A stretch of DNA of 49,941 nt from an uncultured Actinomycetes bacterium. GTDB taxonomy: Bacteria; Actinomycetota; Acidimicrobiia; Acidimicrobiales; RAAP-2. Of this stretch, positions 1 to 49,941 are shown in pieces. How positions within the stretch are numbered: position 1 is the stretch's first letter; every line of letters starts with the position of its first letter. A program made the position numbers and the translations under genes. The notes under the pieces are model-generated. The model was not told where the DNA came from and ran no database searches. It saw nothing but the letters and a program-made list of their open reading frames with translations. Where the stretch lies: contig CAIQWC010000030.1 of the NCBI GenBank assembly GCA_903875425.1, positions 1-49,941 of the forward strand, written 5' to 3'.

Positions 1-34
1 CCATCTCTTGGGCTATTTGAGCGCGAGCTTCCAT
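1..34 (-). CDS. N-terminal fragment of an unidentified protein, cut by the window edge
   Basis: On the minus strand an ATG lies two bases beyond the TAA stop of the FAD monooxygenase, and the frame stays open to the window edge (11 codons, beginning MEARAQIAQE). The tight spacing suggests a third gene of the same operon, translationally coupled to the monooxygenase. Nothing can be said about its function from 11 residues, and the frame could also be open by chance. Confidence 0.35.
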   Translation of the reverse strand, partial: MEARAQIAQEM

Positions 35-36
35 GA

Positions 37-1221
37 TTATGGCTTCGGTGGATAGAGGCTGAAGGTAACTTCAGGGTCAAATGGTGAGTGGTTGCCGTCA
101 ACTTGGGATCGGCGTCCTACGCGGACGTTACGATCGACGAGCTCCCTACCCAATTTGAGCCGTCCTGGCTCCCAATTTGCCAGCGCTTCGGGAACCGAAT
201 CGGCCTCAAGAAGGGCTTGGGCCAGGAAGTAACTCTCGTCCGCTGCCTTGGCTGTTCCCGCAGCGGCGTGCGATCGTGCCACCCACGCGGAGTCTCCTAA
301 GAGACAAATCCGACCAAAGGCCATTTTCGGTATCTCGCAGTCAACGAGTGCTTGGATGAAGGGCTCTTTGGCGGCACAAACAACTTCAGAGATCAACGCT
401 GGCAGTCGTGCTTTCGAGGAAGCGTGGAGCTCATCGACATGCACTTGGCGAACCTGTCCAGGTTGGATGGAAACGGGACGTCGGATACCAGTGGCATCAG
501 TCATGACGTCGTCAAAGTCATCACCTTCGAGGTAATTGCGGTACCAAACAAAGTTGAGGAGTCGATCCTTAGGCTTCACTGAACCGCTGTGACCTGGGAT
601 CGGGTACACGATGATATGGCTGTTAGCCAAGGTGTAGTAGGTCAACTTGTCAATAATCTTGTCGAAAGTTGCCTCTGAGACATCAGTAGCCGCCGTCAGA
701 CCTCGCCAGCCGACATACCCCGCATAGTGAACCACTACGTCAGGGAGTAGCTCTTTACGCGCCTGAGAATGGACGCCATCGGCCATAACGACGAGGTCAA
801 AGCTTTCGGTTGTCCCATCGGAGAATTGGACGCTGGCATCACTGTCAGTTTGGCTAAAACCGATCATTTCTTTGCCGAGCATGTAGCGCTCAGGGCCGAA
901 GGCCTTCAAAGATTCTTGGTAAACCGTGTTCCAAGACGTGAATCGGTAAGGCTGCTTCTTCTCGTACTTCACCGTATCGTCGCGGTGCAAAAAGTGAACG
1001 AGCTCCGTCTTCACGCTGATGGTATCGAGATCTACCCCAGCACGTTCTCCGAGGAACTTTGAGGTTTCGTCTAAGAAACCGATGCCGGCTCCTCGCTGCT
1101 CGAGAGGGACTGGCGAGCGCTCAAACACCGTGACGTCAAAACCTGCGTCACGGAGCCAGAGCGCAGCGCTCAGTCCACCAATCGAACCGCCAACAATGCC
1201 AATTTTGAGGTTTGCGTCCAT
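37..1221 (-). CDS. FAD-dependent monooxygenase (aromatic-ring hydroxylase type)
   Basis: This is a 394-residue single-component flavoprotein hydroxylase, a family that uses FAD, NAD(P)H and O2 to hydroxylate aromatic or heteroaromatic substrates. Seen in the sequence: the dinucleotide-binding motif GGSIGG at residues 11-16, the ribose-binding Glu34 ending the second strand, and the second FAD motif GDSAW at about 309 followed by AAAGTAKAADES. The last motif and a central LNFVWYRN recall 2,6-dihydroxypyridine 3-monooxygenase and salicylate-hydroxylase relatives; the substrate is not predictable. I chose the ATG at 1221 because the flavin fold begins a few residues later. A longer frame to 1284 would overlap the upstream gene. 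It lies 23 bases downstream of the PPOX-fold gene and is probably cotranscribed with it. Confidence 0.88.
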   Translation of the reverse strand: MDANLKIGIVGGSIGGLSAALWLRDAGFDVTVFERSPVPLEQRGAGIGFLDETSKFLGERAGVDLDTISVKTELVHFLHRDDTVKYEKKQPYRFTSWNTVYQESLKAFGPERYMLGKEMIGFSQTDSDASVQFSDGTTESFDLVVMADGVHSQARKELLPDVVVHYAGYVGWRGLTAATDVSEATFDKIIDKLTYYTLANSHIIVYPIPGHSGSVKPKDRLLNFVWYRNYLEGDDFDDVMTDATGIRRPVSIQPGQVRQVHVDELHASSKARLPALISEVVCAAKEPFIQALVDCEIPKMAFGRICLLGDSAWVARSHAAAGTAKAADESYFLAQALLEADSVPEALANWEPGRLKLGRELVDRNVRVGRRSQVDGNHSPFDPEVTFSLYPPKP

Positions 1222-1244
1222 GTTGGGATGGGGGGAAAGGACGC

Positions 1245-1766
1245 TTATGGCTTGCCGAAGAGGGCTACGCGGGTCACCTTGCACACGAACAAGCTACGAC
1301 GCTCGTTGATGGAAGGGTCACGAAGTTGGTAGGTGTCACCGTCGCCGATGTACTTCACCCAGATCTTGTTTAGCTGGTCGGTGACGCGCTGGCCTTCGGC
1401 GGGGTCATCCTCGCTGATTTCACGCTCCAAGGTGGCCTTGATGCTCATCCAGTGGTACGGGTTGTCTGGGTTCATAAGAAGCAAGGAAACGCGGCCATTG
1501 GCACGGATCCACTCGCACTTCTTACGCTGAGAAGCGATGTTTACCAAGACGGTATCGTCTTCGTAGTCAAACCAAATTGGGGTCATGTTGACGCCACCGT
1601 CGCCACCGACAAGGCCGATGATGCAGTGCGAAGGGTTGTCCAGAAGCTGACGGTAAATAGGGTTGAGGTCATTGAGGCTATTAACTTCCCCATGGCTTCC
1701 AACGGCGAATTGATTCTCCTGGAGACCGTCGGCGACGTCTAGAAATTGTGCAACTTTGATGGTCAT
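1245..1766 (-). CDS. PPOX-class flavin/F420-dependent oxidoreductase-like protein
   Basis: The 173-residue protein has the split-barrel fold of the pyridoxamine-5'-phosphate-oxidase superfamily. Visible hallmarks are a first strand with GGVNMTPIWFDYEDDTVLVN, then a turn with RKKCEWIRANGRVSLLLMNP, and a later WMSIKATLEREIS strand. In actinobacteria this subclass often binds F420 or FMN and reduces small organic molecules, but some members only bind cofactor or haem. The ATG at 1766 is supported by AGGGGG five bases upstream on the minus strand. It is the first gene of a minus-strand operon with the FAD monooxygenase, so it could supply or recycle a reduced cofactor, or act on the hydroxylated product; that is inference. 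Confidence 0.82.
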   Translation of the reverse strand: MTIKVAQFLDVADGLQENQFAVGSHGEVNSLNDLNPIYRQLLDNPSHCIIGLVGGDGGVNMTPIWFDYEDDTVLVNIASQRKKCEWIRANGRVSLLLMNPDNPYHWMSIKATLEREISEDDPAEGQRVTDQLNKIWVKYIGDGDTYQLRDPSINERRSLFVCKVTRVALFGKP

Positions 1767-1873
1767 GGTTCCCCCTAGGGTTACGAGATGGTTAAGCGTT
1801 GGGCAAGTTACTAGGGATGCATCGAAAAATCAAGTGAGTTGAGGCGCGCAGCTCCGCTCGAGTTTCAAGGTTC

Positions 1874-1901
1874 GCCATCCGCCATCCGCCATCCGCCATC
1901 C
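1874..1901. repeat. four tandem copies of a 7-base unit (GCCATCC)
   Basis: Four perfect head-to-tail copies of GCCATCC lie in the divergent promoter region between the PPOX-fold gene and the thiamine-diphosphate enzyme. They are followed by GATGGC, which is complementary to one unit and could pair with it. A heptamer array of this kind may be slippage-prone and could alter promoter spacing, or it could be a multi-site operator. No function is demonstrated. Confidence 0.85.
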
Positions 1902-1932
1902 GATGGCTGTTGGCCTGGTTACGAGGTGGGTC

Positions 1933-1942
1933 AGTGATCACT
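1933..1942. promoter_or_regulatory. perfect 10-base palindrome (AGTGATCACT), candidate operator
   Basis: A perfect self-complementary decamer sits 47 bases upstream of the proposed GTG start of the thiamine-diphosphate enzyme, inside the 222-base divergent region. Its length suits a dimeric repressor half-site pair. No regulator gene lies next to it, so assignment to a family would be speculation. Confidence 0.35.
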
Positions 1943-1988
1943 AAAGTTGAACCCCCAAGCCCGTTTTCGAACCCAGAGGAGATTCATC

Positions 1989-3626
1989 GTGTCGTCTATG
2001 TTGGAAGGTAGACAAATATCGGATTTGTTGGCTAAAAACGTTGCTGCGGCTGGGGGAACCCTCTTCTTCGGAGTGCCCGGTGGGGGCTCCAATCTCGATA
2101 CGGTTGGCGCACTTGAGGAGCAGGGTTGTCAATTTGTGCTCGTCCATACGGAAAATGCAGCAGGCGTCATGGCATCAGTCGTGAGCGAATTAACTGGTCG
2201 TATATCGGGCGCTGTCGTCACGAGAGGTCCCGGCGCGACGAGCGCTACTAACGGTTCAGCCCAAGCCCTGCTGGAACGTCAAGGCATTTTGATGATTACC
2301 GACTGCGTTAATCACGGCTCTTCATTTCGTAATTCCCATCAGCGTGTCGACCAACGGACCATGTTCTCGGCTGTAGCGAAAGCGTCGGGGACCCTCGGTG
2401 GCGCCCATGGTGAAGTCCTCGTGAGCTCGGCCATTGAGATTGCACAATCGGGTCAGCCTGGGCCCGTCCATTTCGACATTGACCCGACGGTACCTAGTAG
2501 CGATGCGTTTGTGGTCCCGCAAGGACCTGTCCCGAGTAGCGAAGCAATCGAATCTGCGCGGTCTTTGATTGCTGGGGCCAAGAATCCCGTTGTGATCTTA
2601 GGTGTTGGGGCCTATGCGCAACGCTGGGATAAGAAGTCCGACATCGTGGCCGCAATCAGAAAATTCGTGATGCCTCAGAACATTTTGACGCTGACAAGTT
2701 ACAAGGCACGGGGTGTCGTACCCGATAGCGCACCTGGTTTCGCTGGCATCTTCACGGGAGCGACCATTGAAGCCCCGGTGCTGGAGAAGGCTGACGTGGT
2801 TATTGGTATAGGACTTGATCCCGTAGAAATGATTCCCGCGCCATGGCCGTACCAAGCAAAGGTCTTGCTCGTGAATTCATGGGCGATCGATAACTGCTCG
2901 TACTTTGGAGAAGAGGCGACGGAACTCACGGGGGACCTTCTCGGTTTGCTTGGCGCGCTCGATGGCGCCTTCAGCGTGGAAGGCGATACCGCCGCAGCCT
3001 CAACATATCGAACCGCCGCGCGAGAGAAATTACTCGCGGCTCTTCCCTCGGCTGCGCCGAAAGGCCTTACCCCCCAGCAAGTTGCGCTCACCGTTCGAGA
3101 TCTTGCTCCGGCTGGCTCCATTGCCACCGTGGACGCCGGTGCTCACATGCTGTCGACAATGCCACTATGGGATGTCGAGAATCCTGGGGAAGTCCTCATC
3201 TCGAGCGGACTGGCCACCATGGGGTATTCACTACCCGCGGCCGTGGCCGCTGGCTTGGTGCACCGCGATCGCCACGTTTTCTGCTTTACCGGCGATGGTG
3301 GCATCAATATGGCTCTGGCTGAATTAGAAACCTTGGCACGTCTGGGCCTCAATGTTATTGTTCTCGTCTTCAATGACGCGGCCTTAAGCCTGATCGAGAT
3401 TAAGCAGAAGCCTGAGGGTCAAGGTGGAAATAATGCCGTCCACTACGCACCTATCAATTTTGCCCAAGTGGGGGAAGGAATGGGGATTCGGTCCGTTGGA
3501 GTTGCCACTGAGGCAGAGCTGCGGGCCGCGTTGAATGACGCCATCGCCTTCCAGGGGCCCACCGTCCTTGATATCCGGGTTGATCCAGCCGCCTACCCAC
3601 TCATCATGAATGCTGTCCGTGGCTAG
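1989..3626 (+). CDS. thiamine-diphosphate-dependent enzyme, acetolactate synthase/decarboxylase type
   Basis: This is a 545-residue ThDP enzyme with the three-domain order of acetolactate synthases and benzoylformate or indolepyruvate decarboxylases. The N-terminal PYR domain carries GVPGGG at 28-33, the cofactor-activating Glu55 in VHTENAAG, and RGPGAT. The C-terminal PP domain has the Mg-ThDP motif from GDGG at about 435 to FND at about 463. The GTG at 1989 is preferred over an upstream TTG (1947) because AGAGGAG ends seven bases before it. It is not clearly a biosynthetic IlvB: there is no IlvN next door, and the linker and C-terminus look divergent. Neighbouring genes for a 2-hydroxyacid dehydrogenase and flavoprotein oxygenases suggest 2-oxoacid chemistry in a catabolic setting. 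Confidence 0.88.
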   Translation: MSSMLEGRQISDLLAKNVAAAGGTLFFGVPGGGSNLDTVGALEEQGCQFVLVHTENAAGVMASVVSELTGRISGAVVTRGPGATSATNGSAQALLERQGILMITDCVNHGSSFRNSHQRVDQRTMFSAVAKASGTLGGAHGEVLVSSAIEIAQSGQPGPVHFDIDPTVPSSDAFVVPQGPVPSSEAIESARSLIAGAKNPVVILGVGAYAQRWDKKSDIVAAIRKFVMPQNILTLTSYKARGVVPDSAPGFAGIFTGATIEAPVLEKADVVIGIGLDPVEMIPAPWPYQAKVLLVNSWAIDNCSYFGEEATELTGDLLGLLGALDGAFSVEGDTAAASTYRTAAREKLLAALPSAAPKGLTPQQVALTVRDLAPAGSIATVDAGAHMLSTMPLWDVENPGEVLISSGLATMGYSLPAAVAAGLVHRDRHVFCFTGDGGINMALAELETLARLGLNVIVLVFNDAALSLIEIKQKPEGQGGNNAVHYAPINFAQVGEGMGIRSVGVATEAELRAALNDAIAFQGPTVLDIRVDPAAYPLIMNAVRG

Positions 3627-3706
3627 TAAGTGGGAGCAGAGTCTGAGATGATTGGTACCCAGCAACGAGCCTCCTCCTCGTCGCCCAACTAAGGACAGGT
3701 GGATCA

Positions 3707-4168
3707 ATGAAGGGCAAAGTAGCGGTGCTCGTGGCAGTACTCTCGCTCGGAGTGTTCACGTCGGCGTGTAGTTCGTCGTCCACAACCCCTCCGACTACGA
3801 CGACAACAACGGCGCCGATGACGTTGGCGGACGGTTGCGCACAATTAACTGCTATTCAAACGTCGGGGGCAGGCTCCGCGTTCGGCACGCAAGGTTTCAC
3901 CTTCGGGGCTCATCCAACGCTCAATAACGCAAAGGCCTACGGCTTCACAGCGCGGAATCTCAGCGACGTACTAAGCAGCGCTTCTTGGCCTAGCGCTGCT
4001 CAAAGTGACGTAAACGCTCTGTCAAAAGCCCTCTCATCCCTAGCGACGCAGCTTTACGCCTACGACGGCTCGGCAGCAATGCTGACTTCGGTGGAGGCTC
4101 AGTCGAAAGAGGTTGGTCGAGTTGGTAATGTGCTCGAGAAATCCATGACCTGTAAATCTGCGTTCTAA
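3707..4168 (+). CDS. small secreted lipoprotein of unknown function
   Basis: A 153-residue protein with a basic start, a hydrophobic stretch and a lipobox ending at Cys21 (FTSAC), followed by a Ser/Thr/Pro-rich linker. This is a typical type II signal peptide and extracytoplasmic tether. The mature part has only two further Cys and no motif I recognise. A purine-rich site (AGGACAGGTGG) precedes the ATG. It lies 80 bases after the ThDP enzyme on the same strand and is convergent with the 2-hydroxyacid dehydrogenase, the stops being 15 bases apart. The Thr-rich linker resembles that of the lipoprotein at 6231-6971, but the mature sequences are not obviously related. Confidence 0.8.
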   Translation: MKGKVAVLVAVLSLGVFTSACSSSSTTPPTTTTTTAPMTLADGCAQLTAIQTSGAGSAFGTQGFTFGAHPTLNNAKAYGFTARNLSDVLSSASWPSAAQSDVNALSKALSSLATQLYAYDGSAAMLTSVEAQSKEVGRVGNVLEKSMTCKSAF

Positions 4169-4183
4169 CTGTTATCTAGCGCA

Positions 4184-5122
4184 CTAGACGATTCGATAAT
4201 CGAGCTCGTCGCCTGCCATGCACTTAAGGATTTGCGTCGCAGCCTTTTTCTGTGATTCTTGAAGAGCCTCAACGGAGAGGAATGCCGAGTGAGGTGTTGC
4301 CAGAAGATGTGGCGTGCCCTCGATTAGGGAAGCCGAAGGCGGCTCAGTCTCGAATACATCCAAACCTGCCCCAGCAATGACACCGTTTTTGAGAGCATCG
4401 ACTAAGTCTGCCAGGTTGATGATGGGGCCACGGGAGCAGTTCACGACGTAGGAACTTGGCTTCATGGTCGCGAGCGTCGTGGCGTTAATCATGCCAATGG
4501 TTTCAGGCGTTGCCGGGCAGTGGACAGAGAGAACATCCGACGCTTCGAAGAGCTCGGGTAAGGCAACGAGTCGACCATTCGCGATGCTAGAGACGTAAGG
4601 GTCGTAGACGATAACGTCAGCGCCAAGAGCGTGCATAGCGTCGGCAACGTAACTTCCAATTCGTCCGTATCCAAGGAGCCCGATAGTCATGGTGGAGAGT
4701 CGGCGGATCTCGCCCATGTGAACGGAACCCCACTCACCTGCTTTGACGAGCACGTCGCCTTGAGGAAGTTTGCGGATCAGGGAGAGAATCATGGCAACGG
4801 TGTGAACTCCAACTTCCTCGACGCAGTAGTCGGGGACGTTGGTAATGGCAATACCTGCTGCCTTCGCGGCCTCGAGATCACAGTTGTCAACGCCGATGCC
4901 GTATCGAGCAATGATTTTACAGTTCTTCAAGCTGCCGATGACGTCTGCGTCCATGGGGAAGTAGGTGTTGAGGAGTGCGTCGGCAGATTCAATCGTCGCC
5001 AGAACTTCTTCGCGCGTTCCACTCGCTACCTCAATCGTCCCGCCAGCTTGTTCGATCAACGCTCTTTCGATTTCGATATCGGGAAAAACTTGGTCAGTCA
5101 CCACTACGCGAAATGTGCTCAT
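4184..5122 (-). CDS. D-isomer-specific 2-hydroxyacid dehydrogenase
   Basis: A 312-residue NAD(P)-dependent dehydrogenase that would interconvert a 2-oxoacid and its D-2-hydroxyacid. The nucleotide-binding domain inserted in the middle has GYGRIG at 151-156 and Asp174 at the end of the second strand, which favours NAD over NADP. The three catalytic residues of the family are all present: Arg231 in CSRGP, Glu260 in DVFETEPP and His278 in TPHSAF. The fold resembles the phosphoglycerate dehydrogenase/CtBP branch but lacks an ACT regulatory domain, so it is not a full SerA. I chose the ATG at 5122, which has AGGAG eight bases upstream; the GTG at 5131 sits inside that site. The substrate is unknown. 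Confidence 0.92.
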   Translation of the reverse strand: MSTFRVVVTDQVFPDIEIERALIEQAGGTIEVASGTREEVLATIESADALLNTYFPMDADVIGSLKNCKIIARYGIGVDNCDLEAAKAAGIAITNVPDYCVEEVGVHTVAMILSLIRKLPQGDVLVKAGEWGSVHMGEIRRLSTMTIGLLGYGRIGSYVADAMHALGADVIVYDPYVSSIANGRLVALPELFEASDVLSVHCPATPETIGMINATTLATMKPSSYVVNCSRGPIINLADLVDALKNGVIAGAGLDVFETEPPSASLIEGTPHLLATPHSAFLSVEALQESQKKAATQILKCMAGDELDYRIV

Positions 5123-5338
5123 TGCCTTCACTCCTTGATTAGTTGGTTACGCGAAACACTTACATCGAACGATAAGGAAATTAACACGGTGCGGTCGGGT
5201 CTCGAACATTGAGCCTTGATGTCCTCCATGAGTCGTTCGTATTACTGAGTCAATAGAGAGGATCCCGGACCAATGATCGAGGAGAAAAGCTTGGTTGTTG
5301 TTAGGCCTATTGCGCGGCTCCCTGGTAGAACCTGCGTG
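5123..5338. other. 216-base spacer with no gene seen
   Basis: Both strands were read. No open frame with a ribosome-binding site, RNA gene or strong terminator was found. The segment nearest 5122 is AT-richer and presumably holds the minus-strand promoter of the 2-hydroxyacid dehydrogenase, but I could not pick a convincing hexamer. Confidence 0.5.
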
Positions 5339-6118
5339 CTAGGTCGCGGGGCTCAGGCCACCATCAACATTAATGGCGGTGCCTGTTACGTAACTTGATC
5401 GAGGTGAAAGGAGCCAAGAAACAACGTCAGCGAATTCTTCAGACCGACCGAAACGCCCAAGCGGCACGGGGTTAGTACCGAGCAACGCAGCGTAGATTTC
5501 GGAGATATCGACCGATGCCGCATCGGCACGTCGAGACCACTGGCTAGATTCGATCAGGCCAGGCAGTACCGCGTTAACGCGAATGCCGTCTGCGCCCAAC
5601 TCGTTGGCAAGAACCTTGGTTAGTGCCATGCCGGCCGCTCGAGTAACCGAGGAAGGACTTGATCCCGCGGCCGGTGCCTTAGCCGCGAAGGCCAGTACGT
5701 TCACGATACTTGCTTGTTGTGAAGTACGAAGAAGCGCTACGGCGCGGCGGGCAAGTCTGATCGCGGCGCTTAGTTTGAGCTCGATGTCGGCGTTCCATAT
5801 CTCGTCGGTGCTTTGTTCGACACTGACAGCGTTAGCTTGACCAGCGTTGGAGACGAATCCATCGAGTCGCCCAAGATCGTCCTCAATGGTGGTGAGTATG
5901 CGCTCAATATCTTCGGCCTTCGAGACGTCTGCTTGGATACCGATGACGGAACCAGGCGTATGCGAAAGTACCCCGAGCGCTCGCTCTAAGCGCTGCTGAT
6001 CGCGGCCACAGATCACCACGGTGGCTCCTTCTCCCACAAGGCGTTTGGCGGTAGCGAGCCCCAAGCCGTCGGTACCTCCGGTAATGAGAATGACTCGGTC
6101 GCTTAGTTCAAGATCCAT
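5339..6118 (-). CDS. short-chain dehydrogenase/reductase family protein with an altered active site
   Basis: A 259-residue classical SDR-fold protein. The cofactor site is intact: TGGTDGLG at 13-20 and the NAG motif at 91-93. The C-terminal SSYVTGTAINVDGG is the usual FabG-like ending. The catalytic segment differs. The Ser position after IVN reads Leu142-Ala143, and the YxxxK motif before the AA helix reads Ser156 to Arg160 (SSVTR). All three catalytic residues are therefore replaced, so it may be a non-canonical reductase, a binding protein or a regulatory paralogue. The start at 6118 has AGGAAA upstream. The 2-hydroxyacid dehydrogenase lies 216 bases downstream on the same strand. Confidence 0.88.
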   Translation of the reverse strand: MDLELSDRVILITGGTDGLGLATAKRLVGEGATVVICGRDQQRLERALGVLSHTPGSVIGIQADVSKAEDIERILTTIEDDLGRLDGFVSNAGQANAVSVEQSTDEIWNADIELKLSAAIRLARRAVALLRTSQQASIVNVLAFAAKAPAAGSSPSSVTRAAGMALTKVLANELGADGIRVNAVLPGLIESSQWSRRADAASVDISEIYAALLGTNPVPLGRFGRSEEFADVVSWLLSPRSSYVTGTAINVDGGLSPAT

Positions 6119-6161
6119 GGTGATTTCCTATCGGCTCGTTGCAACAATGCTGACCCCGAGC

Positions 6162-6212
6162 GCTTGCTCACACGGCAACGCCGCCGCCTTGTCACGGTAG
6201 CGAAGAGCAAGC
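6162..6212. repeat. inverted repeat with 8-base arms in the spacer after the lipoprotein gene
   Basis: GCTTGCTC at 6162-6169 is exactly complementary to GAGCAAGC at 6205-6212 across a 35-base loop. No T-run follows on either strand, so an intrinsic terminator is not clear. It lies between the end of the minus-strand lipoprotein gene and the start of the SDR gene. Confidence 0.35.
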
Positions 6213-6230
6213 ACACGCTTCATAGAGACG

Positions 6231-6971
6231 TTATTTCAAGAGATCAGCGATGGGCGTGGCATTCGTAGGAGCCGAGATCGCGATCGCGCTATTGAACGCT
6301 CCTATGGAGGTAGTTGACAAGGTCCGGGCCCCCGAGAACTGCGTCATTGACAAGATCAATGGGTCGCCCTTGAGGGCTATGCCGAGGGCCTGCGTGCCAG
6401 ATCCTCCATGGACGTGAAGGTAGATGATTGGGATGCCATTAACGCTGCCAAGGCCGGCAAGCTTTGGCGGATTGAAGCAACCCGCGAGGAAGCGTGACAT
6501 CGAGCCCAACGCCGCGACGGGAGCAACGGCGGGGAATAAGGGTGATGAAATACTGACCGCCACCCACGTGCCTGCTAACGCTTTTGCGTGAGCGGATACG
6601 GAAGCACTGAGCTGCGTCCAAAATGCCGCGCTCGCTTTGAGGTAGACCGTCAGCGGAGTCGAGATAATCGAAGCCTGCCCCATACCCTTGGTCTGAATCG
6701 TGCCGACACTCCCCCCAGGCCCCACCTTCCAAGTTCCTGATAGGTAGTTATTCGAGAGGGCGGGATGCAAGAAGCTGGTGGTGAACGTTGCACTTGAGAC
6801 ATCGCGCGTTGATCCGCATGCCTTGTAGAGAATACGGCTGGGCGCTTCGACCGCTAATCCTGTTTTGGGGAAGGTGGTGGTAGTCGTTGGCGGCGGAGAA
6901 CTCGCGAAGCAACCTCCGAGCACCAGAGATCCGCTGAGGAGCATGACGGCAAGGGGGAGGCGACGGAACAT
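6231..6971 (-). CDS. secreted lipoprotein of unknown function
   Basis: A 246-residue protein starting MFRRLPL with a type II signal peptide: lipobox LVLGGC ending at Cys21, then a Pro/Thr-rich linker. The mature part is rich in Ala, Ser and Thr, with predicted beta strands and two Cys that could form a disulfide. I recognise no domain. I chose the ATG at 6971 because it gives a standard signal peptide; the open frame extends to 7106 but would run through the start of the divergent channel gene. No clear Shine-Dalgarno site is visible. It could be a periplasm-side ligand-binding or envelope protein. Confidence 0.75.
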   Translation of the reverse strand: MFRRLPLAVMLLSGSLVLGGCFASSPPPTTTTTFPKTGLAVEAPSRILYKACGSTRDVSSATFTTSFLHPALSNNYLSGTWKVGPGGSVGTIQTKGMGQASIISTPLTVYLKASAAFWTQLSASVSAHAKALAGTWVAVSISSPLFPAVAPVAALGSMSRFLAGCFNPPKLAGLGSVNGIPIIYLHVHGGSGTQALGIALKGDPLILSMTQFSGARTLSTTSIGAFNSAIAISAPTNATPIADLLK

Positions 6972-7038
6972 CCTTGGCGACGCTAGCGATCTCTGGGCAA
7001 GAAGGCAATGATCCCACCTATCGCCCGGTAGCGCGGTG

Positions 7039-7044
7039 TTATCT
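7039..7044 (+). promoter_or_regulatory. candidate -10 hexamer (TTATCT) of the channel gene
   Basis: The hexamer would place transcription start near 7051, leaving a roughly 20-base leader that contains GGAGGGAGG ahead of the ATG at 7072. The second base departs from TANNNT, so this is tentative. Confidence 0.3.
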
Positions 7045-7071
7045 AGAAACATGGGAGGAGGGAGGACTGCG

Positions 7072-7818
7072 ATGGCATCAGTGAATCCAGAGCGTGAGGG
7101 GAACATGAAGACGGTGTCGTCACGCCGACCGCTCTTGCATCGCCATGAGGCAACGTACCGCTATTCGTTTGTGCTGGGCCTGTTAATGGTCACCTTCTTT
7201 GTGGCCGGCGCCCTGCCTAATGTTCAGGCCTTACCGCTCATTATGTCCATAACCTTGGCGGCTACCTTGTTGGTGGTCTTGGCGGCGTCGGGGGCACACC
7301 ATGTGTATTTCCTGCTTGCGTGGGGGGCTGGCGCACTCGGTGTCGCTGGGGGTGTCGTGCAACTGTTCACCACCAATCTGTGGGCGGACACTACTACCGC
7401 GGTCCTAACGGGACTCTTGCTCATTGTTGGTCCCGTTGTGATTATCCGCGGCGTTCTTCGCGAGAGACAACTCAATGTTCAGACCGTGCTCGCCGCCTTG
7501 AGTTTGTACATCATGCTTGGGCTGTTGTTCGCCTTGGTGTTTCACGTAGTCCAAGACCTTGGCAACGTCGCGTTTTTCACGGACCATCGAAGGGGTACCG
7601 CTAGTACCTTCCTCTACTTCTCGTTTGCGACCATGACTACCGTGGGTTACGGCGATTTCACTGCGGCGGCCAATCTGGGCCGCACCCTCGGGGTCCTCGA
7701 AGCCATCCTCGGCCAGCTCTACTTGGTTACGGTCGTTGCGCTCTTGGTCGGGAATCTCGGGGCGATCAGAATGAACCCGACGACGCCAAAGGATCAAGAT
7801 GTCAGCGAAGGTGAGTAG
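7072..7818 (+). CDS. six-helix ion channel with a potassium selectivity filter
   Basis: A 248-residue membrane protein with five hydrophobic helices in its first 160 residues, a pore loop carrying the K+ filter TVGYGD at 190-195, and a last helix at about 207-230. The layout is that of voltage-gated-like or two-pore-domain bacterial K+ channels (Ion_trans_2), but no helix carries a regular series of Arg/Lys as a voltage sensor would. There is no cytoplasmic RCK or nucleotide-binding domain; the C-terminal tail is about 18 residues. The ATG at 7072 has GGAGGGAGG upstream and is preferred to the first in-frame start at 7036. A DksA-like gene follows after eight bases. Confidence 0.88.
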   Translation: MASVNPEREGNMKTVSSRRPLLHRHEATYRYSFVLGLLMVTFFVAGALPNVQALPLIMSITLAATLLVVLAASGAHHVYFLLAWGAGALGVAGGVVQLFTTNLWADTTTAVLTGLLLIVGPVVIIRGVLRERQLNVQTVLAALSLYIMLGLLFALVFHVVQDLGNVAFFTDHRRGTASTFLYFSFATMTTVGYGDFTAAANLGRTLGVLEAILGQLYLVTVVALLVGNLGAIRMNPTTPKDQDVSEGE

Positions 7819-7826
7819 TCTCTGAG

Positions 7827-8012
7827 ATGGTGAGCGAACTAAACGAACTCTCAGGAACTCTTGATGCGGTGGAAGCCGCTATGGCCCGACTCGATGATGG
7901 TACCTATGGAACCTGCGAAGTCTGCGCGAGCGCCATCGATGACCAGCGCTTAGAGATCGACGCCACAGCCCTTCGTTGCACGACGTGTGCGTTGACGCGA
8001 AACGACGGCTGA
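7827..8012 (+). CDS. small TraR/DksA-type zinc-finger protein
   Basis: A 61-residue protein with an N-terminal helix and a four-cysteine zinc finger: Cys30, Cys33, Cys51 and Cys54 (CEVC then CTTC, 17 residues between pairs). The stretch LDDGTYGTCEVC is the signature of DksA/TraR proteins, whose larger members insert into the RNA polymerase secondary channel. This one is far shorter than DksA (about 150) and lacks the long coiled-coil with its acidic tip, so polymerase binding is uncertain. AAGGTGA overlapping the end of the channel gene is a likely ribosome-binding site, so the two genes are probably cotranscribed. Confidence 0.85.
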   Translation: MVSELNELSGTLDAVEAAMARLDDGTYGTCEVCASAIDDQRLEIDATALRCTTCALTRNDG

Positions 8013-8047
8013 GTCGCCAGCACGTCGCCAGAGACTCAGCCGCCGTT
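8001..8047. terminator. strong hairpin between convergent genes, probable bidirectional terminator
   Basis: The 15-base arms at 8001-8015 and 8033-8047 pair with one mismatch around a 17-base loop. The left arm overlaps the end of the zinc-finger gene, and the right arm ends 28 bases before the sodN stop. There is only a short T tract on one side, so it may act as a bidirectional or protein-assisted terminator. Confidence 0.65.
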
Positions 8048-8074
8048 TGGCCAATATGGTGAGCGAGATACTCG

Positions 8075-8491
8075 CTACTTCTTGGAGTCCCAGAAGATCT
8101 CGGCGATGGCGTCAATCTCGTCGAGGAGGCGCTGGCCGACGGCTGCATCATTGGTCTTCTTCGTCTCTCCCGCAGTCTTGGTGGCTTTCCAGACGAGGTC
8201 GTGGAGGTTGGGGTACTTCTCAAGGTGTTCGGGCTTAAAGTAGTCAGTCCAAAGAACCCAGAGGTGGTGCTTGACGGCCTCGGAGCGCTCTTCCTTGACA
8301 AGGATGGCTCGCGTGATGAAGTCGCGGTCATCAGATGCGGTGATCTTCTCCTGCGCTGCCTTGACGCTTTGGGCTTCGATACGAGCCTGAATCGGATCGT
8401 AGACACCACAGGGTAGATCGCAGTGGGCTGAAACGGTGGCCGGGACGAAAACCCGGTCAGCCATGGTGAGTACTCGGTCGATGAGGCGCAT
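8075..8491 (-). CDS. sodN: nickel superoxide dismutase precursor
   Basis: A 138-residue cytosolic Ni-dependent superoxide dismutase, which converts superoxide to O2 and H2O2. The nickel hook HCDLPCGVY starts at His23. In the known enzymes the preceding residues (here 22) are removed so that His1, Cys2 and Cys6 of the mature chain bind nickel; these correspond to His23, Cys24 and Cys28. The rest is a helical bundle with the family's WTDYFKPEHLEKYP region. The ATG at 8491 has AGGAG a few bases upstream. It is divergent from sodX, which encodes the likely maturation protease, across a 61-base promoter region. Expression in related actinobacteria is nickel-responsive (Nur); I did not identify a Nur box. 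Confidence 0.97.
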   Translation of the reverse strand: MRLIDRVLTMADRVFVPATVSAHCDLPCGVYDPIQARIEAQSVKAAQEKITASDDRDFITRAILVKEERSEAVKHHLWVLWTDYFKPEHLEKYPNLHDLVWKATKTAGETKKTNDAAVGQRLLDEIDAIAEIFWDSKK

Positions 8492-8539
8492 CGTGTCTCC
8501 TGTCAGTGATGGTTGACCGCTTAGGTGGCGGCCACCGTG

Positions 8540-8545
8540 GATAAT
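8540..8545 (+). promoter_or_regulatory. candidate -10 hexamer (GATAAT) of sodX
   Basis: The hexamer ends seven bases before the GTG at 8553, matching the geometry of a leaderless transcript. It covers part of the alternative ATG at 8544, so using it would exclude that start. Confidence 0.4.
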
Positions 8546-8552
8546 GAATGGT

Positions 8553-8951
8553 GTGCCTCAGACCTTAGCGACCTCAACGCGCCGGTGGCTACGCCGTAGT
8601 ATCGCGCTCGCTGTCGTGGGGGCCTTGGGGCTGGCCTTCGATCGCTTCTTGCTCCGCGTAGCAGTGGAGGGCAACTCGATGGTTCCGACCTTGCTCCCAG
8701 GGGATCGCCTGTTATTTCGACGGGTGTGGAGATCGTCGAGCTTGGCCGTGGGCATGGTGGTCTGCTTTCAAGATCCTCGACGCGGCGAGGATCGATGGCT
8801 AGTAAAGCGCATTGCTTCTCTTGACAATGGGCTGGCTGAGGTGGCGGGGGATAACACCACAGCCTCTACTGATAGCCGGGAATTTGGCTCGATTCCGCTC
8901 TCGGAACTGCGCTGGGTGCTGGTTCGGCGATACAACCGGGCTGGCCCCTAG
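8553..8951 (+). CDS. sodX: SodX, nickel superoxide dismutase maturation protease (signal-peptidase-like, S24/S26)
   Basis: A 132-residue serine protease of the LexA/type I signal-peptidase fold. It has one N-terminal membrane helix, the catalytic Ser in GNSMVPTLLPGD and the general-base Lys in RWLVKRIA. Pairing with sodN identifies it as the peptidase that trims the SodN leader. The start is uncertain: the open frame allows ATG 8544 (135 residues), but a GATAAT hexamer seven bases before the in-frame GTG at 8553 suggests a leaderless message starting there. At about 130 residues it has the usual SodX size and lacks the extra domains of full signal peptidase I. Confidence 0.9.
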   Translation: MPQTLATSTRRWLRRSIALAVVGALGLAFDRFLLRVAVEGNSMVPTLLPGDRLLFRRVWRSSSLAVGMVVCFQDPRRGEDRWLVKRIASLDNGLAEVAGDNTTASTDSREFGSIPLSELRWVLVRRYNRAGP

Positions 8952-8961
8952 GGGATGCTCC

Positions 8962-8967
8962 TAGGCT
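8962..8967 (+). promoter_or_regulatory. -10 hexamer TAGGCT, leaderless promoter of the XRE gene
   Basis: TAGGCT fits TANNNT and ends six bases before the GTG at 8974, in the 22-base gap after sodX. No Shine-Dalgarno with normal spacing and no clear -35 box are visible. The same spacing recurs upstream of proC and hemB. Confidence 0.6.
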
Positions 8968-8973
8968 GGAAGC

Positions 8974-9360
8974 GTGCGCAACGACCCGACCCAGCGTCTC
9001 GTTGATCTTGGCGACTTTATTCGCCAACAACGATCGAGTGCGCGCATGAGCCTGCGTCGCCTTTCAGAAGTTGCCGGAATTTCTAACCCCTACCTCTCTC
9101 AAATTGAGCGAGGACTTCGCCGACCGAGCGCCGAGATCCTCCAACAAATTGCGCGCGGCTTGGCAATTTCCGCCGAAACGCTCTATGTGCGAGCGGGGAT
9201 ATTGGACCGCGAAGAGACTGGTGACCTTGTAGAACACATTTTGGGAGACCCCAAGTTAAACGCTGACCAGCGCCACGCACTGATTCAGATCTACCGATCC
9301 TTTGTCGGTGAACCCGATGGTGTCGTCGCGACGATTCCATCTTCGAAGGACCCAACGTGA
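8974..9360 (+). CDS. XRE-family transcriptional regulator
   Basis: A 128-residue DNA-binding protein with an N-terminal Cro/CI helix-turn-helix at about residues 10-66; the recognition region includes SLRRLSEVAGISNPYLSQIE followed by RGLRRPS. The C-terminal 60 residues are helical and carry no ligand domain I can identify. It starts with a GTG six bases after a TAGGCT hexamer. Its TGA overlaps the GTG start of mshA by four bases, so regulator and glycosyltransferase are translationally coupled. It may respond to thiol or envelope status and control the mycothiol operon; that is inference from position only. Confidence 0.88.
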   Translation: MRNDPTQRLVDLGDFIRQQRSSARMSLRRLSEVAGISNPYLSQIERGLRRPSAEILQQIARGLAISAETLYVRAGILDREETGDLVEHILGDPKLNADQRHALIQIYRSFVGEPDGVVATIPSSKDPT

Positions 9361-10616
9361 AGCGCATCGCGATCCTCTCCCTCCATACCTCGCCGCTCGA
9401 GCAACCAGGTACGGGTGACGGCGGTGGCATGAATGTCTATGTTCGAGAACTCGCTGCCGCGCTTGCACGGCGCGGGAATCGCTGCGACGTATTCACTCGT
9501 TCGACGAGCCCCGGACTCCCTCGGAGTGCGGTGGTAGAACCCGGTTTCGTTGTGCACCATGTGGAAGCCGGTGTTGAAGGCGCCATGGCCAAGGAGGATC
9601 TCGGTGCCGTGGTGCCGGAGTTCACTGACCGCGTTCTTTCCTTGATGACCACGCCGAGTGGCGCTCCTATCGGCGTAGCCGACGGTGGACCCTTCGACAT
9701 TGTGCACGCAAACTATTGGCTATCGGGCTTGAGTGGTCACCTGATAAAGCATGAACTTGACTTACCGCTTATCTCAACCTTCCACACACTCGATCGCGTC
9801 AAAGCCGAAGCGGTTCCTGAAGAGCAAGATGCACCATGGCGTGCTGAAGCCGAGGCCACCATTATCGGCTGCTCCGATGCAGTCTTGGCTTCGTGTTCGG
9901 TGGAGGCCGAGCAACTCATGAGCCTCTACGGCGCGCGTCCTGAGCAAGTTGAGATTGTTTCACCCGGCGTCGACCACGCTTTTTTCGCTCCGGGTAATCG
10001 TGTGCAAGCTCGCCGGGCCCTCGGGTTGCCAGAGACGGGATCAATCTTGCTCTTCGTTGGCCGAATCCAACCGTTAAAGGGTGCGAACATCGCGGTCGAA
10101 ACCTTGGCCGAACTCAGAGCCAATGGCCACGACGCAACCTTGGTCATCGTGGGAGGCCCCTCGGGGGTCCTGGGAGCAGCAACGATGGCAGAGGTCCACG
10201 AACTTGTTGAACGCCATGGACTTCGCGATTCGGTCATGTTTAGGCCACCGCAGCCCCACGAACTCCTGAGCTCGTATTTCCGGGCGGCTGATCTCACCAT
10301 TTGCCCCTCGCGCTCGGAGAGTTTTGGACTCGTGGCCCTGGAATCAGCAACCTGTGGCACCCCGACCGTTGCTTCAGCGGTGGGGGGTCTCACCAGTGTC
10401 ATCCAAGACGGGCAAACAGGTCTCTTGGTTGAAGGTCACGAACCCCTGGCCTTCGCTCGCGCTGCGAGATCCTTACTTGAGAACCCGAGCGTCTATGGCG
10501 CCATGGTCTCGGCAGGTGTTCTCGATGCGCAGCGTTACTCATGGCGTGCTGCTGCTGAGCGCCTTGATCTGCTCTTCGAGCGTCTGAGTTCGCGCGAGCT
10601 CGTCACGTGCCGCTGA
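9357..10616 (+). CDS. mshA: D-inositol-3-phosphate glycosyltransferase (mycothiol biosynthesis)
   Basis: A 419-residue GT4-family retaining glycosyltransferase with a GT-B fold. MshA transfers GlcNAc from UDP-GlcNAc to 1L-myo-inositol-1-phosphate, the first step toward mycothiol, the main actinobacterial thiol. The sequence has the MshA-type N-terminal motif GTGDGGGMNVYVRELA, then HANYWLSG, STFHTL, and the C-domain LFVGRIQPLKG. The donor-site CPSRSESFGLVALE carries the EX7E-type Glu pair. A YbjN-like gene follows, as it does next to mshA in mycobacteria. The other mycothiol genes are not in the window. It starts at GTG 9357 within the stop of the XRE gene. Confidence 0.92.
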   Translation: MKRIAILSLHTSPLEQPGTGDGGGMNVYVRELAAALARRGNRCDVFTRSTSPGLPRSAVVEPGFVVHHVEAGVEGAMAKEDLGAVVPEFTDRVLSLMTTPSGAPIGVADGGPFDIVHANYWLSGLSGHLIKHELDLPLISTFHTLDRVKAEAVPEEQDAPWRAEAEATIIGCSDAVLASCSVEAEQLMSLYGARPEQVEIVSPGVDHAFFAPGNRVQARRALGLPETGSILLFVGRIQPLKGANIAVETLAELRANGHDATLVIVGGPSGVLGAATMAEVHELVERHGLRDSVMFRPPQPHELLSSYFRAADLTICPSRSESFGLVALESATCGTPTVASAVGGLTSVIQDGQTGLLVEGHEPLAFARAARSLLENPSVYGAMVSAGVLDAQRYSWRAAAERLDLLFERLSSRELVTCR

Positions 10617-10619
10617 GCC

Positions 10620-11105
10620 ATGGAGGCTACTGAGCTCATCGATGATGAATCAAGGGAGCGCGTTGTCGCTGTCGTATCGCAGTGGGCCCAAGCCTTAGTC
10701 GCCGACAACGCGGTGGTTGGCTACGAGTACATTCCTCGCGACCAAAGTGATGGCCTCGATCGCTGGCTACTTCGCTTTGAGGGGATCGATCGCGACTTCA
10801 TTACGATTTGGTTCACGCTGGACCAGCGAACGCTGCGCTTTGAGACGCAGTTCATGCCCTGCCTCGAAGGTCATGAGGATCAGGTATTGGCCTACTTGAT
10901 GAAGTGCAATGCCCAGCTGCTAGGGATGGCATTTGCAATCGGGCCCGAAGCCTCGATCTACCTCATGGGTCGGATCCCAGCCACCACGCTCAACGCGGAT
11001 GCCCTCGACACGGTTGCTGGGTGCACCTTGGCCTACGTTGAAAACCACTTCGCCACCGCTATGTCCCTTGCGTTCCCCGAGCGTTATCGCCGAAGAAAGG
11101 TCTAA
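10620..11105 (+). CDS. YbjN-domain protein
   Basis: A 161-residue soluble protein of the YbjN/type III secretion chaperone-like fold (alpha/beta). It begins with an acidic helix, has aromatic-rich strands (TIWFTLDQRTLRFETQF) and ends in a helix with LAYVENHF. In mycobacteria a YbjN-like gene also follows mshA, and the two genes here are three bases apart. The molecular role of the family is unproven; proposals include chaperone or stress-related functions. No Shine-Dalgarno site is visible at the ATG, consistent with coupling to mshA. Confidence 0.8.
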   Translation: MEATELIDDESRERVVAVVSQWAQALVADNAVVGYEYIPRDQSDGLDRWLLRFEGIDRDFITIWFTLDQRTLRFETQFMPCLEGHEDQVLAYLMKCNAQLLGMAFAIGPEASIYLMGRIPATTLNADALDTVAGCTLAYVENHFATAMSLAFPERYRRRKV

Positions 11106-11119
11106 TCGGCACCGTCTTG

Positions 11120-11125
11120 TAGCCT
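11120..11125 (+). promoter_or_regulatory. -10 hexamer TAGCCT, leaderless promoter of proC
   Basis: TAGCCT fits TANNNT and ends exactly six bases before the proC ATG at 11132. No ribosome-binding site lies in the 26-base gap. It would start the proC-haem transcript at the A of the start codon. Confidence 0.6.
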
Positions 11126-11131
11126 TGACAC

Positions 11132-11938
11132 ATGGCAGCAACGCTCTTAGTTCTTGGCGGTGGACGCATGGGCTCAGCCTTGCTGAGTGGCATCTTCGCT
11201 GGCGGTTCGCTTCAACCCGAAGACGTGGTCGTCGTCGAGCCCGGCGTCGAGCGCCGCGCCGTTCTTGCTCTGAGCTTCCCGGGCGTCACGCTTGTCGATA
11301 CGCCTGAGATTGAACACATCGATGAGAAGACTGGCGTCTTGCTTTGTGTAAAACCTGATATCGCCGAATCGGTATGCCGCCTTGTCGGCGGCCTGGGTGC
11401 CCAGCGCATCATGTCGGTGGTCGCCGGCGTCAACGCTGCTCGACTCGAAGCCACGCTGCCTGGTCCCATCTCGGTGGTGCGCGCCATGCCCAATACACCC
11501 GCGCTTGTCGGTGCTGGGATGACCGTGATTTCCGGTGGCAGCCACGTCACAAAGGAAGACCTCGATTGGGCGGAAGATCTTCTCTCTTGCGTAGGAGCGG
11601 TCATTCGTCTCCCCGAGCGTCACCTTGATGCGGTTACCGGTTTATCTGGTTCGGGTCCGGCGTACATCTTCTTGGTGGCTGAATCATTGATTGAAGCGGG
11701 AGTGGCTGCGGGCTTGCCTCGCGACGTGGCGGGAACCTTGGCTGCACAGACTATTTATGGCGCAGGCAAGATGCTCGTGGAGACCGGCGAAAGCGCTGAA
11801 GCGCTGCGCGCAGCGGTAACCTCCCCAGGCGGCACAACGGCTGCCGGCCTTCGAGCGCTCGAATCTCGAGCGGCACGCTCGGCCATCTTCGAAGCGGTGA
11901 TGGCTTCGGCCGAGCGTTCTAAGAACCTTGGACGTTAG
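11132..11938 (+). CDS. proC: pyrroline-5-carboxylate reductase
   Basis: A 268-residue cytosolic enzyme that reduces delta-1-pyrroline-5-carboxylate to L-proline with NAD(P)H, the last step of proline synthesis. The Rossmann motif GGGRMGSA lies at 9-16. The C-terminal dimerisation and substrate segment contains GLSGSGPAY and the family signature region with TSPGGTTAAGL. Its length is normal. It heads a run of same-strand genes that continues with hemA 13 bases later. Proximity of proC to hemA/hemC is common in actinobacteria. The promoter appears leaderless. Confidence 0.96.
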   Translation: MAATLLVLGGGRMGSALLSGIFAGGSLQPEDVVVVEPGVERRAVLALSFPGVTLVDTPEIEHIDEKTGVLLCVKPDIAESVCRLVGGLGAQRIMSVVAGVNAARLEATLPGPISVVRAMPNTPALVGAGMTVISGGSHVTKEDLDWAEDLLSCVGAVIRLPERHLDAVTGLSGSGPAYIFLVAESLIEAGVAAGLPRDVAGTLAAQTIYGAGKMLVETGESAEALRAAVTSPGGTTAAGLRALESRAARSAIFEAVMASAERSKNLGR

Positions 11939-11951
11939 GAGTATCTGAGCC

Positions 11952-13211
11952 GTGCCTACTGTCGTTATCGGCCTCGACCATGGCAAAGCTCCGCTCGATG
12001 TCCTTGAGCAGGTCACCGTTGGGGATCGAGAAATCTCTGATGTTCTGCGTTCATTAATTGCCAATGAGAACATTCAAGAAGTAGCCCTCGTTTCGACCTG
12101 TCTACGAACGGAAATTTATGTCGTGGCGGATCGATTTCATGATGCTGTCGATGATGCTACGGCGCTCCTCGCTCATCGTGCAGGACGCGATAACGCTGAC
12201 GTGGAAGCGCTCGAGTCTGTGTACTTTGATCGCGGGGCAGCCATCCACCTCTTTCGAGTAGCAGCTGGATTGGAATCGGTAGTTCCTGGCGAAACCGAAG
12301 TGCTCGGTCAGATTCGGCGTTCCATCGAGCGGGCCATTGACGATGGTACCGCGGGACCGCAACTCGAGGGCCTGTTTCGTAGTGCCATCCAGGCGGGCCG
12401 GCGCGTACGTAACGAGACCACGATTGCCAGAGGAAGCGCCTCCTTTGGGCAAGCGGCCGTCGCGATGGCACAACGCCACATGGGTAACAGTCTCGAAGGG
12501 ACCAAGGTGGTCGTCCTCGGCGCAGGCGCGCTCGGTTCTGGTGTTGTCAAAGCCTTGGTTGATTCTTCGTCCGTGCCGGCACCCGCCGACGTTGTGGTGG
12601 TGAACCGCACGCTCGAAACTGCCCAAACGCTGGTCAGCGTCGTAGGCTCGGTGTCTCGCGCTGTCGCCTTTGATCAGCTGGCCCTAGAACTGAGGCAAGC
12701 GCAGGTACTGATTTCAGCGGTCGAAGCTGATGGCATCGTTATTGGAGATGATTTCGTAGCCGGTTCATCGCTGCAACTCATCGTTGATCTCGGCATGCCT
12801 CGAACCGTGTCATCCTCAGTGACGCAGGGAACTATCTCCCTACTCGATGTAGAGGATTTGGGCCGTGAAGTAGACGTTGCCATGCAAGGTCGTCGTGGAG
12901 AAATCGACGCAGCTGCCCAGATCGTATTGGAAGAAGTGACGCGCTATCTCGAAGATCAGCGAGGTCGCGGGGCTGCACCAACCATTGTGTCGCTACGCGA
13001 ACAATTCGAAGAGATTCGCGTGGCGGAATTGCAGCGTCGCGACATCGACTTGGCCTCCTTCACTCCAGCACAACGAGAAGTCGTAGACGCGCTCACGCGC
13101 TCCTTGCTAGCAAAGTTGCTTCACGGACCAACGATGGCGCTCAAGGACTCGGCGGGAACGCTTCGTGGTGAACGCCTCATTGATGCGGTTCGATCCCTGT
13201 TTGAGCAGTGA
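11952..13211 (+). CDS. hemA: glutamyl-tRNA reductase
   Basis: A 419-residue NADPH-dependent enzyme that reduces glutamyl-tRNA(Glu) to glutamate-1-semialdehyde, the committed step of the C5 haem pathway. The catalytic domain has the nucleophile Cys50 in VSTCLRTEIY. Family members nearly always read CNRTE, so the Asn-to-Leu change next to the Cys is unusual. The substrate-binding HLFRVAAGLESVVPGET follows, then the NADPH domain with LGAGALGSG and the C-terminal dimerisation helices. The GTG at 11952 has AGGAG upstream (spacing about 10). Its TGA overlaps the hemC GTG by four bases. Confidence 0.96.
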   Translation: MPTVVIGLDHGKAPLDVLEQVTVGDREISDVLRSLIANENIQEVALVSTCLRTEIYVVADRFHDAVDDATALLAHRAGRDNADVEALESVYFDRGAAIHLFRVAAGLESVVPGETEVLGQIRRSIERAIDDGTAGPQLEGLFRSAIQAGRRVRNETTIARGSASFGQAAVAMAQRHMGNSLEGTKVVVLGAGALGSGVVKALVDSSSVPAPADVVVVNRTLETAQTLVSVVGSVSRAVAFDQLALELRQAQVLISAVEADGIVIGDDFVAGSSLQLIVDLGMPRTVSSSVTQGTISLLDVEDLGREVDVAMQGRRGEIDAAAQIVLEEVTRYLEDQRGRGAAPTIVSLREQFEEIRVAELQRRDIDLASFTPAQREVVDALTRSLLAKLLHGPTMALKDSAGTLRGERLIDAVRSLFEQ

Positions 13212-14104
13212 GCGTGCATCGCCTTCGCCTCGCGACCCGGGGATCGCCATTGGCGCTGGCCCAGGCTGAGGGAGTCGCCAACTACCTCAGCCGCTGTCAC
13301 CCTGATCTCGTATGCGACGTCGTGGTCATAGAAACCGAAGGTGACCACGACCAGACCACGCCCTTGCGCGTCTTGGGCGGCCAAGGCGTCTTTGTGAAAC
13401 ACATTCAACGAGCCGTACTTGAGGGCCAAGCTGATGTTGCCGTCCACTCGGCCAAGGATCTTCCTTCAGCCACTCCCGATGGTCTCGTGCTCGCGGCCTT
13501 TCCTGAACGCGCCGACCCCGCCGATGTGTTGGTCGGGGCGACGCTGGCCGGTTTAGGGCCAGGAGCCACCGTGGCCACGGGATCTCCTCGGCGCCGTGCC
13601 CTCTTGCTCGATCTTCGTCCTGACCTCAACGTGGTGGAGCTTCGCGGAAATATGGCGAGACGGCTAAGCACTCCTGGCCGTGAGGGGATCAACGCGGTTC
13701 TCGCGTCGGCAGCCGCTCTTGAGCGCTTAGGGGCCACCCCTGAGATTATCGAGCGACTCGAGCCAGAGTCCTTTACGCCACAAGTTGGTCAAGGCGCCCT
13801 GGCTTTGGAGACAAGAGACGACGAAACCGCAGCACTCATCGCTGCGATCACCGATAAAGAGGTTGAACGCTGCGTCCTTGCCGAGCGAGCCTTCCAGGCC
13901 ACCTTAGGGAGCGGATGCACCATTCCCGCCGGTGCGTGGGCCACCGTGTCGGGAGACACGATCACCTTGCGAGGAGTGCTGGCTCACGTTGATGGCCACG
14001 TGTTGTGTCGCGATCGCCAATTCGGTAGCGATCCCGTAGCACTAGGTCAATTGGTTGCCAACACGGTGCTCGAGGAATTCCAGCGACGTGTCGACCCTGC
14101 GTGA
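13208..14104 (+). CDS. hemC: porphobilinogen deaminase (hydroxymethylbilane synthase)
   Basis: A 298-residue enzyme that joins four porphobilinogen units into hydroxymethylbilane. Seen: LATRGSPLALAQA at the N-terminus, the catalytic Asp84 in HSAKDLP, Arg-rich ATGSPRRRA, and Cys237 in LGSGCTIPAG, which anchors the dipyrromethane cofactor. It begins with a GTG inside the hemA stop. Its own end overlaps the proposed hemD start by 17 bases, so three haem enzymes are translated in coupled fashion. Confidence 0.97.
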   Translation: MSVHRLRLATRGSPLALAQAEGVANYLSRCHPDLVCDVVVIETEGDHDQTTPLRVLGGQGVFVKHIQRAVLEGQADVAVHSAKDLPSATPDGLVLAAFPERADPADVLVGATLAGLGPGATVATGSPRRRALLLDLRPDLNVVELRGNMARRLSTPGREGINAVLASAAALERLGATPEIIERLEPESFTPQVGQGALALETRDDETAALIAAITDKEVERCVLAERAFQATLGSGCTIPAGAWATVSGDTITLRGVLAHVDGHVLCRDRQFGSDPVALGQLVANTVLEEFQRRVDPA

Positions 14105-14819
14105 TCGCCGTATCGTCGTTGCCCGCGACCCTGAGCGAGCGGCCCCGTTAGTTCGATACTGCCATGAGGCCGGAGCGCGAGCGAGTGCGCTTGCACTGAC
14201 ACAAAGTGTTGGTCCCCTCGATGGTGGATTAGCGCTCGAGGCTGCAGCGGATCGTATTGATGAGTTCGACTGGATCTTGTTCACGTCAGCTCGCGGTGTT
14301 CGCGCACTCGATTTGTATCCCTCGCTCGCCCACGCAACCCGGTATGCCTGCGTAGGGCCGAGTACCGCACAGGCACTCGAAACACGCGGATACCGTGCTG
14401 AGGTAGTTGCTTCGGGTGACGGGGGTGTCGCCTTAGCGGAGCTCTTGATTGCTCGCTATCCCGATGCGGGCCCCTTGCTCTTTATCGGCGCCCAGATCCC
14501 GGCCGGTGGCATGCTGGAACGACTCCGAGACGCAGGCATGATCGTCGAACACGTAGCCAGCTACGCCACCGTGCCCAGGGAGCTCACCGCAGGAGAGCTC
14601 GAATCTCTTGAAGCGGCGGATATCGTGGTCGTTGCTGCCCCGTCGGCCGTGTCTGCACTGGCTCGCTATGTGCTCCCATCCTCGGCAGTGCTCGTGGCGT
14701 CGGGACCCACGACTGCCCGTGCTGCTCGCGATGCCGGCTTCCGCGTCGTGGAGGCTTCATCATCGGATTTCCAAGCCGTTTTTGAAGCGCTGCAACACGC
14801 CGTGGAGTTCTTGAGTTGA
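14088..14819 (+). CDS. hemD: uroporphyrinogen-III synthase
   Basis: A protein of about 243 residues with the two-lobed fold of HemD, which closes and inverts ring D of hydroxymethylbilane. The family is poorly conserved. What can be seen is RRIVVARDPERAAPLV at the start, DWILFTSARGVRAL in lobe one, a central FIGAQIPAGG, and DIVVVAAPSAVSAL near the end. Position between hemC and hemB supports the call. I chose the GTG at 14088 with GAGGAA about ten bases upstream; an open frame reaches 14055. No SAM-dependent methyltransferase domain is fused to it, unlike some actinobacterial HemD proteins. Confidence 0.88.
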   Translation: MSTLRDRRIVVARDPERAAPLVRYCHEAGARASALALTQSVGPLDGGLALEAAADRIDEFDWILFTSARGVRALDLYPSLAHATRYACVGPSTAQALETRGYRAEVVASGDGGVALAELLIARYPDAGPLLFIGAQIPAGGMLERLRDAGMIVEHVASYATVPRELTAGELESLEAADIVVVAAPSAVSALARYVLPSSAVLVASGPTTARAARDAGFRVVEASSSDFQAVFEALQHAVEFLS

Positions 14820-14825
14820 ACCTCC

Positions 14826-14831
14826 TAGGCT
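14826..14831 (+). promoter_or_regulatory. -10 hexamer TAGGCT, internal leaderless promoter of hemB
   Basis: In the 18-base gap after hemD, TAGGCT ends exactly six bases before the hemB GTG at 14838. It is nearly identical in context (CTCCTAGGCTG) to the hexamer at 8962. It suggests hemB-hemL can be transcribed separately from hemACD. Confidence 0.6.
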
Positions 14832-14837
14832 GAAGGG

Positions 14838-15821
14838 GTGGATCTCCCCGTCATACGACCCCGCCGCCTTCGCCGCACACCAGCCTTGCGTCGTCTCGTC
14901 GCTGAGACGACCTTGCTTCGTCGCGACCTCATCGCGCCACTCTTCGTATCAGAGCGCGTGAGCAGTCCCGTCGAAATCCCCTCGATGCCTGGTCAGTTTC
15001 AGCACACGCTGGATTCACTCGTCGCAGGCGTTCACGATCTCGCTAGCGCTGGCGTTACGGCTGTGACCTTGTTTGGCGTTCCCGAAGTGAGGGATGCATT
15101 CGGTAGCCAAGCCTCGAGCGAGCATGGGATTATTCAAGTTGCCCTTCGCCGCCTCCACAGCGAGTTTGGAGATGCGGTCGTGATCATCCCCGATCTCTGC
15201 CTCGATGAGTTCACGGATCATGGCCACTGTGGGCTACTCGATAAAAACGGCATCGTCGACAATGATGCGACCTTGCTTCGCTATGCCGATGTGGCTATTG
15301 CACAAGCGCATGCCGGTGCTGATCTCGTTGCTCCTTCGGGAATGATGGATGGTCAGGTTGCTGTTATTCGCGGCGCCCTCGATGACGCAGGTTTTAGCCA
15401 TGTGGGCATCATGGCCTATGCGGCCAAGTACAACTCGGCGCTCTTTGGCCCCTTCCGTGATGCGGCCGAGGTTTCCATCTCCAATGGCGGTGACCGACGT
15501 AGCTACCAGCAAGACCCGGCTAACCGCCGCGAGTCCATCCGCGAAGTCCTCCTCGATGTCGAGCAAGGCGCGGATATTGTGATGGTGAAACCGGCCTTAA
15601 CCTACCTCGATGTGATCGCCGACGTGGCAACGAGCGTTGATGTTCCCGTGGCCGCCTATCACGTCAGCGGCGAATATGCCATGGTGAAAGCTGCCGCTGA
15701 GCGTGGGTGGATCGATGGTGACGCAGTCGCGCTTGAGCAACTCACCGCGGTCAAGCGCGCTGGTGCTGACATGATCCTTACCTACTTCGCCAAAGATATT
15801 GCAGGGCGCCTTGATGGCTGA
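14838..15821 (+). CDS. hemB: delta-aminolevulinic acid dehydratase (porphobilinogen synthase)
   Basis: A 327-residue TIM-barrel enzyme that condenses two 5-aminolevulinate molecules to porphobilinogen. The two Schiff-base lysines are Lys197 (KYNSALFGPFR) and Lys251 (MVKPALTYLD). The metal-site segment reads DLCLDEFTDHGHCG: Cys121 and Cys131 are kept but the middle zinc ligand is Asp123. The site is thus intermediate between three-Cys zinc enzymes and Mg-type enzymes; I believe this also occurs in other actinobacteria. It starts with a GTG six bases after a TAGGCT hexamer and overlaps hemL by eight bases. Confidence 0.97.
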   Translation: MDLPVIRPRRLRRTPALRRLVAETTLLRRDLIAPLFVSERVSSPVEIPSMPGQFQHTLDSLVAGVHDLASAGVTAVTLFGVPEVRDAFGSQASSEHGIIQVALRRLHSEFGDAVVIIPDLCLDEFTDHGHCGLLDKNGIVDNDATLLRYADVAIAQAHAGADLVAPSGMMDGQVAVIRGALDDAGFSHVGIMAYAAKYNSALFGPFRDAAEVSISNGGDRRSYQQDPANRRESIREVLLDVEQGADIVMVKPALTYLDVIADVATSVDVPVAAYHVSGEYAMVKAAAERGWIDGDAVALEQLTAVKRAGADMILTYFAKDIAGRLDG

Positions 15822-17100
15822 AACCAATAGAGCGTGGTTCGAGCGAGCCAGCGTGGTCATCCCTGGAGGTGTCGACTCGCCAGTGCGTTCATTCTCCTCG
15901 GTCGGCGGGGTTCCCTACACCGTGGTTGAAGGCGAAGGCCCCTACGTCGTTGATGTTGAGGGCACTCGCTACATCGATCTTGTGCAGTCCTATGGAGCGA
16001 GCTTGCTCGGTCACGCTCATCCTCAGGTGGTGTCGGCAATTACGCAAGCAGCTCGCCATGGAAGCACCTTTGGCGCCCCTACGAAGGGTGAAGTACTCCT
16101 CGCTGAAGCCATGACGTCGCGGGTACCGGGCCTAGAACAAGTTCGTTTCGTTTCTTCTGGCACCGAAGCGGTCATGTCAGCAGTTCGTGTGGCCCGTGGC
16201 GCCACAGGCCGATCGAAAATCTTAAAATTCGATGGCTGCTACCACGGCCACGCTGATCACCTACTCGTTGCCGGCGGTTCGGGAGTTGCCGAACTCGGGC
16301 TGCCAGGATCAGCAGGGGTGCCGCCAGAGGCAGTTGCGGATACTGTCGTCGCCCCCTACAACGTGATTCCTACGCTTGACGAAACCTTTGCCTGTGTTCT
16401 GGTCGAACCCGTCGCTGCGAACATGAATTTAGTTGCTCCGGCCCCAGGATTCCTCGAAGGGCTTCGGGCAGAGTGCGACCGCGTAGGGGCGCTCTTGCTC
16501 TTCGATGAAGTGATAACGGGGTTCCGCCTCGCGCAAGGAGGAGCGGCTGAGTTCTTCGGTGTTACCCCTGACCTGTGGTGTTTTGGCAAGGTCATCGGTG
16601 GCGGACTCCCCGTGGGGGCCTTCGGTGGTAAGGCTGAACTTCTGACGGTGCTTGCTCCGCAGGGGCCGGTATATCAAGCAGGCACCTTGTCGGGTAATCC
16701 GCTCGCTACGGCTGCTGGACGTAGTGTGCTCGAGCATGTGACGCCGGCTTCTTACATTGAACTTACGACGCGAGCTCAAGCCTTTGGTCGAGATCTTGAA
16801 GCAGCGATTCAACGCGGTGGCATCGGCGCACGGGTTGTTTCGGTTGGCCCCCTCCTTGGTCTCTACGTGGGTTCCGGTAGAGATCCCATCGAGACACCGA
16901 CGAACTACGTCGAGGCGAAGGCCATTATCGACCAAGGTATCTACCCACTGTTCTTTCACGCGCTCCTTCGTCGCGGTGTCGCGATGGCACCTGGAGCGTA
17001 TGAGATCATGTTTGTCTCAATGAGCCACAGCGACGAGATTCTTGCTGAGGTTGTTGCGAAAGCAACCGAAGCGTCCCTCGAGGTTGCAGCATCACGTTGA
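15814..17100 (+). CDS. hemL: glutamate-1-semialdehyde 2,1-aminomutase
   Basis: A 428-residue PLP-dependent class III aminotransferase-fold enzyme that turns glutamate-1-semialdehyde into 5-aminolevulinate, acting directly after HemA. Seen: PGGVDSPVRSF at the N-terminus, SSGTEAVMSAVRVAR, the cofactor-stacking CYHGHAD, LLFDEVITGFR, and the PLP lysine Lys259 in FGKVIGGGLPVGAFGG. The ATG at 15814 overlaps the end of hemB. Its TGA overlaps the ATG of the next gene by one base. Confidence 0.97.
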   Translation: MAETNRAWFERASVVIPGGVDSPVRSFSSVGGVPYTVVEGEGPYVVDVEGTRYIDLVQSYGASLLGHAHPQVVSAITQAARHGSTFGAPTKGEVLLAEAMTSRVPGLEQVRFVSSGTEAVMSAVRVARGATGRSKILKFDGCYHGHADHLLVAGGSGVAELGLPGSAGVPPEAVADTVVAPYNVIPTLDETFACVLVEPVAANMNLVAPAPGFLEGLRAECDRVGALLLFDEVITGFRLAQGGAAEFFGVTPDLWCFGKVIGGGLPVGAFGGKAELLTVLAPQGPVYQAGTLSGNPLATAAGRSVLEHVTPASYIELTTRAQAFGRDLEAAIQRGGIGARVVSVGPLLGLYVGSGRDPIETPTNYVEAKAIIDQGIYPLFFHALLRRGVAMAPGAYEIMFVSMSHSDEILAEVVAKATEASLEVAASR

Positions 17101-17957
17101 TGGAAGCTTTAGGTATGCTCCCTGAGGAGTACGAAGCAGAACCGAAGCCCATGAAGGGCTTGAGGATTCTGAGATGGCCTATCGCCATCGCACTCGTTCT
17201 TGGCATCGTTCTTGGTGCTGTCATCCCTCGAGCTTTCCATCACAGCCCGCCTCTCACCAAGAGCCAAGCAAGCGCGGTTGCCGGTGCGCTGGGGTTGACC
17301 TTGGGTGAGTTGCCCAGCGGATGGCTGAGCGTTCCGGGCGCTTCTCCTATTGCAGCCCTGACGGGCAGTGGGGGATCGGGTGCACCTTCTGATTCGCAGC
17401 GGAGGCAAAACCAGGCGATCGTGGCCCACTTTCAGGCATGCATCGGTTTGAGCAACGCCCGTGACCGCACCTTTGGCGCGGCAGGGATACTGCCGCTCGT
17501 GCAGGTACCGTCGCCTTCATTCTTTTCACGCGCTTCGATTCATGCCTATGAAGCCGGTACCGCGACGCAGTACTACACAGACCCGTCTAATGTCGCCAAA
17601 GACCAAGCACAAATGGCGATTCTTAACTATCCCGTATGTCTCGATCAAGCTATCGCCCGGATGTTCGCGCTGGGCACCGTCAACAATCCAACGACCTTGG
17701 CAGTGCCAGCGCATTCCGTGGCAATTCACGCCGGTGAGGGAGCATTTGTCCGATCAGCCACTGCCAAGTTTTCCATCCCCAATGGCTCGACAAAGATCAC
17801 GCTATGGCTTGGTGTAACGCTGATTATCCAGGGCCATATCGAGCAGAGTTTGTATACCTACTCACCCATAGGTCCGTTCCCAACTAGCGAGACCCAACAC
17901 ATCGTGGATCAACTCGTAAAGAAAATTCAAGCGGGACCAGTTTCGTCCCTGGCCTAG
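17100..17957 (+). CDS. membrane-anchored protein of unknown function
   Basis: A 285-residue protein with a short cytoplasmic head, one hydrophobic helix at about 25-43, and a presumably extracytoplasmic domain of about 240 residues. That domain has two Cys (in FQACIGLS and NYPVCLDQ) that could form a disulfide, and a hydrophobic strand-rich C-terminus. I recognise no family. General shape resembles actinobacterial secreted or anchored proteins with a sporulation- or lipoprotein-like beta domain. The ATG at 17100 overlaps the hemL stop, so it is expressed with haem synthesis genes, but no haem-binding motif is visible. Confidence 0.78.
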   Translation: MEALGMLPEEYEAEPKPMKGLRILRWPIAIALVLGIVLGAVIPRAFHHSPPLTKSQASAVAGALGLTLGELPSGWLSVPGASPIAALTGSGGSGAPSDSQRRQNQAIVAHFQACIGLSNARDRTFGAAGILPLVQVPSPSFFSRASIHAYEAGTATQYYTDPSNVAKDQAQMAILNYPVCLDQAIARMFALGTVNNPTTLAVPAHSVAIHAGEGAFVRSATAKFSIPNGSTKITLWLGVTLIIQGHIEQSLYTYSPIGPFPTSETQHIVDQLVKKIQAGPVSSLA

Positions 17958-18091
17958 CCGCGTCGTTGCGAGAACGCAGCGATGAATCTCGTCATGTCGG
18001 AATGCGAGCCGAGGCCGGCCCGTCGTATCGCTGGTGCGACGAACTGCTTGTGATGGCGTTCCTTGGCCCACCAGTTTCCGATGGTCACCAC
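17954..18091 (-). CDS. possible small protein of 45 residues
   Basis: On the minus strand an open frame runs from two adjacent GTG codons (18091, 18088) to a TAG at 17954-17956. It has mostly G/C in third codon positions and a plausible basic, Trp-containing product (starting TIGNWWAKERHHKQF, ending FSQRRG). It fills the otherwise empty gap between the anchored protein and the geranylgeranyl reductase and overlaps the anchored protein's stop tail to tail. No Shine-Dalgarno site is seen; a TAATTT hexamer lies 13 bases upstream. The frame stays open upstream to a TAA inside the reductase gene's 3' end. Chance cannot be excluded. Confidence 0.33.
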   Translation of the reverse strand: MVTIGNWWAKERHHKQFVAPAIRRAGLGSHSDMTRFIAAFSQRRG

Positions 18092-18135
18092 GTCGACGCT
18101 GGCGAAATTATTGTTACTACCAAGCGTAATGAGAT

Positions 18136-19482
18136 CTACGCAACTGAAGCGAGGCGCGGGTTAGCGTCTCCGAAAATCTTGCTAAGCGCGGCCTCGGGGA
18201 CTAACGAGGAGAGACGACGCAGCGCTCGGTATCCAACTTCTGCTGGGCCCAGCTCATCGGGGCGCATAAGGTTAGCCATGAGTGCGAGTAATTCGCTCAT
18301 TAACGTTTCCGAACGCATACCAACTCCGACGCACAGCGCCATCAACTTTGGTTCTGAAATGATGCGAACGAATGCTCGAGCAACGTCGTAGTACGGGCCA
18401 TACGCTTTCTCGAGTCGCTCGTTGTATTCATCGAGCGCTTCGGTGCCGCCACCGTTGAGTGACTCTGCAACCGATGCTGCCGCGAGGCGCCCTGTCTCGT
18501 AGCCATAGGTGATGCCCTCACCGTTGAAGGGATTAATGGCGCCTGAAGCGTCACCAATGCAGATGACGTTGATGCCGGTGCGCGGACCGACAGCAAAGCC
18601 CATGGGGAGTTTCCCACCAGTTGGTGATCCGCAGGCCGTCTCCGGCCGGATGTCCCAGTAATCCGGGGCAAAATCTACGAAGGCTTCCATGAGTTTGGAC
18701 GTGTTGACGCCCTTCCAACGACGGTCGGTTGAGAGCAGGCCTACGCCGACGTTGATGCGACCGTCACCGAGGGGAAAAATCCAACCGTAGCCGGGGACGA
18801 CCTCTCCGTCGGCGTTTCGAATATCAAGGTGGCTTTCAATAAAGGAATCCGCGCTCATGGGGGATTCGTAGTAGCCACGCAGTGCCATGCCCATGGGCCA
18901 ATCACGACGGCGCGAGGTTCCAAGTTCGCGGCCGATGCGCGAGTTGGCGCCATCGGCGACGACCACCATACGACCCCGAATCTCTTGGGTCTCACCGGTC
19001 GCTTTGTTCTTCGCGACCACACCCGAAACCGAACCTAAGCGAGAAGCAGTGCCTGGTACGTGCTCGATGAGACTGAGGGCCTCCATGCCACAGACGACGG
19101 TGGCGCCTTGTTGTGCGGCACCCGCGGCCACGATCTCATCAAGGTCGCGTCGCGGTAGGCAGTAGCCGTAGTTCGGGAAACTCGGATGCTCAGGCCAGAT
19201 CATTTCTAGGGATTGACCAAAGCCAAAACTGCGCAAGCCGGTGTATTTATGACCGTCGACAGCGATCTCAGCTTCGAGGCCCATGTCTTGGAGTTGGCGC
19301 ACCGTTCGCGGCGTCAGGCCGTCGCCACAGGTCTTCTCTCGTGGGAAGACCTTGCGCTCGAGGGCGATGACATCGAAGCCAGCCTTGGCGAGCCAGTGGG
19401 CGCACGAGGCCCCCGATGGTCCAGCCCCGACGATAACGACGTCGTAGCAGTGGTCGGGGATGGGGGAGGCGGCCTCAAGCAT
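18136..19482 (-). CDS. geranylgeranyl reductase family flavoprotein (possible menaquinone reductase)
   Basis: A 448-residue FAD enzyme that saturates double bonds in isoprenoid chains. Seen: the Rossmann motif GAGPSG at 19-24, the family's FPREKTCGDGLTPR segment, VVVADGANSRIGRELG, and the second FAD motif in CIGDASGAINPFNGEGI. It is divergent from nuoA across 63 bases. In actinobacteria a member of this family (MenJ) partially saturates the menaquinone side chain, and a gene of this type often neighbours nuo genes, so a role in making the quinone used by complex I is plausible. Archaeal-type lipid or chlorophyll substrates are less likely here. The ATG at 19482 has AAGGTG upstream. Confidence 0.88.
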   Translation of the reverse strand: MLEAASPIPDHCYDVVIVGAGPSGASCAHWLAKAGFDVIALERKVFPREKTCGDGLTPRTVRQLQDMGLEAEIAVDGHKYTGLRSFGFGQSLEMIWPEHPSFPNYGYCLPRRDLDEIVAAGAAQQGATVVCGMEALSLIEHVPGTASRLGSVSGVVAKNKATGETQEIRGRMVVVADGANSRIGRELGTSRRRDWPMGMALRGYYESPMSADSFIESHLDIRNADGEVVPGYGWIFPLGDGRINVGVGLLSTDRRWKGVNTSKLMEAFVDFAPDYWDIRPETACGSPTGGKLPMGFAVGPRTGINVICIGDASGAINPFNGEGITYGYETGRLAAASVAESLNGGGTEALDEYNERLEKAYGPYYDVARAFVRIISEPKLMALCVGVGMRSETLMSELLALMANLMRPDELGPAEVGYRALRRLSSLVPEAALSKIFGDANPRLASVA

Positions 19483-19545
19483 GGAATACACCTTAGAAGT
19501 CTTCGAGCCAACATCGGTCGGGTGGCGTCCCCGTAAGTGGTAGAA

Positions 19546-20004
19546 ATGATGACCGTGGACCAGTACCTCCCCGTTCTTGGCCTAATCATTCTCGGCGCCC
19601 TGTTTGCCGCAGGGTCCTTCGTCGCATCCGGCCTTCTCGCTCCCCGGAAGAAGGCCACGGCGGCCAAGGTGGCGCCGTATGAATGTGGCATCGTGGCCGA
19701 CGTGGAGCCGCCTCAGCGCTTTCCTGTTCGATTCTTCTTAGTCGCCATGATTTTCATCATCTTCGACATCGAAGTTGTCTTCTTGTACCCCTTTGCTGTT
19801 GTCTTTCGCCAACTTGGCGCATTCGGGTTAGTGGAAATTCTGGTGTTTTCCGTAGTCGTGTTTGCGTCCCTCGTTTTCTTAGTTTCTAACGGCGCCCTGA
19901 CCTGGGGACCGGTTAAGCGTTTGACCAAGGGCATGCCCGCGCGCAGTTCGGATTCAACCATTTCCAGAATTACGGCAGATTCTGCCTCTGACCAGGCTGC
20001 ATAG
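19546..20004 (+). CDS. nuoA: NADH-quinone oxidoreductase subunit A
   Basis: About 152 residues with three membrane helices, the small subunit at the junction of the membrane and peripheral arms of complex I. The conserved loop APYECGIV and the acidic IFDIEVVFLYP helix are present. Two adjacent ATGs (19546, 19549) and an upstream GTG (19537) are possible starts; no Shine-Dalgarno site is visible. The hydrophilic C-terminal tail of about 30 residues is longer than usual. First gene of a fourteen-gene operon in the standard order A-N. Confidence 0.95.
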   Translation: MMTVDQYLPVLGLIILGALFAAGSFVASGLLAPRKKATAAKVAPYECGIVADVEPPQRFPVRFFLVAMIFIIFDIEVVFLYPFAVVFRQLGAFGLVEILVFSVVVFASLVFLVSNGALTWGPVKRLTKGMPARSSDSTISRITADSASDQAA

Positions 20005-20010
20005 GAGCGT

Positions 20011-20577
20011 ATGGGACTCGAGGACCTCCAACATAACTTTCTCACCGCTCGCGTTGAAGACCTCGTAAAGTGGGCTCGACGCTCGAGCGTATGGCCAGCC
20101 ACCTTTGGCTTGGCCTGCTGTGCCATTGAGATGATGGCGGCTGGAACTGCTGATTACGACCTCTCGCGCTTCGGCATGGAAGTGTTCCGAAACTCTCCTC
20201 GTCAAGCTGACTTGATGATTGTTGCGGGCCGCGTGAGTCAGAAAATGGCACCGGTACTACGCCAGGTCTACGACCAAATGATGGAACCGAAGTGGGTCAT
20301 ATCCATGGGTGTTTGCGCCTCTTCGGGCGGCATGTTTAACAACTACGCCATCGTGCAAGGCGTCGACCAGATCGTTCCCGTAGATGTCTACGCACCGGGC
20401 TGTCCGCCGAGTCCCGAGACCCTGATGCACGCAATCTTGACCTTGCACGAAAAGATCAAGACAGGTGAAATTACCCAGCGTCGCCGCGATGGAAATCCGC
20501 TCCACCTTGTAGAAACACCAGACAGCCCTTGGGTTCCGGCCCAGCCGACCGCTGTCCGGATCGGAACCCCTCGATGA
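20011..20577 (+). CDS. nuoB: NADH-quinone oxidoreductase subunit B
   Basis: A 188-residue peripheral-arm subunit that holds the terminal [4Fe-4S] cluster N2, which donates electrons to quinone. The ligands are visible: adjacent Cys36-Cys37 ([10 protein letters not shown]), Cys102 ([11 protein letters not shown]) and Cys131 (APGCPPSPE). AGGAG lies four bases before the ATG. The stop overlaps nuoC in ATGA. Confidence 0.97.
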
Positions 20578-21068
20578 GCGTTACCGCTATTGGCGCCCTC
20601 GACGGCTATGCGACCTTGAACAGTGCTGACGGGACGCAAACGGTGTTTCCGGACCGAGCGAGATACCGGGAGCTTGTTCGCGATCTGCGAGCCTCAGGCT
20701 TCGAAATGCTTATCGACTTGTGTGGCGTTGACTACCTCGGACACCCCGGTCGCAGCCTGCCCGACGGTGTGGTACCTGAGCGATTCGAAGTCGTAGTCAA
20801 CGTGCTGTCACTGTCGCAGAAGCGTCGGATTCGTATTCGGGTTCAGGTCGCGGAATCAGCGCCCGAGGTCGACTCGCTCTTTGCGTTGTACCCCGGCAGC
20901 GAGGCTATGGAGCGTGAAGCTTATGACCTTGTCGGAATCAACTTCACCGGTCACCCCGACCTGACACGCATTTTGATGCCTGACGACTGGGAGGGCCACC
21001 CCCTTCGCAAAGACTTCAGCATTGGGCGCGTTCCCGTGCAGTTCAAGGAAACACCGGGACCCCGATGA
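20574..21068 (+). CDS. nuoC: NADH-quinone oxidoreductase subunit C
   Basis: A 164-residue scaffold subunit of the peripheral arm (30-kDa subunit). The signature [32 protein letters not shown] region is seen near the C-terminus. I chose the ATG at 20574, which overlaps the nuoB stop; the open frame extends upstream inside nuoB. It is separate from nuoD, unlike the fused NuoCD of enterobacteria. Confidence 0.96.
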
Positions 21069-22477
21069 ACGACGACACCTCGGTGAACAACGACACGGTG
21101 TTGCTCGATAGTGATAGCGAAGCCGTCGTGGACAACATCATTAAGGCTAATCAGGCTGCTTGGTCGACACGAGAAACGTCCGAAGGATCCCAGGAGTTAC
21201 GTCGACGTGACGTAACGCAAGCCGAGGAGCTTGGTCGCGAGTCGGGTGCCGTCTTACGCCTCTCGGATGGCGTAGTCCTTGATCCTACGCAGATCGACAT
21301 TGATCGTCCTGATGACGAGACGATGATTTTGAACATGGGACCCCAGCACCCGTCAACGCACGGTGTGCTTCGGCTCATGTTGGAACTCGAAGGCGAAACG
21401 GTGCTGCGCACAAAGCCCATCATTGGCTACCTGCACACCGGCATGGAAAAGCAAGCCGAAGCGCTCACCTATGTGCAGGGCTCCACCAATGTCACTCGGA
21501 TGGACTACATGAGTCCGCTCTTTAATGAACTGGTGTTTTCCCTCGCCGCCGAGTCGCTCCTTGGCATCGAGATGCCTGAGCGTGCAACGTGGATCCGTAT
21601 GTTGATGTGCGAACTCAACCGTATGGCATCACACCTCGTATGGATGGCAACGAACGGTATGGACATGGGGTCATCATCAATGATGATCTACGCCTTCCGG
21701 GAACGCGAGATGGTGTTGAGTTTCTTTGAGAAGACCACGGGTCTTCGGATGAACACGAACTACATCCGACCTGGTGGTGTGGCTGCTGACCTTCCCGATG
21801 GCTGGGAGGACGATATTGCGGTGATCTGCGACACGATCCTTGAGCGCACCTACGAGTACGATGACCTCCTTACCGGCCAACCCATCTTCCGTGAACGCCA
21901 AGAGGGTGTAGGAAACTTGACCGCGGAAGAAGCGCTGGCGCTCTCGATTACCGGACCGTTGTTGCGCTCGACCGGCGTCCCCTGGGACCTTCGTCGCGCT
22001 ATGCCGTATTTGAACTACGACCAGGTCGACTTTGATGTGATTGTTGGAACCTATGGCGATAACTTCGACCGCTACGCCATTCGCCTCAATGAAATTCGTG
22101 AATCGATTCGTATCGTTCGGCAAATTCTCGAAAAGATGCCAAAGGGCGACTACCGAGTCCAAGACCCTAAGGTGACACCGCCGCCGCGTAGTCGTATCGA
22201 TGAGTCCATGGAGTCGTTGATTCATCACTTCAAGCTCTTCACCGAAGGCTTTAAGGTCCCCGAAGGCGAAACCTACGTCGCTGTTGAGTCACCTCGGGGA
22301 GAACTTGGTGTCTACCTTGTCTCTGACGGCTCTTCAAAGCCTTTCCGCATGCACGTTCGTGGTCCGAGCTTCGTGAACCTCCAAGCACTACCGCTCTTGC
22401 TCCGTGGCGGAATGATGTCTGATGCCGTTGCCGTTATCTCTTCGGTTGATCCCGTCATGGGAGAGGTGGACCGATGA
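21065..22477 (+). CDS. nuoD: NADH-quinone oxidoreductase subunit D, with a long N-terminal extension
   Basis: A 470-residue subunit (49-kDa type) that forms the quinone cavity with NuoB. The conserved core starts at about residue 86 with MILNMGPQHPSTHGVLRL, where most NuoD proteins begin. GYLHTGMEKQAE, MDYMSPLFNE and the C-terminal FVNLQALPLLLRG region are present, and the C-terminal MGEVDR ends the family. The extra 85 residues are charged, mostly polar and low in hydrophobics. The start (ATGA overlap with nuoC) is well supported, so the extension seems real. Confidence 0.97.
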   Translation: MNDDTSVNNDTVLLDSDSEAVVDNIIKANQAAWSTRETSEGSQELRRRDVTQAEELGRESGAVLRLSDGVVLDPTQIDIDRPDDETMILNMGPQHPSTHGVLRLMLELEGETVLRTKPIIGYLHTGMEKQAEALTYVQGSTNVTRMDYMSPLFNELVFSLAAESLLGIEMPERATWIRMLMCELNRMASHLVWMATNGMDMGSSSMMIYAFREREMVLSFFEKTTGLRMNTNYIRPGGVAADLPDGWEDDIAVICDTILERTYEYDDLLTGQPIFRERQEGVGNLTAEEALALSITGPLLRSTGVPWDLRRAMPYLNYDQVDFDVIVGTYGDNFDRYAIRLNEIRESIRIVRQILEKMPKGDYRVQDPKVTPPPRSRIDESMESLIHHFKLFTEGFKVPEGETYVAVESPRGELGVYLVSDGSSKPFRMHVRGPSFVNLQALPLLLRGGMMSDAVAVISSVDPVMGEVDR

Positions 22478-23079
22478 GTTACTTCACCGAAAGCCGCCAA
22501 GCCCGGGCTGAGCAGCTGATTGCTGTGTACCCTGAAGCGCGTAGCGCATTGATTCCGCTTTGTCACCTCGTACAAGAACAAGACGGCTACCTAAGCGAAG
22601 ACGGCATGGTGGAGGTTGCGAAGCTCTGTGGCATCACTCCTGCCGAGGTGAGAGGGACCGCAAGTTTTTATGACATGTTGCACACCGAACCTGTTGGAAA
22701 GTACCTCGTCGGCGTCTGCACCAACATCGCTTGTCTGCTCGCTGGTGGCCTTGAGTTGCTTGAGCATGCCGAAGGTAGCTTAGGAATCCGCGCCGGAGCC
22801 ACCACGCAAGACGGCTTGTTCACCTTGGAGGAGACTGAGTGCCTCGCCGACTGTGACATCGCTCCCTGCGTGCAGGTAAATCACCGCTATGTCCGAACGA
22901 CGACCCCCGAAGCGTTCGACGGCCTGGTTGCTGAGCTTCGAGAGGGCGGGCGTGCGAGTGAAATTCCGAGTCACGGCACCTTGGTCCGCACTCGTCGTGA
23001 CCTGGCCCTTGCGGTTAATCCTGATGACATTGCCAAGGAACGTGCTGAGCATCGAGCCGCAACGGAGAACGCATCGTGA
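22474..23079 (+). CDS. nuoE: NADH-quinone oxidoreductase subunit E
   Basis: A 201-residue thioredoxin-fold subunit of the NADH-oxidising tip with a [2Fe-2S] cluster (N1a). Ligands are Cys82, Cys87 (VCTNIAC), Cys123 and Cys127 (ECLADC). GTASFYDM precedes them. The C-terminal 50 residues beyond the fold are longer than in short NuoE proteins. Overlaps nuoD and nuoF by four bases each. Confidence 0.96.
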   Translation: MSYFTESRQARAEQLIAVYPEARSALIPLCHLVQEQDGYLSEDGMVEVAKLCGITPAEVRGTASFYDMLHTEPVGKYLVGVCTNIACLLAGGLELLEHAEGSLGIRAGATTQDGLFTLEETECLADCDIAPCVQVNHRYVRTTTPEAFDGLVAELREGGRASEIPSHGTLVRTRRDLALAVNPDDIAKERAEHRAATENAS

Positions 23080-24377
23080 GCGTGACCGAGGCCCCCAAAA
23101 TCATTACGGCGCGAGCCAGCTTTGACGACTCCCATACGATGGAGCGTTTCTTGGCTACTGGCGGGAACGATGGGCTGAAAAAGGCGCTCGCTATGACGCC
23201 CGCAGCCGTCCAAGCAGAAGTCGATACTGCATCGCTGCTCGGTCGTGGTGGCGCAGGGTTTCCGGCTGGTCGCAAGTGGTCGATGCTGCGCAAGGCTGAC
23301 GTTTCCTACCTCGTCATTAACGGTGATGAATCAGAACCGGCAACCTTCAAAGATCATCTTCTCGTAGAGCGCGACGCCCATCAGCTCGTTGAAGGCGTCA
23401 CGATCGCTGCCTACGCCCTGCAGGTCAATCAAGCATTTATTTTCTTGCGCGGCGAATTCGCACTGGGCCTCGAGCGTGTACAAGAAGCAATTAATGACGC
23501 CTACAAGGCCGGAGCCTTGGGCGCCAATATCTTTAATTCCGGCTTTAGTCTCGATATCGTCGTTCATCCCGGTGCGGGTGCGTACATTTGCGGGGAAGAA
23601 ACGGCACTCCTTGAAGCCTTGGAAGGCAAGCGTGGATATCCCCGTATTAAGCCCCCCTTCTTCCCGGCCGCGATCGGTCTCTACGGTGAGCCCACCGTGG
23701 TGAACAACGTTGAGACAATGTCGAATTTGCCATGGATCATGCTCAATGGTGGCGCGGCCTTCGCTGCGCTGGGCGCGGGGCGCTCGACGGGAACACGACT
23801 CTTTGCACTCTCGGGTCACGTTCGGAATCCCGGAGTCTATGAACTCGAAATGGTGAAGCATACCTTTAGGGACTTGATCTTCTCAGCTGAGCTCGGCGGT
23901 GGAGTTCCGAACGGCGACGTGAAGGCCATCATTCCTGGTGGCGTATCGGCTCCGTGGTTCTACCCTGAGCAGCTCGATGTTCCCTTAGGCCAAGATGAAG
24001 TGGCTGAGCAGGGTTCCATGCTGGGCTCAGGATCGATTGTGGTTATGGACACCACGACGTGTATGGTTCGTGCGGCGTGGCGCATTACGAAGTTTTTCTC
24101 CCGTGAATCCTGTGGCCAGTGCACGCCGTGTCGAGAAGGATCGGGCTGGCTCGAGCGAGTGCTCTGGCGCCTAGAAAATGGCCAGGGCCGGATCGAGGAT
24201 GTAGACCTTCTGCTGGACCTGTGTGACAACATTGCTCCCGGTCTTAGTTGGCCACCGCAACAAACGACGATTTGTGTGCTTGGGCCGTCAATACCCTCAT
24301 CGATTCACTCAGCAATTTCCCGATTCCGTGACGAGTTCCTCGCTCACATCACCCAAGGTGCTTGTCCCTATGCCTGA
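23076..24377 (+). CDS. nuoF: NADH-quinone oxidoreductase subunit F
   Basis: A 433-residue subunit that oxidises NADH through FMN. The NADH site GRGGAGFPAGRKW lies at about 56-68, and the FMN-site NGDESEPATFKD and GAYICGEETALLEALEG follow. The [4Fe-4S] cluster N3 ligands are Cys346, Cys349 and Cys352 (SCGQCTPCREG) plus Cys400 (TTICVLG). Presence of E, F and G shows this complex takes NADH, unlike F420- or ferredoxin-linked versions that lack them. GTG start within the nuoE stop. Confidence 0.97.
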   Translation: MSVTEAPKIITARASFDDSHTMERFLATGGNDGLKKALAMTPAAVQAEVDTASLLGRGGAGFPAGRKWSMLRKADVSYLVINGDESEPATFKDHLLVERDAHQLVEGVTIAAYALQVNQAFIFLRGEFALGLERVQEAINDAYKAGALGANIFNSGFSLDIVVHPGAGAYICGEETALLEALEGKRGYPRIKPPFFPAAIGLYGEPTVVNNVETMSNLPWIMLNGGAAFAALGAGRSTGTRLFALSGHVRNPGVYELEMVKHTFRDLIFSAELGGGVPNGDVKAIIPGGVSAPWFYPEQLDVPLGQDEVAEQGSMLGSGSIVVMDTTTCMVRAAWRITKFFSRESCGQCTPCREGSGWLERVLWRLENGQGRIEDVDLLLDLCDNIAPGLSWPPQQTTICVLGPSIPSSIHSAISRFRDEFLAHITQGACPYA

Positions 24378-27063
24378 GCCGACGAGCGAGGCCGTTACCT
24401 TCACGCTTGATGGACGTGAGATCACTGCCAATAAGGGCGAAGCCATCATTGCTGCCGCCGAGCGTGCCGGTACCTACATTCCTCGTTTTTGCTACCACCC
24501 GCGCATGGCGGCTTCCGGTAACTGTCGCATGTGTTTGGTTGAGGTTGATGGTCCACGCGGATCGACGCTGATGCCGTCTTGCTTCGTTGCGGCTGGCGAA
24601 GGTATGAGTGTGGTCACTAATTCCGAGAAGGTGAAGAAAGCTCAAGATGGCGTCTTGGAATTCTTGTTGGCGAATCACCCGCTTGACTGCCCTGTCTGCG
24701 ACAAAGGTGGTGAGTGCCCGTTACAGGATCAGACGCTCTTACATGGACCTGGCGAAACTCGTTTCGTTGAGGAGAAACGACACTTCGAAAAGCCCATTGC
24801 TCTCTCCGAACTCGTTCTGCTTGACCGAGAACGCTGTATTCAGTGCGCACGTTGTACTCGCTTTGCCGATGAAATTGCCGGTGAGCCACTGATTGACTTT
24901 GCCGGTCGTGGAGACCGTGTTGAAGTTTCTACCTTCCCCGGTGAGCCATTCAGTTCCTACTTTGCTGGCAACACGGTTCAGATCTGCCCGGTGGGCGCAC
25001 TAACTGCAACGCCGTATCGATTTGCTGCTCGGCCCTGGGACCTCGACCAAGTGGAATCAACCTGCACCGGATGTGCCACGGGTTGTCGCGTCGCTGTTCA
25101 GTCTTCACAGGGTCGTATCACCCGACTTCTTGGCGTCGATGTCGACACGGTTAACCATGGCTGGCTGTGCGATAAGGGTCGCTTCGCCTTCGACGGCCTC
25201 AGCATTGATGAAGAAGGTCTCAGCCTGGCAGACCCACGTCGTCGGATCACTGAACCCATGGTCCGCAAAAATAATGAGTTAGTTACGGTTAGTTGGTCAG
25301 AAGCCATCAAGACAGCAGCTGGCTTACTTCGTAGTGTCGATGCACACGCCGTTGGCGCTATCGGAGGAGCGAACCTGACCAACGAAGGCGCTTTCGCCTG
25401 GGCAACCTTGCTTAAAGGCATCGTCGGAACTGACTCGGTCGATGCGCAACTCGGCGACGGCCTGGATGCTTCGATCATTCTTGGCCTTCCTCGCGCCACG
25501 ATCAATGAAGCAGCCGATGCGTGCACCCTGATTGTGCTCGCCGGTGACCTTCGCGAAGAGCTTCCTGTTTTGTTCTTGCGCCTTCGAGCAGGTGCTGCGG
25601 CGAAGCAGACGTCGATCATTGACCTCACGAATGGGTCGTCATGCTTTGACAAGGTTTCGGCACTTCGACTTCCGCTTCGTCCCGGCGATGCCCCAACGAT
25701 GGCTGCTGCGCTCCTCGGTAGCGATGACGCGACGGCAGCCTTGCTCCGGCATCCAGAAGGTGGAACCTTTGACGCCACGGATATGGACAGAGCCCGGCAC
25801 TTGATCGGTAGCGATGGCACGGGCGTGGTTGTGGTGGTCGGTAGACCCTCGCTCGCCGAGGACGCCGCCTTTGTCGAAGATGCGGCCTTAGCCCTTCACC
25901 AAGCACTGCCCAAGGCCACGTTCCTCCCGGCGATTCGTCGTGGCAACCTCCATGGTGCGCTCGATATGGGTATGGCTCCGGGCATCGCTGCCGGACGCGT
26001 CACGCTCACATCTGCGTCGCCTTCACTGAAGGCGTTGTGGACGAAGATCCCTTCAACCTCGGGACGCAGCACGCTTGAGCAACTCAGGGCGATGGATCAC
26101 GGTGAGCAGCGCGTTACGGTCGTGATTGGTGCCGATATCAGCCACGACGTTCCCGATGGCGCGCTCGTCGACCGAGCCTTACAGGCAAAGAGTTCCTTAA
26201 TCGCGGTTACGGGAAATGGCTCAAGCGTGGTTGCCGCAGCGCAGGTCGTCTTGCCAACTCCAATCTCCCATGAACGCGGCGGGACGACAACGAACCTCGA
26301 AGGTCGCGTGTCTCGCTTAGGCCAAAAAGTTGTTGCACCAGGCGACGCTTGGGAAGACTGGATGCTTGTTACCGAGCTAGCGCACGAACTCGGCGTAGAC
26401 CTTCCCTTCGGATGCCTCGACGACGTAACCAATGCCATTGCGGCCCTAGCGCCGAGCCATAGCGGTTTGACGACGTCGCTCCTCGCATCCTCGTTGGCCA
26501 GCGACGGCATCATTGTCCCCTTGGGAACCGAAATCTTGGGCCAACGCAAAGCTGCTGACCCAATGGCAATTCCTGGGCTGGCGTCGGCAGATCAGATTGG
26601 CCTTGGCTCCTTCACAGGATCGATTTCTTCGGAAACGCCCTTGGCTTCAGAACAGGGCAAAACTAGCGTCAGCTTCGCCGCCATTGAACTTCCCCAACGA
26701 AACCCGATCGCCGTGCCGGCACCCGATAGCTACGCACTTCGCTTGATCTCAAGACACAAGCTCTATGACCTTGGTACCGCTACGAGTGCCTCACCCGCGC
26801 TGTCGAGCTTGGCCGCATCTGCCGTAGCCAAGGTGAACGCCTACGACCTTGATCGTATTGGTGCGACCTCGGGTAACCAGGTTCGACTTCGTTCAACGAA
26901 GGGCGCGATGGTCATAGCGGTTGAAGCCGACGGTGGCGTTGCGCGTGGGACCATCGCTATTGACTTCAACGTGCGTCAAGGTGATGAGACAACGAACGCG
27001 GTGTTGGCCTTGCTCGATTCGAGTGAGCGTGTGATTGATGTTCGCATGGAGTCGCTTTCATGA
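24370..27063 (+). CDS. nuoG: NADH-quinone oxidoreductase subunit G
   Basis: An 897-residue subunit with the cluster-rich N-terminal domain. The [2Fe-2S] site is Cys41, Cys52, Cys55 and Cys71. Cluster N5 uses His103, Cys107, Cys110 and Cys116. Cluster N4 uses the CIQCARC run and CPVG. The additional CTGCATGC...LCDKGRF motif implies the off-path cluster N7. The remaining 600 residues form a molybdopterin-oxidoreductase-like domain that is structural in complex I. I chose the ATG at 24370, overlapping nuoF by eight bases; the open frame reaches 24223 inside nuoF. Confidence 0.96.
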   Translation: MPEPTSEAVTFTLDGREITANKGEAIIAAAERAGTYIPRFCYHPRMAASGNCRMCLVEVDGPRGSTLMPSCFVAAGEGMSVVTNSEKVKKAQDGVLEFLLANHPLDCPVCDKGGECPLQDQTLLHGPGETRFVEEKRHFEKPIALSELVLLDRERCIQCARCTRFADEIAGEPLIDFAGRGDRVEVSTFPGEPFSSYFAGNTVQICPVGALTATPYRFAARPWDLDQVESTCTGCATGCRVAVQSSQGRITRLLGVDVDTVNHGWLCDKGRFAFDGLSIDEEGLSLADPRRRITEPMVRKNNELVTVSWSEAIKTAAGLLRSVDAHAVGAIGGANLTNEGAFAWATLLKGIVGTDSVDAQLGDGLDASIILGLPRATINEAADACTLIVLAGDLREELPVLFLRLRAGAAAKQTSIIDLTNGSSCFDKVSALRLPLRPGDAPTMAAALLGSDDATAALLRHPEGGTFDATDMDRARHLIGSDGTGVVVVVGRPSLAEDAAFVEDAALALHQALPKATFLPAIRRGNLHGALDMGMAPGIAAGRVTLTSASPSLKALWTKIPSTSGRSTLEQLRAMDHGEQRVTVVIGADISHDVPDGALVDRALQAKSSLIAVTGNGSSVVAAAQVVLPTPISHERGGTTTNLEGRVSRLGQKVVAPGDAWEDWMLVTELAHELGVDLPFGCLDDVTNAIAALAPSHSGLTTSLLASSLASDGIIVPLGTEILGQRKAADPMAIPGLASADQIGLGSFTGSISSETPLASEQGKTSVSFAAIELPQRNPIAVPAPDSYALRLISRHKLYDLGTATSASPALSSLAASAVAKVNAYDLDRIGATSGNQVRLRSTKGAMVIAVEADGGVARGTIAIDFNVRQGDETTNAVLALLDSSERVIDVRMESLS

Positions 27064-28310
27064 CGTTAGGTCTTTTCGCTGCCGGGGACCCGCTCTACGC
27101 TTCGGGGTTGAACTGGATCACTCTATTGATCGTGATCATCAAGATCATCTTCTCCTTCGCTGTGTGTATGGGTGCGGTGACGCTGATGATTTGGTTCGAG
27201 CGCAAGGTCATCTCCGACATGCAGAGCCGAATTGGTCCGAACCGTGCCGGGCCCTTTGGCCTCTTACAAACTTTGGCTGATGGCATCAAATTATTCTTCA
27301 AAGAAGACCTGATTCCAGTGCAATCGGATCGCTTCGTGTTCAAGCTTGCCCCGTACCTCTCGGTGGTCCCAGCCCTGGTTATTTTTGCGGTGGTCCCCTT
27401 TGGCGGCGTCGTGACTATCGCGGGTCGCACAATTGATCTCCAGGTGGCTGACCCTCCGATTGGTATTTTGTTGGTGCTGGCGATGTCAGCAATTGGTGTC
27501 TACGGCATCATGTTGGCAGGGTGGGCATCAGGCTCCAAGTATCCCTTGCTCTCAGGGGTGCGCGCTTCAGCACAGATGATCTCCTACGAGGCAGCACTTG
27601 GTATGACGGTCGTGACCGTGGTCATGATGACCGGATCGCTATCGACGCGCTCCATTGTGAACTCCCAAGCTGGGGCAATTTGGCATTGGAACCTGATCCG
27701 TTTGGGTTTTGTTCCCGCCATTATCTTCATTATCGCGGTGATTGCCGAAACAAATCGGCCGCCCTTTGACGTTGTCGAAGCAGAGTCTGAACTCGTGGGT
27801 GGTTTCAATACCGAGTACTCATCAATACGCTTCGCTTTGTTTTACTTAGCCGAGTTCATGAATACGATCACCATGTCAGCCGTGATTGTGACGCTGTTCT
27901 TTGGCGGTCCTGATGGGTATAACCCTTTTGGCCATTACGGCTCAATCGTTATGCCCATCGCGTGGTTCTTGATCAAGGTCATTGCATTCTGTTACTTCTT
28001 CGTGTGGCTCCGAGGGGCACTCCCTCGCATGCGCTACGACAAGCTGATGGACCTTGGTTGGAAGCGCCTTATCCCGGCATCGCTAGGGTGGCTGCTCATC
28101 GTGGCTGGTTTCATGATTAATGGCTGGTGGGGCGTTGGCCTTGCCTTGGCAGTTATTGCTGCTGGCCTTGGCCTTGCACGAGCCTTTTCTATTGGTGGAG
28201 AGCTTGAGTCGCGCGATCAAGCAATCTTGCCGCCGGTTGGTCGACGTCCTATCTCGCCACGACTACTGCGCCGTCTAACCGATGGCGACCCTGAAGGTGG
28301 AGGGCAATGA
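27060..28310 (+). CDS. nuoH: NADH-quinone oxidoreductase subunit H
   Basis: A 416-residue membrane subunit with about eight or nine helices that links the peripheral and membrane arms and lines the quinone channel. Seen: WFERKVISDMQSRIGPNRAGP after the first helix, LADGIKLFFKED, ETNRPPFDVVEAESELVGGFNTEY, and a final hydrophobic region before a basic tail. ATGA overlap with nuoG. Confidence 0.97.
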   Translation: MTLGLFAAGDPLYASGLNWITLLIVIIKIIFSFAVCMGAVTLMIWFERKVISDMQSRIGPNRAGPFGLLQTLADGIKLFFKEDLIPVQSDRFVFKLAPYLSVVPALVIFAVVPFGGVVTIAGRTIDLQVADPPIGILLVLAMSAIGVYGIMLAGWASGSKYPLLSGVRASAQMISYEAALGMTVVTVVMMTGSLSTRSIVNSQAGAIWHWNLIRLGFVPAIIFIIAVIAETNRPPFDVVEAESELVGGFNTEYSSIRFALFYLAEFMNTITMSAVIVTLFFGGPDGYNPFGHYGSIVMPIAWFLIKVIAFCYFFVWLRGALPRMRYDKLMDLGWKRLIPASLGWLLIVAGFMINGWWGVGLALAVIAAGLGLARAFSIGGELESRDQAILPPVGRRPISPRLLRRLTDGDPEGGGQ

Positions 28311-29128
28311 GTATCCAAGAGACCGTGAAGAGGAAGCTGTCATTCTTTGGAGGCTTCGTACTCACCACCAAGCACCTGACTCGGCCTCGCGTCACGCGCC
28401 AATACCCGATGGAGAAGAAGCCAAAGCAGCCACGCCAGCACGGCCGCCATGTGCTCAACCGTTACGAAGACGGCATGGAAAAGTGCATTGGTTGTGAACT
28501 CTGCGCAGGAGTGTGTCCGGCCGACTGCATCTACGTTCGTGGCCTTGATAACCCGCCGGATCACCCGGTATCGCCCGGCGAGCGCTACGGCTACGTCTAT
28601 GAGATCAACTACCTACGGTGCATCCACTGCGATCTGTGTGTAGAGGCCTGCCCGACCCAAGCCATTACCGAGTCGAAGCTCTTCGAATTTTCTTTTAGCA
28701 ACCGAAATGACGCGATCTACACCAAGGCTGAACTCTTGGTTGATGATGATGGCATGCCTCAGAAACTCCCCTGGGAGGACTGGCGTGAAGGCGAAGATCA
28801 GATGATCTCGGGTTGGATGCGTGCGACCTCGCCCGCCGGTAACGCCGACTTTGAAGGTGTCGTTCAGTGGGCTGGAGAGCTTGGCTACGGCGTACGTGCT
28901 CCCGAAGGTGGTCAAAGTGGGCTGCGCGACGACGAAGCAACCCATACCAAAGCCATCCGTGAGGTCCTCGAAGGCCACCTCTTGGCTCAGGATATTCCCG
29001 CAGACCATAAGGGCATGAAAGGCCGTATTTGGCGAGCCAAGATCAGTGCTGAGCGCAATAGGGACAAGCTCGAAGCGTTGAAAGATCGTCGGAGGGCATG
29101 GAAAGCTGCAAGAAAGACAGCACCATGA
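28307..29128 (+). CDS. nuoI: NADH-quinone oxidoreductase subunit I, with a C-terminal extension
   Basis: A 273-residue ferredoxin-like subunit carrying clusters N6a and N6b: CIGCELCAGVCPADC (Cys60, 63, 66, 70) and CIHCDLCVEACP (Cys105, 108, 111, 115). Most NuoI proteins end shortly after the second motif region (150-200 residues). Here about 90 further residues, rich in charged groups and ending in a basic tail, follow. The first helix region resembles GGFVLTTKHLTRPRVT. ATGA overlap with nuoJ. Confidence 0.96.
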   Translation: MSIQETVKRKLSFFGGFVLTTKHLTRPRVTRQYPMEKKPKQPRQHGRHVLNRYEDGMEKCIGCELCAGVCPADCIYVRGLDNPPDHPVSPGERYGYVYEINYLRCIHCDLCVEACPTQAITESKLFEFSFSNRNDAIYTKAELLVDDDGMPQKLPWEDWREGEDQMISGWMRATSPAGNADFEGVVQWAGELGYGVRAPEGGQSGLRDDEATHTKAIREVLEGHLLAQDIPADHKGMKGRIWRAKISAERNRDKLEALKDRRRAWKAARKTAP

Positions 29129-29727
29129 TTACCTCGCTGCTCGCCACGACTGCTGCTATTCCTGACATCCTTGTATTTGCTGCTGGGGCCACCATGATCT
29201 TGGTCGGCGCACTTGGGGTCATTAGTTCGCGCAACCCGGTACACGCCGCCTTATCGCTCGTGCTGACGCTCTTTGGTATTGCCGTTTTGTTTATTGAACA
29301 GCAAGCCGACTTCTTGGCCGCCGTGCAGGTCATTGTCTATGCGGGGGCCATCGTGGTCTTGTTCTTATTTGTGATCATGTTTTTGGGGGTTAATCGCAAT
29401 GAGGATATTGACCAAGAGCCCCTGGCCGGTCAACGCAGTATGGGGACCGTTATCGTGCTCTTCGCAATTGGCGCGATTATTGCGCTCGGCGTCGAAGCGC
29501 ATTGGGTGGTTGGCCCGCACAGTGTTAGTGGTGCTCCCGGTGGCCCGTATCAGAACATTGGCAACTTGGGCCGGTCGGTTTTCACTACCTACCTTTTCGC
29601 CTTTGAAGCTACGGCGGCCCTCTTGGTGATCGCCGTCGTTGGCGCTGTCGTTTTGGCTCGCCGTTCTGGTGCTGCCAACGCTGAGCAGCTTGAACCAGAT
29701 CCAGATCACAAGGAGGTGGCTCCATGA
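29125..29727 (+). CDS. nuoJ: NADH-quinone oxidoreductase subunit J
   Basis: A 200-residue membrane subunit with five helices. The conserved helix with the pi-bulge region ([22 protein letters not shown]) is clear. I chose the ATG at 29125 overlapping the nuoI stop as ATGA, rather than the in-frame ATG at 29098, which lies inside nuoI. A GGAGGTGGCTCC stretch at its 3' end supplies the nuoK ribosome-binding site. Confidence 0.95.
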
Positions 29728-30029
29728 GTATTCCTGGTGAGTATTACTTAATCTTGGCCGCTCTTTTGTTTGGCCTGGGAGCCTTTGGTCTTGTCATTCG
29801 GCGTAACGTCTTGATTATGTTCATGTGCGTCGAGTTGATGCTTAATGCTGCCAACTTGACGTTTGTCACCTTTGCGCGAATGCTCCATGACATCGGCGGA
29901 CAAGCAGCTGTGTTCTTTGTTCTCGTCGTCGCCGCCGCCGAGGTAGTAGTTGGCCTGGGCATTGTGGTATCTATCTTCCGTCGCCGCTCCACTGCGGTGG
30001 CTGATGACATCTCGAGTATGAAGGGCTGA
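29724..30029 (+). CDS. nuoK: NADH-quinone oxidoreductase subunit K
   Basis: A 101-residue three-helix subunit, related to MrpC. The conserved membrane glutamates are in [12 protein letters not shown] and AAEVVVGLG, which take part in proton transfer. It is preceded by AAGGAGGTGGC and overlaps nuoJ. Four bases separate it from nuoL. Confidence 0.97.
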
Positions 30030-30033
30030 TCGC

Positions 30034-31923
30034 GTGATCCACTTCGCTCCCGTGATGCTCTTTTTCCCCTTGGTTGGTTTTTTGGTTCTCGTGACCTTTG
30101 GCCGACGGATGGGGGAGAAGGTCAGTGGCATGATCGCCACCACCGCTATTGGCTTATCGTTCGTGGCGGCCCTCATCACCTTCATCGGGCTCTTAGGCCA
30201 ATCCAATCGAGAGGTCACCCAACATCTCTACAGCTGGTTGGCGGTGGGACCACTCCACGTTGACATTGCGCTGTTGATTGATCCCTTATCAATCACCATG
30301 TGTCTGTTTATAACCTTCATCTCTGCCTTGATCCACTTGTATTCAACGGGGTACATGCATGGTGAACGAGACGCAACGAAGTTTTTTGTCTACCTAAACC
30401 TCTTCGTTTTCTCCATGCTGGTGCTTGTATTAGGCAATAACCTCTTGCTCACCTTTGTTGGCTGGGAAGGCGTCGGTGTCTGCTCGTACTGGTTGGTCTC
30501 GTACTACTACGACAAAGATGCAGCTGCATCGGCCGGTAAGAAAGCGTTCATCTACAACCGAGTTGGTGACGTCGGATTACTCCTCGCTATGTTCTTGATC
30601 TTTAACAAGACCGGAACACTCACCTACCTATCGATCTTTAGCCACCTTGGATCGTTTACCACGCTGGCTGCCACGATGGCAGTTCTGGCGCTGATGTTGG
30701 CGGCTGCGGGGAAGTCGGCGCAGATCCCCCTGTTTAACTGGCTGCCTGATGCCATGGAAGGCCCGACTCCAGTATCTGCCTTGATCCACGCAGCAACCAT
30801 GGTTACTGCTGGCGTTTACTTGCTGTGTCGGATGAATCCACTCTTGGGTCTGTCACCCAATGGTCGGGTCGTGATCGCCATTATCGGCGGTGCCACCGCC
30901 TTCGTGGCAGCCACGATTGGTACATCCCAAAAAGACATTAAAAAGGTCTTGGCGTTCTCGACGGTTTCGCAGATTGGGTTCATGGTCTTAGCGGTGGGAA
31001 CCGGCGCCTACGTAGCGGCGGTCTTCTTGATGATCTGTCACGCCTTCTACAAGGCTTTGCTCTTCCTCGGTTCAGGTTCTGTCATCCACGGCCTCCACGG
31101 TGAACAAGATATCGATCGCATGGGTGCCCTCCGAAAGCTCATGCCTGTCACCTTCGTGACCTTCCTGATTGGCTGGTTGGCCATTGCCGGAGTTCCTCCC
31201 TTCGCGTCGTTCTGGTCAAAGGGTGACGTACTCGACAGCGTGTACCGCCACTACCCAGCGCTGTGGGTACTCGGACTTGTTACCGCGGTTTTGACTGCGT
31301 ACTACATGAGCCGTCTCTTCTACCTGGTCTTCACCGGCAAGGCTCGCTTTGATGAGCCTGCCGCTGACGGTCGACCGGCAATTCATGATCCACACGAAAG
31401 CCCCAAGGTCATGACCATTCCGCTCGTCGTCTTGGCGGTGGGCACCTTATTGGTTGCTGGCATCGACCTACCCTGGGTGCACAGCCACACGCTCAAGACC
31501 TTCCTTGATCCGGTCTTCGCTAAGAACCTCTATGACCCGAATGAGTCGGGCGGTCTCCAAATCGTCTTGGCCATCGTCGATGCGATCATGGCACTTATCG
31601 GAATCGTCGTGGCGTGGCTTGCCTGGCGTGAGGGTCCCGTCCGACCTAGGTGGGAACCCAAGTTTTTCGCCAACGTGTGGTACTGGGACAACTTCTACGA
31701 TGCGATCATTGGTCGACCCGGCCATCGTCTTGCCGAAGAAGCGGCTCGTGTTGACATCGAAGTCATCGATGGTGCCGTGATGGCTACAGCGGCCATCGTG
31801 ACGAAGCGGGCACAGGCGCTGCGACGCATGCAGACCGGTCAGGTTCGACAGTACGCACTCTTTATCGCCGCTGGCCTGCTGGCCATTCTCGTATTTCTTC
31901 TCGTGAAGGCCTTCCATCCATGA
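30034..31923 (+). CDS. nuoL: NADH-quinone oxidoreductase subunit L
   Basis: A 629-residue antiporter-like proton-pumping subunit at the far end of the membrane arm. Seen: the core NNLLLTFVGWEGVGVCSYWLVSYYY, the lysine-bearing AAAGKSAQIPLFNWLPDAMEGPTPVSALIHAATMV region, and the long C-terminal segment with a lateral amphipathic helix (WYWDNFYDAIIGRP) and final membrane anchor. GTG start at 30034, four bases after nuoK. Confidence 0.97.
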   Translation: MIHFAPVMLFFPLVGFLVLVTFGRRMGEKVSGMIATTAIGLSFVAALITFIGLLGQSNREVTQHLYSWLAVGPLHVDIALLIDPLSITMCLFITFISALIHLYSTGYMHGERDATKFFVYLNLFVFSMLVLVLGNNLLLTFVGWEGVGVCSYWLVSYYYDKDAAASAGKKAFIYNRVGDVGLLLAMFLIFNKTGTLTYLSIFSHLGSFTTLAATMAVLALMLAAAGKSAQIPLFNWLPDAMEGPTPVSALIHAATMVTAGVYLLCRMNPLLGLSPNGRVVIAIIGGATAFVAATIGTSQKDIKKVLAFSTVSQIGFMVLAVGTGAYVAAVFLMICHAFYKALLFLGSGSVIHGLHGEQDIDRMGALRKLMPVTFVTFLIGWLAIAGVPPFASFWSKGDVLDSVYRHYPALWVLGLVTAVLTAYYMSRLFYLVFTGKARFDEPAADGRPAIHDPHESPKVMTIPLVVLAVGTLLVAGIDLPWVHSHTLKTFLDPVFAKNLYDPNESGGLQIVLAIVDAIMALIGIVVAWLAWREGPVRPRWEPKFFANVWYWDNFYDAIIGRPGHRLAEEAARVDIEVIDGAVMATAAIVTKRAQALRRMQTGQVRQYALFIAAGLLAILVFLLVKAFHP

Positions 31924-33479
31924 TGACCCACTTGTTAGCTACGCCGACTTCGAGCAGTTTCCCCTATGTGGGAATTCTGATTGGGCTTCCGGCACTGGGT
32001 GCGATCGTGTTGTCGTTGTTGCCACGGGCCTCTACGTCCGCCATTCGATGGACGGCCCTTGGCGTCTCACTCATGACCTTGGTGATAGCCGTAGTGATGG
32101 CGTTTCGTTTCCATGTGGGTAACGGTGGCTATCAGTTCTATACGAATCACTCGTGGGCCACGTCGCTGGGTGTCTCGTGGGCTACCGGCGTTGATGGCAT
32201 CAGTATCTTCATGGTGGTACTCACTACCCTGCTCGTACCACTTGCGCTACTCGGCGCCGGTGAGAAGCGCCGGACGAAGGCCTTTACTGCGTGGTTACTG
32301 CTCCTTGAGGCTGCGTGCATCGGCAGTTTTGTGAGCCTTGACCTCATTTTGTTCTTCTTTTTCTTCGAGTTGACCTTGATCCCCTCGTACTTCCTTATTG
32401 CTGGGTGGGGTGGACCGGCCCGAGCTGCTGCTGCCGTGAAGTTCTTCCTCTACACCTTCTTTGGATCGGCGATAATGCTGGTTGGGATTCTGTATATGGC
32501 CTTCACGCATGAAGCCCAAACCCACATACTGACGTTCTCGGTGATAGCTCTGCAGGGAACCAAATTCTCCGGCGTCGCTGGCGTCTTGCTCTTCTGTGCC
32601 TTCACCATCGGCTTCGCGATTAAGGCCCCCATGTTCCCCTTCCACACCTGGTCGCCCGATACCTACTCCGAGAGTCCTATCGGAGCGGTCATTATCTTGT
32701 CGGGCGTCTTGGCCAAGCTGGGCACCTACGGCATCATCCGCTTTGACTTAGGCATCCTTGGGCACGCATCTCGTGTCATGGCACCCGTGATGTTGACCTT
32801 GGCAGTGATCGGCATGCTCTATGGCGCCCTTGTCGCCTGTGCGCAGCGCGATCTCAAGCGCATCATCGCATACTCGTCGCTGGCCCAGATGGGATTCATC
32901 GTGCTTGGTATTTTCTCGTTTAGCTCCCTTGGCCTAACGGGATCAGTGCTGCTCATGGTTAACCACGGCATCATCACCGCGGCGTTCTTCTTGCTCATCG
33001 GCTGGATCGTAAAGCGTCGGGGAACCTCCAATGCCGGAGAACTTGTTGGCCTCCAAGGCCCCGCACCCGTGTTGGCGGCAATCTTCACGGTCGTCATGCT
33101 GGCTTCCATCGGTTTGCCTGGCCTCAATGGTTTCATTAGTGAGTACCTCGTCTTGATCGGCACCTTCATCACGCACCGCTGGTGGGCCGTCGTTGGTGTA
33201 AGCGCAGTTGTCTTTGCGGCGCTGTACCTACTCTGGGCGTACCAGCGGGTATTCCATGGCAAGGCTGAGGGAGCTAATGCGGCGACGAAGGATCTCACCT
33301 GGGGCGAGCGTGCCGTGATTGCCCCGTTACTTTTGCTCATCGTGGTACTGGGTATTTTCCCGAGTCCCATCCTCCACCGTATTGAGCCTTCGGTAAACCG
33401 CACCTTGACGCAGGTTGCGATTCATGGCTGTGTATCTCTCACCCCGTTAACCGGTTCATCTTGTGGGGGTTCTAAGTGA
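31920..33479 (+). CDS. nuoM: NADH-quinone oxidoreductase subunit M
   Basis: A 519-residue antiporter-like subunit of the proton-pumping arm with about fourteen helices. Seen: FFFFELTLIPSYFLIAGWGG with the conserved membrane Glu, KAPMFPFHTWSPDTYSESP, KLGTYGIIRF and LKRIIAYSSLAQMGF. Two adjacent ATGs are available at the nuoL overlap. It overlaps nuoN in GTGATG. Confidence 0.97.
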   Translation: MMTHLLATPTSSSFPYVGILIGLPALGAIVLSLLPRASTSAIRWTALGVSLMTLVIAVVMAFRFHVGNGGYQFYTNHSWATSLGVSWATGVDGISIFMVVLTTLLVPLALLGAGEKRRTKAFTAWLLLLEAACIGSFVSLDLILFFFFFELTLIPSYFLIAGWGGPARAAAAVKFFLYTFFGSAIMLVGILYMAFTHEAQTHILTFSVIALQGTKFSGVAGVLLFCAFTIGFAIKAPMFPFHTWSPDTYSESPIGAVIILSGVLAKLGTYGIIRFDLGILGHASRVMAPVMLTLAVIGMLYGALVACAQRDLKRIIAYSSLAQMGFIVLGIFSFSSLGLTGSVLLMVNHGIITAAFFLLIGWIVKRRGTSNAGELVGLQGPAPVLAAIFTVVMLASIGLPGLNGFISEYLVLIGTFITHRWWAVVGVSAVVFAALYLLWAYQRVFHGKAEGANAATKDLTWGERAVIAPLLLLIVVLGIFPSPILHRIEPSVNRTLTQVAIHGCVSLTPLTGSSCGGSK

Positions 33480-35071
33480 TGAGTTTGCTCGCAACTGCGA
33501 CTATTAAAGTGCCTTCCATTGACTATCTCGCCATCTTGCCGGTACTCATCCTCATCGGCGGAGCCGTGATCATAATGACCGTTACCGCGTTGATTCCCGG
33601 TGGTCTCCGCCGTGATGCGACGACAGGTCTCAGCGTCACGACAGCCATTGCCGCGTTACTTTCAGCGCTCGTCGAGTGGCACCGTGTCATGGTGCAAGGT
33701 GCCACGACTACCATCGCGCACGCCATTGTCATGGACGGCTTCTCGACCTTCATGGCCATCGCCGTTACGAGTTGCGTCGTCATTGCATCGCTTATCGGTC
33801 ACGACTATCTCAAGCGCGAAGATATCTCAAGCGCGGAGTACCACATCTTGGCGCTGATCTCAGCAGCCGGAGCGGTTCTCATGGCCTCAGCGAATGATCT
33901 CGTTGTCATCTTCTTGGCCCTCGAGATCCTTTCCATAGCCCTCTACGTACTGGTCGCGTTTAACCCGCGTCGTGGAGAATCGGGTGAAGCGGCATTGAAG
34001 TACTTCATTTTGGGCGGCTTCTCCTCGGCCGTCTTCGTCTACGGGATCGCGTTGACCTATGGCGCTACGGGTACGACGAACCTCACTCAGATCATTGACT
34101 TCCTCGGACAAAACACGCCACAGCACGCTGGCTTGCTCTACGCCGGCATGGGATTGTTGATTGTTGGTTTTGCCTTCAAGGTCGCAGCCGTTCCCTTCCA
34201 CTTCTGGACGCCTGACGTCTACCAAGGTGCTCCGTCTCCGGTAACGGGTTTCATGGCCGCCGTGGCCAAGATCGGTGGCTTTGCCGCCCTTTTGCGGGTG
34301 CTCCTCACTGCTTTTGGCACGCAAGCGGCGACGTGGCAGCCCATCATCTATGCGGTAGCGGTGGCGTCGCTCATCGTCGGAGCCTTGCTGATGGTTGTGC
34401 AGCGCGACGTAAAACGCATGATGGCCTACTCATCGATTAATCACGCAGGATTCATTTTGCTTGGTGTTGAAGCGGCCACCACGAAGGGTGTTGAAGCTGC
34501 GCTGTACTACCTGTTCGTCTACGCCGTCATGACGCTCGGTGTCTTTGGCGTGATTAGCGTGGTCGCGGCAAAGGGCGATGAGGACACCACGATTCTTTCC
34601 TATCGCGGATTGCTCCGTCGTAGTCCTTTCTTGGGAGCCTGCTTCGTACTCTTGCTGCTAGCTCAGGCCGGGGCACCGTTCACCACGGGGCTCTTCGCGA
34701 AGTTGGGCGTGCTCTCGGCAGCCGTTTCGGTCGGTAGTTGGCCCTTGGCGCTAGTTGCCATGCTGAGCGCCGTAATCTCTGGCTTCGCTTACTTGCGACT
34801 CACCCTTCTTAGCGTTCGACCCCTTGGAGCGCCCAGCGATGTTGACGAGCTCGACGTGGACACGGCCGTATCGCAACCCATGCACCATCTCGGCGCAACC
34901 CTGCTGCTCGAGGAGGAAGCGCCGGTCGACGTAGCGGTACGGCACGTACCAAGCTCTCCCGTAGCCCTCTCGGGCGTGGCCATTGCGACGGCCTTCACGG
35001 TGGTGTTCGGGCTTATCCCTGGACCCATTCTTTCCCTGGCTCATGCAGCCACCCTCTCCTTGCTCGGCTAG
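33476..35071 (+). CDS. nuoN: NADH-quinone oxidoreductase subunit N
   Basis: A 531-residue antiporter-like subunit. Seen: the membrane Glu in FLALEILSIALYVLVAF, KVAAVPFHFWTPDVYQGAPSPVTGF and KRMMAYSSINHAGF. A hydrophilic loop of about 50 residues lies before the last helix. It starts at GTG 33476 or ATG 33479, both overlapping the nuoM stop. Last of the fourteen nuo genes; the ATP-grasp gene begins on the final base of its stop codon. Confidence 0.96.
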   Translation: MMSLLATATIKVPSIDYLAILPVLILIGGAVIIMTVTALIPGGLRRDATTGLSVTTAIAALLSALVEWHRVMVQGATTTIAHAIVMDGFSTFMAIAVTSCVVIASLIGHDYLKREDISSAEYHILALISAAGAVLMASANDLVVIFLALEILSIALYVLVAFNPRRGESGEAALKYFILGGFSSAVFVYGIALTYGATGTTNLTQIIDFLGQNTPQHAGLLYAGMGLLIVGFAFKVAAVPFHFWTPDVYQGAPSPVTGFMAAVAKIGGFAALLRVLLTAFGTQAATWQPIIYAVAVASLIVGALLMVVQRDVKRMMAYSSINHAGFILLGVEAATTKGVEAALYYLFVYAVMTLGVFGVISVVAAKGDEDTTILSYRGLLRRSPFLGACFVLLLLAQAGAPFTTGLFAKLGVLSAAVSVGSWPLALVAMLSAVISGFAYLRLTLLSVRPLGAPSDVDELDVDTAVSQPMHHLGATLLLEEEAPVDVAVRHVPSSPVALSGVAIATAFTVVFGLIPGPILSLAHAATLSLLG

Positions 35072-35952
35072 TGGCTCATCTCGCCATCGCGACCTGCTCG
35101 GAGTTCCCTAAGGGGGATGGTGACGTTGCGTTGCTCGCTCACGTGGCCGAGGCGCGGGGAATCGAGATTACGACGGCCGATTGGCGGGATCCTTCGGTTA
35201 GCTGGACCGAATTTGATGCCGTTCTCGTTCGCAACACGTGGGACTACACCAGCCACCTTGACGAGTTCTTGGCGTGGTCAGCGGCAATTCCCACCCTGTT
35301 CAATCCCGCATCGGTGATTGCATGGAATACCGATAAGCGCTACCTCGATGATCTCGCTGCGATAGGTATTCCTACGATTACGACGACCTACCTTGTTGAC
35401 CATGCTCAAGCAGCAAGTTTCAGCTGGGAACAACAAGGGCCCTTCGTCATGAAGCCCACGGTCGGCGCGGGCTCCATGGGCGCTGAACGTTTTGAGGAAT
35501 CGGAGACTCTGCGCGCTCGCAGCCATGCCCATTCACTCATTGATACGGGCAAGGTCGTTATGGTCCAGCCCTACCTACCCCTCGTCGAAACTGAGCAGGA
35601 GACGGCAGTCATTCTCTTTGATGGCTGGCCGAGCCATGCCATCGCCAAGGGTCCTATGTTGCTGGTCGATTCCTTGGATCGTTCGCGCCTCTTTCGCGAT
35701 GAGCAAATCAGTGCCCGTATGGCGAGTGATGCGTATCGCATGCTGGCGATCCAAACCCATGCGGCGGTCGTAGCGCACTTGAACCTATCTGGTCCGCTTC
35801 TCTACGCTCGCGTCGACATGGTGCCCACACAAACAGGACCAGCCGTCATCGAGTGTGAAGTGACGGAGCCGAGTCTGTTTTTAGGGTTTGATCCCGGTGC
35901 CGTTGAGAGCTTCGTCGAGGCCCTCAGTCGTCGTCTGCGTTCACTGCGGTAA
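35071..35952 (+). CDS. ATP-grasp domain protein (carboxylate-amine ligase-like)
   Basis: A 293-residue ATP-grasp-fold protein related to glutathione-synthetase/RimK-like and O-ureido-serine cyclo-ligase families, which join a carboxylate to an amine or thiol using ATP. Seen: VRNTWDYTSHLDEFLAW, WNTDKRYLDDLA, the ATP-binding FVMKPTVGAGSMGAERF with its Gly-rich loop, VMVQPYLPLVE, and C-terminal metal-ligand acidic residues (RVDMV, ECEVTEPSLF). The substrate is unknown. The GTG start shares a base with the nuoN stop, so it is transcribed with complex I. Its 3' end overlaps the next, convergent gene by 29 bases. Confidence 0.82.
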   Translation: MAHLAIATCSEFPKGDGDVALLAHVAEARGIEITTADWRDPSVSWTEFDAVLVRNTWDYTSHLDEFLAWSAAIPTLFNPASVIAWNTDKRYLDDLAAIGIPTITTTYLVDHAQAASFSWEQQGPFVMKPTVGAGSMGAERFEESETLRARSHAHSLIDTGKVVMVQPYLPLVETEQETAVILFDGWPSHAIAKGPMLLVDSLDRSRLFRDEQISARMASDAYRMLAIQTHAAVVAHLNLSGPLLYARVDMVPTQTGPAVIECEVTEPSLFLGFDPGAVESFVEALSRRLRSLR

Positions 35953-38944
35953 CGCTGAGGAGCTCCGGCGCTACCACCACTGTCGGTCTGCTCGACGGGT
36001 CGGATCCAAAGAGCCGGCCGACGATGGGAATCTCGGTCAGTGACTCGGCTCGAAGCGCCGCTGCGGCGGTAGGCAACAATTGTTCGGGGGCGGCGTAGAC
36101 CAGGTAGCGGGCTTGCCAAGCAGGATGGTATTTCTCATTGAAGCGCCATAGGGTCTCAATGGGCAAGATGGAGCTCATTCGTTTGAGGCCCCAGCGTTCA
36201 ATTTTGGTGGCGATGCCCTCGCCCCGCTCTCCATCGAGGATGGAGCGGAAGGCCGCAAAGTTCAAGCTGACGCCGGTGGCACCGTTCGCCTTGAGGTATT
36301 CAAAGGTCTGACAGAGGCAGAAGTCGAGGAGGCCATTGGGATGCTCACCGGGGTCACGGCGCATGATGTCGAGGCTGTAGCCGTTAATGGCGGGTGAAGG
36401 GACAAAGTGACACATTGCCACGGGGTGCCCTTGGGGGTCGCAGACCACCGTGAGCAGTAATCCTGTGTCTCGAGGGTTGAAGAGTCGTCCCAACATCATG
36501 GAGAAGCCACGTTCTTGCTCTCCTCGGCGCAGCATTTCCATAAGTTCAACGAGTGCGGGTATGCGGCTTGGATCGATCTTCGAAGGATCGAGAAACTCAG
36601 CGGTGTAGCCATTACGAGCAACGCGAGTATTGGCTTGACGCAATCCCTTCATTGCTCCGCCGTCAAGAGAAAAGTTCTGGACGTTAACCACCGCTTCATC
36701 GCCGAGGTAGATGTGTCGCATACCGGTGTTGGCGTAGATCTCGAGCCAATCTTCGGCGGCTCCCATGACGGCTGGAGTCCATGCATGCGAATTACAGAAA
36801 CTTTTAAAGGCCGCCCACGCTTGCTCTCGTTCCTCGGCGGGTCCAATAGGGTCAGGTGACACTAAGGCGATACCACCGAAGACGGCGTAGGCCACCAGGG
36901 TGTCACCAAAGAAAAAGAACTGCTTATCATCTCGAAGCGCGAAGTAATCCAAGGTGCCGCGCCCATGGCGCTCCACGATGTCACGGGACCGACTTTCGGT
37001 GAGCCGACGCGCGCTTCCTTGGTGCTCAGAGAGACGGCGGTCGACGACGGGTCTCGTAAGGAGGTAGAGCGTGGCAACGATGAGGCTGATACCGACGGTC
37101 AGCATGGTGGGATAAATAAAGTCATCAATCTTGTCGGGCAGTGCGATGGTTGCGAGTCCCACCATTCGTTCTGCGACCGCTACGAATACCGTGGGCCACG
37201 CAGGCAAGGTATGAGGGTGTTGTAAGTCAGAGATCTCGACGCCTGAAAAGCCGGCCAAGATCGCCATGACGGCAATCGCTAACAGAGCAGGCACGGTGGT
37301 TCTCAGGCTACGGCGATCGGTTGATGCGCTAAAACAGCGACGCTCGATCAAGAGCAGGACCAACACTGCGATAGAGACACCAGCCGCTCCAACCGACCCA
37401 GCGTGAATGAGGTGGAACAAAATAGACGACGATAATAAGACGACCGCCGCTAGCCAACTGCGCTGTTGGCCTCGCAAGATCCCCCTCGAGAGCATGACGA
37501 GGCAGATGCCAATGATGGCAACGGCGGCGGCAGCAGTCTGTGACGCCCCTAAGGGCAGGTAGGTGAGAATGGTGTGCAGACGGCTTCTGAGTGGCGGAGC
37601 AATGGCCACGAGTACATCGAGAAGACCGGTAAGGAGCAAGGCCGCCGCCGCGAAACGCTTTACCCTTCGGTTCTTACGGAACGCGGCTGTTTGATCAGAA
37701 GCCGGTGGCCAGGAGTTTCCCGTAGGCCATGACGCAATGAGTTGGGGTGAGGCCTGGTGGGGAGGTATCGCTGCTGCAGTATCGCCAGCGACGAGTCGCT
37801 CAAGGAAACTTGCTTCGCTTCGTTCACGGTCTTGGGCGATTAGGCGAACGTGGAGATCGGCGCCTGACTCCACTTCCAAGAAGGCCAGCTGGTGGTGGAC
37901 GACAAATACTGGTGGTAGCCCCAACCTTCCGTAGTGTTTGCGCACCACCGTGCCAGAGCTCCCTAGCTTGGCGAAGAAGCCAACGTCGAGGCGGAGCAAG
38001 GACGCTGAACGGTTCCCAGCACCGACGGCACCGGTGCCACCAGACGCGAGGTAGCGGCGAACGTGGTCTAGGGCATCTTGATCGGCCACGATATCGCCCG
38101 CGGCCCCCTCGGTGCCGATCCCCGACCCGAGGGAGCTGGTATCGCGTTGGTGAAGCGCGTGACGGAAGGCTCGTCTCGAGAGAAAGGTAGCGATGAGACC
38201 GACGATGGTCTCAACGACGATGACGGCGACAATGGCGACCAGGATTCGCTGTCCCCAATTTGCACTTGTAATTTCGCTAATTATTTTTTTACGGTTGCCC
38301 TTAGCGTGGGTGGCGATGCGAGTTAAGTTGTTATTTACTAGGGCTGTCGCCGATACGAGTGCCACGATGAGGGCTAGCACCGGGGGAATCCAAACTAATT
38401 TCGAGAGTCTGCGATAGAGCGTTCGCGACTGGGTGAATGCGAGTAGCTCGCTTGGATCTTCGAGGAGTTCGGCACCGTCTAGCCACGATGCGCCAGTAAT
38501 TAATTGATCGCCGATACGGCTCACTCCTGCTTCGCTACTAATCATGATCCGCCGTTCACCAACGGCGGTGGTGCAGATCAATTCAAGCGAGTCAACTACG
38601 TCGATGGAGAAGTCGGCCATGCGATCGGTGAAGAGCGGCGTCGCGAGCGCAGGATCGAGAACGAACAAGACGGACCGGTGCGCTTGGTGAGCAAATGCCC
38701 GAATACGCTCAAAGAGGTCACGGTGTCGTTCGAGCGCAGTCTCAAAGGAGCGGTCGCGAAAGCAGGCACCGGTGAGGATAAGAGCACCAGGGCCTTCCCA
38801 TTGGGAGAGTTCTCGAGCAATCACCGCGGTCGAGGGTGTGGCCGCTGGGTGGTCAGTGACACTGAGTTCGAGAGAGCCGACAATCATTGCTCGACTTCCC
38901 AAGGGTACGGCAAGGTGGTGCTGGGTGGGGCTGGTCAGGACCAT
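35924..38944 (-). CDS. large membrane protein with MprF/LysX-like (DUF2156) C-terminus
   Basis: A 1006-residue protein in three parts. Residues 1 to about 170 resemble a calcineurin-like phosphoesterase in pattern, but the metal-binding positions are replaced. The middle has about eight membrane helices, with a soluble segment after the first two. The last 320 residues (from about GRGTLDYFALRDDKQFFF) are the DUF2156/GNAT-like domain of phosphatidylglycerol lysyltransferases, with GEQERGFSM and NGLLDFCLCQTFEYLKANG. MprF-type proteins transfer an amino acid from tRNA to membrane lipids and lower the surface negative charge. No lysyl-tRNA synthetase domain is fused, unlike mycobacterial LysX. 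ATG with weak AAAGG; divergent from the HAD gene. Confidence 0.82.
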   Translation of the reverse strand: MVLTSPTQHHLAVPLGSRAMIVGSLELSVTDHPAATPSTAVIARELSQWEGPGALILTGACFRDRSFETALERHRDLFERIRAFAHQAHRSVLFVLDPALATPLFTDRMADFSIDVVDSLELICTTAVGERRIMISSEAGVSRIGDQLITGASWLDGAELLEDPSELLAFTQSRTLYRRLSKLVWIPPVLALIVALVSATALVNNNLTRIATHAKGNRKKIISEITSANWGQRILVAIVAVIVVETIVGLIATFLSRRAFRHALHQRDTSSLGSGIGTEGAAGDIVADQDALDHVRRYLASGGTGAVGAGNRSASLLRLDVGFFAKLGSSGTVVRKHYGRLGLPPVFVVHHQLAFLEVESGADLHVRLIAQDRERSEASFLERLVAGDTAAAIPPHQASPQLIASWPTGNSWPPASDQTAAFRKNRRVKRFAAAALLLTGLLDVLVAIAPPLRSRLHTILTYLPLGASQTAAAAVAIIGICLVMLSRGILRGQQRSWLAAVVLLSSSILFHLIHAGSVGAAGVSIAVLVLLLIERRCFSASTDRRSLRTTVPALLAIAVMAILAGFSGVEISDLQHPHTLPAWPTVFVAVAERMVGLATIALPDKIDDFIYPTMLTVGISLIVATLYLLTRPVVDRRLSEHQGSARRLTESRSRDIVERHGRGTLDYFALRDDKQFFFFGDTLVAYAVFGGIALVSPDPIGPAEEREQAWAAFKSFCNSHAWTPAVMGAAEDWLEIYANTGMRHIYLGDEAVVNVQNFSLDGGAMKGLRQANTRVARNGYTAEFLDPSKIDPSRIPALVELMEMLRRGEQERGFSMMLGRLFNPRDTGLLLTVVCDPQGHPVAMCHFVPSPAINGYSLDIMRRDPGEHPNGLLDFCLCQTFEYLKANGATGVSLNFAAFRSILDGERGEGIATKIERWGLKRMSSILPIETLWRFNEKYHPAWQARYLVYAAPEQLLPTAAAALRAESLTEIPIVGRLFGSDPSSRPTVVVAPELLSVTAVNADDD

Positions 38945-39009
38945 GGACCTTTATTCTCTCACTCCCTTTGGCTCAAGGCTTGCTAGGGACTCACTACCAT
39001 GGCTAGGGC

Positions 39010-39504
39010 ATGAATGAGAGCAACTTGACTGGCGCGTGGCGATATCGCACCCCAAATACCCATCCATCGAAGGCCGTCGTCTTTGATATTGACGGGGTAC
39101 TTTCTGACGCGGCGGGTCGACAGCACTTTCTCGATTCGGGGCAACGCGACTGGATCGCCTTCTTTGAGGCCTGTGGATCTGATCCGGTCATCGAAGAGAT
39201 TTCCACCTTGATTTCCTTACTCAGCAGCGATCTCCAGGTCATCTTGTTGACGGGTCGCCCTCAACGAGTACAAGCCCAGACACTTGCCTGGCTCGAGCGC
39301 TATGGCCTTCGGTGGGACCTTTTGGTGATGCGTAACTGGACCGATTACGACCAGGTCACTGACTTCAAGCGTGGCGTGGTGATGGATCTCCGCGATAGAG
39401 GCTTTGATCTACTACTGGCCTTCGAGGATGATCCCTCAAATCATCAGATGTACGTTGACGAGGGAATACCATGCGTCTACGTCCACTCTGGATACTACGA
39501 CTGA
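39010..39504 (+). CDS. HAD-superfamily protein, polynucleotide-kinase 3'-phosphatase-like
   Basis: A 164-residue HAD-fold protein. Motif I is FDIDGVLSD with nucleophile Asp26 and acid/base Asp28, motif II is LLTGRP, and motif IV is the acidic FEDDPSNHQMY pair. The arrangement and absence of a cap domain resemble the phosphatase half of T4-type polynucleotide kinase and related small HAD proteins. The natural substrate is unknown. It sits alone between two minus-strand genes; its last ten bases overlap the end of the lnt gene tail to tail. Confidence 0.82.
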   Translation: MNESNLTGAWRYRTPNTHPSKAVVFDIDGVLSDAAGRQHFLDSGQRDWIAFFEACGSDPVIEEISTLISLLSSDLQVILLTGRPQRVQAQTLAWLERYGLRWDLLVMRNWTDYDQVTDFKRGVVMDLRDRGFDLLLAFEDDPSNHQMYVDEGIPCVYVHSGYYD

Positions 39505-41003
39505 GGCCTCATTCGAGATAGAGCTCTGGTCCAGCCGAGGCCAAGCGCTAGTGCTGCCAAGATCAAGACGAGAAGATCACCGGTATCGTCGTAGATCGTT
39601 GAACCCTGACGCAGATCTATGGTCGCACTGACGACCTGGTGGGCACTCAAGGCACTCCTTACGACGACGTGACCGTTAGCGCTGATGATGGCGCTATAGC
39701 CAGTGGGGGACGCTTGAATGAGGTCTCGCCCGCACGAGAGAGCCTGGAGTCTCGCGGCAGCTAATTCCACGCTGGGCATTTGGGTTCCTGGATATGAGGT
39801 GGTATTGGTTGGTACGACGAGGACTTGGGCACCATGGTGAATCGCAGGTAGTGAGCGCGAAGCGAAGAATACTTCATAGGAGATCAACACCCCGAGTCGG
39901 TAGTGCCCCAGGCGCATAACTCCCGACCCGCTACCGGCAATGGCATCGCGAGGAACCGCCGAGAAATTTGCGAGGTGGGAAAGAAATTTCCGAAACGGTA
40001 CGTACTCGCCAAAGGGCACACGGTGCACCTTTTCAACTCGACTCGCCACTGAACCCGAAGGGTTGATGCCGACGACGTAGTTTAAAAAACGTGTAGAGCC
40101 CACAGGCTCGGTAACGCCGGCCACGAGAAAGGTGTGGTGCGCCACGGCTTGACCTTTGAGGTCTGCAAGTTGCCAAGAACCGACCAAGGGGCGGTCAAGA
40201 CCAACAACGTCTTCAGGTAAAACGGTGAGCTGTGTTCCATCGGGGAGCGATGTAAGCGCGCTGATGTGGGCTGCAGTGACGCCAGCGGGATCCGTTTGTT
40301 GAGCCGAGGTACCCCGTGGGCCTCCGCCTTGCACCGCGGCTACTCGAAGGGTGCCAACGACGGCACCGCCGGGGGAGCTCGCCAAGCCCAGAAGGATGAG
40401 CATGGTCACGAACACAACCATGGCACCGCCTAGAACGCTTCGCCGCGCCGCACCCATGTCACCTTGGCGTCGTGTTGCGGCGGCAGAGAGGAGGTGACGG
40501 AGCCCGGCTCCGGCGATCACTAACGCGGCCATCACGCCAAGGCTGCCCCCAAGTCTGGCGATGGCAGCGAGCGGTCCGTTGACCTGACCAAGGGCTAATC
40601 CTCCAATAGGAAGGCCGCCAAAGGGCCAGATACTGCGCAGCCATTCAAAGAGCACCAAGGCGCCAAGAGCGCTCAAGCTTCGGCCTCGTCTTGGCGTAAT
40701 AGCAAGACAGGCGAAGGCGAGGAAGAGCGCTTCGAGGATCATGAGGGCGATGGCCCCGAGAAGACTGAAATGCTGTGCCCACCACAAGCCCGGAATGAAT
40801 TGTCCAAGACCAAAGGCCAAGCCAATGGTGAATCGCCAACCTCGGGATTCGTCTTCTAAGACGACCAGCAAAATAGCAATACCGAGGATGCCAAGCGGCC
40901 AAAGGCCAACGGGCGGCAGTGACGCAGCAGCGATGACTCCTGCGCCAAGACCAAGGCCGATAGCCGTGGCGGAGCGCGCGCCGCTGTGGACGGACTCGCT
41001 CAA
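39495..41003 (-). CDS. lnt: apolipoprotein N-acyltransferase with Ser in place of the catalytic Cys
   Basis: A 502-residue membrane protein that in the Lnt family acylates the N-terminal Cys of lipoproteins. About seven N-terminal helices (ASLPPVGLWPLG and onward) are followed by a nitrilase/CN-hydrolase domain. The triad positions, in this numbering, are Glu264 (LPEDVVG), Lys325 (EKVHRVPFGEY) and position 375, which is Ser (VLISYEVFF) where E. coli Lnt has Cys. Activity is therefore uncertain. The TTG at 41003 overlaps the hemY stop (TTGA); an in-frame GTG at 41060 would add 19 residues inside hemY. Lipoproteins with lipoboxes occur in the window, so a substrate pool exists. Confidence 0.85.
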   Translation of the reverse strand: MSESVHSGARSATAIGLGLGAGVIAAASLPPVGLWPLGILGIAILLVVLEDESRGWRFTIGLAFGLGQFIPGLWWAQHFSLLGAIALMILEALFLAFACLAITPRRGRSLSALGALVLFEWLRSIWPFGGLPIGGLALGQVNGPLAAIARLGGSLGVMAALVIAGAGLRHLLSAAATRRQGDMGAARRSVLGGAMVVFVTMLILLGLASSPGGAVVGTLRVAAVQGGGPRGTSAQQTDPAGVTAAHISALTSLPDGTQLTVLPEDVVGLDRPLVGSWQLADLKGQAVAHHTFLVAGVTEPVGSTRFLNYVVGINPSGSVASRVEKVHRVPFGEYVPFRKFLSHLANFSAVPRDAIAGSGSGVMRLGHYRLGVLISYEVFFASRSLPAIHHGAQVLVVPTNTTSYPGTQMPSVELAAARLQALSCGRDLIQASPTGYSAIISANGHVVVRSALSAHQVVSATIDLRQGSTIYDDTGDLLVLILAALALGLGWTRALSRMRPQS

Positions 41004-42439
41004 ACCTCGGTACTTTCCCTGATAGCGATCGCTGCGGCGCGTCGGCCCGAGGCGATGCACGCTGGTACGCCAACACCTTCGAGGTAGGAACCCGCAAGGG
41101 CGATATCGCGATGGCGCGCGACGGCATTGGCAATGTTGTCGATCTTGGCTTGGTGGTTAACGCCATACTGCGGCAAAGCCTTACTCCATCTCGTAACGCT
41201 GGCGGCAAAGGGCGCTTCGGTGGCGCCAAACACAATGGTGAGCTCTTCACGAACCATCGCGATGATCTCGTCATCAGTCATGTGGGTAAAGCGCTCATCG
41301 TCGATACGACCAATTGATGCGCGGATCCACCGAGACCCAGGTTGTAGGAGCAGCGGCCACTTTCTATCGAGAAAGGTAACGGCCGTGGTGAGAAAGCGTT
41401 GTCCCTTCCTAGGGCCTCGAGGGATGGCCGATGCGGGAGGAATGAGGACGCCTGTTCCGCATTCAGGCAGGGTGATGCCATGGTCCGGGAAACACAGTGT
41501 GATGGTCGCGACGCTTGCGTAGCTAATTGCGGCGAGTTGCTCAGCGAGTTCAGAATCAAAGGGAGCACACAAGGCCGCGGCCTCGGTAGCTGGCGTCGCG
41601 ACAATGACCCAATCTGCTCGATAGGTCGAATGCTGCGTATCAACCATCCACGCCGGATCGCTTCCGGCTTGGCGGTGAAGACCGGTTACGTGCGTATCGA
41701 CAATGCACGCTACGCCCAGCGAATCGAGGGAAGCAGTGAGTAGTTCGATGAGTCGATACATGCCGCCTTCGACGCTAAGAAAGGCGGGTGGTACTTGTGT
41801 CTCCGGGGTTGGCGCGAGTTCGCGCAGGGCTTTCATCAAACCTCCGGGCTTTTGGGCAGCTGCGAGAAGCGAAGGCATGAGTGCCTGAGCGCTGAGATCA
41901 CTCACGCGCCCAGCCACGATGCCGCCAAGCATCGGATCGACCAGACTATTGACGACCTCAAGGCCGAGCTTGCGTTCCACGAGTGATCCAATGGCTCGGT
42001 CCGGCAGATGACCGCGGCCAACGGAGCGTGGAGCGACAAGGTCGAGGAGTGCCCGCAAGAGTCCCCGTTTCGATATCGTTTTCGATTGCGCCAAGGACCA
42101 CCAGCGGGTAGGAATACCAAGCTGAAGGTCCTTGGGTAAATTACGCAACGCACCTCGAACAAAGACGCTGGCACCGGAGGCGGCAATCGGCATGGTCTTG
42201 TCCCCATGGCCGAGTTCGTTGAGGAGTGCCATTAACTCTGGACGTCGACCAAGGGTTCCGTCTGCAGAGCTGTCAACGGTTCTGCCATGGAGGGTAACCG
42301 AATCGAGTTTCCCTCCCAGCCGAGACGAGGCTTCGATCACGCGAACATTGCATCGATCTCCAGAAGTAGCGGCGATGTGATGCGCCGCGGCGAGGCCAGC
42401 AATGCCTCCACCGATGACGATCACATCGCGCTTGGTCAC
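41000..42439 (-). CDS. hemY: coproporphyrinogen/protoporphyrinogen oxidase (HemY/CgoX type)
   Basis: A 479-residue FAD enzyme that removes six electrons from the porphyrinogen ring. The dinucleotide-binding GGGIAGLAAAHH (10-21), the second strand Glu in VIEASSRLGGK, and the family segment LVDPMLGGIVAGRVSDLSA are present. In actinobacteria this enzyme usually oxidises coproporphyrinogen III in the coproporphyrin branch, which is inference here. The GTG start overlaps the hemH stop, and its own stop overlaps the lnt start. It is part of hemE-hemH-hemY-lnt. Confidence 0.93.
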   Translation of the reverse strand: MTKRDVIVIGGGIAGLAAAHHIAATSGDRCNVRVIEASSRLGGKLDSVTLHGRTVDSSADGTLGRRPELMALLNELGHGDKTMPIAASGASVFVRGALRNLPKDLQLGIPTRWWSLAQSKTISKRGLLRALLDLVAPRSVGRGHLPDRAIGSLVERKLGLEVVNSLVDPMLGGIVAGRVSDLSAQALMPSLLAAAQKPGGLMKALRELAPTPETQVPPAFLSVEGGMYRLIELLTASLDSLGVACIVDTHVTGLHRQAGSDPAWMVDTQHSTYRADWVIVATPATEAAALCAPFDSELAEQLAAISYASVATITLCFPDHGITLPECGTGVLIPPASAIPRGPRKGQRFLTTAVTFLDRKWPLLLQPGSRWIRASIGRIDDERFTHMTDDEIIAMVREELTIVFGATEAPFAASVTRWSKALPQYGVNHQAKIDNIANAVARHRDIALAGSYLEGVGVPACIASGRRAAAIAIRESTEV

Positions 42440-43347
42440 GGCAATTCCTGGAGAATACGATGCGCCAGAATATCCGTGAAGGCAGGATCGGCGTTGAGTG
42501 ATGTTGTGCGAGCCAAGCTAACGCCGACCTCCCCCGCTACCCGCTGTGCATCGATATCGACGTCGAAGAGCACCTCGAGGTGGTCGGCGACGAAACCGAC
42601 AGGACAAATCACCACGGCTTGTTCGCCACGAGCGGGAAGGCCCGCGATAACTTCCAAGATGTCAGGACCGATCCATGGTTCAGCGGTTCGACCGGCGCTT
42701 TGCCAAGCCACCTCATAGCGAGAGAGCCCGGCGAGGCTCGCGATGCGTTGTGCGCTGTCGGCGAGTTGGTCAGGGTAGGTATCGCCCGATTCAAGGATGC
42801 GTATGGGCAGCGAGTGGGCGGTGAATAACACAAGGGGATCGCTCCGCAGTGCTTCAGGGAGCGAAGCAATAGCGACATTCACCTTGTCGGCCAAGATCTC
42901 AAGGAAGCCCGGTGTGTCATACCAAGACAAGATGGGGTGAAAACTCACTCCATCGCCGAGGGCAGCGTGGGCCCGAGCCATGTATTCGGCTGAACCCATG
43001 GATGCCGAGTGTGGCGTCAAGGTGAGGCCAATGACTTCGCTAATTCCGTCAGCGACAAAGGCAGCCGAAGTCTCTTCAATACTCGGACTCGTGTACTTTG
43101 AGCCAAATCGGACGTCGAAGCGACCTGGTGCTAAACGCTCAAGGCCTTTCGCTATGCCGTCAACTTGACCTTGCGTGAGTTCGTTCAGAGGGGAGATGCC
43201 GCCAATGGCTTCATAGCGGCGGATGAGGTCATCGAGTTGCTCGGCACTTGGCGGGCGGCCATGGCGAATGAGGGTGTAGTACGGCTCGACTTCTTCGCGG
43301 CTCCCCGGGGTTCCGTAGGCCATGACGAGTACGCCAATCTTGTTCAT
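42436..43347 (-). CDS. hemH: ferrochelatase (coproporphyrin ferrochelatase type)
   Basis: A 303-residue enzyme that inserts Fe2+ into the porphyrin. The metal-binding His178 (FTAHSLPIRI) and Glu258 (VADHLEVLFDVD) are present, plus the N-terminal MAYGTPGS and YEAIGGISPLNE. It is soluble, with no C-terminal membrane helix, which fits the CpfC class. Only one Cys (248) occurs in the whole protein, so it cannot hold the [2Fe-2S] cluster found in many actinobacterial ferrochelatases. Overlaps hemE by four bases. Confidence 0.94.
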   Translation of the reverse strand: MNKIGVLVMAYGTPGSREEVEPYYTLIRHGRPPSAEQLDDLIRRYEAIGGISPLNELTQGQVDGIAKGLERLAPGRFDVRFGSKYTSPSIEETSAAFVADGISEVIGLTLTPHSASMGSAEYMARAHAALGDGVSFHPILSWYDTPGFLEILADKVNVAIASLPEALRSDPLVLFTAHSLPIRILESGDTYPDQLADSAQRIASLAGLSRYEVAWQSAGRTAEPWIGPDILEVIAGLPARGEQAVVICPVGFVADHLEVLFDVDIDAQRVAGEVGVSLARTTSLNADPAFTDILAHRILQELP

Positions 43348-44402
43348 TGTGCTTCCTTTGCAATAGTCGTACCTTCAGCGTGGACGAGATCCACGACAAA
43401 CTTCAGAGCGTCAGGATCCATGTCAGGCATGACACCGTGACCCAAGTTGAAAATATGTCCCGGCGCCGATGCGCCACGTCTCATGACGTCGCGCGTTGCC
43501 TCTGCAATAACGTCTTGGCCGGCGAAGAGTAGGGCTGGATCCAAGTTTCCCTGGAGCGGATGGTTCCCCACTCGTTTCGTTGCTACGTCGAGGGGAACCC
43601 GCCAGTCGACGCCAATAACGTCAGCCCCGGTGGTCGCCATCAGGCTCAAGAGTTCACCCGTTCCCACCCCAAAGAGGATGCGGGGAACGCCTCGCTTCGC
43701 GAGCGCGTCCATCACCTTGATCGTTGCCGGCATGGCAAAGCGTTCATATTCATCGGGGCTCAGCGAGCCAGCCCACGAGTCAAAGAGTTGAATAGCATCG
43801 GCTCCGGCATCAATCTGAGCATTCGTAAAGGCAATGGCGAGATCGGCGAGTCGGTCAGCGAGGTGAGCCCAGAGTTCTGGACTGCGGTGCATGAGCGCTT
43901 TGACCTTAGTGAAACTTCGAGATGGCCCGCCTTCGATGAGGTAGCTCGCTACGGTAAAGGGCGCTCCAGCAAAACCGATAAGCGCGGTGTGTTCATCGAG
44001 GGATTCAGCAACCTTGCGCACGGTTTCTATGACGTAGGGAATATCGCGTTCGGGCTCTAGGGGCCTCAGGCGCTCAAGATCTTGAGCGCTCGCAAAGGGT
44101 GACTCGACGACGGGACCTCGGCCGGGCACCACATCGATGCCGAAGCCCACCGCGTGAACGGGTACGACGATGTCGCTAAAGAGCACCGCAGCATCGACGC
44201 CGTAGCGGCGGACCGGCTGCAAGGTCACTTCGGCCGAGATATTGGGGTCAGCAATTGCCTCGAGAATGGAGCCTGAACCACGTAACGACCGATATTCAGG
44301 CAGGGAACGTCCCGCTTGGCGCATAAACCACACGGGGAGTCGTATGGGGTCTTCTCCTCGGCATGCCGCCATGAAGGGGGCGGTGGCAAGCGTTGTAGTC
44401 AC
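43344..44402 (-). CDS. hemE: uroporphyrinogen decarboxylase
   Basis: A 352-residue cytosolic TIM-barrel enzyme that converts uroporphyrinogen III to coproporphyrinogen III by removing four carboxyl groups. Seen: RQAGRSLPEYR (usually RQAGRYLPEYR), the catalytic Asp in LFSDIVVP, FAGAPFTVASYLIEGG, and DSWAGSLSPDEYERF. I chose the GTG at 44402, which has GAGGAGG about ten bases upstream and gives the normal family length; the open frame runs to a TTG at 44495. It is the first gene of the hemE-hemH-hemY-lnt operon and divergent from helD. Confidence 0.95.
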   Translation of the reverse strand: MTTTLATAPFMAACRGEDPIRLPVWFMRQAGRSLPEYRSLRGSGSILEAIADPNISAEVTLQPVRRYGVDAAVLFSDIVVPVHAVGFGIDVVPGRGPVVESPFASAQDLERLRPLEPERDIPYVIETVRKVAESLDEHTALIGFAGAPFTVASYLIEGGPSRSFTKVKALMHRSPELWAHLADRLADLAIAFTNAQIDAGADAIQLFDSWAGSLSPDEYERFAMPATIKVMDALAKRGVPRILFGVGTGELLSLMATTGADVIGVDWRVPLDVATKRVGNHPLQGNLDPALLFAGQDVIAEATRDVMRRGASAPGHIFNLGHGVMPDMDPDALKFVVDLVHAEGTTIAKEAQ

Positions 44403-44486
44403 GGTGGGTGGCCTCCTCACTAGGGCGGTTCCCATCGTAGGGGGAGCCTGAGCCGCCGGCTTCAGAACAGGAGCAAATTGCCCCGG

Positions 44487-44492
44487 TAGACT
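44487..44492 (+). promoter_or_regulatory. candidate -10 hexamer (TAGACT) of helD
   Basis: TAGACT fits TANNNT and would start transcription near 44499, giving a leader of about 26 bases that holds GGGGGTAGGG before the ATG at 44525. It lies in the shared helD/hemE control region (44403-44524). Confidence 0.35.
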
Positions 44493-44524
44493 CAACAGTT
44501 CACCTGTTTCGGGGGTAGGGATCT

Positions 44525-46768
44525 ATGACGCACGAACGAGATATTGCTGAGGAGCAGCAGTTCTTGGACCATGCCTATCGATCCCTCGACTTCATGCGAG
44601 GCGAAGCTCGCTCCATGCTCGACGAGGTGCTTTCGAGCACTAAGGGCGGAACCTTCCAGTCACGAACCGAGCGAGACATTGTTGTTCGTACCTCGCTCGC
44701 TCGTCTTGAGCAACTAGAAGTTGGTGACCAAGCACTGTGCTTTGGCCGTATCGACGTCGGTACTGGTAACGATGAAGACCCTGAGGTCTTTCACATTGGT
44801 CGTCTCGCGGTTTCTGATGAACATCGAGAGCCTCTCATCATCGACTGGCGTGCGCCAATCGTGGAGCCTTTCTACCGTGCAACGGGTCTTGACCCCATGG
44901 GCCTCGTACGACGTCGCCACATTGCGGTTCACGTTCGAGACGTCCTTGGCGTTGAGGATGAGTACTTTGCTGGTGACGATGGTGAGCTCCACGTTCCGGC
45001 GACAGACGAGGGGGCAATGGAACTGCGTGAAGGTCTCCTCGAGACAGGCGTGGCTCTTGGCGGCCGTGGTGCGTTACTTGCTGCCTTAGGCCGTGCTCGG
45101 ACCGGCGCTATGGGCGACATCATCGGCACCATTCAGCGCGAGCAAGACGAGATCATTCGGGCCCCGCTGCCTGGAATCTTGCTCGTACAAGGTGGGCCCG
45201 GAACGGGCAAAACGGCGGTGGCGCTGCATCGTGCGGCGTACTTGCTCTATACCTACCGATTCCCTCTCGAGCGCCAAGGGGTTCTCGTCGTTGGTCCTAA
45301 TCCACTGTTTTTGACCTACATCGAGCAGGTATTACCCTCACTAGGTGAAACCGGCGTCACCCTTTCTACGATTGCGGGTCTTGTTCCTGAAGTAAAGATA
45401 CGAGGCACAGACTCTGATGAATTAGGACGGCTCAAAGGTGACGGCCGTATGGCCCAAATTTTGTCGCGAGCCGTTCGAACGAGGCAGCGATCACTTCGTC
45501 AAGACCTTGCCATTCCCTACGGCGCAGTGACGCTCAGGCTCACCGTTGCCAAGTCAGAAGAAATCATTAACCGCGTCCGTCGTCGTGGTGGGCCCCATAA
45601 TCCGCGTCGGCGTCTCGTAGAGCAAGAGATTGCAGGCGTTCTCGAAACGCAGTACCGGAGTCGTCTTGGCATCGAAGAGGGTGCCGAAGAGTTCGATCGC
45701 ACGGAGTTTGCTCGAAGCGTTCTTCACACCCCCGAAATCACTCAAGCATTGCGGCGGATGTGGCCACGTCTCAGTCCCCACGAACTCCTCCACGACTTCT
45801 ATGGCGCACCGGCGCTCATTAGGGCAGCGTCAAAGGATCTCTTGGATGATTTTGAAGTCGAGCTGCTCTACCGAGCTCGATCGGCCTCGCTTGACGTAGT
45901 TGCTTGGACGGTCGCCGATGCGGCCCTGATCGATGAAGTGCGACCCTTGCTTGGTCCTCGCCGAGCGGCGAAGAAAAAAGTGCTTCCTCGAAGCGATGCG
46001 TGGCCCGGTCTCGACACCGAGGAGGTTCGCCGCGACCTTGGCGAAGATCAGGTTGCTTCCTTTGGCCACATCGTTGTCGATGAGGTTCAAGACCTTTCCC
46101 CTATGCAGCTGCGCATGCTGCAGCGTCGCTCACTATCGGGATCGATGACGGTGGTTGGGGACTTGGCTCAAGCCACCGGTCCCTGGACGCCAGGGGCCTG
46201 GCATGACGTACTTTCCCACCTCGCTCCTCGGAAAGAACCTATCTACGTGGAACTCTCAGTGAGTTATCGAACTCCCGCAGAGGTCATCGAAGCATCAAAG
46301 CCCGTGCTGGCCGCTTCGGGAACGGGCCTGGAGGCGCCGAGACCCGTGCGTCGCTCCGGAATTACGCCCGTCGTAGAGCATGTCGACGCCACCGACCTGC
46401 CGCAGCGCGTCGTGGAGGCTGCCCGAGAGGCGCTTGAGGTCGTGCAACCCGGGAGAGCGGTGATTCTTGCCCCGCCAGGCCACCTTGGGACTCTTGCTCA
46501 AGCCCTGAAGGCCAATGAGCTTCCCTTTGCCGATCCTGAGCGTGGCGTCGGTGGCTTGGAGGATTCGCTGGTCCTCCTTAGATCCGACGAGGCCAACGGC
46601 CTCGAATTTGACGCTGCAATTGTGGTTGAGGCGGCCGAGATTGCCCGTGGGGGCCGACCGACGCCGACGCCGAGGGGACTCAGAACGCTCTACGTGGCGA
46701 TGACGCGTCCCACGAAGGTTCTGCGCATCGTTTCCTCAGAACCTTTCCCTGTGGAAATCGTCTCTTAG
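44525..46768 (+). CDS. helD: HelD/HelR-type RNA polymerase recycling motor ATPase
   Basis: A 747-residue superfamily 1 helicase-like ATPase. The N-terminal part holds a coiled-coil of about 60 residues and a split first domain with IGRLAVSDEHREPLIIDWRAPIVEPFYRA, characteristic of HelD. Walker A is GGPGTGKT at 223-230, Walker B is HIVVDEVQDLSPMQ, and the C-terminal domain ends with NGLEFDAAIVVEA and TLYVAMTRPTKVLR. In Bacillus and mycobacteria such proteins displace nucleic acid from stalled RNA polymerase, and some (HelR) protect against rifamycins. It lies between the hemE operon (divergent) and ctaE-qcr (same strand), so it is probably independent. Confidence 0.9.
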   Translation: MTHERDIAEEQQFLDHAYRSLDFMRGEARSMLDEVLSSTKGGTFQSRTERDIVVRTSLARLEQLEVGDQALCFGRIDVGTGNDEDPEVFHIGRLAVSDEHREPLIIDWRAPIVEPFYRATGLDPMGLVRRRHIAVHVRDVLGVEDEYFAGDDGELHVPATDEGAMELREGLLETGVALGGRGALLAALGRARTGAMGDIIGTIQREQDEIIRAPLPGILLVQGGPGTGKTAVALHRAAYLLYTYRFPLERQGVLVVGPNPLFLTYIEQVLPSLGETGVTLSTIAGLVPEVKIRGTDSDELGRLKGDGRMAQILSRAVRTRQRSLRQDLAIPYGAVTLRLTVAKSEEIINRVRRRGGPHNPRRRLVEQEIAGVLETQYRSRLGIEEGAEEFDRTEFARSVLHTPEITQALRRMWPRLSPHELLHDFYGAPALIRAASKDLLDDFEVELLYRARSASLDVVAWTVADAALIDEVRPLLGPRRAAKKKVLPRSDAWPGLDTEEVRRDLGEDQVASFGHIVVDEVQDLSPMQLRMLQRRSLSGSMTVVGDLAQATGPWTPGAWHDVLSHLAPRKEPIYVELSVSYRTPAEVIEASKPVLAASGTGLEAPRPVRRSGITPVVEHVDATDLPQRVVEAAREALEVVQPGRAVILAPPGHLGTLAQALKANELPFADPERGVGGLEDSLVLLRSDEANGLEFDAAIVVEAAEIARGGRPTPTPRGLRTLYVAMTRPTKVLRIVSSEPFPVEIVS

Positions 46769-46808
46769 AATCCCGCCAGGCTAGGTCCGAGGGCCGCTCT
46801 TCGCCGAG

Positions 46809-46814
46809 TAAGGT
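46809..46814 (+). promoter_or_regulatory. candidate -10 hexamer (TAAGGT) of ctaE-qcr
   Basis: TAAGGT fits TANNNT and lies 37 bases upstream of the proposed GTG at 46852, implying a leader of about 31 bases. AGGA nine bases before the GTG would be the ribosome-binding site. It lies between helD and ctaE, where a promoter is expected. Confidence 0.4.
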
Positions 46815-46851
46815 GGTATTTGACCCTCTCGATACAACAGGAACTGATTCT

Positions 46852-47448
46852 GTGACCCAAGCAGCTGTATCCCCAACAGCAGGCAAGAAGCGCATCGTCC
46901 ACGACCGGCCACCCATGCTCGCCATTGGCGTGATGATCTGGCTGGGCTCCGAGTTGATGTTCTTCTCTGGTTTATTCGCGGCCCTCTTTACCATCCGCGC
47001 GCACCTCACCACCTGGCCTCCCGTTGGCACCCACCTCGATACCTTGCAGGCTGGTATCTTCACCGTCATTTTGGTTGCCTCGTCGGGCACCATGTGGGCG
47101 GCTCTGTACCGATTTGAATACGGCGAGCGAGCGAAAGCTAAATTTTGGATTCTGGTCTCCATAGTCATGGGAGCCATTTTCTTGGCTAACCAGGTGTATG
47201 AGTGGACCCACTTTGATACTCGTTGGTACACCAACTCTTACGGTTCGATTTTCTTCATCACCACTGGCCTTCACGGTATTCACGTGTTCATTGGGCTCGT
47301 TGCCATGGCACTACTGCTGGGTCGCCTTCGGGGCGATAGAGCAGGCGACCCCGGCGAGCTCAGTGTGTTTCAGGGTGTGAGTTACTACTGGCACTTCGTC
47401 GATGTCGTCTGGGTGGGCCTCTACGCGGCTCTCTTCTTACTCAAGTGA
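46852..47448 (+). CDS. ctaE: cytochrome c oxidase subunit III
   Basis: A 198-residue membrane protein with five helices, the subunit III of the aa3-type oxidase. Typical sequence: WLGSELMFFSGLFAALFTIRAH, NQVYEWTHFD, TTGLHGIHVFIGL and SYYWHFVDVVWVGLYAALFLLK. The GTG at 46852 is chosen because VTQAAV precedes a charged N-terminus and AGGA is upstream; the open frame reaches a GTG at 46813 just after the TAAGGT hexamer. It precedes qcrCAB, as in other actinobacteria where bc1 and aa3 form a supercomplex. Subunits I and II are not in the window. Confidence 0.95.
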   Translation: MTQAAVSPTAGKKRIVHDRPPMLAIGVMIWLGSELMFFSGLFAALFTIRAHLTTWPPVGTHLDTLQAGIFTVILVASSGTMWAALYRFEYGERAKAKFWILVSIVMGAIFLANQVYEWTHFDTRWYTNSYGSIFFITTGLHGIHVFIGLVAMALLLGRLRGDRAGDPGELSVFQGVSYYWHFVDVVWVGLYAALFLLK

Positions 47449-47456
47449 GGCGCACG

Positions 47457-48410
47457 ATGAATCGCCGTATCGCTCGCTCCCTAGCCCCAGCAACTGTGCT
47501 CGGTGTTGTCACCTTGGGCGCACTTTCTATCTTCACCGGTGCAGGTGCGTCGACCACACCGATGTCCTCAGCCGGAACGGTGGCACAAGCTCAGGCCGCA
47601 ACCACCACCACGATTCCTAACGCCGCGTATCAGACCACGCGACCGAACTCGGGCACGGCAAATTCCAGTAACCAAGTTTTTAATGGTGAAGGAAAACTTG
47701 TTGCCTATGGGAGCAAGAGCATTACCTACATCACGCCGCCTTCGTCGCTGGTTCCACTGGGTGAGGCCGTGTACATGCAGAACTGTGCAAGTTGTCACGG
47801 CACAGAAGCCAATGGCGTGGCCGCAAATGGAACCCCTGGCGCCTATCCAAATCTTCGAGGTCTTGGACCCGCGACCATTGACTTTTGGGTGGAGTCGGGA
47901 CGGATGCCAGCTGCTGATCCACGGAGCGTTCAAGCGCAGCGTCACCCGCCGCGCTTGAGTCACACGGAAGCACTCGCGATTGCTGCGTGGGTAAACTCAC
48001 TTGACCCGGCCACGCCCTATATTCCTCACGTCAACGGGATCTCCACAGCTGCTGTGAGTGACGGCTTCTCTCTCTTTGCTTTGAACTGCGCTGCTTGCCA
48101 CACCATCACCGGTGGTGGCGATGCGTTGGCGAATGGCACGAATGCACCAAGTATTCGAAACATCCCAGCAACCCAAGTAGCCGAAGCCATTCGAACGGGA
48201 CCGGGCAACATGCCGCGTTTTACTGGGAATCTTTCAGACGCGCAGGTACGCAACATCGTCGCCTACGTCACTGGCTACATTGAGCACCCGCGTAACCCCG
48301 GTGGCCTTGGGCTCGGTGGCCTCGGTCCCGTTGCCGAAGGATTCATTGGTCTTGCTCTTGGCGTTGGACTTCTCGCCTTGATCGCCTTCTGGATTGGAGA
48401 CAGGTCGTGA
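47457..48410 (+). CDS. qcrC: dihaem cytochrome c subunit of the bc1 complex
   Basis: A 317-residue protein with an N-terminal signal/anchor, two cytochrome c domains and a C-terminal membrane helix. The haem-attachment motifs are CASCH (110-114) and CAACH (211-215), with likely Met axial ligands in SGRMP and GNMPRF. It replaces both cytochrome c1 and soluble cytochrome c in actinobacterial bc1-aa3 supercomplexes. A Thr/Ser-rich stretch of about 50 residues follows the signal. The ATG at 47457 has GAGG six bases upstream; a GTG at 47445 in the ctaE stop is the alternative. Confidence 0.96.
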   Translation: MNRRIARSLAPATVLGVVTLGALSIFTGAGASTTPMSSAGTVAQAQAATTTTIPNAAYQTTRPNSGTANSSNQVFNGEGKLVAYGSKSITYITPPSSLVPLGEAVYMQNCASCHGTEANGVAANGTPGAYPNLRGLGPATIDFWVESGRMPAADPRSVQAQRHPPRLSHTEALAIAAWVNSLDPATPYIPHVNGISTAAVSDGFSLFALNCAACHTITGGGDALANGTNAPSIRNIPATQVAEAIRTGPGNMPRFTGNLSDAQVRNIVAYVTGYIEHPRNPGGLGLGGLGPVAEGFIGLALGVGLLALIAFWIGDRS

Positions 48411-49339
48411 GTGCTGACCAGCACACCCCCGTGTCGATTACGTCCGTAAGTATCGACGACCCCCATATGCAGCCCCTAGCGCGTAATCCGCGTCGCATGG
48501 AGCAAGTCATCGCGACCGCGATGTTCTTTGGCCTGATCTCGTTTGCCATGTTTGGCTTGGCTTACTGGATGAACTGGTCTCCATGGACCTTTGGCGTGAC
48601 CTTGGGTCTCGGCATGCTGCTTCTGGGCTTTGGTGTTACGGCTTGGGGTAAGTACCTCATGCCGAAGGGCCCCTTCGTCGAAGAGCGTCACCCCGTTGCC
48701 AGCACGCCCGAACAGCGAGATTCCTTTGCAGCCGCTGTCGTAGAGCGAAACCTTGGCATTCTCGGTCGACGAAAGCTCCTCGGTGGTCTAGCCGGAGCCG
48801 CTCTTGGTGTGTTTGGCATCGTTGCTGCCTTTCCCTTGATTCGTTCTCTCGGCCCGCTTCCGAAGAACTCTCTTAAGACGACCGACTGGAAGGCGGGTTC
48901 GTACCTCGTTGACTCGACCGGGCGACCGGTCAAGGTCGGCGATATTGCTGTCGGTGGTATTGCGACCGTATTCCCCATGGGATACCAAGACACCGATAAT
49001 GGCCAAGCCGTCGACCAGACCGTCTTGATCCGCCTCGCGACAACGGACATCGCGACGATGCCTGGCCGTGAGTCATGGGGCCCATCGGGATACGTGGCGT
49101 ACTCCAAGCTCTGCACACACCTCGGCTGCCCCGTGGGACTCTACGAACAGCAGCTTGAGATGCTCGTCTGTCCCTGTCACCAATCCATGTTTAATGTTTC
49201 CAACGGTGGTTACCCAACCTTTGGTCCGGCACCTCGGCCCCTGCCACAGCTTCCGCTGTACGTTGATGGCCGTGGATATATCCGATCCCAAGGTGGCTAT
49301 AACCAGCCCGTTGGTCCTGGCTTCTGGGAGCGCTCATGA
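48407..49339 (+). CDS. qcrA: Rieske iron-sulfur subunit of the bc1 complex
   Basis: A 310-residue actinobacterial-type Rieske protein with three membrane helices before the cluster domain (about 34-55, 61-80 and 124-147). The [2Fe-2S] ligands are Cys236, His238 (CTHLGC) and Cys255, His258 (CPCHQS), with Cys241 and Cys257 as the conserved disulfide. The region before the third helix has RRKLLGGLAGAALG, a Tat-like twin-Arg segment. GTG start within the qcrC stop. Confidence 0.97.
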   Translation: MSADQHTPVSITSVSIDDPHMQPLARNPRRMEQVIATAMFFGLISFAMFGLAYWMNWSPWTFGVTLGLGMLLLGFGVTAWGKYLMPKGPFVEERHPVASTPEQRDSFAAAVVERNLGILGRRKLLGGLAGAALGVFGIVAAFPLIRSLGPLPKNSLKTTDWKAGSYLVDSTGRPVKVGDIAVGGIATVFPMGYQDTDNGQAVDQTVLIRLATTDIATMPGRESWGPSGYVAYSKLCTHLGCPVGLYEQQLEMLVCPCHQSMFNVSNGGYPTFGPAPRPLPQLPLYVDGRGYIRSQGGYNQPVGPGFWERS

Positions 49340-49941
49340 GTCCTAAGTCCAAAACATCTACGAGTAAGTACGGCCCTATCGGCGACAAACTCAATGATCT
49401 TGACGACCGCCTGGGCGTAGCCCGTGGGGGTCGTACTCTCATGGACAAGATCTTCCCGGACCACTGGTCCTTCATGTTGGGTGAAATTGCGCTCTATTCC
49501 TTTATGATTTTGCTCGCTACGGGTATCTTCCTCACCTTGTACTACGTACCGAGCCAAACCCTCGTGACCTACCACGGGTCTTACCTTCCCTTACGTGGCG
49601 TTCGCGTGAGCCAAGCCTATGCTTCAAGCGTTGACTTGAGCTTCTCGGTTCGAGCCGGCTTGCTGGTGCGCCAGATGCACCACTGGGCCTGCGACATCTT
49701 TGTTGGCGCCATTGTGGTTCACATGGCTCGTGTCTTCTTTACCGGAGCGTTTCGTAAGCCTCGTGAGACCAACTGGCTCATTGGCTCACTGTTGTTGATT
49801 CTTTCTATTGTGAACGGCTTCCTCGGCTACTCCTTGCCCGATGACTTGGTCTCAGGCACGGGTATTCGAATTGCTTTCTCGATTATCGAGTCGATTCCGC
49901 TTGTTGGCTCCTACATCGCCACCATGCTCTTTGGCGGCAAC
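49336..49941 (+). CDS. qcrB: cytochrome b subunit of the bc1 complex, 3' end cut off
   Basis: The first 202 codons are present with an intact frame up to the window edge. An N-terminal cytoplasmic segment (RLGVARGGRTLMDKIFPDHW) leads into helix A (SFMLGEIALYSFMILLATG), then helix B with the first haem-ligand His pair, His115 and His129 (RQMHHWACDIFVGAIVVHM). ETNWLIG, NGFLGYSLPDDL and IIESIPLVGS match cytochrome b. The ATG overlaps the qcrA stop. Full-length actinobacterial QcrB would be about 500-550 residues, so more than half lies outside. Confidence 0.97.
   Translation, partial: MSPKSKTSTSKYGPIGDKLNDLDDRLGVARGGRTLMDKIFPDHWSFMLGEIALYSFMILLATGIFLTLYYVPSQTLVTYHGSYLPLRGVRVSQAYASSVDLSFSVRAGLLVRQMHHWACDIFVGAIVVHMARVFFTGAFRKPRETNWLIGSLLLILSIVNGFLGYSLPDDLVSGTGIRIAFSIIESIPLVGSYIATMLFGGN

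Follow-up and report, generated by a model that had tools for sequence, protein, structure and literature searches.

Enzymes of the aminoacyl-lipid synthase family alter the charge of the surface as well as resistance to cationic peptides. What these synthases do is shaped by partner domains such as a flippase or a tRNA synthetase. MprF is described, in the passages available to us, as a bifunctional flippase/synthetase (PMC8131360). Its actinobacterial homologues LysX and AlaDAGS consist of a six-helix membrane part followed by a GNAT-like transferase domain, to which LysX, as described in excerpts of the same account, adds a C-terminal LysRS domain that AlaDAGS lacks (PMC10580965).

The window, that is, the whole stretch of 49,941 nucleotides analyzed here, encodes a protein that, judging from its sequence, is probably a membrane-bound, tRNA-dependent aminoacyl-lipid synthase with an eroded phosphoesterase head (Table 1). 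The open reading frame agreed with that of a preliminary description, and its protein had a single match in its own genome. Pfam assigned the C-terminal domain to LPG_synthase_C (PF09924, E 1.6e-67, model positions 2-298 of 298), and almost the entire domain could be aligned with solved synthases (PDB 4v34, E 1.8e-27). By analogy with the family, it would take an amino acid from an aminoacyl-tRNA and place it on phosphatidylglycerol or diacylglycerol. The six helices that precede it, matched weakly and below cut-off by Pfam tRNA-synt_2_TM, are predicted from their hydropathy to anchor the synthase in the membrane. The positive-inside pattern puts both the N side and the C side of this part in the cytosol, and the charge pattern across the family likewise places head and synthase there.

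Table 1 Features of the fused protein and their positions in the window.
Feature	Residues	Position	Strand	Basis or content
Whole gene	1006 aa	35924..38944	-	Pseudo-phosphoesterase head, six-helix membrane part and aminoacyl-lipid synthase
N half of phosphoesterase fold	~13-140	38525..38908	-	Intact-head profile (E 3.3e-12), motif table, model
Eroded motifs in N half	23-27 (I), 58-63 (II), 96-100 (III)			I GSLEL, II TGACFR, III LDPAL, IV ISSEAG
SRTLYR, base of hairpin	173-178	38411..38428	-	SRxxYR motif
Transmembrane hairpin	185-252 (helices ~185-203, 234-252)	38189..38392	-	Hydropathy, model
C half of phosphoesterase fold	~288-390	37775..38083	-	Intact-head profile (E 7.1e-20), VIA alignment 16..375
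Six transmembrane helices	431-449, ~467-490, 496-514, 515-533, 551-569, 610-630	37061..37654	-	Hydropathy
LPG_synthase_C (DUF2156), aminoacyl-tRNA:lipid transferase	655-950	36095..36982	-	Pfam, PDB 4v34

Compared with LysX and AlaDAGS as far as the excerpts describe them, the window protein shares the six-helix part, predicted here by hydropathy only, and the GNAT-like domain; it ends at residue 1006 without a C-terminal LysRS domain, like AlaDAGS and unlike LysX. The NCBIfam LysX model NF002821 aligned to residues 421-976 (model 11-575 of 1102; score 287.8 bits, cut-off 742). What sets the window protein apart from both is an additional N-terminal pseudo-phosphoesterase of ~415 residues. MprF (PDB 7f47, chain residues 342-841) also aligns with it in the synthase and in the final part of the membrane domain, whereas the first flippase part of MprF is absent and the pseudo-phosphoesterase stands in that place. 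Correspondingly, NF033480 aligned over model positions 322-836 of 841 only (score 226.4 bits, cut-off 600), and the full flippase of MprF was not found. The protein had been called 'MprF-like', which holds for its synthase domain but not for a complete flippase; six helices plus a synthase bring it closer to LysX or AlaDAGS without a LysRS domain. In the open-licence literature, we found no paper on a fusion of a phosphoesterase head with an aminoacyl-lipid synthase.

To characterize the head, we used a profile of three intact heads (A2), which included the relative L105 and excluded the window protein. It matched the window head in two pieces, at profile positions 3-91 (E 3.3e-12) and 180-412 (E 7.1e-20), with the membrane hairpin outside the first piece and inside the second. 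In the window's own genome, this gene alone matched at E 1e-10 or better (three candidates scored). Searching with phmmer connected the window protein to L105, which has no synthase, at E 1e-11. Pfam Metallophos was not matched by the window protein even with the E threshold relaxed to 1; it exceeded its curated cut-off in L101, L102 and L105 and not in six other relatives scanned. PDB sequence searches returned no phosphoesterase, with nothing at E 0.01 for the A2 head profile and, for a second head profile (A1), four receptor chains matched in the membrane part only (E 0.1-0.81).

Structure prediction for residues 1-420 yielded a model with pLDDT 87.6 and pTM 0.85, which is not independent of the intact heads because these are included in the underlying alignment. 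LpxH, the UDP-2,3-diacylglucosamine pyrophosphohydrolase, was its best solved match in VIA (Z 15.4, rmsd 4.6, 207 aligned residues, model 16..375), followed by YfcE (Z 13.7) and Vps29 (Z about 12-13). In Foldseek, the top 23 matches were all LpxH (best E 2.7e-5), with an rmsd near 20 Å for most of these rows owing to the hairpin and the loose halves. The head of the intact paralogue L101 scored higher against LpxH (VIA Z 18.4) and matched the NCBIfam UDP-2,3-diacylglucosamine diphosphatase weakly (E 2.6e-5, below cut-off). As Foldseek listed GpdQ, Rv0805 and PptH after LpxH for L101, we regard LpxH as the nearest fold rather than a proven parent; the relation is based on predicted folds, intact relatives and the single weak NCBIfam match. 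Taken together, profile homology and modeled folds show that the N-terminal ~415 residues descend from a membrane-anchored, LpxH-like metallophosphoesterase: the head has the fold of the calcineurin-like superfamily and is homologous in sequence to proteins whose motifs are intact.

The preliminary description had recognized a calcineurin-like phosphoesterase from its strand pattern alone and proposed a fold search, which, like the A2 profile, bears the assignment out. Its limits, residues 1-170, do not stand: the second half of the fold (~288-390) comes after a two-helix membrane hairpin, so that the head extends over residues ~1-415. The remainder, described as a membrane region plus DUF2156, was correct for the latter (PF09924), while the supposed membrane region contains half of the phosphoesterase.

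Erosion of the motifs, read earlier from GSLEL, TGACFR and LDPAL, was confirmed at the same residues and proved complete. By alignment, the window head keeps none of eight metal and catalytic positions, which correspond to the LpxH Mn ligands plus an Arg80/His neighbor, according to the part of the LpxH study available (PMC6286764), and the metallophosphoesterase motifs D-H, GD, GNH, H and GHTH are all absent, the GHTH position in the C half reading GAGNR. Arg80, described in the same passages as LpxH-specific, adjoins the Asn of motif III (PMC6286764); these two places are a gap and L in the window, and N-H, with His for Arg, in the relatives that keep 8/8 positions. In addition, the stretch from motif IV to SRxxYR is 25 residues shorter than in the intact L101 (36 versus 61), and most of the HGxxxDPxNxFxDP block is lost. 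With none of these eight positions left, the head should not hydrolyze substrates by the two-metal mechanism.

The hairpin is inserted into the phosphoesterase fold between motifs IV and V, at the place where LpxH, in the passages available, has its lipid-binding cap (PMC6286764). Compared with LpxH, its closest solved fold, the window head thus lacks the metal ligands and carries a transmembrane hairpin as insert. The SRxxYR motif at the hairpin base is conserved: of 114 eroded heads, 111 carry all four of S, R, Y and R (78 of 80 once near copies are removed), as do 6 of 6 intact rows, and each single residue is present in 113 of the eroded heads. The hairpin loop of the window protein itself contains six K/R against one acidic residue, a less good fit to the proposed topology.

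Homologues that keep the metal ligands, suggested earlier as a test, do exist: all eight positions were found in seven fused and eight stand-alone relatives examined. The stand-alone proteins (L145-L151 from the phylum and L105 from the same order) have the same split fold with the hairpin at the same position and match the A2 profile over most of their length; all eight retain 8/8 ligand positions and have no synthase match in their reading frames, whereas the window head is fused and retains 0/8. This set is biased towards intact proteins, as seven are top hits of the intact-head profile and L105 is part of it. Within this set, L105 and L145 have the complete SRxxYR, and L146-L151 only part of it. 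Eroded heads made up 114 of 127 rows in a sample gathered mostly with the window protein, and only six of the 114 have 0/8 positions, placing the window copy among the most eroded. Two genomes (G012 and G026) each encode one intact and one eroded copy. Between the extremes lie graded intermediates, with four (L116) or three (L117) of the eight positions or with GHT kept (L100). A chance strand pattern in a head from an unrelated family would agree with the missing Pfam Metallophos match, yet the A2 matches in both halves, these intermediates and the fold search leading to LpxH leave that reading a negligible probability; it was refuted at the level of profile, intermediate and fold tests.

Among 80 non-redundant eroded heads, 67 retain the motif I Asp, 61 have Asn instead of the motif II Asp, and 61 have Gly instead of the first motif V His; the corresponding residues of the window protein are S, A and G, of which only the Gly is shared. 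A pocket that changes so non-randomly could belong to an allosteric sensor, in which nucleotide or lipid phosphate is bound uncut and sets synthase activity, but the departure of the window from the common pattern makes this improbable. The conserved Asp and Asn of most eroded relatives might even indicate an enzyme with altered, perhaps metal-free, chemistry. For the window head, we consider this very improbable in view of its 0/8 positions, the shortening after motif IV and the largely lost HGxxxDPxNxFxDP block.

Selection was estimated from 30 pairs of closer relatives. Pairs containing the window were set aside because synonymous sites were saturated or nearly so against L002, L073 and L074. 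We quote medians alone because a few pairs (for example, L079-L005) combined low pS with high protein divergence, suggesting composition bias. Median dN/dS was 0.29 for the N half, 0.13 for the C half and 0.07 for the synthase, with the N half the highest of five parts and thus the fastest evolving. The heads of the relatives are under purifying selection. Two trees were built, neither with a trusted root: one by a quick method from 66 rows, including the very long L111 and L104, and one by a careful method from 62 rows, leaving out L104, L106, L111 and L128. L105 was omitted from both because it has no synthase.

A synthase can probably do without a fused head, as the head is trimmed in L109 and absent from the reading frames of L107, L108 and L110. 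These cases, the 0/8 positions of the window and the high N-half ratio would suit a disappearing relic without a function of its own, carried along only because its hairpin and chain are needed for folding. We nevertheless hold this to be rather unlikely: eroded heads persist in 114 rows, 111 of which have the full SRxxYR, the C half has a median dN/dS of 0.13, and 45 of 420 head positions are conserved at 85% or more in the 80 non-redundant eroded heads, with the window departing at a few. The model and the substitution rates in relatives support a head that is still folded and selected.

The preliminary description had suggested a ligand sensor or a docking domain as possible roles. We lean, with modest confidence, towards the head being a non-catalytic lipid-docking or positioning module on the cytosolic face of the aminoacyl-lipid synthase. 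In an LpxH-like ancestor, the transmembrane hairpin would have stood in the place of the LpxH cap, which grips lipid acyl chains, and the hairpin with its conserved SRxxYR base may bind the head groups of lipids or position the synthase on the membrane. A more specific history is a tentative suggestion: a lipid phosphoesterase whose original task was to provide or trim the acceptor lipid used by the fused synthase may have lost its chemistry and been kept as a membrane-embedded, lipid-presenting part in the place of the MprF flippase.

The finding directs attention to LpxH-like phosphoesterases with a membrane hairpin, for which NCBIfam has no name (four of four stand-alone proteins tested). 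It adds the phosphoesterase as a further partner of these synthases, which some relatives keep intact and others have in a dead form, and the co-occurrence of both states in single genomes offers a natural comparison for the passage from an enzyme to a non-catalytic, perhaps lipid-binding part. If the more specific history suggested above is true, a lipid-presenting dead phosphoesterase would be a new way of bringing lipid to the synthase in this family.

The gene encodes a predicted aminoacyl-lipid synthase with an N-terminal head of about 415 residues, followed by a six-helix membrane part. Pfam assigned LPG_synthase_C to residues 655-950 (E 1.6e-67), gave three weak matches below cut-off (tRNA-synt_2_TM at 426-601, DUF6264 and DUF364) and found no phosphoesterase domain in the protein. 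The NCBIfam LysX and MprF models matched from about residue 421 onward, both far under their cut-offs. In its own 1.61 Mb genome the window protein had a single match; this genome also encodes a second LPG_synthase_C protein (C16:7624-8400, minus strand, open frame of 348 aa). A search of genome_contigs yielded 70 loci with related proteins, and a search of 61 genomes (the window's own and 60 relatives) gave them in 38. Many of the 70 record titles named Acidimicrobiaceae and a few metagenome bins Acidobacteria or Saccharibacteria. The gene is divided between two frames at L062 and L070, and the L098 match contains one in-frame TGA; these are either broken copies or assembly errors.

The preliminary description had, from sequence alone, read GSLEL, TGACFR and LDPAL as degraded phosphoesterase motifs in a head of residues 1-170. 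At these sites many relatives carry SDLSL, AGNLF and LPGSDD, the eroded forms of SDLHL, AGDxFE and PGNHD. The paralogues L101 and L102 retain the full set of motifs, with HGNQ or HGHQ and GHTH among them, as does L105, which lacks a synthase. Pfam Metallophos scored above cut-off in these three and was not found in six other relatives scanned. A profile built from the three intact heads alone, excluding the window protein, had, with a threshold of E 1e-10, the window gene as its only match in the window's genome (profile 180-412, E 7.1e-20; profile 3-91, E 3.3e-12).

We modeled residues 1-420 of the window protein with AlphaFold2, using an alignment of 70 rows that included intact heads (mean pLDDT 87.6, pTM 0.85). 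LpxH structures filled the top 23 places of the Foldseek list (best E 2.7e-5), and further phosphoesterases, Mre11/SbcD among them, came next. In most LpxH rows the rmsd was ~20 Å because a membrane hairpin spreads the two halves of the fold. VIA-align also placed LpxH first (Z 15.4, rmsd 4.6, 207 aligned, model 16..375), ahead of YfcE (13.7) and Vps29 (about 12-13). For the intact L101 head, modeled likewise (pLDDT 88.2), VIA-align gave LpxH with Z 18.4, rmsd 3.6, 206 aligned and 22% identity, and Foldseek listed one LpxH first (E 1.4e-7), then GpdQ, Rv0805 and PptH. The window head is a phosphoesterase: profile matches and structural comparisons uphold the fold and the three motif readings proposed earlier. 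Its extent has to be redrawn, as the model predicts a domain from about residue 13 to about 390, interrupted by membrane helices 185-203 and 234-252.

This hairpin is inserted between motifs IV and V. A review (PMC6286764) describes in LpxH a cap that lies after strand 6 and before the last helix and binds the lipid's acyl chains; the lipid-contacting residues that it lists from 125 to 167 fall between metal ligands His114 and His195. In the window head, the hairpin therefore takes the place that the cap has in LpxH. Family-average counts of Lys plus Arg were 5.9 in the 20 residues preceding the first helix, 2.1 in loop one and 2.8 in loop two, followed by a tight turn, 3.5 past helix four, 1.2 and 0.6 ahead of the last helix and 3.4 past it. 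These counts agree with a membrane part of six helices ahead of the synthase, its two ends both cytosolic. The hairpin loop averaged 2.3 and the stretch beyond it 3.8, so both head halves would most simply be cytosolic, on the synthase side; the window's own hairpin loop, with six basic residues versus one acidic, fits the family topology less well.

We scored eight metal or catalytic positions, equivalent to LpxH D8, H10, D41, N79, R80 (usually a His in the superfamily), H114, H195 and H197. All eight were present in six of 127 rows (L101, L102, L105, L113, L114 and L115, counting the closely related L113 and L114 separately), while 114 rows had eroded heads and seven had a head that was trimmed, absent or only a fragment. 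Among the eroded heads, one kept four positions, two kept three, 19 kept two, 86 kept one and six kept none; this set, with 93 heads from window-protein searches and 21 from the intact-head profile, may not reflect their share in nature. The window head keeps none of the eight and, judging from these residues, has lost the known mode of two-metal binding. A phylum scan added ten proteins, nine with all eight positions (L142, L144 and L145-L151) and one with five (L143). Seven intact proteins are fused to a synthase (L101, L102, L113, L114, L115, L142 and L144), the last five read just as far as the fetched stretches reach. The synthase-less L105 and L145-L151 are all intact, in a set drawn with the intact-head profile and so biased toward intact heads. 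They combine a membrane hairpin within the fold with every ligand, and none of the four tested (L105, L145, L146 and L149) had an NCBIfam match. These stand-alone proteins are candidates for a lipid phosphoesterase family with unassigned substrate.

In a synthase tree of 62 rows, the starred groups that contain the window protein, with 2, 4 and 26 rows, consist of eroded rows throughout. The intact fused rows, five in number, require two changes, and rows with an eroded head or none (L116, L119 and L110) lie among them. This pattern, in a tree that has no trusted root, fits more than one loss, and a single origin may apply. Two genomes each encode an eroded and an intact protein (L075 and L101 in G012; L073 and L102 in G026), so the two forms coexist. 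The intact-head profile matched 37 of 296 genomes in a class scan at E 1e-10 and 39 of 396 in a phylum scan at E 1e-15, thresholds at which it undercounts eroded heads.

The surroundings of the gene (table) recur among relatives. Across the stretches fetched for the 70 loci, some being short, we counted the divergent HAD-like gene at 59, the convergent 293-aa gene at 60, NuoN at 54 and a HemY-like gene at 62, thus indicating a conserved neighborhood and not a mobile piece. The 293-aa protein had no Pfam match at E 0.001 and looks ATP-grasp/RimK-like by eye. The Lnt-like gene adjoins at one of the 70 loci, that of the closest relative, L002, and has probably been inserted locally within this lineage.

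Window gene and its neighbors
Feature	Coordinates	Strand	Remarks
Window gene	35924-38944	-	ATG start, 1006 aa
293-aa protein gene	35071-35952	+	convergent; overlaps the window gene 3' end by 29 bases
HAD phosphatase-like protein, 164 aa	39010-39504	+	Pfam HAD_PNKP; divergent from the window gene, 65-base gap
Apolipoprotein N-acyltransferase-like (Lnt-like) gene	39495-41060	-	

Erosion follows a pattern. Of 80 eroded heads that form a non-redundant set, 67 keep the motif I Asp, 61 have Asn in place of the motif II Asp and 61 have Gly in place of the first GHTH His. At the hairpin base, the residues S173, R174, Y177 and R178 are individually conserved in 113 of 114 eroded heads. The complete SRxxYR motif occurs in 111 of 114 (78 of 80 with near copies removed) and in all six intact rows; the more distant stand-alone L146-L151 are only partly alike in this stretch. 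Median dN/dS from 30 non-overlapping pairs of relatives, the window protein excluded, was 0.29 for the N half of the head, 0.16 for the hairpin, 0.13 for the C half, 0.15 for the membrane part and 0.07 for the synthase. Purifying selection thus acts on the head, least strongly in its N half. The window protein and that of its congener L002 have an identity of 0.52 in the N half versus 0.88 in the synthase; their synonymous sites are close to saturated.

The synthase aligns with solved synthases over nearly its full length (4v34, E 1.8e-27). Diacylglycerol is the lipid used by LysX and AlaDAGS of other Actinobacteria (PMC10580965), so by analogy the acceptor here may be diacylglycerol or phosphatidylglycerol. 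Beyond the preliminary description, our data add the extent of the head, its hairpin, the finding that intact and dead forms coexist, and the conservation of SRxxYR. The most likely role of the head would be lipid docking and positioning, because the part that is conserved is that at the membrane surface.
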